Source: a virus | IMG/VR virus record: IMGVR_UViG_3300037882_000626 | Coordinates: 1-46,599 of that record | Length of the DNA: 46,599 bases | Direction: 5' to 3' (one strand) | In this document: positions 1 through 46,599 of the stretch, piece after piece | Numbering within the stretch: position 1 is the stretch's first letter | Layout of the letters: each line of letters starts with the position of its first letter | Made by a program: the position numbers and the translations under genes | The notes under the pieces: model-generated | Database searches by the model: none | What the model saw: the letters and a program-made list of their open reading frames with translations, nothing else | Told to the model about the DNA's origin: nothing

Positions 1-19
1 AATGGTTGGGCTAAGTTAG
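1..19 (+). other. Possible 3' end of the VRR-NUC gene across a circular junction
   Basis: If base 46599 is joined to base 1, the VRR-NUC frame that starts at 46304 continues as V-M-V-G-L-S and stops at TAG 17-19. The next gene then starts 31 bases later on the same strand. This suggests a circular or circularly permuted molecule. A stop this early would arise by chance roughly one time in four, so it is only mild evidence. Bases 1-13 also repeat the right part of the operator at 7679-7693. Confidence 0.4.
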
Positions 20-50
20 TCGTATTGAAACGCGATGCGGAGAGATGAAG

Positions 51-470
51 ATGACAAATCAAGAATGCAGGCCGAATATATATGAAGCATTAATTGTTAA
101 ATTAGGACGTGCGCCAACCCATAAGGAGCAATACAAGGAAGTTAAACGTATTCAACGTGAATCACAGATATGGAAGCAGGCGGCGGAACGGAAAATGACA
201 CAGCTAAGTAAATCTGAAATAAGGCATGTAGCCAACGCTTTACGGCAAGCAGCAGCATGGAATAATTGTGTGCAATCTAACGCCACACTACTTAATCACT
301 CAAAAGAAGAAGTAAACGCAGAAAAAGCACAAATTGCCCTGAACGCAAATGATGATTTGGTCGCGGCAGTTAAGCTGACTATTGGTCTGTTACAAGAATT
401 GAACGATGGTGGGGCAAATAACCCAGAGTTAGAAATTTTAAAAGCTGCCCTCGCAAAAGCACAGCCATAA
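51..470 (+). CDS. Hypothetical early phage protein
   Basis: This encodes about 139 residues with no family I recognise. It is charged and probably mostly helical, with a K/R/Q/E-rich first half and a Leu/Ala-rich C-terminus. ATG codons lie at 45 and 51. The GGAG at 39-42 is 2 bases from the first and 8 from the second, so 51 is preferred. It is the first complete gene of the left operon and is followed 14 bases later by the next gene. Confidence 0.7.
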   Translation: MTNQECRPNIYEALIVKLGRAPTHKEQYKEVKRIQRESQIWKQAAERKMTQLSKSEIRHVANALRQAAAWNNCVQSNATLLNHSKEEVNAEKAQIALNANDDLVAAVKLTIGLLQELNDGGANNPELEILKAALAKAQP

Positions 471-484
471 AAATAGGAGACATC

Positions 485-1195
485 ATGTTAGCGTACCACA
501 ACAACGCAAAACTAAAGGCAAGCATGTCATCAGATATGCACTTTACCATTTCTGAAGGTCTAATTATCCAAGGCATGTCATTTCGTGACGTAGTTAGATG
601 CGTTAGCAGAGTTGAAAATGGTTCGTATAAAACTTTGGAGGAAGAAATAGGCATTCCTAGTTTGATTGCTCAACTGGCTGAATTTATTTTTGAAGGCTTG
701 GAATATGAAAAAGCTAAGAAATTTACAACGGATTTTCTTGAAGCAATTCCTGTTGGTGCTGACTTGTCTATGGTGTGGCCTAAATTAATACACTACGTGA
801 TGGTTGATAATGAAGTAGGATTAATAAATTTTGTTAAAACGGAATACAGTAAGTTCGCAATCGAACGCTTGGCTCATTTGTTTATGCGTAAAATTGATGG
901 TGAGATTATCACTGAAAATCAATGGATTTCCGATGGAAAATATTTTCTAAATCGCACTGATTATTATGATGATAAATATGATTCATGCACTGCTACCATT
1001 GAATATCAGGTGCGGGCAATTTACAATTTTGAACGCGGCTGTTTCGCTGATGGTGCTATTCTGGAACGTGCTACTAAGAATGCAGCTAAAGCTGTATCGG
1101 CTGCTTTTTCGGTATCAATTGGAAGAAAGGATTGTTACTCATTTTGTGCCGCTTATCTCATTAAGCTTTTATCGGAAGCACAGGTGCAATCATGA
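485..1195 (+). CDS. Conserved phage protein of unknown function (MLAYHN family)
   Basis: This encodes 236 residues. The N-terminal MLAYHN and the internal stretches EEEIGIPSLIAQL, IFEGLEYEKAK and FLEAIPVGADLSMVWPKL recall, from memory, a family of uncharacterised proteins in phages and prophages of Proteobacteria. No catalytic motif is evident. An AGGAG at 475-479 precedes the start with 5-base spacing. The stop overlaps the next start as ATGA at 1192-1195, which indicates translational coupling. Family membership is by recall only; the function is unknown. Confidence 0.75.
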   Translation: MLAYHNNAKLKASMSSDMHFTISEGLIIQGMSFRDVVRCVSRVENGSYKTLEEEIGIPSLIAQLAEFIFEGLEYEKAKKFTTDFLEAIPVGADLSMVWPKLIHYVMVDNEVGLINFVKTEYSKFAIERLAHLFMRKIDGEIITENQWISDGKYFLNRTDYYDDKYDSCTATIEYQVRAIYNFERGCFADGAILERATKNAAKAVSAAFSVSIGRKDCYSFCAAYLIKLLSEAQVQS

Positions 1196-1389
1196 GTAAA
1201 TCACGATGCGATTTATACTCAAACCAAGAGCATTTATCCACTGTTATGTTGCACAAACTGCCAATAGTAGGCGACAATATTATCCTTAATAAAAAAAGCT
1301 TCACGGTAATTGAAAGAGTTTTTTTATTAGACAGCAAGAACCAATCACAACAATGGCTAAGTTTTTCATTAGAGGAAATAGAACCATGA
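1192..1389 (+). CDS. Hypothetical small protein
   Basis: This encodes 65 residues. The middle part has alternating hydrophobic and charged residues (VGDNIILNKKSFTVIERVFLL), suggesting a small beta-rich fold. It overlaps the genes on both sides through ATGA junctions (1192-1195 and 1386-1389). No family is recognised. Confidence 0.55.
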   Translation: MSKSRCDLYSNQEHLSTVMLHKLPIVGDNIILNKKSFTVIERVFLLDSKNQSQQWLSFSLEEIEP

Positions 1390-1592
1390 CCATCCAGCAA
1401 GCATTTTCAACTTTCTTTATCGTTGGCCTTCTAACTGTAATGGGTTTGCAGACAGCAAGCGCTGTTGAGCGTCACGAAACACGCCGCCAAGCCGCCATTA
1501 ACCGTGAGAACATTATCGCAAGTTCATTCGATGCGCGTGATGCAAGGCTTGTGAACTATCTGCCAAAACTACCGGTGAAGGAATTGAAATAA
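1386..1592 (+). CDS. Small exported protein with signal peptide
   Basis: This encodes 68 residues from ATG 1386, which overlaps the upstream stop. The N-terminus has a hydrophobic core (FFIVGLLTVMGL) followed by TASA-VE, a plausible signal peptidase I site near residue 26. The remainder is charged. A short secreted or periplasmic phage protein could modify the envelope, for example in superinfection exclusion, but that role is only a guess. A longer in-frame start at 1353 lies inside the previous gene and is disfavoured. Confidence 0.55.
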   Translation: MTIQQAFSTFFIVGLLTVMGLQTASAVERHETRRQAAINRENIIASSFDARDARLVNYLPKLPVKELK

Positions 1593-1885
1593 TGCCAACA
1601 CTTCGATATACGAAATATCATAATTTTGAGATTGATACCGCAGCAGGAACGCTTGTTTTTGAACTACAATTATCACGCGAAGGCCACACTTCACACGATG
1701 AAGTGACTGATGACTATGATATTTTGAGTTTTAAGGTTTTGGATGAAGAAGGCGGCCAGTTATTAAAGCTACTCAACCCAAAACACGAGTTTTTGATTCA
1801 TAATGGTTTTTGGAATGAAGATATTTTAAAAAGTATCCTAGACCTTTTCGACACTTTAGAATTCGACTTAAGAGAGGAAGGCTAA
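1592..1885 (+). CDS. Hypothetical acidic protein
   Basis: This encodes 97 residues, strongly acidic, with a probable beta N-terminal half and a helical C-terminus (LKSILDLFDTLEFDL). GAAGGA at 1577-1582 is a reasonable ribosome-binding site. The start overlaps the upstream stop by one base. No family is recognised. Small acidic early phage proteins are sometimes DNA mimics or inhibitors, but no specific motif supports that here. Confidence 0.6.
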   Translation: MPTLRYTKYHNFEIDTAAGTLVFELQLSREGHTSHDEVTDDYDILSFKVLDEEGGQLLKLLNPKHEFLIHNGFWNEDILKSILDLFDTLEFDLREEG

Positions 1886-1886
1886 C

Positions 1887-2090
1887 ATGAACATTCTAAT
1901 CCACCCACAAGCCATAGAACAGCCGTTTAACAAGCTTGCTTTCACGTCAGGCTTATCCATGGGCGCGCATGACAGGGATTTACGGAAACCGTGCAACGCC
2001 GATAACTGGCCGTATCAAAATAACACTGACCAAGTACGCCGCGCATGTTTCGAAAACGGTTATTATCAGGGGTATAAAATCAATGGATAA
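1887..2090 (+). CDS. Hypothetical small protein (NGYYQGY C-terminus)
   Basis: This encodes 67 residues. The middle and C-terminal part (DNWPY, DQVRRACFENGYYQGY) recalls a short uncharacterised phage family. AGAGAGGAAGG just upstream is a strong ribosome-binding site. The 3' end overlaps the start of the next mini-gene by 8 bases. A +1-frame ORF over the same bases is used only at its 3' end. Confidence 0.55.
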   Translation: MNILIHPQAIEQPFNKLAFTSGLSMGAHDRDLRKPCNADNWPYQNNTDQVRRACFENGYYQGYKING

Positions 2091-2163
2091 CATTATGCTT
2101 TTGATAATTGCGGCTGGTTTTGTTGGGATGATTATTTTTCCTATATTTAGAAAAACAGATTAA
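2083..2163 (+). CDS. 26-residue single-span membrane peptide
   Basis: ATG 2083 opens a 26-residue frame with one hydrophobic segment (IMLLIIAAGFVGMIIFPIF) and a basic C-terminal tail. It overlaps the end of the upstream gene by 8 bases, as other genes in this operon do. Its size makes the call uncertain, but similar single-span peptides occur at 3503 and 5559. Confidence 0.4.
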   Translation: MDNIMLLIIAAGFVGMIIFPIFRKTD

Positions 2164-2230
2164 CGGTGGAGTGAGATGGGTGCGAAGCTGTTGATACGGT
2201 GGCCATCATTTTTATAGGAGTATGACGACG

Positions 2231-2446
2231 ATGAGTAATTCAACAGTTTATGCGGTCATGACTGCAACGGTAGAAGTAATGCTTAGACCAAGCAACGGAA
2301 GTGAGACATTTGATGAAATGCTTGAGGTTGCAACATCTGAAGCTAAAACCATTTTGCAAAACATAGGCAGTAAGCATGGCCAAGATATACGCTTTGTTGG
2401 AGAGCCTATTTTAAAGCATGTCTTAGTGAAAGGTAAACAGTCATGA
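2231..2446 (+). CDS. Hypothetical small protein
   Basis: This encodes 71 residues from ATG 2231. An in-frame ATG at 2222 is only one base after AGGAG (2216-2220), whereas 2231 is 10 bases away, so the later start is preferred. The sequence is consistent with an alpha/beta fold. The 58 bases before it (2164-2221) hold no gene. Its 3' end overlaps the next start by 4 bases. Confidence 0.6.
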   Translation: MSNSTVYAVMTATVEVMLRPSNGSETFDEMLEVATSEAKTILQNIGSKHGQDIRFVGEPILKHVLVKGKQS

Positions 2447-2946
2447 CCCCCGCAATCGAGCAAGCCGTGAAGGCGTTGGAACGTATATCGAAGATGTACG
2501 CTAACACATGGGATTTAGTTGATGGCGGACTAATGATGTTTCAGGAAGGAATACCTGAATTTGAAGCAGCGCATGAAGATGTTGTTCAAGCCCTCACTTC
2601 ACTCCGCGCCCTAACCGAGCCTGCGGCAGTGAGCAAAACCGATGAGGAATTGGCTAGGGAGTTGGCTGATAAGTTTGAGCAAGAATTATGCGGTTCTATT
2701 AATTCAGGATTTGGCGTTGATTTACTAACCCAAGCCTTCACCGCCATACGCGCACAGGCAAGGAGTGAGGTGTTGGAGGAAGCGGCAGAATACTTTCAAA
2801 TCCAGCTTGATAAATTCAATGAGGAGCACTCAATGCAGGATATGGAAAACGGCGTGTATGAATACGGCAATAATGCTGAAGCTGAATACGCTGAAACTAT
2901 GACGTATTTTATTGAAGAAATCCGCAAGTTAAAGTACACCAAATGA
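2443..2946 (+). CDS. Hypothetical helical protein
   Basis: This encodes 167 residues, mostly acidic and helical. The N-terminus (IEQAVKALERI, VVQALTSLRAL) resembles modular start segments shared among unrelated phage proteins; a similar layout is seen at 6441 and 3915. The C-terminal half is glutamate-rich. ATGA-type overlap links it to both neighbours. The function is unknown. Confidence 0.65.
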   Translation: MTPAIEQAVKALERISKMYANTWDLVDGGLMMFQEGIPEFEAAHEDVVQALTSLRALTEPAAVSKTDEELARELADKFEQELCGSINSGFGVDLLTQAFTAIRAQARSEVLEEAAEYFQIQLDKFNEEHSMQDMENGVYEYGNNAEAEYAETMTYFIEEIRKLKYTK

Positions 2947-3506
2947 AATTCCAAATTAAATCACGTTTTGACGCATCGGTTATTTTTGAATGTGAGTTAG
3001 ACGCTTCATTCGAAACTAAACATTCATCAATTCAATTAGGCGCGGCTGTTAAAATTGCTTATGCAGAAAAGAAAAACCTGCGAGGGGCTTACCTGCAAGC
3101 GGCTTACCTGCAAGCGGCTTACCTGCAAGGGGCTGACCTGCAAGCGGCTGACCTGCGAGGGGCTGACCTGCAAGGGGCTGACCTGCGAGGGGCTTACCTG
3201 CGAGGGGCTGACCTGCAATCGGCTGACCTGCAAGCGGCTGACCTGCGAGGGGCTGATGGCAAAAAAATTAAACTCATTGGAGGGCAGCCAATTATTTCAA
3301 TCGGCACACTTGGAAGCCGTCAAGATTACTTACTAGCCTATGAAACAGAAAAAGGCATTTACATAAAAACTGGGTGTTTCTTTGACACGATAAAAGCCTT
3401 CAAGAAATCAGTAAAAGAAAAACACAGCTCAAATGTTCACGGCAAAGAATACGCGGCGGCTATTAAAATGATTGAATCTGTATTTAAAGCGAGGGCAACC
3501 AAATGA
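2943..3506 (+). CDS. Pentapeptide-repeat protein
   Basis: This encodes 187 residues. Residues 45-104 are twelve consecutive pentapeptides of the form (D/Y)L(Q/R)(G/A/S)A, which in this family build a right-handed quadrilateral beta-helix. The flanks are non-repetitive. The C-terminal part (IGTLGSRQDYLLAY, IKTGCFF, NVHGKEY) resembles a C-terminal module that I recall from other phage and prophage pentapeptide proteins. Pentapeptide proteins include DNA mimics that act on gyrase, but this short helix is not enough to claim that activity. The DNA repeats are nearly identical, implying recent expansion. Confidence 0.85.
   Translation: MKFQIKSRFDASVIFECELDASFETKHSSIQLGAAVKIAYAEKKNLRGAYLQAAYLQAAYLQGADLQAADLRGADLQGADLRGAYLRGADLQSADLQAADLRGADGKKIKLIGGQPIISIGTLGSRQDYLLAYETEKGIYIKTGCFFDTIKAFKKSVKEKHSSNVHGKEYAAAIKMIESVFKARATK
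3075..3254 (+). repeat. Twelve tandem 15-bp repeats inside the pentapeptide gene
   Basis: The repeat unit is close to ACCTGCRAGSGGCTK and runs without interruption for 12 units. Units differ at only a few positions, which switch Gln/Arg, Ala/Gly/Ser and Asp/Tyr. Because the unit is 15 bp, every reading frame through it stays open and spurious ORFs appear on both strands. Confidence 0.9.
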
Positions 3507-3637
3507 CAGAAACGCAATTTTTATACATATTTATGTGCGTAGCTTGCCTGTGCGCCGTCAGTTGGTGGAGCGGATATTATCTTGGTAAAGCGCATGGTTT
3601 ACTCGATTCCATGAAGCATCGGGAGTCAATCAAATGA
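3503..3637 (+). CDS. 44-residue single-span membrane protein
   Basis: ATG 3503 overlaps the upstream stop. The peptide has one hydrophobic span (FLYIFMCVACLCAVSWW) followed by a glycine/tyrosine patch and a charged tail. The stop overlaps the next start (ATGA, 3634-3637). Small inner-membrane proteins like this are common in phage early operons; no function can be assigned. Confidence 0.5.
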   Translation: MTETQFLYIFMCVACLCAVSWWSGYYLGKAHGLLDSMKHRESIK

Positions 3638-3918
3638 AAACAGACCGTGACGCTCTTTGTGAGAAATACTTCCCGCAGAAATGGGCAGGCATAAAAGATG
3701 CTGTTGGCAAAAGTAAGGCTCGCAACAACCTACGCAAAGCCGCCGGATACGCTGCCAAGAATGATAAGTTACGCGCTGCCGGAGCGTCTTGCGCTAATTG
3801 CAGCAGCTTTAATGCAACAGGTGCATGTGGCTCGTATTGCGATAGAGATACAGATTTTTATGGTTACGCTTTAACCAAGCCAGACGACTTGTGCGCTAAA
3901 TGGAGTGCTAAAAAATGA
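3634..3918 (+). CDS. Cysteine-rich small protein
   Basis: This encodes 94 residues. The N-terminal half is basic and the C-terminal half holds a cysteine cluster (CANC, GACGSYC, LCAKW), suggesting a metal-binding knuckle or Fe-S site. The segment DFYGYALTKPDDLC looks like a conserved phage motif, by recall. It overlaps its neighbours at both ends. The function is unknown. Confidence 0.6.
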   Translation: MKTDRDALCEKYFPQKWAGIKDAVGKSKARNNLRKAAGYAAKNDKLRAAGASCANCSSFNATGACGSYCDRDTDFYGYALTKPDDLCAKWSAKK

Positions 3919-4226
3919 CAACAGACCCGATTGAAGTGATACGCGGAGCTTTAGAAAGCTGGCAGCATGTTAAAGCTATAAGCATACAAGGCGAGATATA
4001 CCAGCATGAGAATATCGGAGTAACGCAAGCACTAGCCGCGCTCGAAACGGTGAAGGATAATTACTTGCCGGAACCACCTAAAGGTTGGTCTATTCATTCA
4101 ATGTTTAATATTGGCCACGAGTGGCATTGCGCGTTGCGGTATATGTTCAATGCGCGATTTGCAACTGGACAGGCAGTTACCCCCAGCGCCGCCTTCCTCG
4201 CAGCAGTCAAAGCTATTGGTGAATAA
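3915..4226 (+). CDS. Hypothetical phage protein
   Basis: This encodes 103 residues. It contains a Trp/His-rich centre (PPKGWSIHSMF, GHEWHCALRY) and an Ala-rich C-terminus (SAAFLAAVKAIGE). The layout suggests a modular family of small phage proteins. No catalytic motif is visible. It starts within the stop of the previous gene. Confidence 0.6.
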   Translation: MTTDPIEVIRGALESWQHVKAISIQGEIYQHENIGVTQALAALETVKDNYLPEPPKGWSIHSMFNIGHEWHCALRYMFNARFATGQAVTPSAAFLAAVKAIGE

Positions 4227-4227
4227 T

Positions 4228-4557
4228 ATGGGCATGTATGACCAAATAGAATGCAAATATTTATTGCCAGTTGATGGGGCGAATGCGTTTCTATACCAGA
4301 CAAAATGCACATACGCTCAATCTCTTGATAGATACGAAATTAGAGAAGACGGAACGCTTTGGCACGAAAAACATTCCGGTTGCACGTCACGCCTGAATAA
4401 ACGCTGGGTGCAACAAGAAACATTCACTGGCGAAATTATATTTTATGATACGCCAAAAAAAGGTTCTTGGTTAGAATTTTCCGCTTATTTTGTTAATGGA
4501 AAAGTAAGCCAAATTAATGTTCTCGAAAATACATGGAAAGCTATAGGTGATGTATGA
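4228..4557 (+). CDS. Conserved hypothetical phage protein (MGMYDQIE family)
   Basis: This encodes 109 residues from ATG 4228, one base after the previous stop. The beginning (MGMYDQIECKYLLP) and the later QTKC and LDRYEIREDGTL recall a small phage family of unknown function whose members start MGMFD. A longer frame begins at 4111 but is buried in the previous gene. The protein is probably beta-rich. Confidence 0.65.
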   Translation: MGMYDQIECKYLLPVDGANAFLYQTKCTYAQSLDRYEIREDGTLWHEKHSGCTSRLNKRWVQQETFTGEIIFYDTPKKGSWLEFSAYFVNGKVSQINVLENTWKAIGDV

Positions 4558-4700
4558 CCCCTGAAGAATTTATTGCCAAGGAACGGCAAGGCTTACGCAA
4601 TTTTGAAAAGTTCTGGCAACAAGAATGCGAGAAAACACCAGAACTTTATCCAGCCACGATGCCGAATGCAGAATGGAGAGACCAATTTCTATCGTTTTAA
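4554..4700 (+). CDS. 48-residue hypothetical protein
   Basis: ATG 4554 overlaps the upstream stop (ATGA). The peptide has an acidic, aromatic character (FEKFWQQE, AEWRDQFLSF) and resembles, by recall, short phage proteins starting M-T-x-E-E-F. It is too short for firm family assignment. Confidence 0.45.
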   Translation: MTPEEFIAKERQGLRNFEKFWQQECEKTPELYPATMPNAEWRDQFLSF

Positions 4701-4714
4701 AAAGCAAATACCCT

Positions 4715-4861
4715 ATGACCCGCGCACACCGAATGAAGAAACTGGCGGGGTTGGTAAAGTGTTGGGATATAAGCATTGCACCATTTTCGATTAACAGCAA
4801 AAAGAAACGTGATATTCACGCGCAACAACTCAAAGCACTACGCAACCAAGGGAGAAAGTAA
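4715..4861 (+). CDS. 48-residue basic peptide
   Basis: ATG 4715 opens a 48-residue very basic frame, ending one base before the next start at 4863. It could bind nucleic acid. Two other frames are also open here, so coding status is uncertain; the tight junction with the following gene favours this one. Confidence 0.35.
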   Translation: MTRAHRMKKLAGLVKCWDISIAPFSINSKKKRDIHAQQLKALRNQGRK

Positions 4862-4862
4862 G

Positions 4863-5123
4863 ATGAGTAAAATAATTATAAAACAAGACGAAAAAGACGC
4901 TGTTCCTACCGAAGTTTTAGCAACCAATATCCGCACAATCGCTGCGGCAGTTAAAGCACTGCGCAAAGGTAGTCTTGGGGATAAAGCTTTACTGCTTTTA
5001 ATAAGTGAAAATTGTAGAACAAAAAATAAACGTGGTTATTATATAAAAAACACCGTTAGTGTTTCAACTGTGAAAACAGTTTTAGACAGCATCGAAAATT
5101 TGAGCAGCGCTTATTTGAAATAA
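4863..5123 (+). CDS. Hypothetical protein
   Basis: This encodes 86 residues from ATG 4863, preceded by GGGAGAAAG. The sequence is helical and Lys/Leu-rich (AAVKALRKG, KALLLLISEN) with a C-terminal helix (VKTVLDSIENLSSAYLK). This could be a small winged-helix-like fold, but the evidence is weak. An extended start at 4776 overlaps the preceding frame and is not preferred. Confidence 0.55.
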   Translation: MSKIIIKQDEKDAVPTEVLATNIRTIAAAVKALRKGSLGDKALLLLISENCRTKNKRGYYIKNTVSVSTVKTVLDSIENLSSAYLK

Positions 5124-5146
5124 CTTAAAGCACTACGTGGGAAGAG

Positions 5147-5341
5147 ATGAAATTATTTAAATACGAAGTTTTTAATTCAAACAAGGATTTTTGTGAATGG
5201 CAACAAAGGTTTGAATTAGTTGAAATTGTTCAAATATCACCAATAAATGTTCAGGTAGACACAACCAATAACAAAGAAAATGAGATAAAGTTTTCTAGCA
5301 CGGTTGGTGTGTTTATTGTTTATAGGGAACGTGAAAAATGA
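5147..5341 (+). CDS. Hypothetical small phage protein
   Basis: This encodes 64 residues after GGGAAGAG at 5138-5145. The start (MKLFKYEVFNSNKDFCEWQ) and the following beta segments recall short phage proteins in which an F/W-Q motif is followed by an I-x-x-I-S-P strand. Its 3' end overlaps the next ATG by 4 bases. Confidence 0.5.
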   Translation: MKLFKYEVFNSNKDFCEWQQRFELVEIVQISPINVQVDTTNNKENEIKFSSTVGVFIVYREREK

Positions 5342-5562
5342 CCAACCGCAAACCAAAACCAAAACTGCGCAAGGGTGAGACTGTGTGGTGGACGATAGCT
5401 GTGGATGGTTATCCTATTGCTCCATACGCAGCAGCTACAAGAAAGGCTGCAATACGTGCTTTTAACGAAAACATTATTCAACCAAATGACGGTAGTCCTT
5501 TGCAAACTATCAAAGATTACCGTCACTACAAACCCGTCAAAATCATCGTGAGGCTGGCATGA
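5338..5562 (+). CDS. Hypothetical small basic protein
   Basis: This encodes 74 residues, basic at both ends, with ETVWWTIAVDGYPIAPYAAATRK in the middle. No recognised family. It overlaps the gene on each side by 4 bases. Confidence 0.55.
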   Translation: MTNRKPKPKLRKGETVWWTIAVDGYPIAPYAAATRKAAIRAFNENIIQPNDGSPLQTIKDYRHYKPVKIIVRLA

Positions 5563-5669
5563 GTACCGCGCTAATTATCCTTGGTTTTATTGTCCTGTTG
5601 CCGATTGCCGTTGTGGCTGGTTTTTTACTGGTCATATTTGTAATTAAACTTTTATCGGAGTTACTGTAA
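5559..5669 (+). CDS. 36-residue membrane peptide
   Basis: ATG 5559 overlaps the upstream stop. Nearly the whole peptide is hydrophobic (IILGFIVLLPIAVV followed by FLLVIFVIKLL), giving one long or two short membrane segments. A GGAG (5658-5661) near its end serves the next gene, whose start overlaps its stop. A role in the envelope is only inferred. Confidence 0.45.
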   Translation: MSTALIILGFIVLLPIAVVAGFLLVIFVIKLLSELL

Positions 5670-6076
5670 TGAACAAAACACCACCCACCGATGGATTGCG
5701 GAGTGCTGAGGCTATGAATGATTTGAAAATGCAAGACGTTATTAAACAGGTTCGCAATAGTGGTGATATTTCAGCGTCAATTTTTATCAACGCTTTTGCA
5801 CAGCAATATCAAGCAACCAAGCCTAATAAAGAAGCCGATGCATGGGCGCAGAATTATGGCTCTGCAATGCAAGAAATTCAACGATTAGAAAACGCCCTCA
5901 CATCGCAATCCGAAAAGATGCGCGTGATGGAACACGGAATTGTTTATGATATGCGCCAAGGACTTGCGCGTATTTACCGACAAGGGCATAGAGCGCACCC
6001 AGATGCACAACATTTAGCGCGTATAGCTTCTGAGGTTTTAACCAAAGCTGATGCTGCGCTTGCGGATAAGGAGTGA
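5669..6076 (+). CDS. Hypothetical protein with coiled-coil centre
   Basis: This encodes 135 residues. The region around AMQEIQRLENALTSQSEKMRVMEHG suggests a coiled coil; the ends are polar. GGAG at 5658-5661 is the likely ribosome-binding site. No known domain is evident. Confidence 0.6.
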   Translation: MNKTPPTDGLRSAEAMNDLKMQDVIKQVRNSGDISASIFINAFAQQYQATKPNKEADAWAQNYGSAMQEIQRLENALTSQSEKMRVMEHGIVYDMRQGLARIYRQGHRAHPDAQHLARIASEVLTKADAALADKE

Positions 6077-6082
6077 TGGGGG

Positions 6083-6235
6083 ATGAAATATTCAGTGTTT
6101 CCAAAAATGGCTAGATATTTTTATCTAAGTATCAAAATTCGCAACAAGGGATTACCTATTGTTGAATTTGATGAATTTATTCAAATGCTGGAAAAGGGCA
6201 GAGGTAACGACCCAAGCCGTATAAAATTATATTAA
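6083..6235 (+). CDS. 50-residue hypothetical protein
   Basis: ATG 6083 follows a GGGGG run in the short gap after the previous stop. The peptide is basic with an aromatic N-terminus (YSVFPKMARYFYLS) and a helical centre (VEFDEFIQMLEKG). An ATG at 6075 in another frame stops after 12 codons. No family is recognised. Confidence 0.4.
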   Translation: MKYSVFPKMARYFYLSIKIRNKGLPIVEFDEFIQMLEKGRGNDPSRIKLY

Positions 6236-6249
6236 AAAGGACACCCCTA

Positions 6250-6444
6250 ATGACTGACATGACCAGACCTTTGATTGGCGTAATGTTTAAGCAATGGCGC
6301 ACTGGATGCGGATATTCGATACGCGATGTTGAGACAATTACGGGAATAAATAAAAGCCAGATTTCACGGCTTGAACACGATAAACCGCTAGACCAAGCCA
6401 ATACAATTAAACTAATTAATTTTCTTTTTGGATTTTATCAATGA
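6250..6444 (+). CDS. Small HTH protein (Cro/CI type)
   Basis: This encodes 64 residues. The segment around residues 8-50 (FKQWRTGCGYSIRDVETITG then KSQISRLEHDK) follows the five-helix Cro/C1 HTH pattern, with the recognition helix near NKSQISRLEH. AAGGA lies 6236-6240. It has no dimerisation domain, so it may act as a Cro-like regulator. It could act at the operator at 7679-7693, but that link is inferred. Confidence 0.7.
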   Translation: MTDMTRPLIGVMFKQWRTGCGYSIRDVETITGINKSQISRLEHDKPLDQANTIKLINFLFGFYQ

Positions 6445-6956
6445 CTGACATGACAATCACCGAGCGTTTGAAGGCGATACGGGAACGTTTATTAGGCGAC
6501 ATTACCTATAAAAAAGGTACTTCAATTTACACGTATCAGAATGAGATTGACCACCTCACCGCCATCCTTCAAACCATCGAAGGCGCGGAAACGGATGCGG
6601 GGAAGTTGGCGGATTCATTTTTGAGTATTGCTTTTGAATTGGGTCTAAATATTAGCGACAAAGACGAAGGTGTTTTTCATGGAGTAATCAAGCAAGCTAT
6701 CACCGCCGCCCTGCTGAAAGCGGGGCAGCAAAGGTGGATGGATATTAGCACCGCGCCGAAGGATAAAGATATATTGGTGTATCAGAATCCTAGAGAAATA
6801 GATGGTGGTTATACCATACCAGAAGCTTATGGAGTGGGTTCAATAAATAGCAACGGTCAATTTAAATTAAAGGGCGGAGATTGTGAGCTAGAATTAGATA
6901 GACCAAATTACTGGCAACCGCTTCCCTCCCCACCATCATCGCAGGGAGGGGAATAG
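6441..6956 (+). CDS. Phage protein with C-terminal DUF551-like domain
   Basis: This encodes 171 residues. The C-terminal part starts WMDISTAPKDKDILVYQ and ends YWQPLPSPP, the pattern of the DUF551 family found in phages. The N-terminal half (TERLKAIRERL, ADSFLSIAFELG) is helical and may be a separate module. DUF551 has no established function. The start overlaps the HTH gene stop by 4 bases. Confidence 0.7.
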   Translation: MTDMTITERLKAIRERLLGDITYKKGTSIYTYQNEIDHLTAILQTIEGAETDAGKLADSFLSIAFELGLNISDKDEGVFHGVIKQAITAALLKAGQQRWMDISTAPKDKDILVYQNPREIDGGYTIPEAYGVGSINSNGQFKLKGGDCELELDRPNYWQPLPSPPSSQGGE

Positions 6957-6958
6957 AG

Positions 6959-7162
6959 ATGAGTGGCTGCCCCAATGAAGAAATTGTCGCTTATAGAGAT
7001 GGTAATTTTTATTCAAACGACCCCGTCAAAATTGCTAAGATGAAGAACCCCAAACCAGTGACTAGGGAGTTATGCGATACAATGTATAGGTTGCTTGGGA
7101 TTGAACACTGGAACGTGTTGAGTAAGGGTATAAAATTAACCGAGGACACCGAACATGACTAA
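6959..7162 (+). CDS. Hypothetical small protein
   Basis: This encodes 67 residues. It begins MSGCPNEEIVAYRDG, then a helical middle (TRELCDTMYRLLGIEHW). The upstream GGGAGGGG (6944-6951), inside the previous gene's end, supports the start. It overlaps the next gene by 8 bases. No family recognised. Confidence 0.5.
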   Translation: MSGCPNEEIVAYRDGNFYSNDPVKIAKMKNPKPVTRELCDTMYRLLGIEHWNVLSKGIKLTEDTEHD

Positions 7163-7301
7163 CAAACAAATAATCGAAGAAATGGCCGTAATAATTCGTG
7201 AGGGTAAGGAATTTCATTCTATAGATACAACTCACAATCTCATCCGCCGCCTGAACGAACTCGGCTACCAGATTACGAAGATTGAACCTGCGAGGATATG
7301 A
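7155..7301 (+). CDS. 48-residue hypothetical protein
   Basis: ATG 7155 overlaps the upstream gene by 8 bases. The peptide has two probable helices (KQIIEEMAVIIREG and THNLIRRLNELGYQI). The stop overlaps the next ATG (7298-7301). It could be a small helical adaptor; no specific function can be claimed. Confidence 0.45.
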   Translation: MTNKQIIEEMAVIIREGKEFHSIDTTHNLIRRLNELGYQITKIEPARI

Positions 7302-7474
7302 TATTGGCCGGAGGACGTACAGTAAATGAAAGCTCAGTGCCGGATATTGATTGTGTTTCAGAATGGGAAAATTCTAAAGGCGAGCGCGTGATTCTAATTC
7401 AAAACAACGTAAAATCCTACAAAGCCATGTCCCAAGCTGGGCGCATTACTATGAAAGATGAAAATGACACCTAA
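7298..7474 (+). CDS. 58-residue hypothetical protein
   Basis: ATG 7298 overlaps the upstream stop, giving 58 residues with a beta-like core (ERVILIQNNVKSYKAMSQ). Its 3' end overlaps the start of the HTH gene by 11 bases, matching operon style. No family recognised. Confidence 0.4.
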   Translation: MILAGGRTVNESSVPDIDCVSEWENSKGERVILIQNNVKSYKAMSQAGRITMKDENDT

Positions 7475-7634
7475 ACAATTAAAAAAATGGCGTTTAAAAA
7501 ATAATTTAACGCAAGTGCAAGCGGCGGAATTGCTAGAATTGTCGCGTTCGCATTACCAGAATATCGAATCTGGGAAATGGCCGATAAAGAAAGCAGTAGC
7601 GTCTATAATTATTTTGCACGATTTGCAAAAATAG
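7464..7634 (+). CDS. Short XRE-family HTH protein
   Basis: This encodes 56 residues, essentially a single HTH_XRE domain: MTPKQLKKWR, then NLTQVQAAELLELSRSH and YQNIESGKWPIKKAV. The pattern of L-T-Q-x-x-x-A-x-x-L and a recognition helix before IESGK is typical. It is the last gene before a promoter that carries a palindromic operator 36 bases downstream of its stop. It is therefore a good candidate for the protein that binds that operator, though this is inference. Confidence 0.7.
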   Translation: MTPKQLKKWRLKNNLTQVQAAELLELSRSHYQNIESGKWPIKKAVASIIILHDLQK

Positions 7635-7669
7635 TGAAGAAACCCAATAAAACGATAAAATAAAACCTA

Positions 7670-7699
7670 TTGACATATGCCCAATGGTTGGGCTATAGA
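7670..7699 (+). promoter_or_regulatory. Promoter for the recombination block
   Basis: A perfect -35 hexamer TTGACA (7670-7675) is followed, 18 bases later, by TATAGA (7694-7699). The start codon of the coiled-coil protein gene lies at 7729. This is the best sigma-70-type promoter in the left half and splits the rightward genes into two transcription units. Confidence 0.65.
7679..7693. promoter_or_regulatory. Palindromic operator between -35 and -10
   Basis: GCCCAA-TGG-TTGGGC is a perfect 6-bp inverted repeat with a 3-bp centre, lying exactly in the promoter spacer, so a bound protein would block polymerase. The right part plus flank (AATGGTTGGGCTA, 13 bp) is repeated at bases 1-13 of the window. 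The binding protein is unknown; the HTH proteins encoded at 7464 and 6250 are candidates. Confidence 0.6.
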
Positions 7700-7728
7700 T
7701 TGCGTAACGAAGAATAAGGATGTGAAAA

Positions 7729-8730
7729 ATGAATGATTTAACTGTTATAGAGACGCTAAATCCGGTTGCTGTTTATTCCGGCGGATTAGACGAAGTATTG
7801 AATAAAATTAAATCTGAGGTCGCGTCATTAGCTGTTGATATTTCAACAGAAAAAGGACGCAAAGAAATAGCATCTATTGCCTATAAAATCGCACGTTCGA
7901 AAACTGCACTTGACGATGCCGGAAAAAAATTAGGCGAAGATGCTAAATTAAAACTAGACGCAATTAATGCCGATAGAAAAAAATGCCGCGATTTTCTTGA
8001 TAAACTAAAAGATGATTTCAGAAAACCGTTAACCGATTGGGAAAATTACAATATAGAGCGCATTGCAGAACATGAGGAAATTTTAAGAAATTATAAAGAA
8101 AAGTCATTAAATGTATCAAGTGATTATTTAACAGTTTCCCTTGATTATATGCGTGATTTAGTTAGTGATATTACGCATGATAAACGTGACTATGAAGAAT
8201 TTACGGCGCGGTTTATTGACGCTAAAGAGCGTATCGTTAAAATCGTTTCCAGTGCAATCGAGTTGCGAGAAAAGCATGATAAAGAGCAAGCCGAATTAGC
8301 TGAATTTAGACGTTTGCAAGCCGAAAGAGAGCAACAAGAGAGAGAGGCTTTGATTGCAGCCAAAGCCACGCAAGCCGCTGAAGAAAAAGCACGGTTAGAC
8401 GCGATAGAAGCTTCTAAAATTGCACAAGCTAAGATTGACGAAGCAAAGAAAGCTGAATTGCTTGCTATTGAAAACGCTGAAAAACAAAGATTGGCCAGTG
8501 AAGAAAAAGCACGGATGGCAGTATTGGCAGAACAAAAACGCATAGCTGATTTGAATGCTAAAGATGAAGCCGAATTAATCGCCCGTGAAAAAGATAAAGA
8601 AAATAAAAAGCGAGTTCACAATGATATTCTTAACGCCTTGCAACAAATATGTTCAGACGAAGAAACTGCAAAAAACATTATCAAAGCAATCGCTTTAGGA
8701 AATGTACCACACGTAAAAATTAATTATTAG
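7729..8730 (+). CDS. Long coiled-coil phage protein
   Basis: This encodes 333 residues. The N-terminal 130 residues are helical. Residues of roughly 185-295 are an almost continuous E/A/K-rich coiled coil, which explains database names such as TolA-like. A C-terminal motif (HNDILNALQQI, DEETAKNIIKAIALGNVPH) is a compact end domain I recall from several phage coiled-coil proteins. It is the first gene after the operator-controlled promoter and lies upstream of the exonuclease, so a link to DNA recombination or handling of DNA ends is possible but unproven. Confidence 0.7.
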   Translation: MNDLTVIETLNPVAVYSGGLDEVLNKIKSEVASLAVDISTEKGRKEIASIAYKIARSKTALDDAGKKLGEDAKLKLDAINADRKKCRDFLDKLKDDFRKPLTDWENYNIERIAEHEEILRNYKEKSLNVSSDYLTVSLDYMRDLVSDITHDKRDYEEFTARFIDAKERIVKIVSSAIELREKHDKEQAELAEFRRLQAEREQQEREALIAAKATQAAEEKARLDAIEASKIAQAKIDEAKKAELLAIENAEKQRLASEEKARMAVLAEQKRIADLNAKDEAELIAREKDKENKKRVHNDILNALQQICSDEETAKNIIKAIALGNVPHVKINY

Positions 8731-8740
8731 GACTAAAAAC

Positions 8741-8965
8741 ATGAATGAACCAAAACCAGAAATTTTAAAGGCCATGATGCCTGATATGCACTTTGCTGGA
8801 TATTATGCGCTCATGATTATGAACGGATTATCGCAATGGGGACACGCGCAACAAATTAGTCACGATTTTGTTACGACTGGCCGCCGTGTTTTAATGTTCA
8901 CGCCGAATGCTGAAAAAATACAATATCGAATTACGATTGAACCTATTTATGGAGATGATAAATGA
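8741..8965 (+). CDS. Hypothetical small protein
   Basis: This encodes 74 residues with an aromatic centre (DMHFAGYYALMIMNGLSQWG) and a beta C-terminus. It overlaps the exonuclease start by 4 bases. Its location implies a role with the recombination genes; no family is recognised. Confidence 0.55.
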   Translation: MNEPKPEILKAMMPDMHFAGYYALMIMNGLSQWGHAQQISHDFVTTGRRVLMFTPNAEKIQYRITIEPIYGDDK

Positions 8966-9654
8966 CGATTACATACCACGCTGATTTAATCCAAGGCAGT
9001 GACGAATGGCTTGCGGCACGGTGCGGATTATTAACTGCTAGTGAAATGAAGCTGATTTTAACGCCAACGCTTAAGGTTTCCGCTAATGAAAAAACACGTT
9101 CGCATCTATACGAATTATTAGCTCAACGCGTCACAAGGTACGTAGAGCCGCATTATATTAGCGATGATATGTTGCGTGGGCGGTGCGATGAAATTGAAGC
9201 GCGTATTTTGTATAACGAAAAATATGCGCCTGTTTTAGAATGTGGTTTTATCACGAATGATAAGTGGGGTTTTACGCTTGGATATTCACCGGATGGATTG
9301 ATTGGCGAAGATGGATTAATTGAGGCAAAATCGCGCCGCCAAAAGTATCAGGTGCAAACATTTTTGGAATGCGCCGATACGCAAACTATTCCTGAAGAAT
9401 ATATCTTACAGACCCAAACCGGACTATTAGTTAGTGAACGTAAATGGTGCGATTTAATTAGTTATTCCGGCGGGCTGCACATGATTACAATACGTGTTTT
9501 TCCTGATGCAAAAATTCAATCTGCAATTTTAGAAGCTGCTAGTTTATTTGAAAAACAGATTGCGGAAAAAATGGCAAATTACGAACGAATTATAAGCACG
9601 TATCCGCGACTAATTCCAACCGAGCGTAAAATTGAACAGGAGATAATAGTATGA
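8962..9654 (+). CDS. YqaJ-family viral recombinase exonuclease
   Basis: This encodes 230 residues of the YqaJ/lambda-exonuclease-like PD-(D/E)XK family, which resects double-stranded ends 5' to 3' for annealing recombination. It has the family start QGSDEWLAARCGLLTAS (residues 11-27), the catalytic set D111 (YSPDG) with E121-A-K123, and the downstream Q-x-Q-T-G motif near residue 150. The usual partner is a single-strand annealing protein; the next gene occupies that position. Start and stop overlap the neighbours by 4 bases. Confidence 0.9.
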   Translation: MTITYHADLIQGSDEWLAARCGLLTASEMKLILTPTLKVSANEKTRSHLYELLAQRVTRYVEPHYISDDMLRGRCDEIEARILYNEKYAPVLECGFITNDKWGFTLGYSPDGLIGEDGLIEAKSRRQKYQVQTFLECADTQTIPEEYILQTQTGLLVSERKWCDLISYSGGLHMITIRVFPDAKIQSAILEAASLFEKQIAEKMANYERIISTYPRLIPTERKIEQEIIV

Positions 9655-10214
9655 CCGATTTAAGAAAAACAATCATTCCTAAGAGTGACCAGTTAAACGC
9701 GGACGATTTAATCGGTGTTTCAAAGACCGTTAAAATTACCAAGGTTAGTTTGAGCAGCGAAGTTGAGCAGCCGATTGCCATGAATTATGAAGGTGATAAC
9801 GGAAAGCCATATAAGCCGTGCAAGTCCATGCGGAGGGTTTTGGTTAATGTGTGGGGCGCGGATGGCAATAAATACATTGGCCGTTCCATGACCCTATTCC
9901 GTGATGATAAGGTTAAGTTTGGCGGGTTAGAAGTTGGCGGGATTCGTATTAGTCACATGAGCGATATTGATGCACCTGTAACTATGGCTTTGACTGCCAG
10001 CAAAGCTAGCCGGAAGCCTTACACGGTTAAACCACTAGTAGTTGATGCAATGCCGTTAGTCGATATTCCAACGCTAAAATCATTTGGATTAGAAGCGGCT
10101 GAATTAGGCAAAGACGAATTTACTAAATGGTGGAATTCGCCTGACATCAAACCACATCGTGAAGCATTAAAACCATTCATGGATGAATTTCAAACTGCAA
10201 TTAAAGGAGAATAA
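9651..10214 (+). CDS. Conserved phage protein paired with exonuclease
   Basis: This encodes 187 residues. The first 120 form a probable beta-barrel-like region with VNVWGADGNKYIGRSMTL and DDKVKFGGLEVGGIRISH, a pattern I recall from uncharacterised phage proteins next to YqaJ exonucleases. The C-terminus (WWNSPDIKPHREALKPFMDEF) is helical. Position suggests a single-strand binding or annealing partner. It does not look like RecT, Erf or Redbeta, so this is inference only. Confidence 0.65.
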   Translation: MTDLRKTIIPKSDQLNADDLIGVSKTVKITKVSLSSEVEQPIAMNYEGDNGKPYKPCKSMRRVLVNVWGADGNKYIGRSMTLFRDDKVKFGGLEVGGIRISHMSDIDAPVTMALTASKASRKPYTVKPLVVDAMPLVDIPTLKSFGLEAAELGKDEFTKWWNSPDIKPHREALKPFMDEFQTAIKGE

Positions 10215-10216
10215 CT

Positions 10217-10342
10217 ATGTCTAAAGAAAAAACTACAGCGCAAAAATGGAAGCGTATTGAGGCTATTGATTTCAAGCTATTCGAACTTCAAAAAGAGCGT
10301 GAAATTTTAATTCAACAGCTTAAGGAAACGCTCGAAAAATGA
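10217..10342 (+). CDS. 41-residue helical peptide
   Basis: ATG 10217 follows AAAGGAG (10204-10210). The peptide is one amphipathic, highly charged helix (KRIEAIDFKLFELQKEREILIQQ). Its stop overlaps the next start. A small coiled-coil adaptor or inhibitor is possible. Confidence 0.5.
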   Translation: MSKEKTTAQKWKRIEAIDFKLFELQKEREILIQQLKETLEK

Positions 10343-10527
10343 AGAATATAGATTTTGAATACCCACCAAAAACATACGTACAAATTACTTACCTTGGCCT
10401 TGACTGCGAAGGCAGGGTTATTAGAAATATTTTTAACGGTCGTGATTTAATCTATGAAGTTGAGTTTTGTATTAATGGGTCAATTCATAGACATGAATTT
10501 TTTGGCGATGAGTTAAGAAAAAAATGA
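10339..10527 (+). CDS. Hypothetical small protein
   Basis: This encodes 62 residues, probably beta-rich (TYVQITYLGLDCEGRVIRNIF then YEVEFCINGSIHRHEFF), consistent with a small SH3-like barrel. It overlaps both neighbours by 4 bases. No family recognised. Confidence 0.55.
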   Translation: MKNIDFEYPPKTYVQITYLGLDCEGRVIRNIFNGRDLIYEVEFCINGSIHRHEFFGDELRKK

Positions 10528-10745
10528 AACGTGTACCGCATTTTCACGCTGGAGTCCCGCCGCTAACAAACTGTTACGCAAAACAGCTTTGGAAGGCGAT
10601 ACAGCTTGGCGTTGATTGTGGTGAACGGCGTTTCGTTTATTTGGACTGGAAACAGCATTGGCGAGTATCAGATGAACGGCCAAACTGTGACCATTGGGAA
10701 GTTAACAGTCGCGCCGATGTGGTGCATGTGAGTGTAGAGGATTGA
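10524..10745 (+). CDS. Hypothetical small protein
   Basis: This encodes 73 residues rich in Trp, His and Cys (LWKAIQLGVDCGERR, LDWKQHWRVSDE). No recognised domain. It lies directly before the GapR homologue in the same operon. Confidence 0.55.
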   Translation: MKRVPHFHAGVPPLTNCYAKQLWKAIQLGVDCGERRFVYLDWKQHWRVSDERPNCDHWEVNSRADVVHVSVED

Positions 10746-10749
10746 AATT

Positions 10750-10995
10750 ATGAGTGACCTAGGCAACAACAGCAAAGAAAAACTAAAATCCTTAATCGAA
10801 CGGATTGAACGTGTGGAGGAAGAAAAACTCGGGTTGCAAGAAGACATTAAAGATATTTTCCAAGAGGCAAAATCAACCGGATTTGATACCAAGGTTATGC
10901 GTATGGTTATAAGATTACGCAAGATGAATAGCAGTGACCGCATGGAACAGGAAGAAATTCTTGAAGTATATAAAACCGCGCTAGGGATGTTGTGA
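10750..10995 (+). CDS. gapR: GapR/DUF2312 nucleoid-associated protein
   Basis: This encodes 81 residues matching the DUF2312 family along its full length. The pattern is LKSLIERIERVEEEK, then DIKDIFQEAKSTGFDTKVMR, then IRLRKMNSSDRMEQEEIL. In Caulobacter, GapR is a clamp that binds overtwisted AT-rich DNA ahead of polymerases and supports replication. Phage copies occur in alphaproteobacterial viruses. It is a strong indicator of the host group. It may compete with host GapR or help phage replication; both are inference. Confidence 0.9.
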   Translation: MSDLGNNSKEKLKSLIERIERVEEEKLGLQEDIKDIFQEAKSTGFDTKVMRMVIRLRKMNSSDRMEQEEILEVYKTALGML

Positions 10996-10996
10996 T

Positions 10997-12370
10997 ATGA
11001 AGTATGATGAGTTTTTGCAGTCAAAACAGCTTATTATTCCGCCTCAAGGTTTTGATATTGACGCGATTAATAATGGGCTATTTGATTTTCAAGAAGATAT
11101 TGTTAAGTGGGCTTTAAAGAGAGGACGCGCTGCTGTGTTTGCCGGAACTGGGCTAGGCAAGTCGTTTATGGAATTATCATGGGCGCAAAAAATCCATGAA
11201 GAAACTAAAAAACCAGTTCTAATTTTAACACCGTTGGCAGTAGCCGCGCAGATGAAGCGAGAGGCTAATAAGTTTGGCATAGAGTGCGAGCACGTTCATG
11301 AACAAAGCAACGATGCCATTCAAATAACGAATTACCAAAAATTAGACAAGTTTGATTTGTCGAAATTTTCTGGGATTGTTTTAGACGAATCCAGTATTCT
11401 AAAAAACTTCAATGGCCATTACCGCACTAAGCTTATAAACGACTGTAAGATTATACCGTATCGCCTAGCCGCAACCGCCACACCAAGCCCAAATGATTAC
11501 ATGGAACTTGGTAATCATGCTGAATTTCTAGGAATTATGTCTTACACGGATATGCTTTCTACGTTCTTTGTTCACGATGCTGGAGAAACGCAACAGTGGC
11601 GATTAAAGGGGCATGCTGAAAATGCGTTTTGGCAGTGGATGGCCACATGGTCAGTTATGTTGCAAAATCCATCTGATTTAGGATATGACGGGTCAAAATA
11701 CAACCTTCCAAAACTTCATCAAATACAGCACACGGTCGATGTAGAATATAAGGCTAACATTGACACTGGAATGCTGTTCCCAATGGAGGCGCAAGGATTA
11801 GGTGAACGATTAAAAGCACGACGAGCTACAATTAATGAACGAGTAGAAAAAGCCGCAGAAATTGTTGCTGAAAAGCCTGATACGCCGTGGGTTATTTGGT
11901 GCAATCTAAATGACGAAAGCGATATGCTAGAAAAATTAATTCCAGATGCCGTTCAAATCGTTGGAAGTATGGATGAAACAAAGAAAGAAAAAATTCTTGA
12001 CGATTTTGCACTAGGAAAAATTTGTATTTTAATTTCAAAGCCGTCATTAACTGGTTTTGGTATGAATTGGCAACATTGCCATAATACGGCGTTTGTTGGT
12101 TTGAATGATAGCTTTGAACAAATATATCAAGCTATTCGCAGGTTTTGGAGATTTGGTCAAACGAATGAAGTATACGCCCACTTTATTGCTTCAGAAATTG
12201 AAGGGAAAGTCGTTTCAAACATTAAGCGCAAAGAAGAACAGTGTGACCATATGATGGTACAGATGGTTAATCATATGTCAGATTTTTGTTCTAAAGAAAT
12301 TCGTGGCGCAACCCGCGATACGTTAAGTTATATACCAACTCAAACAGTGGAATTTCCAAAATGGCTATAA
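10997..12370 (+). CDS. SNF2-like superfamily 2 helicase
   Basis: This encodes 457 residues. Walker A is GTGLGKS (residues 50-56). A DESS box stands at about residue 130 in place of DEAH. TATPSPNDYMELG follows as motif III, and motif VI is QAIRRFWRFGQ. The large gap between core domains (LGIMSYTDMLSTFF) is typical of phage SNF2-type ATPases. It overlaps the methyltransferase gene by 10 bases, a pairing I recall from other phage genomes. It may move along DNA to aid methylation or replication; no nuclease domain is present. Confidence 0.85.
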   Translation: MKYDEFLQSKQLIIPPQGFDIDAINNGLFDFQEDIVKWALKRGRAAVFAGTGLGKSFMELSWAQKIHEETKKPVLILTPLAVAAQMKREANKFGIECEHVHEQSNDAIQITNYQKLDKFDLSKFSGIVLDESSILKNFNGHYRTKLINDCKIIPYRLAATATPSPNDYMELGNHAEFLGIMSYTDMLSTFFVHDAGETQQWRLKGHAENAFWQWMATWSVMLQNPSDLGYDGSKYNLPKLHQIQHTVDVEYKANIDTGMLFPMEAQGLGERLKARRATINERVEKAAEIVAEKPDTPWVIWCNLNDESDMLEKLIPDAVQIVGSMDETKKEKILDDFALGKICILISKPSLTGFGMNWQHCHNTAFVGLNDSFEQIYQAIRRFWRFGQTNEVYAHFIASEIEGKVVSNIKRKEEQCDHMMVQMVNHMSDFCSKEIRGATRDTLSYIPTQTVEFPKWL

Positions 12371-13332
12371 AAGCAATCAATCAAGTTATTACTGATAATT
12401 ACGCTATTTACGAAGGTGATAGCTGTGAAATTATGCTGTCATTACCAGAAAATAGTATTGGATTTTCTATTCATTCGCCACCGTTTGAGGGATTGTATAA
12501 GTTTTCTAATTCAGATAGAGACGTGTCAAATTCTGAAGGCGAAAACTTCTGGATACATTACGGCTTTATTATTAAAGAATTGTACCGCATTACAAAAGCA
12601 GGACGTTTAGCCAGCGTTCATGTAATGCAGCTGCCAACCAGTAAAACTAGAAACGGCTTTATCGGCATGCGTGATTTTAGAGGTGAAGTTATTCGGGCGT
12701 TTGAATCCGCCGGATGGTATTTTCATAGCGAAGTATGTATTTGGAAAGACCCAGTAGTCGCACAGCAGCGCACAAAATCTATTCGTTTACTTCACAAGCA
12801 GATGGAAAAAGATAGCTCAATATCAGGCCAAGGGCTTGCTGATTATATTGTTACGTTTCGCAAAAAAGGCGAGAACGAAGAACCGATTAAAGGAAAACTT
12901 GAATACTATATCGGTGAAGGTAATGCACCTGAACCAATTGAAAGCAAGCTAAAGCGTCAAAGTCAGCAAGATGCTGAAAAATGGTATTCGATTGAGGTAT
13001 GGCAACGATATGCCAGCCCTGTGTGGACAGATATTAGTCAAAGCAGAACTTTACAATATCGAGGCGGTCGTGATGAAAAAGATGAACAACACATATCGCC
13101 GTTACAGTTAGACGTAATTGAGCGTTGCATCCACCTTTGGAGTAATCCAAATGATACTGTTTTTACGCCATTTATGGGTATAGGAAGCGAAGTTTTCGGC
13201 GCGATTGAATTGGGACGAAAGGGGCTTGGTATCGAATTAAAACCTACGTATTTCTCACAAGCGGTTAAGAACCTTCACAATGCGAAAAATAATAGAAGTT
13301 CGTTATTCGATACAATCACTGAGTGTGCATGA
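12361..13332 (+). CDS. N4/N6 DNA methyltransferase
   Basis: This encodes 323 residues. The catalytic motif IV is SPPF (residues 39-42), preceded by SIGFSIH, and the SAM-binding motif I (FTPFMGIGSEVFGAIELGRK) is near the C-terminus. This IV-before-I order is the beta class, whose SPP-type motif often means N4-cytosine methylation, although N6-adenine is possible. The motif is not the DPPY of CcrM. No restriction endonuclease lies next to it, so protection from host restriction or epigenetic control is likely. Confidence 0.85.
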   Translation: MAIKAINQVITDNYAIYEGDSCEIMLSLPENSIGFSIHSPPFEGLYKFSNSDRDVSNSEGENFWIHYGFIIKELYRITKAGRLASVHVMQLPTSKTRNGFIGMRDFRGEVIRAFESAGWYFHSEVCIWKDPVVAQQRTKSIRLLHKQMEKDSSISGQGLADYIVTFRKKGENEEPIKGKLEYYIGEGNAPEPIESKLKRQSQQDAEKWYSIEVWQRYASPVWTDISQSRTLQYRGGRDEKDEQHISPLQLDVIERCIHLWSNPNDTVFTPFMGIGSEVFGAIELGRKGLGIELKPTYFSQAVKNLHNAKNNRSSLFDTITECA

Positions 13333-13622
13333 TGGTATCAGTGAAAAATATTATTAAAACCGTTGGTGAGCATTACGGATTTTCAGAACAAGAAATGACG
13401 TGTAAAAATAAACGTCAAAAACTTTCTGATGCTAGGCAGGTTGCTATGTATTTGGCTAATAAAATGACTAGATTTAGCTATCCGGTTTTAGGAAAATTAT
13501 TTAAGCGTGACCACACTACTGTTATTTACGCAGTAAATAAAATTAAGAGAAATGAAACGCTTCTTAAGAAAGCTGAATTTTTTACAGAATTTTTGAACTC
13601 ATCGCCAAAATCTATCGAATAA
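13329..13622 (+). CDS. Stand-alone DnaA domain IV (DNA-binding) protein
   Basis: This encodes 97 residues from ATG 13329, overlapping the methyltransferase stop. The body matches DnaA domain IV: an N-terminal helix (IIKTVGEHYGFSEQEM), KRQKLSDARQVAMYLANKMT, then GKLFKRDHTTVIYAVNKIK, which carries the RDHTTV DnaA-box recognition signature. The ATPase domain is absent. Such a protein could bind DnaA boxes in host or phage DNA and compete with, or redirect, host DnaA. It ends the rightward early operon. Confidence 0.85.
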   Translation: MMVSVKNIIKTVGEHYGFSEQEMTCKNKRQKLSDARQVAMYLANKMTRFSYPVLGKLFKRDHTTVIYAVNKIKRNETLLKKAEFFTEFLNSSPKSIE

Positions 13623-13664
13623 CCTTTTATACGCCAAAGCCGCGCAAAGCACAGATATAAAAGG
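13623..13664. repeat. Inverted repeat between convergent operons
   Basis: CCTTTTATA (13623-13631) and TATAAAAGG (13656-13664) are perfect 9-bp inverted arms around a 24-base loop, placed between the converging early and late operons. A bidirectional terminator would be expected here, but the stem is AT-rich and no T-run follows on either strand, so the role is uncertain. No gene occupies 13623-13681. Confidence 0.35.
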
Positions 13665-13681
13665 AAACGCAAACCATCTTA

Positions 13682-13930
13682 CTATTGGCATGATTTGACC
13701 GCGCCTTCTAATTGAGCCTCATACCCTTTGCGTAGTTCAATTTCTGCAATAAAGGCTTTCACAGCATCAAATAAGCCCGTTCTTTCGTCCAGTGATGCCG
13801 TTGGCCATATAGGGATTGGTAACGCTTCAATCTTGCATTCAACTGCTACAGGCATGCTTATTTCAACGGGTTTATAAACAACCTTTTCCGAAGCGCACCC
13901 AGCCAGCAAAAGAAGTATTAAAAGTCTCAT
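13682..13930 (-). CDS. Outer-membrane spanin lipoprotein (Rz1-like)
   Basis: This encodes 82 residues. MRLLILLLLAGC is a lipoprotein signal with lipobox LAGC, predicting an acylated Cys12 in the outer membrane. The body has Pro-rich beta segments (VYKPVEISMPVAVEC, PIPIWP) and a C-terminal Tyr/Cys motif, as in o-spanins encoded after Rz. It is the last gene of the late operon and overlaps the i-spanin gene by 4 bases. With its partner it fuses inner and outer membranes at lysis. Confidence 0.8.
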   Translation of the reverse strand: MRLLILLLLAGCASEKVVYKPVEISMPVAVECKIEALPIPIWPTASLDERTGLFDAVKAFIAEIELRKGYEAQLEGAVKSCQ

Positions 13931-14307
13931 TTTTTAGCCTTTAGGTAGTTTTTTGATAGACGTATCGTGTCTTGGCATTCGTCATTGGTGGTGCGTTTCA
14001 TTTTGATGACGTTACTTGCAATCGTTCTGTGGCGTTTTGCAATGATGCTGGATTTTACTTTATCGCGCTCAACTTGAGCCGCACGTTCTTGCGCCTGTAA
14101 TCGCATATTAGCCATCTCTGATTCATGTCTAACGATTGAATTTTTAAGCTCATGATTTGCGGTTTCAATTGATGAAATCATAGCATCGCGCTGGGCTAAT
14201 TTTGTTTCTTTTGTTGCTATTACCACAGATAGATAAGCTATATATCCAGCCATTAAAAATATAATGATGGCTAATCCTATGAATATAGGCTTTGAGATTA
14301 AATCCAT
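13927..14307 (-). CDS. Inner-membrane spanin (Rz-like)
   Basis: This encodes 126 residues. An N-terminal membrane anchor (IFIGLAIIIFLMAGYIAYL) is followed by a long coiled coil (residues about 30-90), the layout of i-spanins. A late Cys (NDECQDTIRLS) lies near the C-terminus. It sits between the endolysin and the lipoprotein gene, the standard lysis order. The assignment comes from architecture and position rather than sequence identity. Confidence 0.75.
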   Translation of the reverse strand: MDLISKPIFIGLAIIIFLMAGYIAYLSVVIATKETKLAQRDAMISSIETANHELKNSIVRHESEMANMRLQAQERAAQVERDKVKSSIIAKRHRTIASNVIKMKRTTNDECQDTIRLSKNYLKAKK

Positions 14308-14308
14308 G

Positions 14309-14722
14309 TTATTTTTCCCTTAATTGAAAGTGTGGGTAATCTTGCCTTTTCCATCTACCTCCCCACTCTAATCCGCAGTTTTCTCCAATTTCACCAACTT
14401 GTTTCCATGATGGGTCATTCTTGTCCCAAATAAGTTCTTTGCCGCGCCTAGGAACTATATCAACTGCTTTTGATGCAGGGATATCCCCTATCATAAAATT
14501 GTGTTTTGATTTCCCTGCTTTGGCATATGTGACGACTTTGTTTCGGTCAATTATATTACCAAAGGCATCTCTTCCCTTAGCATAAAGCTCTTTTTGTTCA
14601 GCCCCTGAACGCCAAGTGCAGGTTACTAAAATATCAAGTCCATTTTTTTTGCAATCGTCCAGAAACCATCGCACTAGAGGTGCAATATCAGGGTGCAAAT
14701 CAGCAAGCAATCGACTTGGCAT
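14309..14722 (-). CDS. M15-family peptidase endolysin
   Basis: This encodes 137 residues. The metal ligands fit the VanY/M15 peptidase family: H74 (SKHNF), D88 (KAVDIVP) and H131 (DYPHFQL), with TWRSGAEQ near residue 38 and GLEWGGRW before the final His. Such enzymes cut the L-Ala-D-Glu or D-Ala-D-Ala peptide links of peptidoglycan. No signal peptide is seen, so release should depend on a holin. The start overlaps the end of the GcrA-like gene by 23 bases. Confidence 0.85.
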   Translation of the reverse strand: MPSRLLADLHPDIAPLVRWFLDDCKKNGLDILVTCTWRSGAEQKELYAKGRDAFGNIIDRNKVVTYAKAGKSKHNFMIGDIPASKAVDIVPRRGKELIWDKNDPSWKQVGEIGENCGLEWGGRWKRQDYPHFQLREK

Positions 14723-15194
14723 GGTTATTAAATCCCCCGTGAGTGTAGCAAACTCTATGATTAGGAACTGCGTAATTTCCGCATTTGCATTTTAATGCAT
14801 TATGGTGCGGTACTAGAAATTCTTTCTTTGGAAATGAAGGCTTTAAAGCTTCCATTTGTTTTTTTTCACGGTAATGAAAATCTACCGCGCATTGAGTGGT
14901 GCAGAATTTTTTGCTATCGGTTATTCGTGTCAAAAAATTATTTGAACAATGAAGGCATTGTTTTGTGAAATTGTTTTCTTTTTTCTTTTGTTTTTGCGTC
15001 CTATTAGGTCGATAGTTAGCAACGTAATGAGGAGGATGTTTTATTTCACGGCGTTGACAAATAGCAATTATTGCATTTTTAGTTCTACCAAGAACCTTAG
15101 CAACTTCTAAAAATGATAAAGCATCTACCAAGACCAGTTTTTTTAAGACCTCTATCTCTTTTATAGTCCATGGTTTATGCGGTAGTTTTTTCAT
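14700..15194 (-). CDS. GcrA-like regulator with zinc-binding C-terminus
   Basis: This encodes 164 residues. Residues 8-55 (WTIKEIEVLKKL, then SFLEVAKVLGRTKNAIIAICQRR) follow the GcrA N-terminal HTH pattern, including W9 and the RTKNAIIAI recognition helix. GcrA is an alphaproteobacterial factor that works with sigma-70 at methylated GANTC promoters. Downstream are CLHC (80-83) with FCTTQC (98-102) and a second C/H cluster (CKCG at 136-139, C149, H152), unlike standard GcrA. It lies inside the lysis cassette, where a regulator is unexpected. It may control late phage or host genes. Confidence 0.7.
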   Translation of the reverse strand: MKKLPHKPWTIKEIEVLKKLVLVDALSFLEVAKVLGRTKNAIIAICQRREIKHPPHYVANYRPNRTQKQKKKENNFTKQCLHCSNNFLTRITDSKKFCTTQCAVDFHYREKKQMEALKPSFPKKEFLVPHHNALKCKCGNYAVPNHRVCYTHGGFNNHAKSIAC

Positions 15195-15515
15195 TTAAAG
15201 CCCTAATAATCGCCTCAATCCTTCATGACCTGATAATCCTACACCACCAATCATCATGGCGGCAATGTTTTTCCATCCATGCGCGTTCATTTCAGATTTT
15301 ACAATCGTTAATTCTTGATTGTGACGCTCTACAGTTTGCATCATGGGCGCTAATGATATTTTGATTTCATTAATTTCGTCTTTTAATTCCGCATGCTGTT
15401 GCTGTGAAATCGCAGCGTTATCGGCAGCTTGTTTTTGCTGCTGGATGGCATTTTGCTTAAGAAATTCTACTGCCGCCAAAAGTTCACCAAAGCGTTGCGG
15501 GTCAATTTCACTCAT
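15195..15515 (-). CDS. Small coiled-coil protein of the lysis cassette
   Basis: This encodes 106 residues: a long polar coiled coil (QQKQAADNAAISQQQHAELKDEINEIKISLAPMM) then an amphipathic or weakly hydrophobic C-terminus (IAAMMIGGVGLSGHEGLRRLLGL). Similar proteins, by recall, are found near phage lysis genes in alphaproteobacteria (DUF1515-like). It might be a holin partner or pinholin-like, but this is uncertain. It overlaps the upstream holin candidate by 4 bases. Confidence 0.6.
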   Translation of the reverse strand: MSEIDPQRFGELLAAVEFLKQNAIQQQKQAADNAAISQQQHAELKDEINEIKISLAPMMQTVERHNQELTIVKSEMNAHGWKNIAAMMIGGVGLSGHEGLRRLLGL

Positions 15516-15799
15516 GGCGGGGTATCCTTTTTTTGATTGCCGAAACGAAAACTTATAACCGCTTCAGTAACTTTTTCAGCAATTTTTGGCGCGATATAAA
15601 AGCCAATAATGAACAATACGCCGAATTGGTAACCTTGCGCTAGTGATTGAGCGATTAGATTAACGCTGTCTTTTTCACGCAACATATCAAGCTGTTGAAA
15701 GAAGAAAAATAAGCCGCAATATGACATTATGCGAGTGTGCAGCATCGGCCAATCTAAGAAGCATTTAATTGATTTTGATAAACCGTTAATCCACGCCAT
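15512..15799 (-). CDS. Putative holin
   Basis: This encodes 95 residues from the ATG at 15797-15799, overlapping no upstream code; a TTG start 18 bases earlier gives a longer form. Two hydrophobic regions are present (MSYCGLFFFF and FGVLFIIGFYIA), with a charged C-terminus. Size, location before the endolysin group and hydrophobicity fit a holin. No specific holin family is recognised. Confidence 0.55.
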   Translation of the reverse strand: MAWINGLSKSIKCFLDWPMLHTRIMSYCGLFFFFQQLDMLREKDSVNLIAQSLAQGYQFGVLFIIGFYIAPKIAEKVTEAVISFRFGNQKKDTPP

Positions 15800-15800
15800 A

Positions 15801-17753
15801 TCAAACCACAGCTCCAAGAACGTCTAAGGTCACACTATACCACCCACCACCTGCAGTTTGCGAGCGCAGGAAAAGTTCATCGCAGTGATATGGGATTGGC
15901 GAAGAAACACCCTTACGTCCTACAGTCTGCATCCCCGCAGTAGTTACATGTAATGGATGGTCAGAAGGTGTTATCCAAAGAGATGCTTGAATAGTGCATG
16001 TTGGTAAGGAACTGCCTTGTGCGCCAGTGCTAACTCTCAAAGAAACTTTATCCGTGGGGTTAACGCTAACAAGCGATGCAATGTTTGGCGCGGCGACTAG
16101 GTATGAGCCAACATTGACAATGCTAAAAAGAAAAGACATCCCCGTATCAACACCATTCACGCGGAGGGTCGCGTAAAGTGTTCCAGCACCACCTGCAGAT
16201 TTTGTTATAACGATGCCCCTGATAGTCGAGGCGAATGAAATCGGGATAAGATTATCAGCCTCGATTGCTGACATATTACCAACGCCCAAATACTTTGTTT
16301 GACCGTCACTTAGGACTTGGCTACCAGAAGATAGCATTATGCAACTATTGGCTTTATTTTCAATCAAAACACAACTTGGTTGTGATAATTCAGAACCGTC
16401 AGTGAGATATAATGCTGATGTCCAACGCGAACGCCCCTCCAAGTCAAGCATAAGGGCTTTAGGGCTTCGGATTTGACCGTTGCTTTCTTGTAATACCCTG
16501 ATTTTTCTATCTACAGGAAGTGGTGCGCTATCAACATATCTACGAAAATGCGTGTGTTGCGCTAACGGGATTGTTCCTTCAAACGGTATGTAATTATTCC
16601 GCCCAATTTCAGTAACATTGCGTAAGGCGATGGGTTGCGTCCCATAGTGTTTATCACCAACAGCCCCTACGATTTCAACACCAACGCGCAAGGTTGTTGC
16701 GTTTGGGGAAGCCACTACCGAAACTTCTTTCCAATCGTATGAACCGGAAGTGAAATAAGCGCTGTAAGTCGTATTGATGCCATCAAAAATAAACAGCCTT
16801 GCCGTGTTGGCATTCGGTGACCACCACTCCATACCGAACGTGATACGCTTTCCTGCAAACTGCGCTATCTTTAATTGGTCACCACCACCGCCGACTTTTT
16901 CATCAGGTGGGTTTTTCTGGGCTAGATTAATCCATAGCTGTTCTGTGCTTGCGCTGCCCTTGATAACACGGCAAGCCATTGCAGAGCCATCGCGAACACG
17001 GGAAACGCCCGTTTCGTCCGTCTTAAATATTTGATGCCATTTTAGAGAATTTGTTTTGCGCCAACCATCACAGGCATCCGGTGATTGAAAGCCATCATCA
17101 CCAACCATTACTTCCCACAGATTAACCGCAGAAGCACCTAAAGCGTTATCGTGCCACCCAGACAAAGCCGCATAAACATTGCCACCTTGCGCGGCAGTCA
17201 TTTCTAGCGGGTAGCCGATTGAGGCTTGAAAATATGGCGCATTCGTAACCTGACCATTCACCGATGGGTTGACCGATGAATAACCCTTATAGAAAGTCAT
17301 ATCGTAAGTAGCCGTGCCAAGAGGTAAGATATTACCACTCGTGCCACCGAATACGTCGATATAGGTTGACCCGTCCGTACCCCAGATTTGATAATCAAGG
17401 CGCGGGGCTGAATTCGAGCCGCCATTAATACGCATCCAATTTCCGGCGACCAATCCAGAGAATGTACCCGCCGCGCATATCATGCGGTTTGTAAGCGCAT
17501 TAGGCACTGGTGTACCAGTGACAGTTGCAGCAACGCCGCTAACAGGACTACGAGGTGCGCCGCTACCTTCGACTAAGAATAGCTTACCTGCACACAGGCC
17601 GCCAATTCCGCTTGGCGTTGTGAACTTGACCGCGCCGCCGTTTCCAGTAATGGGGTACGATTCATAAGTTGTTGCAGGAATAGGATTGCCAACACGCACC
17701 AATGGCAACAGTGAGCAGATATTCATCTCTGAATTGATAATCAGATTTTTCAT
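15801..17753 (-). CDS. Tail fibre or receptor-binding protein
   Basis: This encodes 650 residues. It starts MKNLIINSEMNI, close to the N-x-x-I-N-x-x-M-x-I opening common in phage fibre and carbohydrate-binding proteins. The body is rich in G, S, T, N and aromatic beta segments, with a probable jelly-roll domain (residues about 225-400, with WRKTNSLKWHQIF). The terminal segment is also beta. As the last virion gene before lysis, it is the likely host-range determinant. It starts one base into the stop of the previous fibre gene. Confidence 0.75.
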   Translation of the reverse strand: MKNLIINSEMNICSLLPLVRVGNPIPATTYESYPITGNGGAVKFTTPSGIGGLCAGKLFLVEGSGAPRSPVSGVAATVTGTPVPNALTNRMICAAGTFSGLVAGNWMRINGGSNSAPRLDYQIWGTDGSTYIDVFGGTSGNILPLGTATYDMTFYKGYSSVNPSVNGQVTNAPYFQASIGYPLEMTAAQGGNVYAALSGWHDNALGASAVNLWEVMVGDDGFQSPDACDGWRKTNSLKWHQIFKTDETGVSRVRDGSAMACRVIKGSASTEQLWINLAQKNPPDEKVGGGGDQLKIAQFAGKRITFGMEWWSPNANTARLFIFDGINTTYSAYFTSGSYDWKEVSVVASPNATTLRVGVEIVGAVGDKHYGTQPIALRNVTEIGRNNYIPFEGTIPLAQHTHFRRYVDSAPLPVDRKIRVLQESNGQIRSPKALMLDLEGRSRWTSALYLTDGSELSQPSCVLIENKANSCIMLSSGSQVLSDGQTKYLGVGNMSAIEADNLIPISFASTIRGIVITKSAGGAGTLYATLRVNGVDTGMSFLFSIVNVGSYLVAAPNIASLVSVNPTDKVSLRVSTGAQGSSLPTCTIQASLWITPSDHPLHVTTAGMQTVGRKGVSSPIPYHCDELFLRSQTAGGGWYSVTLDVLGAVV

Positions 17754-18790
17754 TATCGAACACGCCTTGCTCTAAGAACACCGAATACACTGCACGTTGA
17801 AACGGAATGAGTTGATTGCGCCACGCCATATACCGTAGTTGTAGATGCAATGGTTATTCTTTTTTTACCGTAAACGGTATAAAAAATATTTGCGCCATCT
17901 CCAGTAACAGATACAGATGATATGTTTGTTCCATTATCATTAACGCCAGCTTGCGTTGCGCTTACAGTGCTGATGCCGCTAAACACTCTGGTTAATATAG
18001 TCGTGTTGGCAGGAAAATAGCGCATACTGTATTCAACTTCCCAATCACCTGCCGTTAGTGAAATTGATGTTAGGTTTGCAGCCACGCCGCTTGTTAGCGC
18101 AACTGGACTTCCACTAGAAACTGATGATTCTACAATTTGCCCTACGCTACCAGCCGCCGCGTTATCATTAGTCGCAGTTCCAATTAAACCTGTGGCACTG
18201 GAAAATGAAAGCGAGGTTGCGCTAGCCGCACCCAAAACTGGCGTTGTTAGAGATGGAGAGTTACTAAATACTATATTACCAGTACCTGTTGGCGTTCCTA
18301 CTGAAACGCCGCCGATAGCTGTGACTGTAGTAGCAAAGCTGTTTGGTGAAGTTGTCACATCCCCAGTCATGGCGACTGTTCTTAGTGTCGTACCAAGATA
18401 ACCAAGCGTTGCGCCTAATGATATGTTTGTTGCCGTTGCGCTAGAGCCAGTAGCATTGCCAACTAAGCTATTCGCACCAACAGTTTGAAAATTTGCATAC
18501 GTTAACGGCGTGCCAATCCAGTTTGAATTGTTAATTGAATTTAAAACGGCAAGTGAGCCTAACCCTAAATTAGTTCTAGCATTTACTGCTATTGTCGCTC
18601 CAGTGCCACCAAGAGTAATTGGCCACGGAATACTTGCAATAGTATTGCCAGTTATGCCGCCGCGTGTTGATAGAATTTTATCGCCGTTTTGTATTGACGA
18701 TGGCGATAGTGTAGTTACTGCATTGGTAGAAACATTCGCGGCGTTAGCGATATTAGCAACAAGTAAAAATGCAAGTAAAAATTTAATCAT
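17753..18790 (-). CDS. Tail-fibre-like repeat protein with signal-peptide-like N-terminus
   Basis: This encodes 345 residues. It contains GGTGATIAVNARTNLGLGSL (residues about 62-81), a collagen- or fibre-type motif common in tail fibres, followed by T/S/G-rich low-complexity beta repeats and a C-terminal beta domain. Unusually, it begins MIKFLLAFLLVANIANA, which looks like a cleavable signal peptide. Fibre genes normally lack one. It overlaps the neighbours by 1-4 bases. Confidence 0.75.
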   Translation of the reverse strand: MIKFLLAFLLVANIANAANVSTNAVTTLSPSSIQNGDKILSTRGGITGNTIASIPWPITLGGTGATIAVNARTNLGLGSLAVLNSINNSNWIGTPLTYANFQTVGANSLVGNATGSSATATNISLGATLGYLGTTLRTVAMTGDVTTSPNSFATTVTAIGGVSVGTPTGTGNIVFSNSPSLTTPVLGAASATSLSFSSATGLIGTATNDNAAAGSVGQIVESSVSSGSPVALTSGVAANLTSISLTAGDWEVEYSMRYFPANTTILTRVFSGISTVSATQAGVNDNGTNISSVSVTGDGANIFYTVYGKKRITIASTTTVYGVAQSTHSVSTCSVFGVLRARRVR

Positions 18791-19536
18791 AAAGACCTCG
18801 CTATGATAACAGATGCCTTATGAACTTGAACATCACTCCCGCCTATAGTTTGAATTTTTAAATCCAATTCATCTCCAGCTACAAAAGTTACATAGTTGGT
18901 TACGTTAGTTGCAATTCTGGCAGTTAATGTTGACGTGCATGTCAGTGCGGTATCAACAGAATTTTTACGCAATGTATATATGCGAGTTCCTGCCGTTGCA
19001 GTAGGTACGGCGCATGCCATCCCCATTATAATTCCTGCACATGGCATTACAAAAGTTACGTCAGCCTCTGCTGATGATGATATGTGATTGAAGCTGCAAT
19101 ATCTTGTTGCACTATCAGGAATAGTAGTATTACCAGTTGACATATAACTTGGTGAGCCTGAAACTTCGGGAACCCAGTTAATACCCGATGCGGGTGTTGC
19201 TGTATTTGAATTTACCAACGACGTCCATACAATGCCGCCTGAACGAACTCTATCATATTTACTGTAACTATATGGAGTTCCGCCGTTTTGTGCGGACGTG
19301 ATAAAATCAGGCGTTGCATGTTGCTGATACTGCTGCGCAATAGCAGATAAAAGATTAAGCATCCAGTTCATTTTAGTGCGCTCGATATTGAGCGCATTTG
19401 GGTCAACTTGCGGCAATTCGTAATTAGCGCCATAACCTTGAGGAAAGCTTACACTGCCATCGGGCTGCACTGTGTTTGGAATTAATGCTAAATCACCTGC
19501 GCTTGCAAAAATCGTATCTAAATATCCATCACTCAT
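18787..19536 (-). CDS. Tail fibre or baseplate attachment protein
   Basis: This encodes 249 residues from ATG 19534-19536 after GGGG; a TTG 15 bases upstream is less likely. The N-terminal region (VQPDGSVSFPQGYGANYELP, NIERTKMNWMLNLLSAI) matches the attachment segment of fibre proteins in Mu-like and related phages. The rest is a beta-rich domain. It follows DUF2612 in the baseplate order, fitting a fibre connector. Confidence 0.75.
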   Translation of the reverse strand: MSDGYLDTIFASAGDLALIPNTVQPDGSVSFPQGYGANYELPQVDPNALNIERTKMNWMLNLLSAIAQQYQQHATPDFITSAQNGGTPYSYSKYDRVRSGGIVWTSLVNSNTATPASGINWVPEVSGSPSYMSTGNTTIPDSATRYCSFNHISSSAEADVTFVMPCAGIIMGMACAVPTATAGTRIYTLRKNSVDTALTCTSTLTARIATNVTNYVTFVAGDELDLKIQTIGGSDVQVHKASVIIARSL

Positions 19537-19540
19537 TTTT

Positions 19541-20278
19541 TTATGCCCCAAAATTGCCGTTGTCGAAGTTTAACCGATTTTGCCCGAAACCCCAATAATT
19601 TAATGTCGTGTCTTGATAATCTGATTTCACCCCAGCCGGACGTGGCAGCAGGTCAAAATTATCAAATAGAAACTTCAAATCCCATGTTATAGGAAAAGTG
19701 AATTTGTAGGTTTGCGTCATACCGCCGTTATCGTCCAAGTAAACTAATCCATAGTCTGCAAATACATACTTTAAAAATCTATTGATTTCAGGCACGCAAC
19801 CGCTAGTTACAAGCTGAAAATATCGTAACTTTAGCGCAAGCCTATTCGTCTCTAGAGGTAATACTACTGTGTTGCCGTTGGCGTTATAGAAATTTCCGTT
19901 GCCAAAATTAAATCTATTTTCGCCAAACCCCCATGCATTAAAAATTCCTACGTTGGGCTTTGAAATAAACAACGGAAAATCAAGAATTATAGACCATACC
20001 TGCAAACCAAATTCATTAGCTGTTTGTAAATTAAAAACATCACGATACCAGTTATTCCAAAACTGATTTTGATTTACGTCATACCAATCGTTCTTTTGCT
20101 GAATAAGTGACTTTAGATTTGTTGCATTTTCATATTGCCAAACAATCGAGCGCATAAGGTTGACTGAAAAGTCAAATAACTGCACGTCATCATTATATTT
20201 TTGGCCAGTTATAGTGATAGCATTTCCGCTATCCGTGGTAATATAATCGCCAGTATCTGTTACAAGATAGTCCGTCAC
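19541..20278 (-). CDS. DUF2612 baseplate protein
   Basis: This encodes 245 residues. The segments LKLRYFQLVTSGCVPEINRF and YLDDNGGMTQTYKF are characteristic of DUF2612, a baseplate wedge family that takes the place of P2 gpI. It follows the baseplate J gene with a 4-base overlap. The near-duplicate WGFGENRFNFGNGNF and WGFGQNRLNFDNGNF (residues about 116 and 230) is an internal repeat of unknown meaning. Confidence 0.8.
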   Translation of the reverse strand: MTDYLVTDTGDYITTDSGNAITITGQKYNDDVQLFDFSVNLMRSIVWQYENATNLKSLIQQKNDWYDVNQNQFWNNWYRDVFNLQTANEFGLQVWSIILDFPLFISKPNVGIFNAWGFGENRFNFGNGNFYNANGNTVVLPLETNRLALKLRYFQLVTSGCVPEINRFLKYVFADYGLVYLDDNGGMTQTYKFTFPITWDLKFLFDNFDLLPRPAGVKSDYQDTTLNYWGFGQNRLNFDNGNFGA

Positions 20279-21456
20279 GCAATAACCACCGTGATATATG
20301 ACGATTGAGTATATGCGATTTCATCAATCGCAATTGCTATTTCATTGGTGGTGTAACTGATTGGCGAGGATAAGCTAATCTCAATTTTCTTGACGTAAAT
20401 TGACGGAAACTGGTTATTAATCGCGCTCGCAATTTCAAATGGCGAAACGGATTGCCCTACTACAAAACCAGTTTCATTCTCAATTTCACCATTTACATAG
20501 GACATAATCGCATTGATAACATCGTTCGATGCGCCATTTTTTACCGTCGCCCTTATTAAAATACTAATAGGCGTTGGGCGGTCAAATTTCACCGAATATG
20601 ATTGTCCGCTTGCAGGGTCAATAACACCAACGAGAGTACCACCATTCCATGAACAACCTGAATTCTTATTTTCTAATAACGCCGTTGCAACATCCAAATC
20701 AGTGCCGCCATCCACGCACGCGTAAACGGAATGCGAAACCATGCTTATACCGTCTATAACTTGCGTGGTATCGTCTGTATTTTCCCTAAACGATAGGCTT
20801 TTAACCCCTGCCACCGTATAAAGCGCGGACGTTATCGCTTGCGCTAGACTGCATCCTTGATATGCGAGTGTATTTGTGCGATAGGCACGCGCTTGCTGGT
20901 CAGATTGGGTTGTGTTGCCTAGTACGCCAGCCGCTGGATTAGTGACCGTTTCCCATCCTAAAATGGCGGTTACGATTTGATTTAATTCACCAATGGCGCA
21001 TGGGATTGCGCCGTATTCGATAGATTGAAAATTACCAGTAGTAGAGCCGCCACTAGGTATAGTCACATCACTCGTCAATTCGAAAACATCACCTGCTAAA
21101 GTTTTAGCTTGTGAGCCTAATGGCACTAAAGTACTCGGTACACCTGTAATAGTTACATTACTTACAACCGTAGGGTTTTGCGTTTTTCTTCCAATACCCA
21201 TTAACGCCATAATAGCGTCAAGAAACGCACCACCTGCGATATTTGGGTTTATTTGATTGGCGAGAACAGCATTATTATTAATTAAATTGTTACGTGCAAT
21301 GGTTTCGGCTGCAATCATTACACCTTGAGGTGTATCAGGCGTAACTATTAAATCTTGGCCGAAAGTATTCCGCCATTCATCCTGAATAGTTGCTAAAGTT
21401 TCGCTTGTATCAGGTACGATAACCCCGTTTTCATTGATGTAAGTATAACTAGCCAT
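20275..21456 (-). CDS. Baseplate J-like wedge protein
   Basis: This encodes 393 residues of the baseplate J/Mu gp47 family. It has DEWRNTFGQDLIVTPDTPQG near residue 26 and AGGAFLDAIMALMGI near residue 74, followed by VSNVTITGVPSTLVPLG. These are standard for contractile-tail wedge proteins. The gene lies between the gp25-like and DUF2612 genes, as in other simple contractile tails. Confidence 0.88.
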   Translation of the reverse strand: MASYTYINENGVIVPDTSETLATIQDEWRNTFGQDLIVTPDTPQGVMIAAETIARNNLINNNAVLANQINPNIAGGAFLDAIMALMGIGRKTQNPTVVSNVTITGVPSTLVPLGSQAKTLAGDVFELTSDVTIPSGGSTTGNFQSIEYGAIPCAIGELNQIVTAILGWETVTNPAAGVLGNTTQSDQQARAYRTNTLAYQGCSLAQAITSALYTVAGVKSLSFRENTDDTTQVIDGISMVSHSVYACVDGGTDLDVATALLENKNSGCSWNGGTLVGVIDPASGQSYSVKFDRPTPISILIRATVKNGASNDVINAIMSYVNGEIENETGFVVGQSVSPFEIASAINNQFPSIYVKKIEISLSSPISYTTNEIAIAIDEIAYTQSSYITVVIA

Positions 21457-21802
21457 TTAAAAACACCCTGCCATATTTACTTTCAATAGTCGCGGAATAA
21501 GAAAGAATACCACTGTTCGATTGCGCTGTTAAGGATATTACTTTGTTCACGCCATCAACAGATTCCAAGGTATCGCGTAAATATTTCTCAAAAATTGGAA
21601 TATTCGGCACTCCAACCCAAACAGCTTGAAAGTTTGGAATCCCTTTGTTTATTTGAAAAATCGCTTCGCCAAGCTGTAGTTTTGAAGCCGTAGCACATGC
21701 GTTTAAAACTGCATTTTCACCACTCACTAAATTTAGCCTACCGCCTAAATCTATGTAAATATCATTACTTTCATTAGTTGCAATCGTTTGCGTCATGACC
21801 AT
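21449..21802 (-). CDS. gp25-like/baseplate W-type protein
   Basis: This encodes 117 residues. The core (DIYIDLGGRLNLVSGENAVLNAC) and the C-terminal SYSATIESKYG fit the baseplate sheath-initiator group (GPW/gp25-like), which seeds sheath assembly. Overlaps of 8-10 bases with neighbours are seen. Family assignment rests on motif recall and position. Confidence 0.75.
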   Translation of the reverse strand: MVMTQTIATNESNDIYIDLGGRLNLVSGENAVLNACATASKLQLGEAIFQINKGIPNFQAVWVGVPNIPIFEKYLRDTLESVDGVNKVISLTAQSNSGILSYSATIESKYGRVFLNG

Positions 21803-22536
21803 ACACTCCCATTAAAAACCGAAACACCGCCTAAGTTAGTATCAAACACGGCAAATCCGGCCTGCGGTGAAGGTATAGCATTTTTTTGGCTAGTGGTCAT
21901 GGCTGGAAATTTAAACGCCTTGTTAGTGCTTTGCAGGTCAAGGATTGCGTTCGGTGATTGAGAATAGCCAATCTGGTTAGTAATTGCCGCGCCAAGCCCC
22001 ATAGAAAAACGCAACGTGCCAGCGAGATTTTGTAAGGTTACGTTTTCAGAATCACTCGCAGCAATAATAAATCCAGTCAAGATAGACGGGATAAAAATGG
22101 CGCTTGAAAAATCATGTTTCAATCCAGTATTTGGGATTGTCTTACCCCATGATTGTTTAAATAAGCTTATGTCCCTATCGTTTGCTTTAATCCAACCCAA
22201 ATCACCTGCCTTAATAGGAAAATTAAGCATAAACCCGCCGCCACCAATCTGCACAACAGGAATAGACATTACAGGCGATTGCGATTGAATAGTGCCATCG
22301 GTCAAAACATTATCAATTAATGGCTGTACCTGCGCCAAATTGCTAGCACGGTCATATGCGATGATTTGCGCGGGGAGCATATCGTTTAAGTCTTGTAAAA
22401 ACTTTTGCATCACAACATCAAAAACCCCAGCTAAGCTACTGTTGTTTGTTGGATTGCGCGATGGAGCTAATTGTCCAGTCATATCAATTATCCGGCTAAA
22501 GTAGTGCGGCCAATCCGCTTTAAATCCAATATCCAA
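21793..22536 (-). CDS. Gp138-type baseplate spike with fibre-like C-terminus
   Basis: This encodes 247 residues. The N-terminal 150 (FLQDLNDMLPAQIIAYDR, VVQIGGGGFMLNFPIKAGD) match the Gp138 N-terminal domain of membrane-puncturing spikes. The last 45 residues (NKAFKFPAMTTSQKNAIPSP then FAVFDTNLGGVSVFNGSVW) resemble the trimerising segment found in tail fibres. It would form the central spike below the hub. It overlaps the hub gene by 49 bases. Confidence 0.8.
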   Translation of the reverse strand: MDIGFKADWPHYFSRIIDMTGQLAPSRNPTNNSSLAGVFDVVMQKFLQDLNDMLPAQIIAYDRASNLAQVQPLIDNVLTDGTIQSQSPVMSIPVVQIGGGGFMLNFPIKAGDLGWIKANDRDISLFKQSWGKTIPNTGLKHDFSSAIFIPSILTGFIIAASDSENVTLQNLAGTLRFSMGLGAAITNQIGYSQSPNAILDLQSTNKAFKFPAMTTSQKNAIPSPQAGFAVFDTNLGGVSVFNGSVWS

Positions 22537-23339
22537 TAAAACGGCGTATCGCGGCTTGCAATTTCATATCCCAAATTCATCACAAGATAGTCGCCATTAA
22601 CGGCTGGGTTAATCTTGCTAGTAATGCGGACAGGTTCACCGATTTTGCGCTCTTCATTAATTAAAACTTTTACAGTTGCGCCCAATTCGTTCACTTGTGG
22701 AACACCAATCATTCCGGTGTCTATATTAATTTCTGCAATAGGCAAATCCCTCGCCGCGCCAATATCAGTTACAATTAACGTATCAGAATTTTGTGCTATA
22801 TACGCATTAACACCAAGCCGATTGAGGCGCTGGATTTGCTTACCTAGTGCGCCTGTGTACCGATAGTTATTTATGCTTTTATTGACCTTGACTTGAAAAT
22901 CTAAAACTAGCCCAGCATCATCGGCAACGCGCTGGCATATGTCTTTAAGTTTGACATTCGTTGGAGCAGAAAAGGCGTTCGGAATACCTAACGTGGCCGC
23001 TTGTGTAAGAGAGCGAATAGTTAAACCTATATCAGGCGGCTGTGATGGATTACTCGCAATACCGTGGCCATTGAATAACTGAAACGTGCCAAACGAAGCC
23101 CTACCAACGCTTAAAGATATAAGTGCGTTTTCACGGTTATCATTCCATTGGCTAGTTTTGGTTATTAAATAATCCCTATCATCTTTACTGATATTATCTA
23201 TGCGAATAGCGCAATCGCCAAACAAGCCATTAGTGAATGATTGACCAGCCGCGATAATATAAAAATCTTGATTATAGGTTAGCTTCTTTTCGCCCACGGA
23301 TATTTCAAGCGTTACAAGCCTATCGTCAAATAACTTCAC
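22488..23339 (-). CDS. Baseplate hub protein
   Basis: This encodes 283 residues from the GTG at 23337-23339. GGAGGG at 23345-23350 lies 5-6 bases upstream and makes this a better start than the ATG at 23378. The sequence has IDNISKDDRDYL, KLKDICQRVADDAGL and VRITSKINPAVNGDYLVMNLGYEI, patterns of gp27/gpD-type hub proteins. It lies between the plug and the spike, as expected. No lysozyme domain is visible. Confidence 0.75.
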   Translation of the reverse strand: MKLFDDRLVTLEISVGEKKLTYNQDFYIIAAGQSFTNGLFGDCAIRIDNISKDDRDYLITKTSQWNDNRENALISLSVGRASFGTFQLFNGHGIASNPSQPPDIGLTIRSLTQAATLGIPNAFSAPTNVKLKDICQRVADDAGLVLDFQVKVNKSINNYRYTGALGKQIQRLNRLGVNAYIAQNSDTLIVTDIGAARDLPIAEINIDTGMIGVPQVNELGATVKVLINEERKIGEPVRITSKINPAVNGDYLVMNLGYEIASRDTPFYWILDLKRIGRTTLAG

Positions 23340-23727
23340 TATATCCCTCCGGCTTGTAACGAAGCGAAAATTCTGCAATTGGATTAAAAAACGAATAATC
23401 TAAAACGCCTGTATTTTTTACACGCATAGCGGCTAATTCTGCATTGGTGAAGTACGCGAGATATTGAGTTGTATTGAACTGTGAATACACAGGAAGTTTA
23501 TAATCTTGCGTGATAAACATGAAATTTCCGCGCTCCATATACCGCGCTGGAATAATCGCTGAACCCGCAACACACCGCGTATTCATAATTACGTCAACAC
23601 CGTCAATCCGTGTGCTAAATACGGTTGCGCCATTCGTGGTTTTTATTGAAATTTCAAATAAGAAACCGTCTAACGTGATGACCAATGATTGATTAGGTAT
23701 TGCTTGGATTGGAATTTTAACAGCCAT
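23326..23727 (-). CDS. Baseplate plug protein
   Basis: This encodes 133 residues from ATG 23725-23727; an upstream start at 23757 lies in the previous gene. The core (IPIQAIPNQSLVITLDG, AGSAIIPARYMERGNFMFIT, FNTTQYLAYF) recalls the plug family described for cyanophage Pam3-like baseplates. The family name is given from recall; position before the hub supports it. Confidence 0.72.
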   Translation of the reverse strand: MAVKIPIQAIPNQSLVITLDGFLFEISIKTTNGATVFSTRIDGVDVIMNTRCVAGSAIIPARYMERGNFMFITQDYKLPVYSQFNTTQYLAYFTNAELAAMRVKNTGVLDYSFFNPIAEFSLRYKPEGYSEVI

Positions 23728-23728
23728 A

Positions 23729-24382
23729 CTAAAATCCCCCCGATGCGCCAATGTCAATATTATCTTCGCTGTTTAATGCAGGTTGCGAAAGAACTGGCAA
23801 TCCTGAATTTATAACATTGCCAGTCGTTGTTACAGCACCGCTCGATTGCACTGTAGATGCTGGCTTAGGCAATCCTTCGTATGACGTTTCAGGGAAAGGC
23901 GAGAGCGGAATGGACGATTGCTGGCCTATATCTTGCGTATTACTATCAGCCGCGCTTTCAGCCGCAAATGATGGTGTTTGCGATACCGTTTGAACCTGTT
24001 TAAATTTTATATACAGAATAATAGCGTCAAATGTTTCTGGCCTTTCTTCATGCGGCATTTCAGATATAATCATATTATCGAAAACATTCACTTTGCTTTG
24101 GATAGTTAGCAGTTCTGAATTTTCGAATAGTTTTTTTATTTCTTGATAAACATTCGTATAATCGCCAAGAATTACGAACATGCGAAGGCCAATTTCAGTC
24201 GGTAAAATTACTTTGTAATCTGAAATAATTTGCCCAGTCTCTAGCGGGTGTTCCATTACCTTTGCGCGAGGCAAATATTCACCGCGCATAGGTCGAGCCA
24301 ACGCCATAACTTGGCTAAAACTGCTATCAAAAATAGCAATCTGGTCAAAGCTTGGGTTTAATGATAGTGGATTGAAAGCCAT
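23729..24382 (-). CDS. Dit-like distal tail protein
   Basis: This encodes 217 residues. Residues about 20-135 (RPMRGEYLPRAKVMEHPLE, VILPTEIGLRMFVILGDY, ISEMPHEERPETFDAIILY) match the Dit-like N-terminal family of simple contractile tails. The remaining 80 residues are Ser/Pro-rich and probably disordered. It directly follows the tape-measure gene. Confidence 0.78.
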   Translation of the reverse strand: MAFNPLSLNPSFDQIAIFDSSFSQVMALARPMRGEYLPRAKVMEHPLETGQIISDYKVILPTEIGLRMFVILGDYTNVYQEIKKLFENSELLTIQSKVNVFDNMIISEMPHEERPETFDAIILYIKFKQVQTVSQTPSFAAESAADSNTQDIGQQSSIPLSPFPETSYEGLPKPASTVQSSGAVTTTGNVINSGLPVLSQPALNSEDNIDIGASGGF

Positions 24383-25722
24383 TACATCATCACCATATCG
24401 TCATTATTTGAAATGGTATTGCGGTATTCTCGCTGTAATTCTTCTTTTATGGCTTTAGATATGCCTTGCGCGTCCGTAGCCTGTGTATTGACGGTTACGT
24501 TGCCAATATTTACAGCGCTTGAATTAGAAGTTGATGAAACAGGCGACGTATTAAGCGGACTGGTATCTGCTGCGCGGATATTGGTTTGAGCCTCTTCTAT
24601 AAATTTATTATCGTAAAGAGGAAAGGCCGATACTGGCTGTTCATTTGTTCTAGCCTTGTTTTCTATATTTTGCTTTTGATTTTTAATTTTTGGCGCAAGT
24701 GCAGGATTCCAATCTGGCTCTACAATAGAACCCATGGCTTTATTTTTATCTAATGCTTTTCCAGCAGGTGCATTGGCAATGCCGCCTAAAATTTTATCAG
24801 GTACTGGCGGTAAGTATTCGCCTGTAGTGCTATCAATTTTTTTAGGTGAAGGTTGATGTTTTTCTTTGTAATATGAAACACCGCTTGCCGTTGCAAACGA
24901 GGCGCTTGCAACACCCAACCCTATTGCTACTCCTTGAAGTCCGGGGATTACGGCTGAAATAGCAGCTAAAACCGCTGTGATAACAGCTAAAATTCCAGTT
25001 GATTGCACTGGAGAATTAAAGAAATCTAAAATCTTTGTAAAGATAGGGGCTATAACGCCCCACATTTCAGTAAATGCGCCTTCGATATTTTTTGCAGCAG
25101 TAACCCATGCAGATTGAAAATCTGAAACGGCTTTAGTCCCTTCCTTGGTTACGCGAGTATACCCTTCTGCGTCATCCATAGCCTTATCTAACTTACCGCT
25201 ACGAATTGCCAATAGAAAGTCATCGCCTAAGCCAGTACCTTTAGACATTTGACTGAAACGCAATGCAGCTTGCGTTTCATCAAGTGTTTTTAATTCTTTG
25301 ATAAAATCCTTTAGATTTGGGATTAACTTATCAGTTCCTACACCAATGCTTTGAAGATATTTTGCATATCCAGCCGCGAATTGACTGAACTGGCCTTGGT
25401 TGCCAGTTATGCTTTGAATTGCGTTATCCCAAACAGCTAATTCACGGGCGTTGATGCCCGTCAATGTTTGGGTCTTATATAATTGAAAATTTACATCTTG
25501 AATATGGGATGCTGTGTTTTTTAAGCCTTCCCACGTAGCAAAAGCCGCAACGGAATTAGCGGCAACCTTAAGAAGTGACTGCCCAAGCATACTTACGGGC
25601 TTATCGGCATCATTGATTTGTTGCTGAAATTCTTTAGTGGCTTTTTTTGCATCCGCCATGTCTTTATCGACATCTTTAGCGTTGCTTTTAAATAAAATAT
25701 AAAATGTATCTAGTATTGACAT
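24382..25722 (-). CDS. Tail tape-measure protein
   Basis: This encodes 446 residues. The N-terminal third is helical, and a hydrophobic stretch lies near residues 245-285 (ILAVITAVLAAISAVIPGLQG). The C-terminal part has SSAVNIGNVTVNTQATDAQG, common at tape-measure ends. Position after the frameshifted chaperones is diagnostic. At about 0.15 nm per residue the length predicts a tail of about 65 nm, short for a myovirus. Confidence 0.82.
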   Translation of the reverse strand: MSILDTFYILFKSNAKDVDKDMADAKKATKEFQQQINDADKPVSMLGQSLLKVAANSVAAFATWEGLKNTASHIQDVNFQLYKTQTLTGINARELAVWDNAIQSITGNQGQFSQFAAGYAKYLQSIGVGTDKLIPNLKDFIKELKTLDETQAALRFSQMSKGTGLGDDFLLAIRSGKLDKAMDDAEGYTRVTKEGTKAVSDFQSAWVTAAKNIEGAFTEMWGVIAPIFTKILDFFNSPVQSTGILAVITAVLAAISAVIPGLQGVAIGLGVASASFATASGVSYYKEKHQPSPKKIDSTTGEYLPPVPDKILGGIANAPAGKALDKNKAMGSIVEPDWNPALAPKIKNQKQNIENKARTNEQPVSAFPLYDNKFIEEAQTNIRAADTSPLNTSPVSSTSNSSAVNIGNVTVNTQATDAQGISKAIKEELQREYRNTISNNDDMVMM

Positions 25723-25728
25723 AGTCCG

Positions 25729-25971
25729 CTACCTCTTTTGCTTCGCTTTTTCAAGCGCAAGCCAATTATTATAACGCGCTACTGCAATACAATCCCATAA
25801 TAAAAAAGCTTCCTCTAGTGTGTAAATCGTTTTTAGTTCGTGAAGGGTTGCTTTGTCGTCACTGATGATGGTTGCAATGAAGCTGTCAAGATTTCTGTGG
25901 CCTTCGAAACTATCGTCTGTAGGCATGCGTCTAAGAAAGTTAAGGCTTTGTCTTTCAAAAAAAAACTGCAA
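25729..25971 (-). CDS. Frameshifted extension of the tail assembly chaperone (T part)
   Basis: This frame has no good start of its own; it is entered from the upstream chaperone by -1 slippage at 25957-25965. The fused product would be about 182 residues: 106 from the upstream frame and 76 from this one. The T part (residues [12 protein letters not shown] onward) ends in a basic tail. In lambda, G and G-T bind the tape measure during tail assembly; the gene order matches that role. Confidence 0.78.
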
Positions 25972-26276
25972 TTATATTGCATCATTTCAATTTCAATTTT
26001 ACCAAGAGTCTCCCAATCTGGTACGTGATTATTTACAAGCGCCATTGTGGATAAACGCAAGTTACCGTTTTTTTGCTCTACGGCCACGTAAGACATTAGC
26101 TTAAGCATGGTTTCTTCATTGACCGCGTAATCCCCAATTTTTGGCATTGCGCTTAATGGGTATTTTGAAATAATTTCACGACCTTGTACGGCTGGAAATT
26201 TAGACAAAAGATAAGTCCGTTCTTTGCCGTCTTGGCACACAACTTTAAAATCTTTTGGCTGCAATAAATCAGACAT
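25833..26276 (-). CDS. Tail assembly chaperone (G part)
   Basis: This encodes 147 residues without frameshifting. It lies between the tube and tape-measure genes. Content is helical with a conserved-looking core ([16 protein letters not shown]). The reading frame carries a nine-T run at codons 104-107 that is discussed separately. The unshifted product retains a different C-terminus of about 40 residues. Confidence 0.8.
25957..25965 (-). promoter_or_regulatory. Slippery site for -1 frameshifting
   Basis: On the minus strand, nine T residues precede GAAAGA. In the G frame this reads agT-TTT-TTT-TTG; tandem slippage by -1 at T-TTT-TTT joins the 147-codon frame to the frame at 25729-25971. A sequencing error in this homopolymer could mimic a frameshift, but the overlap matches the conserved G/GT design. 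Confidence 0.75.
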
Positions 26277-26725
26277 TAAATCCCAACTTTATCTTGGAAG
26301 CTAAATGCGTAAGATTTTGTTTTCATGCGAAAGCTAGAACCTGCAATCGACTTACCGAATGCTGAATCTGTCAAGCGGCCTTGGATTAAAGTAACCGATG
26401 ACAAATCTGGATAAACAATAGTCATCGTAATAATGTCACCTGCGCTTGCCTTACCTTGCGCCACACGATTAGCATCGGCCAAGATTTGCAGATTAATATC
26501 ATCATCACTTCCAGCCACGACATTAAGCACAGCTGGCAAAGGAATAGCCTTAGCCCACGTTAACAAGTCACCATTCGCACCCATAGCCACATCTGCGATG
26601 CGTACTGATGCCAAATCAACAGGGTCACTGTCATCTGCAAACTGGGTTAATGTGATGCCAGTTGGGAACGTGGAACTCGCAACTAAATTAACTACAATTC
26701 CAAAACCAGTAATATCTTGCGTCAT
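26276..26725 (-). CDS. Tail tube protein (DUF3277-like)
   Basis: This encodes 149 residues. It follows the sheath gene and precedes the chaperones. The sequence ([50 protein letters not shown]) is beta-rich, fitting a tube-forming family that pairs with DUF3383 sheaths. Family number is from recall. Confidence 0.75.
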
Positions 26726-26735
26726 TTAGAACCCC

Positions 26736-28253
26736 TTAGATTAAAATATCTGTGCCTTCAACTTTGCGGATAACGTCATCTTTGGAGTAAATGAGCGTAT
26801 AAATCGCTTTGTATTTTGTAACGCTACTTTCAACATAAGTTACGATTTGACAATCGAACCAATAGCCTGAAGTTTGTACCTGATACCATGCCGTATCACT
26901 GCCTGTTGCATTCGTGATATACAGCTTTTGTGCCGCCGATAATGGCTTGCCAACGCTAATCGTACCATTAGTCAAAGCTTGCGTGATAATGCTTTGGATA
27001 ATGGCGGTTAATTGTGCTTTGCCTGTGGAATTTGCAGAAACCTTAGACAGCGCTAAAAGCAATGTCATGATTTGTGCGCCGATAGCATCCTTTAGCCAGA
27101 TTTCATTTGCGTATGTATTCTGGTCAAGCGGGTTAGTGCTAATGCCGTACATAGTGCCGCGTTGGTAGAATTGAACCAACTGGCCAGCGGTTTGAGTTTG
27201 GCCGTAATAATTAATGCCTAGGCCATCATACAGAGCCGCGTTTGCATCGGTAGTTACTGAAGGCGTAATGTTAAAAATCTGAAACATAAAATTTTGAACT
27301 GAATTACGCTTAGAGTAATCCGTTGCCGCCAAAATCATCATCGGTATCATCTCTGGATGCTCACCTGCCACAGGACTATCGAGCGTCAAAGTACATCCAC
27401 CTATTAAGCCGAGCGCAGATGCCCAAGACGAAGCATTTGCAGCAGTGACTTTAGCAGAAAAAATAAACTGAATATTCGGCGTTAAGCTGTTATTCCAGTT
27501 AGCCGCCTCGGTAATAACGCTCAAGCTTGGCGCGATGGAAGATGCAAAACAGAATGAACCAAAATCATTACTTACATTGATTGCAGATGCTAGAGTAGAG
27601 GCGATAGTGGACGCTGCCGTGCCGTTTGAAAGTACAGCGCCAGTTAGCCATCCCAATTCAAGAGCGCAATCATTAGTTGTTCCGGCTACAACCGCAACCG
27701 TATCAGCACCTGTTGCGCCTGAAACTAAATTAAATCTGCCATTGGTTGCATCAAACGTAACGGTTGCCCCAGTCCATGCTGCGCCGTTAGCAACGATGGC
27801 GCGAATAGCCGCCTGTACCGTGCCAGCAACATCACTTAATGAAACATCGCCTGAAAAGTCCAGACCAGTAACAGCCGAAGTAGCCCCGCCAAGAGTTAGA
27901 GTAAAATCACCATTGGTAATTGGGGTGAATGTACCAAGTGCATAGGTTGCTTTCTTGCCGAAAATCTTACTGCCAGTTGCAGCGTTTTCATTCCAAAAAT
28001 AAAAGTTTAATTTTTGTGGCTGCGATATATTCTTGCTAATCCAACCAAAATAAAACACAGCGCGTGCGTATTCCTCTGAAGTCGTGCCGAAGTAATCACC
28101 AACGGATGAAGCGGTGGAAAAACCCAGCATCGCTCCAGTTGGACATAGCGCATTATCGGTGATAACCATGCCGCCAAGATTGCGGGATGAAACGGCAGTT
28201 GCGCCGCCAACGCCTGAAGTAATATTTACATAATTACTTAGTGAAATGGCCAT
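26736..28253 (-). CDS. Tail sheath protein (DUF3383)
   Basis: This encodes 505 residues of DUF3383. The start (MAISLSNYVNITSGV), the DYFGTTSEEYARAVFYFGW region and YYGQTQTAGQLVQFYQRG are typical of sheath proteins in simple contractile tails. This gene shows that the phage is a myovirus. Together with the tube it forms the contractile tail. Confidence 0.88.
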   Translation of the reverse strand: MAISLSNYVNITSGVGGATAVSSRNLGGMVITDNALCPTGAMLGFSTASSVGDYFGTTSEEYARAVFYFGWISKNISQPQKLNFYFWNENAATGSKIFGKKATYALGTFTPITNGDFTLTLGGATSAVTGLDFSGDVSLSDVAGTVQAAIRAIVANGAAWTGATVTFDATNGRFNLVSGATGADTVAVVAGTTNDCALELGWLTGAVLSNGTAASTIASTLASAINVSNDFGSFCFASSIAPSLSVITEAANWNNSLTPNIQFIFSAKVTAANASSWASALGLIGGCTLTLDSPVAGEHPEMIPMMILAATDYSKRNSVQNFMFQIFNITPSVTTDANAALYDGLGINYYGQTQTAGQLVQFYQRGTMYGISTNPLDQNTYANEIWLKDAIGAQIMTLLLALSKVSANSTGKAQLTAIIQSIITQALTNGTISVGKPLSAAQKLYITNATGSDTAWYQVQTSGYWFDCQIVTYVESSVTKYKAIYTLIYSKDDVIRKVEGTDILI

Positions 28254-28263
28254 ATTTTTCCCC

Positions 28264-28803
28264 TTAAACCCGCAAGACTTGCAATTCTGTTTCTGTGATA
28301 ATTGGTTGCTGCGATACTATAACCTGATTATGTGATAACACAAAGTCAAAACTAGGGCTTGCTTCAAACCTATCACGCTCATCTTTAAAATACGGATTTC
28401 GTATTTGTCCTATTTTAAAAATTCCAACGCCTTGCGCCCTCAAAAGCTGAATAGTCCCCAAGCTTTCTAAAACCGCCGCTGCATAATTGACAATATCGGA
28501 TGCGGTTAAGCTTGCAGTGTTTGAAGGATTTTGCGTGGCCAAAGCGTTAACTTGAAACGTGGTAATATAACGCTGTGTTTCGGTGTAAACCTCTATCAGG
28601 TTATCAGCATCCCATTCATGTGTACGCTCAACCGCTCCAAATCGCATATCCATAATTTTAGACAAATATAGAGTTGGGCTGATATTCGTCCCCTGTTGCG
28701 TTGGCTGATACGCCTGTTTTACCACAATAGAACCTTGCCCGATTGCAGTTAAGCCAGTTTGTAATGTTGATTTTATAAGGGATATAAGTTGATTATCAAG
28801 CAT
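28264..28803 (-). CDS. Neck/tail terminator protein
   Basis: This encodes 179 residues from ATG 28801-28803, overlapping the previous stop; starts at 28842 and 28812 lie in the upstream gene. The sequence has LIEVYTETQRYITTFQVNAL and FVLSHNQVIVSQ, patterns of the neck terminator placed just before sheath genes. The role is tail-tube capping and joining to the neck. Confidence 0.7.
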   Translation of the reverse strand: MLDNQLISLIKSTLQTGLTAIGQGSIVVKQAYQPTQQGTNISPTLYLSKIMDMRFGAVERTHEWDADNLIEVYTETQRYITTFQVNALATQNPSNTASLTASDIVNYAAAVLESLGTIQLLRAQGVGIFKIGQIRNPYFKDERDRFEASPSFDFVLSHNQVIVSQQPIITETELQVLRV

Positions 28804-29167
28804 TTGGCACATAAACGCATATAAATGCGCTCCACCCGTCAATCGGATACCATTCAGTATTGCTTAGAATTTGGTATGTTTTGCCATTAAAAATAATCCT
28901 ATCGCTTGACCTGTCGCGGTCAATATCCGATATATTTTTTTGAACATAAACCCATATATAAGACTTTTGAAAATCTAGGCCATATTGTTCGAATATATTG
29001 CGCGGAACAGGCTGGATTGAGCCGCGCAAAGTTACAGGCGCGGCGTATGTGGCCACGTCAAGGCCGATTGAATTAGTCGTGCGAGATTGGTATGCAACGT
29101 ATTGAAACGCACTGGGCTTAATAACCCGCAATGCTTGAGCTAGTAGATTTGAACTGGGGACACTCAT
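28796..29167 (-). CDS. Neck/collar protein
   Basis: This encodes 123 residues. Motifs AFQYVAYQSRTTNSIGLDVATY and LRGSIQPVPRNIFEQYGLDF recall the collar or head-closure protein of E217/Pam3-like myoviruses. It lies between the gp10-like and terminator genes and overlaps each by a few bases. Confidence 0.7.
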   Translation of the reverse strand: MSVPSSNLLAQALRVIKPSAFQYVAYQSRTTNSIGLDVATYAAPVTLRGSIQPVPRNIFEQYGLDFQKSYIWVYVQKNISDIDRDRSSDRIIFNGKTYQILSNTEWYPIDGWSAFICVYVPNA

Positions 29168-29712
29168 TGCGCGTCCTCTACCAGATATGTTAGTTTATCA
29201 ATCATCAAACCAGTATCATCAAGCGGTTTTGTGCTTACATTCGGCGGCTTATAGCCTTCTTCATTAACTTTGCGTGCAGCTTCTCCAACTGTCTTTCCTG
29301 TTATTTTTATGCCTTGACGGCGCATCGCCCGTAATTCAATGGTAATGGGGCTTAACGGCGGCGCTGTTACGCCGACTATTTGCTTCATAATATCGCTTTT
29401 AGCTTTTGCGCCAATGATTTGCATGGCATCGTCTATGGTCGATTTACCTTTTAGGATTGCAGTAGCGGCGAATTCCATTGTCTTGCGCCATACGCCTTCA
29501 TTTTCGGCAATAGAAGGACGCATAAATGGACGCGCTGGAATGCTTTTTTCTGGTACGCCAAACTCTTGAATAGATGCAACATAAGCGACAGGAACGCCGC
29601 CTTCGTAATTGCCATCGAGCCAGCCAACTTTGGCTTGTTTTCCATCAAGTTCTTTTAATCGTCTAGCGAGTATTTCAAAGCCGCCTGAATTACTCGATTT
29701 TACAGTGGCCAT
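29164..29712 (-). CDS. HK97 gp10-like neck or tail-completion protein
   Basis: This encodes 182 residues from ATG 29710-29712. It contains AKVGWLDGNYEGG, VPVAYVASIQEFG and SIPARPFMRPSI, the typical order for gp10-like proteins. These join connector and tail. A longer start at 29724 uses TTG and overlaps the previous gene. Confidence 0.78.
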   Translation of the reverse strand: MATVKSSNSGGFEILARRLKELDGKQAKVGWLDGNYEGGVPVAYVASIQEFGVPEKSIPARPFMRPSIAENEGVWRKTMEFAATAILKGKSTIDDAMQIIGAKAKSDIMKQIVGVTAPPLSPITIELRAMRRQGIKITGKTVGEAARKVNEEGYKPPNVSTKPLDDTGLMIDKLTYLVEDAQ

Positions 29713-29714
29713 TT

Positions 29715-30155
29715 CTAGCACCAAAGCAGCGCATTACTGCCCCTGAAACCAGAACGTGCTAAGCTGCCGCCGATTGAAAAACCGCCGACTGCAATGCCTT
29801 GCATCAACGCCATAATCTGCAACCCATATGGCGTAGTGGATAGCCAATAATCAAACATATTTTTTGCAGGTGGGGGGGCAAGAGTGACGTTAATTTTATC
29901 AATGCCACTGCTTGTGATAATTGCAGGATTACCGCCTTCAGATATTAGCGTGTTCAGCAACGCCAAATGCGCGGTAATTAGATTGAGCGCGTATTTTTTA
30001 TTGTCGCCATTTAATCTTCCGTAATTCGTATTGGCGATATATGAACCGCCAAGCGTAAAATAATTTGAAACTACGGCTTGCGGGTATGAATTAACATCAG
30101 CTAATGCAGGAAAGCTTGCCCTAAAATATGCGTCATCGTAGGTGAAAGCAGTCAT
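29715..30155 (-). CDS. DUF4054 head-tail adaptor
   Basis: This encodes 146 residues. It opens with YDDAYFRASFPALADVNSYP and has NLITAHLALLNTLI and FDYWLSTTPYGLQIMALMQ, matching DUF4054. Proteins of this family sit below the portal. The gene starts a few bases after the small protein gene and precedes the gp10-like gene. Confidence 0.83.
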   Translation of the reverse strand: MTAFTYDDAYFRASFPALADVNSYPQAVVSNYFTLGGSYIANTNYGRLNGDNKKYALNLITAHLALLNTLISEGGNPAIITSSGIDKINVTLAPPPAKNMFDYWLSTTPYGLQIMALMQGIAVGGFSIGGSLARSGFRGSNALLWC

Positions 30156-30161
30156 AGATTA

Positions 30162-30545
30162 TCACACGAGTTTAGATTTTTTACCTTCTTTAGCCTTGAA
30201 AGTTTCAATATATTCAGGCGTTACTTGTGCGCCTTCGTCAACAGTAGAAATTTGCATATCGGGCGCAACGACTTCAGGGTCAACTTTTCTTGTTTCAATT
30301 TTAATGAAGCCGCTATCAACATGACGCTTGAACGTATGATTTTCTTTTAGCAACGATAATTCTTCATCACTAACTTTAGTCATCACACCCATAGGAGTAA
30401 TCAGATTTTTATTAATTACATTAGCCTTACCAGCAATAAACACGCTTGCTTTAACGATAGCAGGCGCGCCATTTGCAGGACTTTCACCATATAGAGCATA
30501 CGTAACGTCAGTCGTGAGCGTTGAGTAAATGTAATTATCAGTCAT
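30162..30545 (-). CDS. Hypothetical head-region protein
   Basis: This encodes 127 residues. It lies between the capsid and DUF4054 genes. The N-terminal half is hydrophilic and beta-like (FIAGKANVINKNLI) and the middle has a helical VSDEELSLLKENHTFKRH. The tail is Lys-rich. It may be a capsid-associated or connector component; position is the only evidence. Confidence 0.6.
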   Translation of the reverse strand: MTDNYIYSTLTTDVTYALYGESPANGAPAIVKASVFIAGKANVINKNLITPMGVMTKVSDEELSLLKENHTFKRHVDSGFIKIETRKVDPEVVAPDMQISTVDEGAQVTPEYIETFKAKEGKKSKLV

Positions 30546-30554
30546 GGATTGCCC

Positions 30555-31649
30555 TTATGAAATACCAGAATAACGAACCACGGCGTATGGACGTTTACAC
30601 ATAACACCTGCCGTTGCCGCAGCGTAAGCTTCTTCATAGCCTTTTGCAAGCTTTTGAACGCCTAGAACTTGAAACTTGGCAGGGACAATCTGGGTAAACG
30701 TGCGGCCATCATCAGAGCTTTCATCAAATACATTTTCAGCATAGAGATAAAACACACCAACGCCTCCGTTTGCGGTGTTCAATTGTGGGGCAGAAACAAC
30801 ACGGATTTTAGGATACGTTTCTTTCATCCACTCACGTACGGAAATACCAAAATCTGTAATTGTGGATAGCCAATCAACAGCATTGGTAGGGACTGCCAGT
30901 GTAATTTCTAGCTTTTCAGGGTCGATATTATCTTGAGATTGAGCGCGAAGTGCCTGAATTGCGGTTTGAATATCCTTAACAATCTCACGCATAGTTTTGG
31001 ATGACCAAAGCGGCGATGCAGACGCTCCATTGTTAACTGTCGTGTATGCTGGCAGATTAGGGTCATTCAAGAAACCGTAAGTTAAGCCGTCACCAGCGTT
31101 ATAACCATTGAAACCAACTAAGTTGCGTTGGATTTCTAGAGTTTGAGCAGCCGATTTACGCTTGCTATCAGCATCGTTGATACGCGCACGGGCGGCGCGT
31201 GCTTCAGATAAGAAACCTACGCGGATACCACCTTCAAAACGCACAACAGTACGCTTCACATAGTTAGCATTCCAGCTTGCGAACGGCACGTTGGTATAAT
31301 CGCCATAAGGAACAGCAATACCAGTGTTTTCCATTACGCCTTGGATGATTTCTTCATCTTCAATCGAACCTACCGTGGTAATACCAACCAAGTCATCAAT
31401 TTTACGGGCGGCGGTGATTACGTTTACAAAACCAGTCATCCAGTTTTGCAAGAACTGCGAAGGCGTGGACATACTTGCTTGAGTTACTAAACCCTGCGCG
31501 TTATCCATCGCAAAATCTACCATTTGCTCAATATCCGCTTCGTCCATGCCGATACCAAGCATGGCCAACTCGTCCACACCAATTTGCTTAGCCGTATAAG
31601 GGCGAACATTACGAGCTGGAATATGAAGTTTTTCTTTTTGTTGCAACAT
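30555..31649 (-). CDS. Major capsid protein (DUF2184)
   Basis: This encodes 364 residues. FLQNWMTGFVNVITAARKID, the GYNAGDGLTYGFLNDPNLP motif and AVPTNAVDWLSTITDFG match DUF2184, an HK97-fold capsid family. An N-terminal arm (about 60 residues) is present. The gene follows the cement protein and is the centre of the head block. Maturation would involve the protease two genes upstream. Confidence 0.88.
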   Translation of the reverse strand: MLQQKEKLHIPARNVRPYTAKQIGVDELAMLGIGMDEADIEQMVDFAMDNAQGLVTQASMSTPSQFLQNWMTGFVNVITAARKIDDLVGITTVGSIEDEEIIQGVMENTGIAVPYGDYTNVPFASWNANYVKRTVVRFEGGIRVGFLSEARAARARINDADSKRKSAAQTLEIQRNLVGFNGYNAGDGLTYGFLNDPNLPAYTTVNNGASASPLWSSKTMREIVKDIQTAIQALRAQSQDNIDPEKLEITLAVPTNAVDWLSTITDFGISVREWMKETYPKIRVVSAPQLNTANGGVGVFYLYAENVFDESSDDGRTFTQIVPAKFQVLGVQKLAKGYEEAYAAATAGVMCKRPYAVVRYSGIS

Positions 31650-31670
31650 TATAAGTTCCCCCTAGAACAA

Positions 31671-32396
31671 TTAAACATTAGTGCCGAAGTGAGCAACGGC
31701 GAGATTTGCACCTGTTGGCGCATACTTCACAATCGTACTACCTTCAATGATTTTAAAACCAGATGGCGCAACGCTCGTGGCAGTCATTGCACCGCTTCCT
31801 ACGGTTTGTGATTCGCTTACGTTGTACGTACCAGTTCCGCCCGTGCCAGTTCCAAGTGATACGATTGTAACTTGCGCCGCGCCCGTATTCACAATAGAAC
31901 CAACACCAAGCGTGCCGGAGGTAATAGCTGAAACGGTCAAAACAGTCGTTGCTTGCGATGCCGTGAATGCAGCAGATGCGAGCGTGGCCAGCGCACCCGT
32001 TGACGTGTTGTAAGTTACTTGATTTCCGATTGAGCAAGCGGCTGGAACTTGAATAATCAAGTTACCTTCAGTTAAAAATTCAGCAACGATATTGTTTGGC
32101 AACGTCAAAGATGGATTAATGGTTGAAACACCATCGCCGTAGAGCGCATACGCTTTCGGATTACAAAGAATACCAGCAAATACGCCTGTGCCGCCAGCAG
32201 CAGCAATTAGCGAGCTAGAACCATCGGCAGGGTCAGCAGTAGTCACGGTAAATGCGCGGCCAATTACGTTATTAGCAGCACTGCCAGATACGATTTTAGC
32301 TGGCTGGACGCGGCGTGGTGAATTATCAAACAATTCACCCACTACACCAAAGCCTAATTCTACATTTACAGTTGATTGAAAGGTTGCGGCAGTCAT
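31671..32396 (-). CDS. Capsid cement/decoration protein with inserted Ig-like module
   Basis: This encodes 241 residues. The outer parts ([51 protein letters not shown]) match the phage structural cement family. Residues 143-207 form an extra beta module with [20 protein letters not shown], also found in the 373-residue protein at 36107-37228. Cement proteins coat and stabilise the capsid; the insert would face outward. Confidence 0.8.
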
Positions 32397-32416
32397 TTAG
32401 TTTTCCCCTTTATAAA

Positions 32417-33544
32417 TTATGCTTTTTGCGCGAAAAAATCTTGAACATTAGATGCTTTATCTTTTGCGTCCATGCCGAATTTGCTTGCCTTCGCCGGAAC
32501 ATCGCGGCCATGCAAATAACCTTGTAATGCGGCGAGTTCTTGGCCTTTGTCGCAAGCAATCCCTAGCTTTTCTGCTCCGTATTTAGCAACATCTTGCAAA
32601 CCCATATCGCTATGGTCAAACGTTCCAACGAAGTGCGAAAGCTTATCAGCAAGCTTAGAAACTTGCGCCATTTCAGTAATGACTGATTTCTTGATAATTG
32701 CAGCGTCCATTGCGTTTTCCTTCTTTTCGTCATCTTTTTTAAATTCTTCGTCCATCACCGTTTCTTTATCGGCGGGGTCTTTTTCTGGGATTTTTTCACC
32801 GTCTTTAACGGGTTCAATTTCTTCTTTGTTTTGAACGGCCAGAATTTGCTTAATGAGAGGCAAAAGTTTTTCCAAAGCTGTAACAACATCGTCAACCCCC
32901 ATGGACTTGGTTTCTGATTTTTTGCCTTCTTCCTTGATTTCAGGCTTCTTTTCTTCTTCTTTTTTTACTTCTTCTTCAGGCATTTGATAGTCCTTTGCAT
33001 CAAACGTAAAATTAAGATGGTCTAAAACCGCTACTTCTTTGCCCATTCTGCCTTCATTGACCGATGCCAAATGATTACCGCGAATGTTTCTTTGTATAGC
33101 ATGATATTCTTTTCCGTTGATATTGCCAGATATTAATTCGTACTTGCAGCGATACCCCGCCGATAATTCTTTTTTCTCGCCGCTATCAATTAATTCGCCA
33201 AGATTATCAGAAAATAGTTTTAGATTGCCGTACAAATAACCGTCTGAAAAATAAACATCTTCGCCCACAACGCCGCGCACACCCTTATTATCTGGGGACG
33301 TTAAACCGCTATCCTCGCTACCAAGCATAACGTGGTCACTAATCCATGGCAAAAGCTTGAAGCTTTCGATGCACTCTGGGTTATTTAATTCTTCCTCTGG
33401 GCGATAAACGTAATAAATTTTATCTGGCTCAAGCGACTTATCAATATTTTTACCTAGATACGGGAATACGCCAACCTTGCTAATCGGGTTGTTTTTTATC
33501 TCGATAAAGCCGTTTAAGTCTGTTTTACGGGCTGATTGTGCCAT
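32417..33544 (-). CDS. DUF2213 protease fused to scaffold region
   Basis: This encodes 375 residues. Residues 1-185 match DUF2213 ([37 protein letters not shown] and [22 protein letters not shown]), a capsid maturation protease family. Residues 190-300 are highly charged E/K-rich and disordered, typical of a scaffold. The C-terminal region is helical. The protease should cut scaffold from itself during maturation. Confidence 0.82.
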
Positions 33545-34351
33545 TTATTCACCAAAATCTAACACTGCCGCCATACGACATTTGCAATTTATTAGCTGCG
33601 CTGGAAAACCACGCTGCCCTGTTTTTTCGTCAATAATTGGAGGATTATCCATGTCGAATATCTTACCATTTAAAACATTCTTATGCAACGGGCGAGGTTC
33701 GAATGCCGCGCTTGAATGAACCCACTCGAATTTTTTTATTCCAATTTTCTGCATACGCAAACGGTTTATATCGTTGTATGCCTTGCGCGACTGGTCTTGC
33801 GCGATGAAACGAGCGCGGCGCATGGTAACGCCGTTTTGCTTTTGTATTGCAGGAATTAAATCATCTAAGCCGCTACCTGTTGTTATCGAGCGCATCACCG
33901 CGCCTTGAACATTCAGCAAATACCGTTGCGGGATTGATTTTATAAGAGCAACATTTTCAGCAATAGACGCAGCTAAAACTTCCTTGATTTCAGCCGTTAC
34001 GACTTCGGATTTTATTGTTATATTGCTGGCAAAATCGCGTAAACTTATCTTAAGTGATGATGCACTGGCATCTAGGTTTTCATCAAGCATATCGCTTGCC
34101 ATTTTTTTAGCGTGATAGCTAAATAAACCTTCGTATTTTCGCCATAAGGCATTCATCAAAATTCTAGCTTGCGCCGATATGCTATCATCCATTGCAAAGT
34201 ATTCTTTGCTATCAGGGGCTTTAAATAAACGCTTTAATTCCGTCGTTACGTCCTTGGACATGCGCTCAATCAGCTTACGCATGCGCTTATTATAGCGAAT
34301 TGCCACTGATACATTTGGATTTAGAGGTTGTGTTTTTTTGATATTCTTCAT
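33545..34351 (-). CDS. Mu gpF-like head morphogenesis protein
   Basis: This encodes 268 residues. The C-terminal third carries RRARFIAQDQSRKAYNDINR, RPLHKNVLNGKIF and GFPAQLINCKCRMAAVLDF, typical of the Mu F-like/SPP1 gp7 domain. It normally follows the portal, but here seven other genes lie between them. The protein is a minor head component. Confidence 0.83.
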   Translation of the reverse strand: MKNIKKTQPLNPNVSVAIRYNKRMRKLIERMSKDVTTELKRLFKAPDSKEYFAMDDSISAQARILMNALWRKYEGLFSYHAKKMASDMLDENLDASASSLKISLRDFASNITIKSEVVTAEIKEVLAASIAENVALIKSIPQRYLLNVQGAVMRSITTGSGLDDLIPAIQKQNGVTMRRARFIAQDQSRKAYNDINRLRMQKIGIKKFEWVHSSAAFEPRPLHKNVLNGKIFDMDNPPIIDEKTGQRGFPAQLINCKCRMAAVLDFGE

Positions 34352-34626
34352 GCCACAAGTTCATAAATAACGAATTGGCTTTGTTGCGCTACAGTCACGT
34401 TGCCAGTGCCTCTAAAAACATAATAGTGCATACCAAATTCAGTTGGCAAATAATCCGCATGATATGCACCGCCTGTATCGTTTACGATTGCAGGGTTATC
34501 GGTGTTGCCGCTTGGTTTTTTGACGATACAAGTAACGGTAGTGGGGCTTATAGGCGCACCTGCAAAATCCGTGAATTGCACAGATAGCCTTACGATATTT
34601 TCTTCTAAATAGTGGTTAATTGTCAT
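34348..34626 (-). CDS. Small beta-sandwich virion protein
   Basis: This encodes 92 residues with alternating hydrophobic strands (VRLSVQFTDFAGAPISP, TVTCIVKKPSG, FGMHYYVFRGTG), consistent with an Ig-like fold. It overlaps both neighbours by 4-11 bases. A structural or decoration role is inferred from location. Confidence 0.55.
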   Translation of the reverse strand: MTINHYLEENIVRLSVQFTDFAGAPISPTTVTCIVKKPSGNTDNPAIVNDTGGAYHADYLPTEFGMHYYVFRGTGNVTVAQQSQFVIYELVA

Positions 34627-35044
34627 TGATTGAAGCCCCCGCCGTTTCAGATACTACGCTAATTTCTGCATTTTTATCACTGGTTTTTGCAATTTGTGCG
34701 CTGTTTGAAATTTCTGTATTCGGTGCATTATCCGAAACAGTGCCGAGCATAAGTAAGTCATAACTTGATGCCATAGATGACGATAACGATAAAATCGCGG
34801 ATTGTGAGGACGCGCCAACACTTACGCCATCTAATAAATACTCACTGCCATTCGCCGTTATCTGCCTAGATTGCATCCTCATGTTGAACGCTAATAAGCT
34901 ATCCAAACCCGCTTTAAATAAATATGCATCACTTGTTACTGCCCGCGCCTTGTTTTGGCCAATAAGCTGCAAATAACCGTCAACAGCAATAGACAGAACG
35001 CCACCAAGATAACCCGATACTGCCGTGAATAAGCTTTTAATCAT
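34616..35044 (-). CDS. Hypothetical virion-block protein
   Basis: This encodes 142 residues. The first 60 are moderately hydrophobic (LFTAVSGYLGGVLSIAVDGYLQLI); the rest is Ser/Ala-rich and low complexity. It starts within the stop codon of the repeat protein. It may be an assembly or structural factor. Confidence 0.5.
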   Translation of the reverse strand: MIKSLFTAVSGYLGGVLSIAVDGYLQLIGQNKARAVTSDAYLFKAGLDSLLAFNMRMQSRQITANGSEYLLDGVSVGASSQSAILSLSSSMASSYDLLMLGTVSDNAPNTEISNSAQIAKTSDKNAEISVVSETAGASINDN

Positions 35045-36105
35045 GTGCGCGTCACCGTGGTTGTGGTTACTCCATCGCCTGTTATTTCAAGGTCAATCGT
35101 GCCAGTCGTGCGCGTTGTGGGCGTGACTGTCATGGGGTTATCAACGTCCAAACCTTGCAACTGCCACAGTTCAACAATTTTAGCCACAAGTGCGGGGTCA
35201 ATACCACCGCTACCAGCACTATTAAGGAGCAAACCCATTGTACCCGCGCCCTGAAATTGGCTGCCCAGCGCTTGCCATACAGCAGCCGCAAGTCCTTCGG
35301 GAGTTAAATCACCAAACGACTTAATCGAGCATGAAATGTTGGCCATGGCATTAGCTTCGGCATCGGATATATCACCATGCCCAGTTAAGTTTGCAGCAGC
35401 ATTGGCTTTGGCGGCTATCGACGATGATAATTCGCCTGTGCCTTCAATATCGCTTTCCATACCCCAAACGCCGTTTATATCTGCGACGGTTATTCCAACC
35501 CCAGTTAATGCAGCAGCGAGTATACCAGCAAGAGAACCGTCAAAATCAGTTGCGGCATTACCACTGATTGCGGCATCCATAAACAAAGCGCCGCTAATGT
35601 CACCATTTAAATCGCCGCCACCACTGGTATTAGAGGCCATATTGGCAGCAAGAATAGCTGCGCCCGATAAAGTACCGTTGCCGTTCAAATTCGCGGATAT
35701 AATCGCAAGCATATTTGCTGATGCAAGCGTGATAGTTCCTGAACTAGTGATGGACGAAATGAGCGAGGCGAGAGCTGATATATCCGCGGTCAAATCACCG
35801 CTACCTGTAATGGTTGAGCCAATATAAACACCCGCCGCAATCTGACCTGTTAAATCACCACTGCCAACCATTAAACCGTTCGCAACCGATAACCGCCCTG
35901 CAACTTGCGGCAACATCCATGTGACGGGCGGGTAATAACCATCCGGCCTCCCAAATAAACGAAACGCCGTGGTTTGACCTAACTGGAATTGCACGCCGCG
36001 CAGAAGCCCTGATGTATTCCAATTTGACCGCGTGTTGAATTTCACCGTGCCAGTCGTTGCCCTCATGCAGTTTTTATTTAAAACGCTGTAGTTGCCGAGT
36101 AACAT
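35041..36105 (-). CDS. Protein with ten 20-residue repeats
   Basis: This encodes 354 residues from ATG 36103-36105. Residues about 78-280 are ten copies of a 20-residue unit of the form G-x-G-(D/T)-L-x-x-x-I followed by small residues and hydrophobics, likely a beta-solenoid or stacked beta fold. The N-terminal 60 residues (GVQFQLGQTTAFRLFGRPDG) and C-terminal (LEITGDGVTTTTV) are distinct. It lies in the virion operon and may be a fibre or decoration protein. It is not a known family to me. Confidence 0.65.
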   Translation of the reverse strand: MLLGNYSVLNKNCMRATTGTVKFNTRSNWNTSGLLRGVQFQLGQTTAFRLFGRPDGYYPPVTWMLPQVAGRLSVANGLMVGSGDLTGQIAAGVYIGSTITGSGDLTADISALASLISSITSSGTITLASANMLAIISANLNGNGTLSGAAILAANMASNTSGGGDLNGDISGALFMDAAISGNAATDFDGSLAGILAAALTGVGITVADINGVWGMESDIEGTGELSSSIAAKANAAANLTGHGDISDAEANAMANISCSIKSFGDLTPEGLAAAVWQALGSQFQGAGTMGLLLNSAGSGGIDPALVAKIVELWQLQGLDVDNPMTVTPTTRTTGTIDLEITGDGVTTTTVTRT

Positions 36106-36106
36106 T

Positions 36107-37228
36107 CTAGCCCCATGCAGATTGTGCTGTACCAAATAGGGAACTGTTGATAGGTGAAGCCGCGCCAGCGTACATAAGTACGCTTAGACACGCACCATCA
36201 TTAATGACTGGCATGGATGGGAACTGATTAACCAAATCACGTTCTCCAGCAACACCAAGCGTTGTAATGGGAATATCGCAGATGTGGCGGCATAGAACGA
36301 TATTGTAAGTACCAGAAACCATCGTTGCAGATTGTGTGATTGTTTGGACTGAGAGAATACCAGTGTCGCCACCCGCAAGCGGCAAGAACGGCGCAAACTT
36401 ACCAACGCCTGTACCTGATGTCATCACCGCACCGACGGGTGACGTTGTGTTGATGATTGGCAATGAAGGAAACGGCGGTATCGTGCGGCTTGTAACTAAT
36501 GCCGGATTTGTATAATTCATGTTGAATGTTGGAGTACCAGCACCCATGACAACGCTTGGCACAATATAAGCCCTAACACCTTTACCATCGGCATAACGAG
36601 GTAATGTTTGCACGCCTAGAATGGTTTGTGCAGTGTTCAAAGTCACAGTTGTTACAGGAATATATGCCAAAATGTCAATCAAGCGCAATGTGCATGGGGC
36701 TACAGTCGCGGCGGCAGTAAATGCTGAAACTGTGATTAGATTTTTAACAAACGTGCTTACATTACCGCCATGCTGAATAAAATTAGCGCGTGCAGTTCCT
36801 GTGATAGTTTGCGCGGTGACGGTTTGTGAAATGTTGACGGTGTAAGTACCGCCGTTGTTTTGACCAGTACCAGTTCCCAACGCGGTAATATATGTTCCTG
36901 CGGTTACGCCAGAACCTGTCAATTCCATACCAACGGTAAAAATTCTACTGCCGTGCGTGGTATCGGTGAATGTTGTTCCTGAAATATTACCACCATTCGA
37001 TGCGGTCACGGCAGTGTTGCTCGATGTATCAGTGACTTGATGGAATGTTAAATTAGTGCCTGAACCAATGTAGGAATCAGCGGCAGGATTCCCGCCGCCC
37101 TTGGATAAGTCATACCATTGACCAGCAACTTGCGCGGTCACACCAAGCGTATTTTTATTCCAATCCTGCAACCATGAACGGCCAGATGTGAATGCGTCAA
37201 TTAATTGGTCGCCCGATTGAATAGTCAT
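36107..37228 (-). CDS. Virion paralogue with inserted Ig-like module
   Basis: This encodes 373 residues. It aligns along most of its length with the adjacent 290-residue protein (GQWYDLS, LPRYADGKGV, APFLPLAGGDTG, C-terminal SAWG). Residues 77-146 are an extra beta module ending in YTVNISQTVTAQTITG. The module is shared with the cement protein. It is likely a virion protein, perhaps a capsid fibre or decoration. The start is ATG with an adjacent purine-rich site. Confidence 0.65.
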   Translation of the reverse strand: MTIQSGDQLIDAFTSGRSWLQDWNKNTLGVTAQVAGQWYDLSKGGGNPAADSYIGSGTNLTFHQVTDTSSNTAVTASNGGNISGTTFTDTTHGSRIFTVGMELTGSGVTAGTYITALGTGTGQNNGGTYTVNISQTVTAQTITGTARANFIQHGGNVSTFVKNLITVSAFTAAATVAPCTLRLIDILAYIPVTTVTLNTAQTILGVQTLPRYADGKGVRAYIVPSVVMGAGTPTFNMNYTNPALVTSRTIPPFPSLPIINTTSPVGAVMTSGTGVGKFAPFLPLAGGDTGILSVQTITQSATMVSGTYNIVLCRHICDIPITTLGVAGERDLVNQFPSMPVINDGACLSVLMYAGAASPINSSLFGTAQSAWG

Positions 37229-37231
37229 AGA

Positions 37232-38095
37232 TTACCCCCAAACATAATATGCAATACCAGTGATAGATGAACCAGCAATATTCGCGCTGGGTAAACATAT
37301 AAAATTCAAATAAGCATCCGGCTTAATTTCATTTAATTTTGTGTAGTCCACCACGTTGTCTTTTTCAACAGGTGCATCAATGCCCACAAGATTATGGTCT
37401 GAAATCTTTTTAACGAGAACCAAACTTATCAAGCCAACATCGGGGCTTTGATTATAAATTGCTTCGATTGACCGCACACCCCTATCACCTGCTTGCAAGG
37501 GCAAGAACGGCGCAGACGAACGTGCAGTGGCGGCGGACGATGTAATAATCGTGCCGTTCACCGTTTGCGTGTTGCATGAAATAAGCGGCGTGATGCGGTT
37601 TGGCACACCGTCGCTATTCGTGTACCGCACATAGAATTGTGGATTACCTACGCCGGATTGCGCGGCTACTTCAACGGCCATCATTTGCACGCCTTCACCT
37701 GTTGGGTATCGCGGCAGGGTTATTGTGTTTGTTGTTAGCTGTTCATCAACAATCGACATATCCATGAATGGATAATACATGAGATAATCACATAGTATTA
37801 ACGGCAAATTAGCCATGCCAGCCGATAGCGGCATCATCATAAGTCTTTTGAGAAATACCTTTTCATTCGGCGGTGCAATTCCGTGATAAAACCCGCCATC
37901 CGTGCTTTGCGCTAACGCGATTGAAACCGTTGGGCTTGCGGCATAATAATTTGGTGTTGGATTGCCAGACGACATGGATAAATCGAACCAAATCCCAGCC
38001 GCCGTAGCTTGCGTGGGTGCTTTACGAAAACTGTAAGAACATTCCTTACCGTCAAGTTCATTTTGCGCGAGTGTTTTATAGTTAGGAATTGGCAT
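37232..38095 (-). CDS. Virion paralogue, basic form without Ig-like insert
   Basis: This encodes 287 residues from ATG 38093-38095; a GTG at 38104 would add three residues. Motifs GIWFDLSMSSGNPTPNYY, LPRYPTGEGV, SSAPFLPLQAGDRGV and the C-terminal YYVWG match the neighbouring 373-residue protein. The pair arose by tandem duplication. The role is unknown; the late-operon position and beta content suggest a structural protein. Confidence 0.65.
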   Translation of the reverse strand: MPIPNYKTLAQNELDGKECSYSFRKAPTQATAAGIWFDLSMSSGNPTPNYYAASPTVSIALAQSTDGGFYHGIAPPNEKVFLKRLMMMPLSAGMANLPLILCDYLMYYPFMDMSIVDEQLTTNTITLPRYPTGEGVQMMAVEVAAQSGVGNPQFYVRYTNSDGVPNRITPLISCNTQTVNGTIITSSAATARSSAPFLPLQAGDRGVRSIEAIYNQSPDVGLISLVLVKKISDHNLVGIDAPVEKDNVVDYTKLNEIKPDAYLNFICLPSANIAGSSITGIAYYVWG

Positions 38096-38261
38096 TATAT
38101 TCACTCACGATTTGCTGAATAGCAGTTGCAGCATTGTCTGGGTCGCTTGCCGCTATACTCATTACATGAGCAACAATCTCATTCAATGAAGCGTCGTTTT
38201 CGTTCTTAAACTTGTCAGCACTCGCCTTGAAATAGGCTATCTGTTGCGCGCTACTTACCAT
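38082..38261 (-). CDS. 59-residue helical protein
   Basis: ATG 38259-38261 overlaps the zinc-knuckle gene stop. The peptide is helical and acidic (QQIAYFKASADKFKNENDASLNEIV, AATAIQQIVSEYNA). It overlaps the next gene by 14 bases. Tight packing supports coding. The function is unknown. Confidence 0.5.
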   Translation of the reverse strand: MVSSAQQIAYFKASADKFKNENDASLNEIVAHVMSIAASDPDNAATAIQQIVSEYNANS

Positions 38262-38484
38262 TATCTTTTGCCGCGAAAACAGATTGAAACATTTTCTTAA
38301 TTCTCGCTAAAACCGCATCATATGTCCACGCGCCACGGAATGCGCCGATACCGCGTAAATGCACCTTAGAAAAGTCTAAAATAATAGTCGTATCTTCTGG
38401 GCATTTGCACATACGCATGTGTTCGCCTGTTGCTTTCGCAACGTAGACTTTTGCATTACATAATGAGCAGTAATAAGAACTCAT
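38251..38484 (-). CDS. Small zinc-knuckle protein
   Basis: This encodes 77 residues with YYCSLCNAKVYV, HMRMCKCPED, consistent with a CxxC-CxC metal site. The C-terminal half is helical. It lies in the late operon. The DNA- or protein-binding function is not known. Confidence 0.6.
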   Translation of the reverse strand: MSSYYCSLCNAKVYVAKATGEHMRMCKCPEDTTIILDFSKVHLRGIGAFRGAWTYDAVLARIKKMFQSVFAAKDNGK

Positions 38485-38916
38485 TTAAGTTTCCGTTACG
38501 TTCAAGGTTGACGCGTTGAACTGCGGCTGAATGAGGTTAGATACAGCAAGCGAAGATGACAACGCACCAACGTATAAAATCTGCCCCGTGCCACTTGATG
38601 CTTTACCGATTGCTACATGGGTAACAGTTGCGCCTGTAACCCCACATTGGGGGAATTGAGCAAGGGCTGCATTCGCCGCAGCGTTACTCACAACAGCCCA
38701 CCCTCCAACAGTCCGAGCTACAGCAATACGCGCATAGTTCGTGTATGCAGCCTCGCTTGACGTTTGATTACCCGATGCCGTTGGGTCTGCAGTGTGCAAC
38801 GATAAATACAAATTGGTATTAGGCGATGATGCCGCATTATCAGCAAAATTGGCCATTGGCGTGGCATTGAAAATGAGCGCGAGTAATTGGTTTGCAGTCG
38901 TCGTTCCCTTTGGCAT
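38485..38916 (-). CDS. Conserved virion-associated protein
   Basis: This encodes 143 residues. The line LALIFNATPMANFADNAAS, NTNLYLSLHTADPTASGNQ and ARIAVARTVGGWAVVSN matches a common phage family usually found near portal or fibre genes, often annotated tail fibre-like. The exact role is unproven. Confidence 0.7.
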   Translation of the reverse strand: MPKGTTTANQLLALIFNATPMANFADNAASSPNTNLYLSLHTADPTASGNQTSSEAAYTNYARIAVARTVGGWAVVSNAAANAALAQFPQCGVTGATVTHVAIGKASSGTGQILYVGALSSSLAVSNLIQPQFNASTLNVTET

Positions 38917-38917
38917 T

Positions 38918-40414
38918 TTATATCCCCTGTTTTTCGTTATTAAACTCGTTAAATTCTTCTTCCTCTTGAATATCAGGCAAAGGCAACTCTTCCATGACCA
39001 TGCCGTTATATCCGCTATCTTTATCTTTGATTAATCGCTCGCGTTCATCGTGGCCATCAATAGCGCCGGACTGCACAAGTGCGTTGCCTGTTTGCGCTTT
39101 AATATGATTGATTTCAGCGGCTTCTTTCGCGCTTGGGCTATCAACAGAGTTCCAAGTGATTACGATTTCAAAAACCCTACCAAACTTAGGTATAATTTCA
39201 CTTCGCATAAGCAATTCATGATGACGCTCGATTAACGTAGCCATGTCGTTTTCTTGAATTGTTTCTAATTCTTCGTGGTAGCTATCTTGCTCTTGCTGCC
39301 CCGCACTATCAAATCCCTTAGGTGACGTGCCAAGCAACTTAGTCGCAGGCACTCCAGCCGCGCTAGCAACTAACTGGTATTGCGTCATTATCAAGCTATC
39401 AAAATCACTTAACGCTGTATCAAATTGTTGCAATTCATCATCCATACCCACAATCTTTGCGCCGTAACTATCGCGTGTCGCAGCCCACCAGTTCATTTGT
39501 GATTTGAATTGTGCCTCGTTGGCTAATGCTTTTTCAACATCAAGCTTGATGACGGTTGTGCGCTTTGACATCGCCAATTGTGGGGCTTCATTCGCGGTCT
39601 TTTCGGCTGCATATACGCGTTCGGCAATCAACTGCGGCACTGGTATGCCGCCATACAGATAGCTTGGTTTTAGAATATCAGGAACTTCACCGTTACGGAA
39701 AATAACAAGGTGCGAACGATGGACACGTTTTCCGTTAATGCGCCACCAAGTGGGTTCGTAGAAATGCTTGGATGACGGGTCGCTTGCTGATTTATGGTCT
39801 AATTCTGGCGATACCCAGTACGGGTCAATCTGGGTTATTCCAATATAACTTCCAGCCGTCACACCATCAATGTTAAACGGCTTTTCGTAGTATCGCGGGT
39901 CTTCAGATTTGACCATGAACATTGCAATGCGAATACCAAATATGCGCCCCATTCGCACAAGTTCGATGCAATGTTTTTTTAGTGCAAATTTCTTATCGCG
40001 TTTTTTAATAAACTCAATGATTGCAGGGTCAACATCATCACCACCGTTAATTGATAATTCATAGCCATGACGTATAGCATCACGCGCAGGCATAGTGCAC
40101 GCTTTGTTGATTAGCCAGTTCTGCGCCATAATCGCGCATGTTTGCCAGCCGATAAAACCCTGTGAAGCATACCAGTTGAATTGCGTATGCGGTACTACGT
40201 CAGTGCTTGTGATTTTGTTTTCGAACGCTTCATCCCATTCATCCATGCCCACGGTATTATCAACATCTTGTTTTGCATTGCGCTGGATGGATTTTGCTAG
40301 TGATTTAGCGCGGTCAAAGCGGGACGGTTCACGGATTTCAGCATCAGTTGAAAACAGGCCGTTGCGCTGTTGAATTGTTGGCGCTTGCTGTGATTTTTTG
40401 AACCAATTAAACAT
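38918..40414 (-). CDS. Portal protein (DUF1073 type)
   Basis: This encodes 498 residues. The motifs [44 protein letters not shown] and [23 protein letters not shown] match DUF1073 phage portals. These form the dodecameric DNA gate. Some members carry a C-terminal Acb1 anti-CBASS domain; this one ends after an acidic tail and shows no such domain. The gene follows terminase directly. Confidence 0.87.
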
Positions 40415-41599
40415 CTAAATTCCAAACAAACTAGAACGCCGTTTTATTAGGCGTGAAAGAGCATAACGCATTGCATCCATGCAGTGATTATGCTTATCAA
40501 CAATATCCGGCAAAACTTCGCTGGTTAGCTTATCAATTTTGTGTGAATAAAGCAAAAGTTCATTTACTGTCTTTGGACATGACGGGCGAACTATGATTTT
40601 ATCGAAGCTACCGCGTATGTATTCGATGCCGTCTTCAACGCTGCCCTTCCATTTTTCTACGCCTTCGATATTGAAACCTTTGGCCTTAACGTGACTGATT
40701 GTTTCAGGTCGTGCGTTATCGGCGTAAATTCTATATTTTCGGCAATCCGTAACTTTATCAAATAGTGCTGGTATATCGTCTAATTCTGTGTGTACGCCGT
40801 ATGCCTCTTGGTCAATATAGAGATTATGCCCATGCACCCAGCATTTTACCAACACAGTAGGGTCAGTCGAGAAACCCCAATCTGCGCCGTAATATGGATG
40901 CCATGTAGCGGGGTCAGGCGTGAAATTATCCACAATCCACTTGCCGCGAAATATCTGGGCATCGCTTCTAGTGCTGCATTTTCCTTCCCAAACGTGCTGA
41001 TAGCCGTCTGGGTCACGGCGTAACATCGCTTGCCGTTCCATCTCTAAAACGCTTGGAAACCATGGATTATCGCGCCAATTGATTTCAGTTATCTTGGCAT
41101 TAGATGGCGCATCGTCAATTAAGCGCAGTTTTGTAGGGCTATCGGTGCGTTCTGGATTCCATGTCGCCCATATTTCGGAATTATCATTGCGGATTGTTGG
41201 AATTAAAACTTTCCATGAATTTTCCGATATATATTCAGCTTCTTCTAGCCAAACAATATCAATATCAGTCATGGATTTAATGGAATTTAAGTTATTCCAA
41301 AAGCCGCGATATAGGATTTCAGTGCCGTTTCTTCCAACAATTTTCTTATCTTGGCAGTCGTAAAAATCACGTAAACCTAGCGTATCAACCTGCTTGCATA
41401 ATTCTGCGTGTACGCTGTCTTTGATGCTGTTTTGAAACTCGCGGCCACACAACAAACGCCGTGGTTTTTCTAAGCCTTTGAGTAACAGCATTTTTGCAAA
41501 TGTTGCTGATTTTGCGCTGCCACGTCCGCCATGTGCGCCGCGATACCTAGCCTCGCCTTGAAATATCGGGATTAGCTTTTCGGGTATTTCAATCTGCAT
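40415..41599 (-). CDS. terL: Terminase large subunit
   Basis: This encodes 394 residues from ATG 41597-41599. Walker A is GGRGSAKS (residues 24-31), Walker B IDIVWLEE (113-120), motif III-like ATWNPER, and the nuclease has ADWGFSTDPT, YADNARPE and HCMDAMRYAL. It is a PBSX-type terminase. It overlaps the small subunit gene by 11 bases. A longer start at 41626 lies inside that gene. Confidence 0.92.
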   Translation of the reverse strand: MQIEIPEKLIPIFQGEARYRGAHGGRGSAKSATFAKMLLLKGLEKPRRLLCGREFQNSIKDSVHAELCKQVDTLGLRDFYDCQDKKIVGRNGTEILYRGFWNNLNSIKSMTDIDIVWLEEAEYISENSWKVLIPTIRNDNSEIWATWNPERTDSPTKLRLIDDAPSNAKITEINWRDNPWFPSVLEMERQAMLRRDPDGYQHVWEGKCSTRSDAQIFRGKWIVDNFTPDPATWHPYYGADWGFSTDPTVLVKCWVHGHNLYIDQEAYGVHTELDDIPALFDKVTDCRKYRIYADNARPETISHVKAKGFNIEGVEKWKGSVEDGIEYIRGSFDKIIVRPSCPKTVNELLLYSHKIDKLTSEVLPDIVDKHNHCMDAMRYALSRLIKRRSSLFGI

Positions 41600-42011
41600 C
41601 TTGCTTATTAGCAGCCACGCCCACAACGTTAATTACAGGCGAGATATTTGAACCGTCCGCGTTTTGGATTTGCGTTGTGGATTTTGACTTACCCTCCACG
41701 CGGTCTAAGAGCGCATCACGTTCGCCGCGTAAATCATCATTCCCGCTTGCCGTAGTAGTCAGATTGCGGTCAATCGCACGCGCAATGTGCATAAACGCCA
41801 TGGCATCCATTGGATGAACGCATATTTTTGCAAGCTTCTTTTCGTCCGAAACTATTGCAAGTATTTCCTCGGTTGTGTAATTTTCAGTGAGCTGGGCAAC
41901 ACGCGTTGCATAAGGTGTCCATATAGATGTTGGCCTTCCTCCAGCGTTCAAAACACTGCCTGCTTTTATTTTCCCGTTTTCGTCGCGCTCAACTGCCATC
42001 TCTGCTGTCAT
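41589..42011 (-). CDS. terS: Terminase small subunit
   Basis: This encodes 140 residues. It lies before the large subunit and has AGGRPTSIWTPY, an HTH-like helix pair (EEILAIVSDEKKLAKICV) and RDALLDRVEGK. Family match is weak and position provides much of the support. It would bind the pac or cos site. A second ATG at 41997-41999 is possible. The promoter at 42035-42063 should drive it. Confidence 0.75.
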   Translation of the reverse strand: MTAEMAVERDENGKIKAGSVLNAGGRPTSIWTPYATRVAQLTENYTTEEILAIVSDEKKLAKICVHPMDAMAFMHIARAIDRNLTTTASGNDDLRGERDALLDRVEGKSKSTTQIQNADGSNISPVINVVGVAANKQDAD

Positions 42012-42034
42012 ATCCTATTGAAATTAATAAACGA

Positions 42035-42063
42035 ATTATAATTACTTTCAACATTTTCGGCAA
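42035..42063 (-). promoter_or_regulatory. Late leftward promoter
   Basis: On the minus strand, TTGCCG (42063-42058) is followed after 17 bases by a perfect TATAAT (42040-42035). Transcription should start near 42028, giving a leader of about 17 bases before terminase. The -10 is within the 16-bp repeat motif at 42036-42051, so a protein bound there would silence the late operon. Confidence 0.6.
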
Positions 42064-42281
42064 CAAAAATATAGTGTTGCAAAAATACTCGCTAGGTACA
42101 GCCCTAAATTTTACCGTTCAAACCGGAAGAGGAACGTTCACATTCAGGAAATTTTTGCCTATTTTTTGTGCATTAACTAAAATTAATTTGTTAAAAAATA
42201 GTCGTTTGAAAGTAATTATAAATCAATAATAGTAGAATGAAAGTAAATAGTAAAAAAACAAAACTAAATTATTCATTACGA

Positions 42282-42518
42282 TGACAGACTGAAACCGTCA
42301 CTAAACCGTCACTGAAACCGTCACCTAACTTTTATCCTTATATATCATATACTTATTTATTACGGTGACAGTATGACAGTTATTATTGATTATAAATGGA
42401 AAAGTGATGATTTAGAGGAGGTAGGGTAGGTTCATAAAAGATGCTATATGGAAAAGTCTGTCACTACCGCAACACTGTCACTAAATCATATGAGAATTGA
42501 ACTAAAGTTAGTGACAGT
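42282..42518. repeat. Repeat family B: CYGTCACTAA iteron-like boxes
   Basis: Three direct copies AAACCGTCACT begin at 42292, 42303 and 42315, only 11-12 bases apart. Others are inverted or variant: TGACAG at 42282, GTGACAGT at 42365, ATGACAGT at 42373, CTGTCACTA at 42458, ACTGTCACTAA at 42474-42484 and its inverted partner TTAGTGACAGT at 42508-42518. Helical-phase spacing is typical of iterons or operators. Confidence 0.75.
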
Positions 42519-42527
42519 TTCTATAAT
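42497..42527 (+). promoter_or_regulatory. Rightward promoter for the replication operon
   Basis: TTGAAC (42497-42502) and TATAAT (42522-42527) are separated by 19 bases. The -10 is perfect but the spacing is long. The inverted family B box (42508-42518) sits in the spacer, so binding would repress it. The transcript would carry the structured leader before the primase. Confidence 0.5.
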
Positions 42528-42675
42528 ATAGATTTTGCGTAAAATTATTTACTTTCATTTTATCTACGTAGAAGTAATTATTATTTACTTTCAATCATAA
42601 TTGAAATACTGCCTAAAAATTAATCAAACGCAGAAAATTGGTGACAACTAAATCCGTGAATTGCTTTCAATCTCC

Positions 42676-42769
42676 AACGTTCTTAGCGTTAGCATCTGGG
42701 GCTAGGCCGCGCAGCCGAAAATATGTTGCTGAGACATATGCCCCACCATCAGCTCAGTGCCTACTCAGC
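42676..42769 (+). ncRNA. Structured leader resembling c4/P4 CI antisense RNA
   Basis: A GC-richer segment folds well by eye. The stem GGGGC/GCCCC (42698-42702 with 42740-42744) closes around two hairpins: GGC/GCC (42705-42707, 42714-42716) and ATATGT/ACATAT (42721-42726, 42734-42739). An AACG/CGTT hairpin precedes it (42676-42690). The loop of the last hairpin, TGCTGAG, can pair with CTCAGC at 42764-42769, 10 bases before the primase start. The layout matches P1 c4 and P4 CI RNAs, which repress downstream genes by such pairing. Identity with a known RNA family is not established. Confidence 0.5.
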
Positions 42770-42778
42770 GGGTCGATA

Positions 42779-44878
42779 ATGAATGAAAATGAATTTTATA
42801 ATGCCGTTACGGCGCAAGGGTTTAATTGCGGCAAGGTCGTGGCCGATGGGAAATTTCACCGATTCGATGTCGTTAAAGGCGATAAGGCTGGTTATTACAA
42901 ACTCACACCGGACGGTTTTGGCGTATACGGCAACTGGAAAACAGGCGAACAGTTCAAATTCTTTGCAGGGCGCACTGAAAATTTAACAGAAAAAGAACGC
43001 CAAGACCTTAAAGCCGCATATAAGGCACAACAACGCGCCGCCAAAGAGAAGATTGAAAACGATAACGCCAAGGCCGCAAACGAAGCTAGGCGTATCTGGG
43101 ATGCTGCAAACGAAGCCACAAGCCATCCCTACCTAGAAAAAAAGCAAATCGCGCCACACGGGCTTAAAATTGATGATAAGGGTAATTTGCTTATTCCAAT
43201 TTATGAAGGCGAGAAATTAGTTAATTTACAAAGAATTGATAAAAACGGCAAAAAGCTATTCGTTTACGGTGCAAAAAAACGCGGCTGTTATTCTTTAATC
43301 GCAGGAACACAAGGCGTTATTTTTATTTGTGAGGGGTTTGCCACGGGGGCAAGCGTAAACGAAGCCACGGGGGCAATGTGCATCGTTGCGCTAGATGCTG
43401 GCAATCTGTTGCCTGTAGCTAAGGCTATTCGGAATAAATACGGCTTAGGTCAAAAGATAATAATAGCTGCCGATAACGACCAGTGGACTGTAATTAAAGA
43501 TGAAACAATAAACGTAGGTATCAAGGCCGCAAATGAAACATCCTATGCAATCGGTTGCGAAGTAAAATTCCCGAAATTTCATAATGATGATGCCGATAAA
43601 AGAACCGATTGGAATGATTGGGCAAGCGGCTTTGGCTTGCAATCCGTCAAAGATGAATTAATGCCGCATGAAACTGCGCTCATGGTTGCCGAAAAAAAAT
43701 CTATGCCGGATATAATGCCGGAATTAATTTTAAACGAAAACGGAAAGCCAAAATGTATTATTGATAATTTAAAAAACCTGTGTGACATGCACGGTATTAT
43801 TTTGCGTTATAACGTCATAAAAAAAAGTGAGGAGATTTTAATACCGAATGAATTTTACAGTTTAGATAACAGCCTCAATGCAAGCTACGCTCATGTGCTT
43901 TCTTTGTGTGAGATTAACGACATGAGCACAAAGCACATTGGAGATTATATGACCAACATTGCCGATAAAACGCCATACAATCCTGTTGCTACGTGGATTG
44001 AATCCGCACCGTGGGATGGCGTAAGTCGATTGGATGAATTTTATGCCACAGTGAAATGTACGAATGAGCCGTTACGCGATATTATTTTAAAAAAATGGAT
44101 GATTAGCGCAATCGCAGCGGCGTTTTCGCCATACGGCATATCCGCGCATGGTGTTTTGGTATTTCAAGGCCAGCAGTATTTAGGCAAAACGTCATGGTTT
44201 AAAAGCCTAGTGCCAAAAGAATTAGAGGCGATTAAAGATGGTTATATTTTGCGTTTGGATGATAAAGACAGCGTCTTTCAATGCCTATCACACTGGATGG
44301 TAGAACTTGGTGAATTAGAAGCCACGTTTAAAAAATCTGATATTGCCCAGCTTAAAGCGTTCATCACAAGCGATAAAGATATTTTACGTCGCCCTTATGC
44401 CAGAAAAGAAAGCGTTTACCCACGCCGCACGATATTTTTTGCATCCGTAAATCAGAAAGAATTTTTATTCGATGAAACAGGTAATCGGCGGTTTTGGGCA
44501 ATTGAAGCACTGGCCTTGAATTATAACCACGGCCTGAATATGCAGCAGATTTGGGCGGAATTTAAAGTGTTATATGATTGTGGTGAAAACTGGATTATGA
44601 GCTTTGAAGAAAACGAACTCATAAACACAAGCAATGAAGAATTTACGGGCGCGGATTTTCATGACGAGTTGGTTGCCAGTAAATTCAACTGGAACGATTA
44701 CAGTATGTTTGATGATGTATGGAAAACCGTCACCGAAGTTGCATTATTTTTAGGAATACAGAATCCGAAACAACAGGATTTAAACCGCGTCGCCAAAGCT
44801 GTGAAAAAGTATAACGGCGATAAGTCAAAACGTGGGGCTGGGGGCGTGAGATTAGTTTGCGTACCGTGGCGTGATTGA
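42779..44878 (+). CDS. Toprim-VapE primase-helicase
   Basis: This encodes 699 residues. An N-terminal region is followed by a toprim-like domain (EGFATG at 185-190, DAGN at 206-209, ADND at 231-234) and a C-terminal VapE/virulence-associated E ATPase domain with Walker A GQQYLGKT (464-471) and MVELGELE (507-514). It would prime and unwind DNA at the neighbouring repeats. The frame is open back to TTG 42638, but those extra codons run through the structured leader, so ATG 42779 is preferred. Confidence 0.88.
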   Translation: MNENEFYNAVTAQGFNCGKVVADGKFHRFDVVKGDKAGYYKLTPDGFGVYGNWKTGEQFKFFAGRTENLTEKERQDLKAAYKAQQRAAKEKIENDNAKAANEARRIWDAANEATSHPYLEKKQIAPHGLKIDDKGNLLIPIYEGEKLVNLQRIDKNGKKLFVYGAKKRGCYSLIAGTQGVIFICEGFATGASVNEATGAMCIVALDAGNLLPVAKAIRNKYGLGQKIIIAADNDQWTVIKDETINVGIKAANETSYAIGCEVKFPKFHNDDADKRTDWNDWASGFGLQSVKDELMPHETALMVAEKKSMPDIMPELILNENGKPKCIIDNLKNLCDMHGIILRYNVIKKSEEILIPNEFYSLDNSLNASYAHVLSLCEINDMSTKHIGDYMTNIADKTPYNPVATWIESAPWDGVSRLDEFYATVKCTNEPLRDIILKKWMISAIAAAFSPYGISAHGVLVFQGQQYLGKTSWFKSLVPKELEAIKDGYILRLDDKDSVFQCLSHWMVELGELEATFKKSDIAQLKAFITSDKDILRRPYARKESVYPRRTIFFASVNQKEFLFDETGNRRFWAIEALALNYNHGLNMQQIWAEFKVLYDCGENWIMSFEENELINTSNEEFTGADFHDELVASKFNWNDYSMFDDVWKTVTEVALFLGIQNPKQQDLNRVAKAVKKYNGDKSKRGAGGVRLVCVPWRD

Positions 44879-46307
44879 GTTACGCGATTATCAGCATGAA
44901 TTGATTGCAGATACCCGTGCAAGCCTTGCCGTGCATAACAGCACGGTTATGCAGCTTGCGACGGGCGGGGGGAAAACACTAACGACAGGATATATTGTAA
45001 AATCAGCAATCGAAAAAGGGCGACGTGCGATATTTTGCGTTCACCGAATTGAACTGGTTAATCAAACGAGCGCGGCGTTTAATAAGTTAGATATTCCGCA
45101 TGGATTTATTACCGCGCAAGATGATTATGATAGTTCAAAATTGGTTCACATTGCCAGCATAGACACGTTACGCCGCAGATTAGATGACGTTATCCAGCCT
45201 GATTTACTGATTATTGACGAAGCCCACCGCGCCATGGCTGAAACGTGGCAGAAAGTAATCAACCACTGGCCGAATGCTAAGAAGTTATTGATTACAGCAA
45301 CGCCCGAACGTCTTGACGGGAAAGGCTTGAAACACGTAGCGCAGGATTTAGTTTTAGGAAAATCTACGCGATGGTTGATTGACCACGGATACTTGACCAT
45401 GCCGCGTTCGTTCGCGCCAAGTGAGCCGGATTTGACGGGCGTGAAAACAACGGCGGGTGATTATAAAATAGATGACCTTGCGATGGTCATGGATAACAGT
45501 TCCATCACTGGCAACGCTGTCACGCATTACAAAAAGCACTGCGATAATATGCAAGCTATTGTTTTTGCCGTTACGATTGAACACTCAAAAAATGTCGTTA
45601 AAGAATTTTTAGATAATGGCATACCTGCAGCGCACTGCGATGGTTCATTTAGTAAAATACAGCGCGAAGATATTATCGAGCGTTACAGATACGGCGAAAC
45701 GAAGGTCTTAAGCAACGTAAATTTGTTCACGGAAGGGTTTGACGTTCCGAATGTACAGGCGGCTATACTGTTACGCCCCACAAAATCACTGGCCATGTAT
45801 TTGCAAATGGGTGGACGTGCATTGCGTCCAGTCTATGCCGATGGATATGACATACAAAATCAGCAAGGTAGATTAGATGCGATTGCTAATGGCCATAAAC
45901 CATTCGCAATAATACTTGACCACGCTGGGAACACTAAGCGGCATGGGTTATTGCACATTGAGCGCTCATGGTCACTAGAAGGAAAAAAAGGGCGGCCTAA
46001 ATCCAAGATTGTAAACTCAACCTGCGAAGTTTGTTTCTGCACATGGGAACGCAAGCCGAATAAGCCGATTGCTTGCCCTGCATGTGGATGGATGCCAGAG
46101 AAAAAAGAGAAAGAAGGTGCAGAATACGTAGAGGGTGATTTGCAAGAAATTACTGAACAAAATAATCCATGGGCATGGGCAAAAACATCATCACTCACCA
46201 AGGTTATGTCACACGTTAAAACCAGAAAAGATTTACAAGATATAGCCAAGGCACGCGGCTATAAACATGGCTGGGTTTTTTATAAAGCGAAGGAGCTAGG
46301 CTTATGA
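44871..46307 (+). CDS. DEAD/DEAH-box helicase with zinc ribbon
   Basis: This encodes 478 residues from GTG 44871, overlapping the primase stop by 8 bases. The start LRDYQHELIADTR is the Q-like motif; Walker A is TGGGKT (31-36), DEAH follows (IIDEAHRA), then TATPERLDG, and the motif VI region contains YLQMGGRALRP. A zinc ribbon (CEVC and CPAC) lies near residues 385-405. It is like the Res/SSL2 type in phage replication modules. No nuclease domain is seen. Confidence 0.88.
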   Translation: MIELRDYQHELIADTRASLAVHNSTVMQLATGGGKTLTTGYIVKSAIEKGRRAIFCVHRIELVNQTSAAFNKLDIPHGFITAQDDYDSSKLVHIASIDTLRRRLDDVIQPDLLIIDEAHRAMAETWQKVINHWPNAKKLLITATPERLDGKGLKHVAQDLVLGKSTRWLIDHGYLTMPRSFAPSEPDLTGVKTTAGDYKIDDLAMVMDNSSITGNAVTHYKKHCDNMQAIVFAVTIEHSKNVVKEFLDNGIPAAHCDGSFSKIQREDIIERYRYGETKVLSNVNLFTEGFDVPNVQAAILLRPTKSLAMYLQMGGRALRPVYADGYDIQNQQGRLDAIANGHKPFAIILDHAGNTKRHGLLHIERSWSLEGKKGRPKSKIVNSTCEVCFCTWERKPNKPIACPACGWMPEKKEKEGAEYVEGDLQEITEQNNPWAWAKTSSLTKVMSHVKTRKDLQDIAKARGYKHGWVFYKAKELGL

Positions 46308-46599
46308 GCGAGACAGATTTGCTTAAAAAAATTGTTGCCGCGTTATGCAAAAACTTCCCTGATGGTTTATGGATACGTCGGAATGTTGGCGGCGTTAAAA
46401 CAGAAAACAGATTTATAAAATTTGGTGTTTCTGGCCAAGCTGATATTCAAGGAATATATCAAGGCCTAGCGTTTGAAATTGAAGTAAAAACAGAAAAAGG
46501 AAAACAATCCGAATCTCAAAAGAGATGGCAGCAAGCAGTTGAACGTTGCGGCGGCTCTTATATTCTTGCCCGTGACGTGGATTCTGCGATTAATTCTGT
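46304..46599 (+). CDS. VRR-NUC nuclease, cut by the window edge
   Basis: The first 98 residues have WIRRNVGGVK, GVSGQADIQGIY and AFEIEVKTEKGKQSESQKRW, matching VRR-NUC, a PD-(D/E)XK nuclease family seen in phage replication blocks, likely a Holliday junction or flap nuclease. The catalytic D and E-x-K are present (D47 region and E-V-K). It overlaps the helicase stop (ATGA). The gene is not closed within the window, but would stop at base 19 on a circle. Confidence 0.85.
   Translation, partial: MSETDLLKKIVAALCKNFPDGLWIRRNVGGVKTENRFIKFGVSGQADIQGIYQGLAFEIEVKTEKGKQSESQKRWQQAVERCGGSYILARDVDSAINS

Follow-up and report, generated by a model that had tools for sequence, protein, structure and literature searches.

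A candidate P4/PICI-type iteron origin beside the primase-helicase gene of a tailed phage, and variant boxes in its relatives

The closest described systems to the locus analysed here are the replication origins of P4 and of PICI/SaPI elements. P4 encodes a Toprim primase fused to a helicase, and its 8-bp iterons (GGTGAACA) lie on either side of an AT-rich stretch, with a box-43-box-10-box arrangement in ori; its crr, separate from ori, comes directly after the alpha gene. The accessible part of PMC4234260 describes alpha as binding its repeats by a winged helix. PICI/SaPI origins work with Pri-Rep proteins that contain a VapE-type helicase (PriRep1, PDB 7pds; PMC6092414 and PMC7581432, both in excerpt), and one paper, in the portion available, calls this layout common to no known bacterial replicon besides PICIs. 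The SCCmec helicase Cch2, according to an excerpt of PMC7581432, is thought to be self-loading and binds direct repeats beside its own gene, but it has three 5-nt iterons and a separate primase, and belongs to a chromosomal cassette. A putative iteron origin has also been proposed for the Francisella phage KIRK, placed by its authors near Jilinvirus; as far as the available section of PMC7924643 goes, that origin is called lambda-like and consists of four repeats inside a CII-type replication gene. This kind of origin is already known from P4 and PICIs; the candidates described here have other boxes and belong to phages with their own structural genes. We found no literature on such origins in Jilinvirus or its relatives among open-licence papers, which is weak evidence of absence, and the accessible part of the BASEL paper (PMC11990801) makes no mention of one.

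The window, as we call the whole stretch of DNA analysed, comprises the 46,599 bases of IMG/VR record IMGVR_UViG_3300037882_000626. The record has no repeats at its ends; its last reading frame (46300-46599 and 1-45), with a partial VRR_NUC match under the family cut-off (E 6.8e-5), reads on past the ends until it meets a stop codon. The record may thus represent a whole genome, circularly closed. A minus-strand late operon, with portal and terminase large subunit genes, and a primase-helicase gene on the plus strand are separated by a 767-bp gap (42012-42778) with a GC content of 32%, against 42% for the whole window. The earlier note had placed a repeat-dense putative origin here, between divergent operons and next to the primase-helicase, and gene calls and domain matches agree with this placement. 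The 140-aa gene adjoining the gap on the left (41589-42011) gave no match in a family search, and a search for its relatives returned none; we presume from its position that it is terS. No DNA-level relative of 41400-43400 was found among 50,697 phage records, and the best identity of the primase to those of named phages is 42% (Achromobacter phage Mano). GC-skew analysis, which the earlier note had proposed for a switch near 42.3 kb, shows a sign change at 42 kb, negative to the left and positive to the right. Because gene direction also reverses there, the turn lends no independent support and was dropped as an origin signal. Elsewhere in the window, the early operon ends with a gene (13323-13622, plus strand) for a 99-aa protein that resembles DnaA domain IV alone (Bac_DnaA_C, E 2.9e-24), with no AAA+ domain seen. 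Coordinates of the features in and next to the gap are collected in the table.

Table. Features of the gap between the divergent operons and of the adjoining primase-helicase gene (window coordinates)
Feature	Position	Strand	Remarks
TGAAAGTAA, near presumed terS	42042..42050	-	
TGAAAGTAA, outer left	42207..42215	+	
TGAAAGTAA, inner left	42238..42246	+	
First iteron box, ATGAC variant	42281..42285	-	inverted relative to the array after it
Array of 3 direct iterons	42292..42329	+	AAACYGTCACY; spacing 11 and 12 bp
AT-rich segment, candidate melting region	42325..42362	.	amid opposed iterons
Inverted iteron pair	42363..42380	-	GTGACAG / ATGACAG; 45 bp past last direct box, then 8 bp
G-rich stretch	42415..42430	+	GAGGAGGTAGGGTAGG; by eye
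Second iteron cluster	42455..42521	.	boxes 42460 and 42477 on +, 42511 on -
TGAAAGTAA, inner right	42549..42557	-	mirrors 42238
TGAAAGTAA, outer right	42585..42593	-	mirrors 42207
Outlying GTGAC box	42641..42645	-	
int-alpA-like structured RNA in primase leader, sub-threshold	42695..42759	+	Rfam RF02996
Primase-helicase, 699 aa	42779..44878	+	Toprim_3 181-281; VapE-like AAA+ 407-622; C-terminal winged-helix-like domain about 645-699 (proposed iteron reader)

Two motif families are concentrated in the gap relative to the rest of the window. Strict GTCAC occurs seven times in 42012-42600 and 63 times elsewhere (70 in total); over the whole gap there are eight copies, compared with a mean of 0.63 in dinucleotide shuffles, none of which (0/2000) reached eight. 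The count of nine GTCAC-type boxes in the earlier note holds if two ATGAC variants (42281 and 42373) are added to the seven strict copies, and a tenth box follows at 42641. Its 11-12 bp spacing of three copies is likewise correct: the direct boxes start at 42297, 42308 and 42320, two of them being AAACCGTCACT and the third AAACCGTCACC. P4/PICI-type origins are characterised by short iterons clustered far above chance, by opposed iteron sets around an AT-rich segment and by a primase-helicase gene nearby. All three are seen here: three boxes point rightward and two leftward around a 25-mer with only two G/C, which starts at about 42338 and is the AT-richest within 42250-42640, and the primase-helicase gene begins right after the gap. 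The cluster precedes this gene, in contrast to PICIs and to P4 crr. By eye, a G-rich stretch (e.g. AGGGGGTAATAG) follows the inverted pair or the AT-rich part in the window and in loci L260, L255, L259, L256 and L002.

A replication origin of the P4/PICI type is the best reading of the GTCAC boxes. The segment 42281-42521 is very probably a phage origin opened by the primase-helicase bound to GTGAC/GTCAC iterons, a reading that rests on box enrichment, the domains of the neighbouring gene, recurrent clusters in relatives, the geometry of P4 ori and the tracking of box core and protein wing described below. The window differs from P4 in several respects. It has late genes of its own, portal and terminase included, has one compact cluster in place of separate ori and crr, uses other boxes (GTGACRG) and has a VapE-type helicase domain, as Pri-Rep does; its primase matches P4 alpha significantly over only 104 Toprim residues (39%). 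PICIs, for their part, are satellites, whereas origins of the window type are found in phages with their own structural genes and with other boxes.

Relatives were examined with a genome-wide search for clusters of k-mers, with no motif presupposed. In KA2-1, ep3, Persinger, ECO1230-10 and Alexa a top or near-top cluster occupies the intergenic sequence that immediately precedes the late-activator gene (gp60 of Persinger was called late activator by position), with 12 GGTGAC, 9 GTCAC, 9 GTCAC, 11 GGGAC and 11 AGTGCA boxes, respectively. Strong GTGAC clusters lie likewise upstream of the late activator in Arya, Mica, Alux-21 and ECOO78, and ET-SD-TH, whose record is without annotation, has a strong GGGAC cluster resembling that of ECO1230-10. 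The leading inverted box of the window is also present in KA2-1, Arya, Alux-21, ECOO78, ECO1230-10 and Mica. The cluster is upstream of the primase gene in the window and some kb downstream of it in the Jilinvirus group, an arrangement unlike that of PICIs. LPPA36 has a GGGACA-type cluster just downstream of the primase operon; weak clusters were seen in PPpW-3 (five boxes of GGGAC type) and in Mano (AGTGTA, upstream of the late activator, near 39.8 kb). In FoX1, which has a primase relative, neither the k-mer scan nor a 6-mer statistic gave a convincing cluster. Among more distant loci, L104, L002, L006 and L004 carry arrays of other boxes with AT-rich centres right after the primase stop codon, and arrays upstream of the primase occur in Aeromonas phage phiWae15 (GCCTCC) and Vibrio phage 1.009.O (GGGCAC). 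Most regions hold nine to fifteen boxes around AT-rich centres. Thus, the comparison with sister phages that the earlier note had called for shows recurrence of the GTCAC-type clusters; the second motif fared differently (see below). The strongest k-mer cluster of the window itself comes from a repeat-rich gene (2943-3506, plus strand) encoding a pentapeptide-like repeat (AYLQGADLQ and similar).

A noncoding 6-mer statistic reached a score of at least 8 in 16/30 relatives (including the window, P4, many close kin and whole genomes) and in 5/169 control loci of at least 5 kb. The corresponding Fisher P-value of 1e-11 is overstated, since members of Jilinvirus are close kin, the window was the trigger of the analysis and the relatives include whole genomes; conversely, the count of clusters is too low, because the open-frame mask hides those of Mica and LPPA36. 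When eight further relatives were taken blind to their repeats, two reached the cluster score. At least seven GTGAC per 300 bp were found in only one of 199 other loci (1.73 Mb), namely in a coding repeat. Two GTGAC clusters in control loci were rejected: that of L060 is a coding codon repeat rather than iterons, and that of L014 sits in coding-looking sequence. A genuine-looking cluster of GTGACAA iterons around a TATATA-rich stretch was observed at 2560-2870 of L028, a phage fragment with a related terminase; no primase was found on its 11.7-kb record. Pairs of the form GTGACN{4,9}GTGAC were sought in six distant records, and three contained matches, few in number.

The position of these clusters bears on the idea that the boxes form a terminase recognition site, cosB- or pac-like. 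The gap adjoins the terminase genes, with 270 bp between the first box and the start of the presumed terS at 42011. In KA2-1, however, lysis genes and a distance of over 2 kb separate the cluster (41130-41430) from terS (78-602 of the 43,668-base record), and in Mano the predicted cohesive end (1-7) is away from the weak cluster. The steady neighbour of the clusters is the primase, and TerS and TerL have no sites that track the box switch described below (PPpW-3 was not in this comparison). We regard a terminase site as extremely unlikely.

The spacing of opposed boxes supplies a further link between the proposed origin and P4. The P4 record annotates ori type 1 repeats, most copies of which are TGTTCACC, and the order in ori is a rightward box, 43 bp, a leftward box, 10 bp and another leftward box; in crr the distances are 43 bp and then 18. 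The window has 45 and 8 bp, with the same sum of 53 as in P4 and within a range chosen post hoc. Distances of 43 and 10 are found in ECO1230-10, ET-SD-TH, Arya and Alexa, 43 and 9 in KA2-1, 44 and 8 in Persinger, and 41 and 10 in Mica. Of the 15 regions tested, 11 contain a rightward box paired with a leftward one at 41-45 bp, a range fixed once the data had been seen, and eight contain the full triple. LPPA36, PPpW-3, L002 and L006 lack this spacing, and ep3 fits only at another pair. The chance of such a pair per region is 0.5-10% under uniform placement (not computed for Alexa), and 16-46% under gap-order shuffles in regions holding such a gap. Since the chance for a single region can be as high as 46%, the argument from geometry rests on recurrence over distant lineages and on no one region.

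The box core itself varies, with GGGAC in place of GTGAC in ECO1230-10/ET-SD-TH and in PPpW-3. In a primase tree built without the C-terminus, PPpW-3 pairs with Persinger (GTGAC; support 0.998), while ECO1230-10 falls among GTGAC phages of Jilinvirus; the change from GTGAC to GGGAC thus happened in two lineages. To follow it on the protein side, 24 KA2-1 proteins were compared with their counterparts in three GGGAC and seven GTGAC phages, a discriminating site being one where all three GGGAC phages agree on a residue found in no GTGAC phage. Five of the 24 proteins were found in all ten phages, and among these, discriminating sites are confined to the primase, at 4 of 766 positions (458, 540, 736 and 740). 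No such site was seen across the ten phages in the small repressor, resolvase, gp47 or the late activator. The portal has 21 and several other proteins also have some, but PPpW-3 is missing from those comparisons, so these sites may only mark kinship; RecE has three in a comparison that includes PPpW-3 and lacks ET-SD-TH and Mica.

Two of the primase sites (458 and 540) are outside the C-terminus. The other two, 736 and 740, align with residues 683 and 687 of the window protein and lie in a predicted beta-wing (strands 683-685 and 691-696) at the C-terminal end. This wing reads ARKSGS in both GGGAC lineages, PPpW-3 and ECO1230-10, and the wing sequence KRSNG is common to Alexa (AGTGCA) and Mano (AGTGTA, the weak cluster). 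The primases of ECO1230-10 and ep3, whose boxes differ, are 85% identical up to residue 690, whereas 5 of 13 residues (38.5%) agree in the wing segment. The full-length structural model was poor (mean pLDDT 66, pTM 0.37), and the C-terminal part alone was used. Its model (mean pLDDT 70) aligns with many winged helices; the alignment with residues 347-470 of PriRep1 bound to dsDNA (7pds) is modest (Z 5.1, 69 residues), and Foldseek returned nothing at E <=0.001. The AAA+ part matches 7pds at the sequence level with E 9e-23. From these models and comparisons, the predicted winged-helix C-terminus of the adjacent primase-helicase is the likely reader of the boxes, and the words used as boxes seem to vary in step with a single small portion of the enzyme.

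The same comparison helps to judge whether the boxes could be operators of a transcriptional regulator serving both divergent operons and take no part in replication. Both operons have their promoters in the gap (9 promoter-like sites in 41900-42900, 3.9 expected), the phage encodes two small HTH proteins (6250-6444 and 7458-7634), and the cluster of the Jilinvirus group sits upstream of the late-activator gene. However, the small repressor hardly differs from its KA2-1 counterpart (95-98% identity) in GTGAC and GGGAC coliphages alike, and no site that follows the switch was seen in this repressor or in the late activator. Arrays directly after the primase in L002, L104, L006 and L004, as with crr after alpha in P4, also do not fit operators of this kind, and most regions have more boxes than a usual operator, with AT-rich centres. 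We therefore consider it unlikely that the boxes are only operators.

Opening of the origin by DnaA, either that of the host or the phage domain IV protein, with the GTGAC boxes only modulating it, appears very improbable. The phage does encode the Bac_DnaA_C protein (13323-13622), and three of the four perfect TTATNCACA of the window are located at 40542-41794, in the terminase genes left of the gap, which may be chance. Yet the gap has no cluster of DnaA boxes and not one perfect TTATNCACA, a count allowing up to one mismatch shows no enrichment across the window (45 boxes, with 61.7 expected), and the phage protein shows no AAA+ domain.

If the primase-helicase is the initiator, binding, melting, loading and initiation at 42281-42521 can be pictured by analogy with P4 alpha, SaPI Rep and Cch2. 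Several copies of the enzyme would bind the GTGAC/GTCAC iterons via the C-terminal winged helix, and the opposed boxes, about four helical turns apart, would set two assemblies across the AT-rich stretch. This stretch would then open, the helicase would load in both directions, and the Toprim domain would prime after loading.

More tentatively, and with somewhat less than even confidence, we suggest that self-sufficient tailed phages include a widespread class of replicon whose ten or so boxes change jointly with the winged-helix tip, yielding mutually private origin codes. Candidate codes include GTGAC, GGGAC, GTGCA, GGTGTACAT, GGGTGG, GGAGGC and others. If true, private codes could be how related phages and P4/PICI satellites in one host keep replication apart, and free phages would be a possible source of satellite replicons. 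The box and wing changes also offer a natural series from which to learn how such initiators read DNA. A candidate origin is now available for the window phage and for ep3, ECO1230-10, KA2-1, Arya, Persinger, Mica and Alexa; we found no published origin for these seven named phages.

The second motif of the gap is TGAAAGTAA. The earlier note had counted at least five copies, and there are indeed five exact ones in 42012-42600, with only two elsewhere in the 46,599 bases (21477- and 21765-); when the gap was shuffled 2000 times with dinucleotides preserved, this number was never reached. The pairs 42207/42585 and 42238/42549 frame the iteron block near-symmetrically, with midpoints at 42400 and 42397.5. 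A scan of viral contigs for the extended form WTGAAAGTAAWTANTAAW gave at least 119 stretches, with one match per locus among the 80 listed. TGAAAGTAA thus looks private to the window phage, and it was dropped as a conserved motif, as the single matches among the 80 loci listed show no link. Probably it is a separate, phage-specific putative protein-binding site that frames the origin and promoters. The idea of an iteron origin overlapped with operators is well supported in its first half, for GTCAC, by virtue of the relatives, the P4 geometry and the covariation of the primase C-terminus; the operator half is conjectural for TGAAAGTAA, for which a putative regulator operator is our simplest guess. 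One locus fetched by the unrelated TGAAAGTAA scan, L156, has clustered GGGACA/TGTCCC boxes in noncoding AT-rich sequence at 8780-9100.

The leader of the primase-helicase gene contains a stretch that scores 20.8 bits over the full length of the int-alpA model, below the gathering threshold of 35.8. The fold energy of the leader was no better than that of shuffles, and the P4 stretch scanned contains C4 and isrK RNAs instead of int-alpA. The hallmark of the window RNA, GGGGCTAGGC-N(3-9)-GCCGAAAA, was found in only three viral contigs, where no relative of the window proteins tested was detected. Since all three score 35.0-40.5 bits for int-alpA, the window RNA is probably a divergent member of this family.

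Follow-up and report, generated by a model that had tools for sequence, protein, structure and literature searches.

The primase leader of this phage, known from an IMG/VR contig with contractile-tail genes (here the window, the whole stretch of 46,599 nucleotides analyzed), contains a small structured RNA that resembles the int-alpA family (RF02996). This RNA probably acts on the leader in which it lies: the loop of one hairpin would pair with two short repeats before the start codon, block ribosome entry, and restrain translation of the primase. It forms the last part of an A+T-rich gap of ~770 bases, with leftward terminase genes on one side and the rightward primase and helicase genes on the other. 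The features of the locus are listed below, the parts of the core being those of the MFE fold.

42697..42745, + strand: core of the candidate int-alpA-type RNA
42697-42702/42740-42745, + strand: closing stem P1, UGGGGC/GCCCCA
42703-42704, + strand: UA joint
42705-42716, + strand: hairpin 1, stem GGC/GCC
42717-42720, + strand: GAAA joint
42721-42739, + strand: hairpin 2, stem AUAUGUU/GACAUAU, apex UGCUGAG
42727..42733, + strand: apical loop of hairpin 2, UGCUGAG, a putative antisense element with complements in R1 and R2
42753..42757, + strand: putative target repeat R1, CTCAG, 7 nt beyond P1
42764..42769, + strand: putative target repeat R2, CTCAGC, with GGGT directly after it; lies beside the ribosome entry site or partly within it
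42779..44878, + strand: Toprim/VapE-type primase-helicase, the presumed controlled gene (Pfam VapE-like, 2.9e-54, and Toprim_3; PHROG 2249, DNA primase)
44871..46307, + strand: DEAD-type helicase (Pfam ResIII/Helicase_C), overlapping the primase end by 8 nt and probably in one operon with it

The original prediction placed a closed multi-hairpin structure at 42655-42778, within a GC-richer island. GC content does rise, from 0.23-0.31 upstream to about 0.50 across 42625-42849, but there is no island on the right side, where the primase gene also lies at 0.43-0.51. Similarly, the two-hairpin core folds well (42695-42746, -18.8 kcal/mol, z -2.2, with 6 of 200 shuffles equally stable), whereas the whole interval of 124 nt is no more stable than its shuffles (z +1.3); the structured part is thus limited to about 42697-42745. 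The divergent intergenic gap also contains (42281-42335 and 42460-42520) four ACCGTCACTAAA-like 12-mers together with inverted GTGACAG sequences, possibly operators or an origin. In addition, TTACTTTCA elements are repeated in both orientations over 42039-42672, the last of them (TTGCTTTCAATC at 42661) some 25 nt before the RNA, and may be a phage-specific promoter or operator.

Among 4,227 Rfam models, int-alpA was the best on the window, with a full-length alignment (1-71) scoring 20.8 bits (E 0.088 for 701 bases against all families), under the gathering cut-off of 35.8. Our own covariance model, R1, built from 42 int-alpA elements with the window excluded, ranked the site first in the window (17.1 bits, E 0.018; next site, E 0.96). 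The RNA has the int-alpA layout of closing stem, UA, hairpin 1, GAAA, and hairpin 2, in consensus order both in the alignment and in the MFE fold, and the conserved junction letters CUAG and CGAAA are present (GGCTAGGCCG...GCCGAAAA at 42700-42721). The block GGCTAGGCCG..CAGCCGAAA is near-identical in the int-alpA elements of two other contigs (L053 and L121). Unlike int-alpA, however, hairpin 1 has only 3 pairs, and hairpin 2 is A+T-rich and joined straight to the closing stem. The loop does not complement a Shine-Dalgarno sequence. After the closing stem no U-run was found, and before the RNA no convincing promoter (TAGCAT, 1 nt before the stem, is a 4/6 match). The name-giving context, between integrase and alpA genes, is also different, since the RNA stands before a primase, but bona fide int-alpA members elsewhere precede unrelated genes as well. 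Given these results, we regard the element, from its sequence, as a diverged int-alpA-type RNA, without claiming formal RF02996 membership.

The complementarity of the loop TGCTGAG to CTCAGC before the primase, already noted in the original prediction, was confirmed at 42764-42769, and a second complement at 42753-42757 had been overlooked. The exact matches are of 6 nt at R2 and 5 nt at R1. The two repeats are spaced 11 nt apart (family 5-95% range, 9-21.5), R2 starts 15 nt before the ATG, and the 3' end of the core (42745) is separated by 33 nt from the ATG at 42779. The window R2 is a poor Shine-Dalgarno sequence, with GGGU only, adjoining it.

Loci around relatives of the window primase were scanned in two sets with our own int-alpA model. 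In the 80-locus set, 13 loci gave hits with E <0.01, and in the other set L003 did. In L003, L004 (near-identical to L003), L456, L457, L462, L471, L479, L484, L491, and L499, the distance from the RNA to the primase ATG is 31-41 nt; counting L461, where the arrangement is equal but the primase frame is broken, this makes 11 phage contigs. In L459, L460, L472, L478, L506, and L512, the RNA hit precedes a gene other than the primase. The primase of L457 aligns with that of the window from residue 4 (31% identity), so that in both the RNA stands before a homologous gene start. Within the primase set, loops scored 11.4 against the repeats of their own leaders and 8.0 when swapped, and none of 1000 permutations was as high; the window loop reaches 11 with its own leader, as against 6-7 with the other primase leaders. 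No such RNA was found in the scan of L441, the closest primase relative found (65% in the C-terminal part), or at the scanned loci of the isolated-phage relatives FoX1, Mano, Arya, and PPpW-3, which gave no matching Rfam RNA; in most isolated-phage relatives the primase overlaps or closely trails the upstream gene. The element was not found in the scanned loci of the terminase siblings either, and blastn of the RNA region against phages gave no match.

The correspondence between loop and repeats, which we derived in the present analysis and which the window RNA follows, holds for int-alpA RNAs at large. The genome set consisted of 82 members, drawn from 398 Pseudomonadota genomes (50 with int-alpA over the cut-off), and the viral set of 138 unique members on viral contigs, collected by three DNA patterns; seven pattern-found viral loci rescored with Rfam each had an element over the int-alpA cut-off. 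There are 97 distinct loops among the 138 viral members, and the loop matches two repeats before the start codon in 85% of them, vs 20% for swapped pairs. The mean loop/repeat score was 10.6 for own and 7.5 +/- 0.11 for swapped pairs in the viral set, where the excess persists after leaving out Shine-Dalgarno-like loops, and 10.27 vs 8.14 +/- 0.17 in the genome set. The geometry is also shared: repeat 1 lies ~8 nt past the closing stem (the median offset), and repeat 2 ~14 nt further, ~11 nt before the ATG. The compensatory changes expected in homologues under the original prediction are there, with stems covarying strongly (0.718 vs 0.197 in shuffles) and loops covarying with their own repeats. 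A -10 box is found within 16 nt upstream in 48% of members (background, 1.5%), mostly ending 6-7 nt before the stem; hence, transcription is expected to start where the stem does. A U-rich, terminator-like stretch follows the stem in 24% of members, vs 4% in the background. Placement of R2 in the loop of a hairpin of its own was not convincing as a further feature (93% of members vs 84% with shuffled flanks).

The 131 proteins encoded downstream of int-alpA RNAs fall into 122 clusters, and many are of the HNH, endonuclease VII, GIY-YIG, Rha, or Bro-N/KilA-N types. In cultured phages, the elements stand before small inserted genes, as in Edwardsiella phage GF-2, where the inserted gene lies among head genes, and in a Rhizobium phage, where the gene codes for a Seg-like endonuclease; Enterobacter phage Tyrion is another cultured carrier of an int-alpA RNA. 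We dropped the idea that the RNAs serve as free-standing guides for HNH nucleases, since nucleases are a minority among the downstream genes and the loop is directed at the leader to which it belongs. Some contigs carry two or three int-alpA elements in tandem (L077:1201-1944 and L091), in L077 with an own gene after each, resembling tandem cassettes; in another case (L161:2653-2735), a Proteo-phage-1 RNA (69 bits) shares its contig with an int-alpA RNA. We found no description of a mechanism for int-alpA RNAs in the literature searched.

We propose that the leader RNA of the window folds into the closed stem with two hairpins, as its sequence and the covariation in relatives show, and that the loop of hairpin 2 pairs with R1 and R2, to which it is visibly complementary. 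Pairing with R2 would shut the ribosome entry site and hold the primase, and perhaps the coupled helicase, at a low level. The antisense RNAs of P4 and P1 have two targets each, and by likeness to them R1 may be a second docking site. The RNA could act in cis by forming a pseudoknot within the leader, or in trans if the same leader gives rise to a small RNA. We lean slightly to a free small RNA, since promoters in the family would place the 5' end of the RNA on the first base of the stem and terminator-like U-runs follow the stem in a minority of members.

A purely cis-acting leader, in which a pseudoknot of the loop with R1 or R2 is shifted by a signal (protein, ligand, temperature, or replication state) and no free small RNA is made, is a serious possibility, if not the one we expect. 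It would agree with an element that immediately precedes a single gene and is oriented like it, with loops that each fit their own downstream gene and have no shared target, and with the great diversity of the genes downstream; however, a simple pseudoknot has no need of two equal targets, and the excess of terminator-like U-runs suggests a free RNA in some members. A different proposal is that a processed RNA, as in P1 and P4, silences superinfecting relatives of like loop type in trans. The many loop types covarying with their targets do look like immunity groups, and in P4 an antisense RNA holds back the alpha primase operon. Nevertheless, we consider such an immunity function rather unlikely, as there is no integrase among the window protein-family matches listed and many members control nucleases or accessory genes instead of lysis or replication genes.

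Less probable still, by a wide measure, is that the int-alpA likeness is an accident of a functionless fold. The scores are below threshold and the E value of model R1 is only 0.018, but two independent signals coincide: when the whole window was dinucleotide-shuffled 3,000 times, 4 shuffles gave a structure that scored equally and had the conserved junction letters, and when the 35 nt past the core were shuffled 20,000 times, 61 shuffles gave both loop complements at once. (For equal-score structure, junction letters, and a loop-complement sum of at least 11, the count was 29 in 3,000 whole-window dinucleotide shuffles.) Moreover, the site is placed relative to a homologous gene as in the eleven phage contigs. 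As for a true C4/P4 CI antisense RNA (RF01695), to which the original prediction likened the element, we give it almost no credence. The outline is alike, with a closing stem round two hairpins and two targets, but the C4 covariance model gave no window hit even with E values up to 10 allowed, while it scored 74.9 bits on the P4 control, and no c4-a1b1 target element was found in the window either (P4 control, 44.1 bits). Protein code in the reading frame at 42638 was likewise rejected, the frame not being conserved and related primases beginning at the 42779 ATG.

Part of the original prediction nonetheless stands. As in C4/P4 CI, whose targets are c4-a1b1 elements, a structured leader RNA is antisense to two leader targets and lies before a replication or antirepressor gene, here a VapE-type primase as in P4. 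It differs in its conserved letters, in having both targets downstream, and in the position of R2 at the ribosome entry site. The best reading is that the window RNA is like C4/CI in kind of control, not in family. Another point of comparison is provided by the T4-type homing endonucleases I-TevI, segB, and mobE, in which an RNA hairpin directly hides the ribosome-binding site (PMC2988022). There too an RNA structure limits translation of mobile phage genes, but the window and int-alpA RNAs use a distinct loop that matches a pair of repeats, in a cassette that can pass from one gene to an unrelated one.

On balance, we favor the view that int-alpA RNAs form a large class of antisense control cassettes, each directed at its own leader, with loop/target pairs that diversify freely. 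In this view the cassettes have been carried between phage genes (for nucleases, accessory and antirepressor-like proteins, and VapE primases) and give each gene a private RNA lock. The window RNA suggests that RNA can hold back a phage replication primase in a second way, other than that of P4 CI. The broader rule for the family is worth more than the single window site: int-alpA is widespread, and the match between loop and repeats offers a concrete, testable handle on the function of an orphan RNA family and suggests how inserted phage genes stay quiet.
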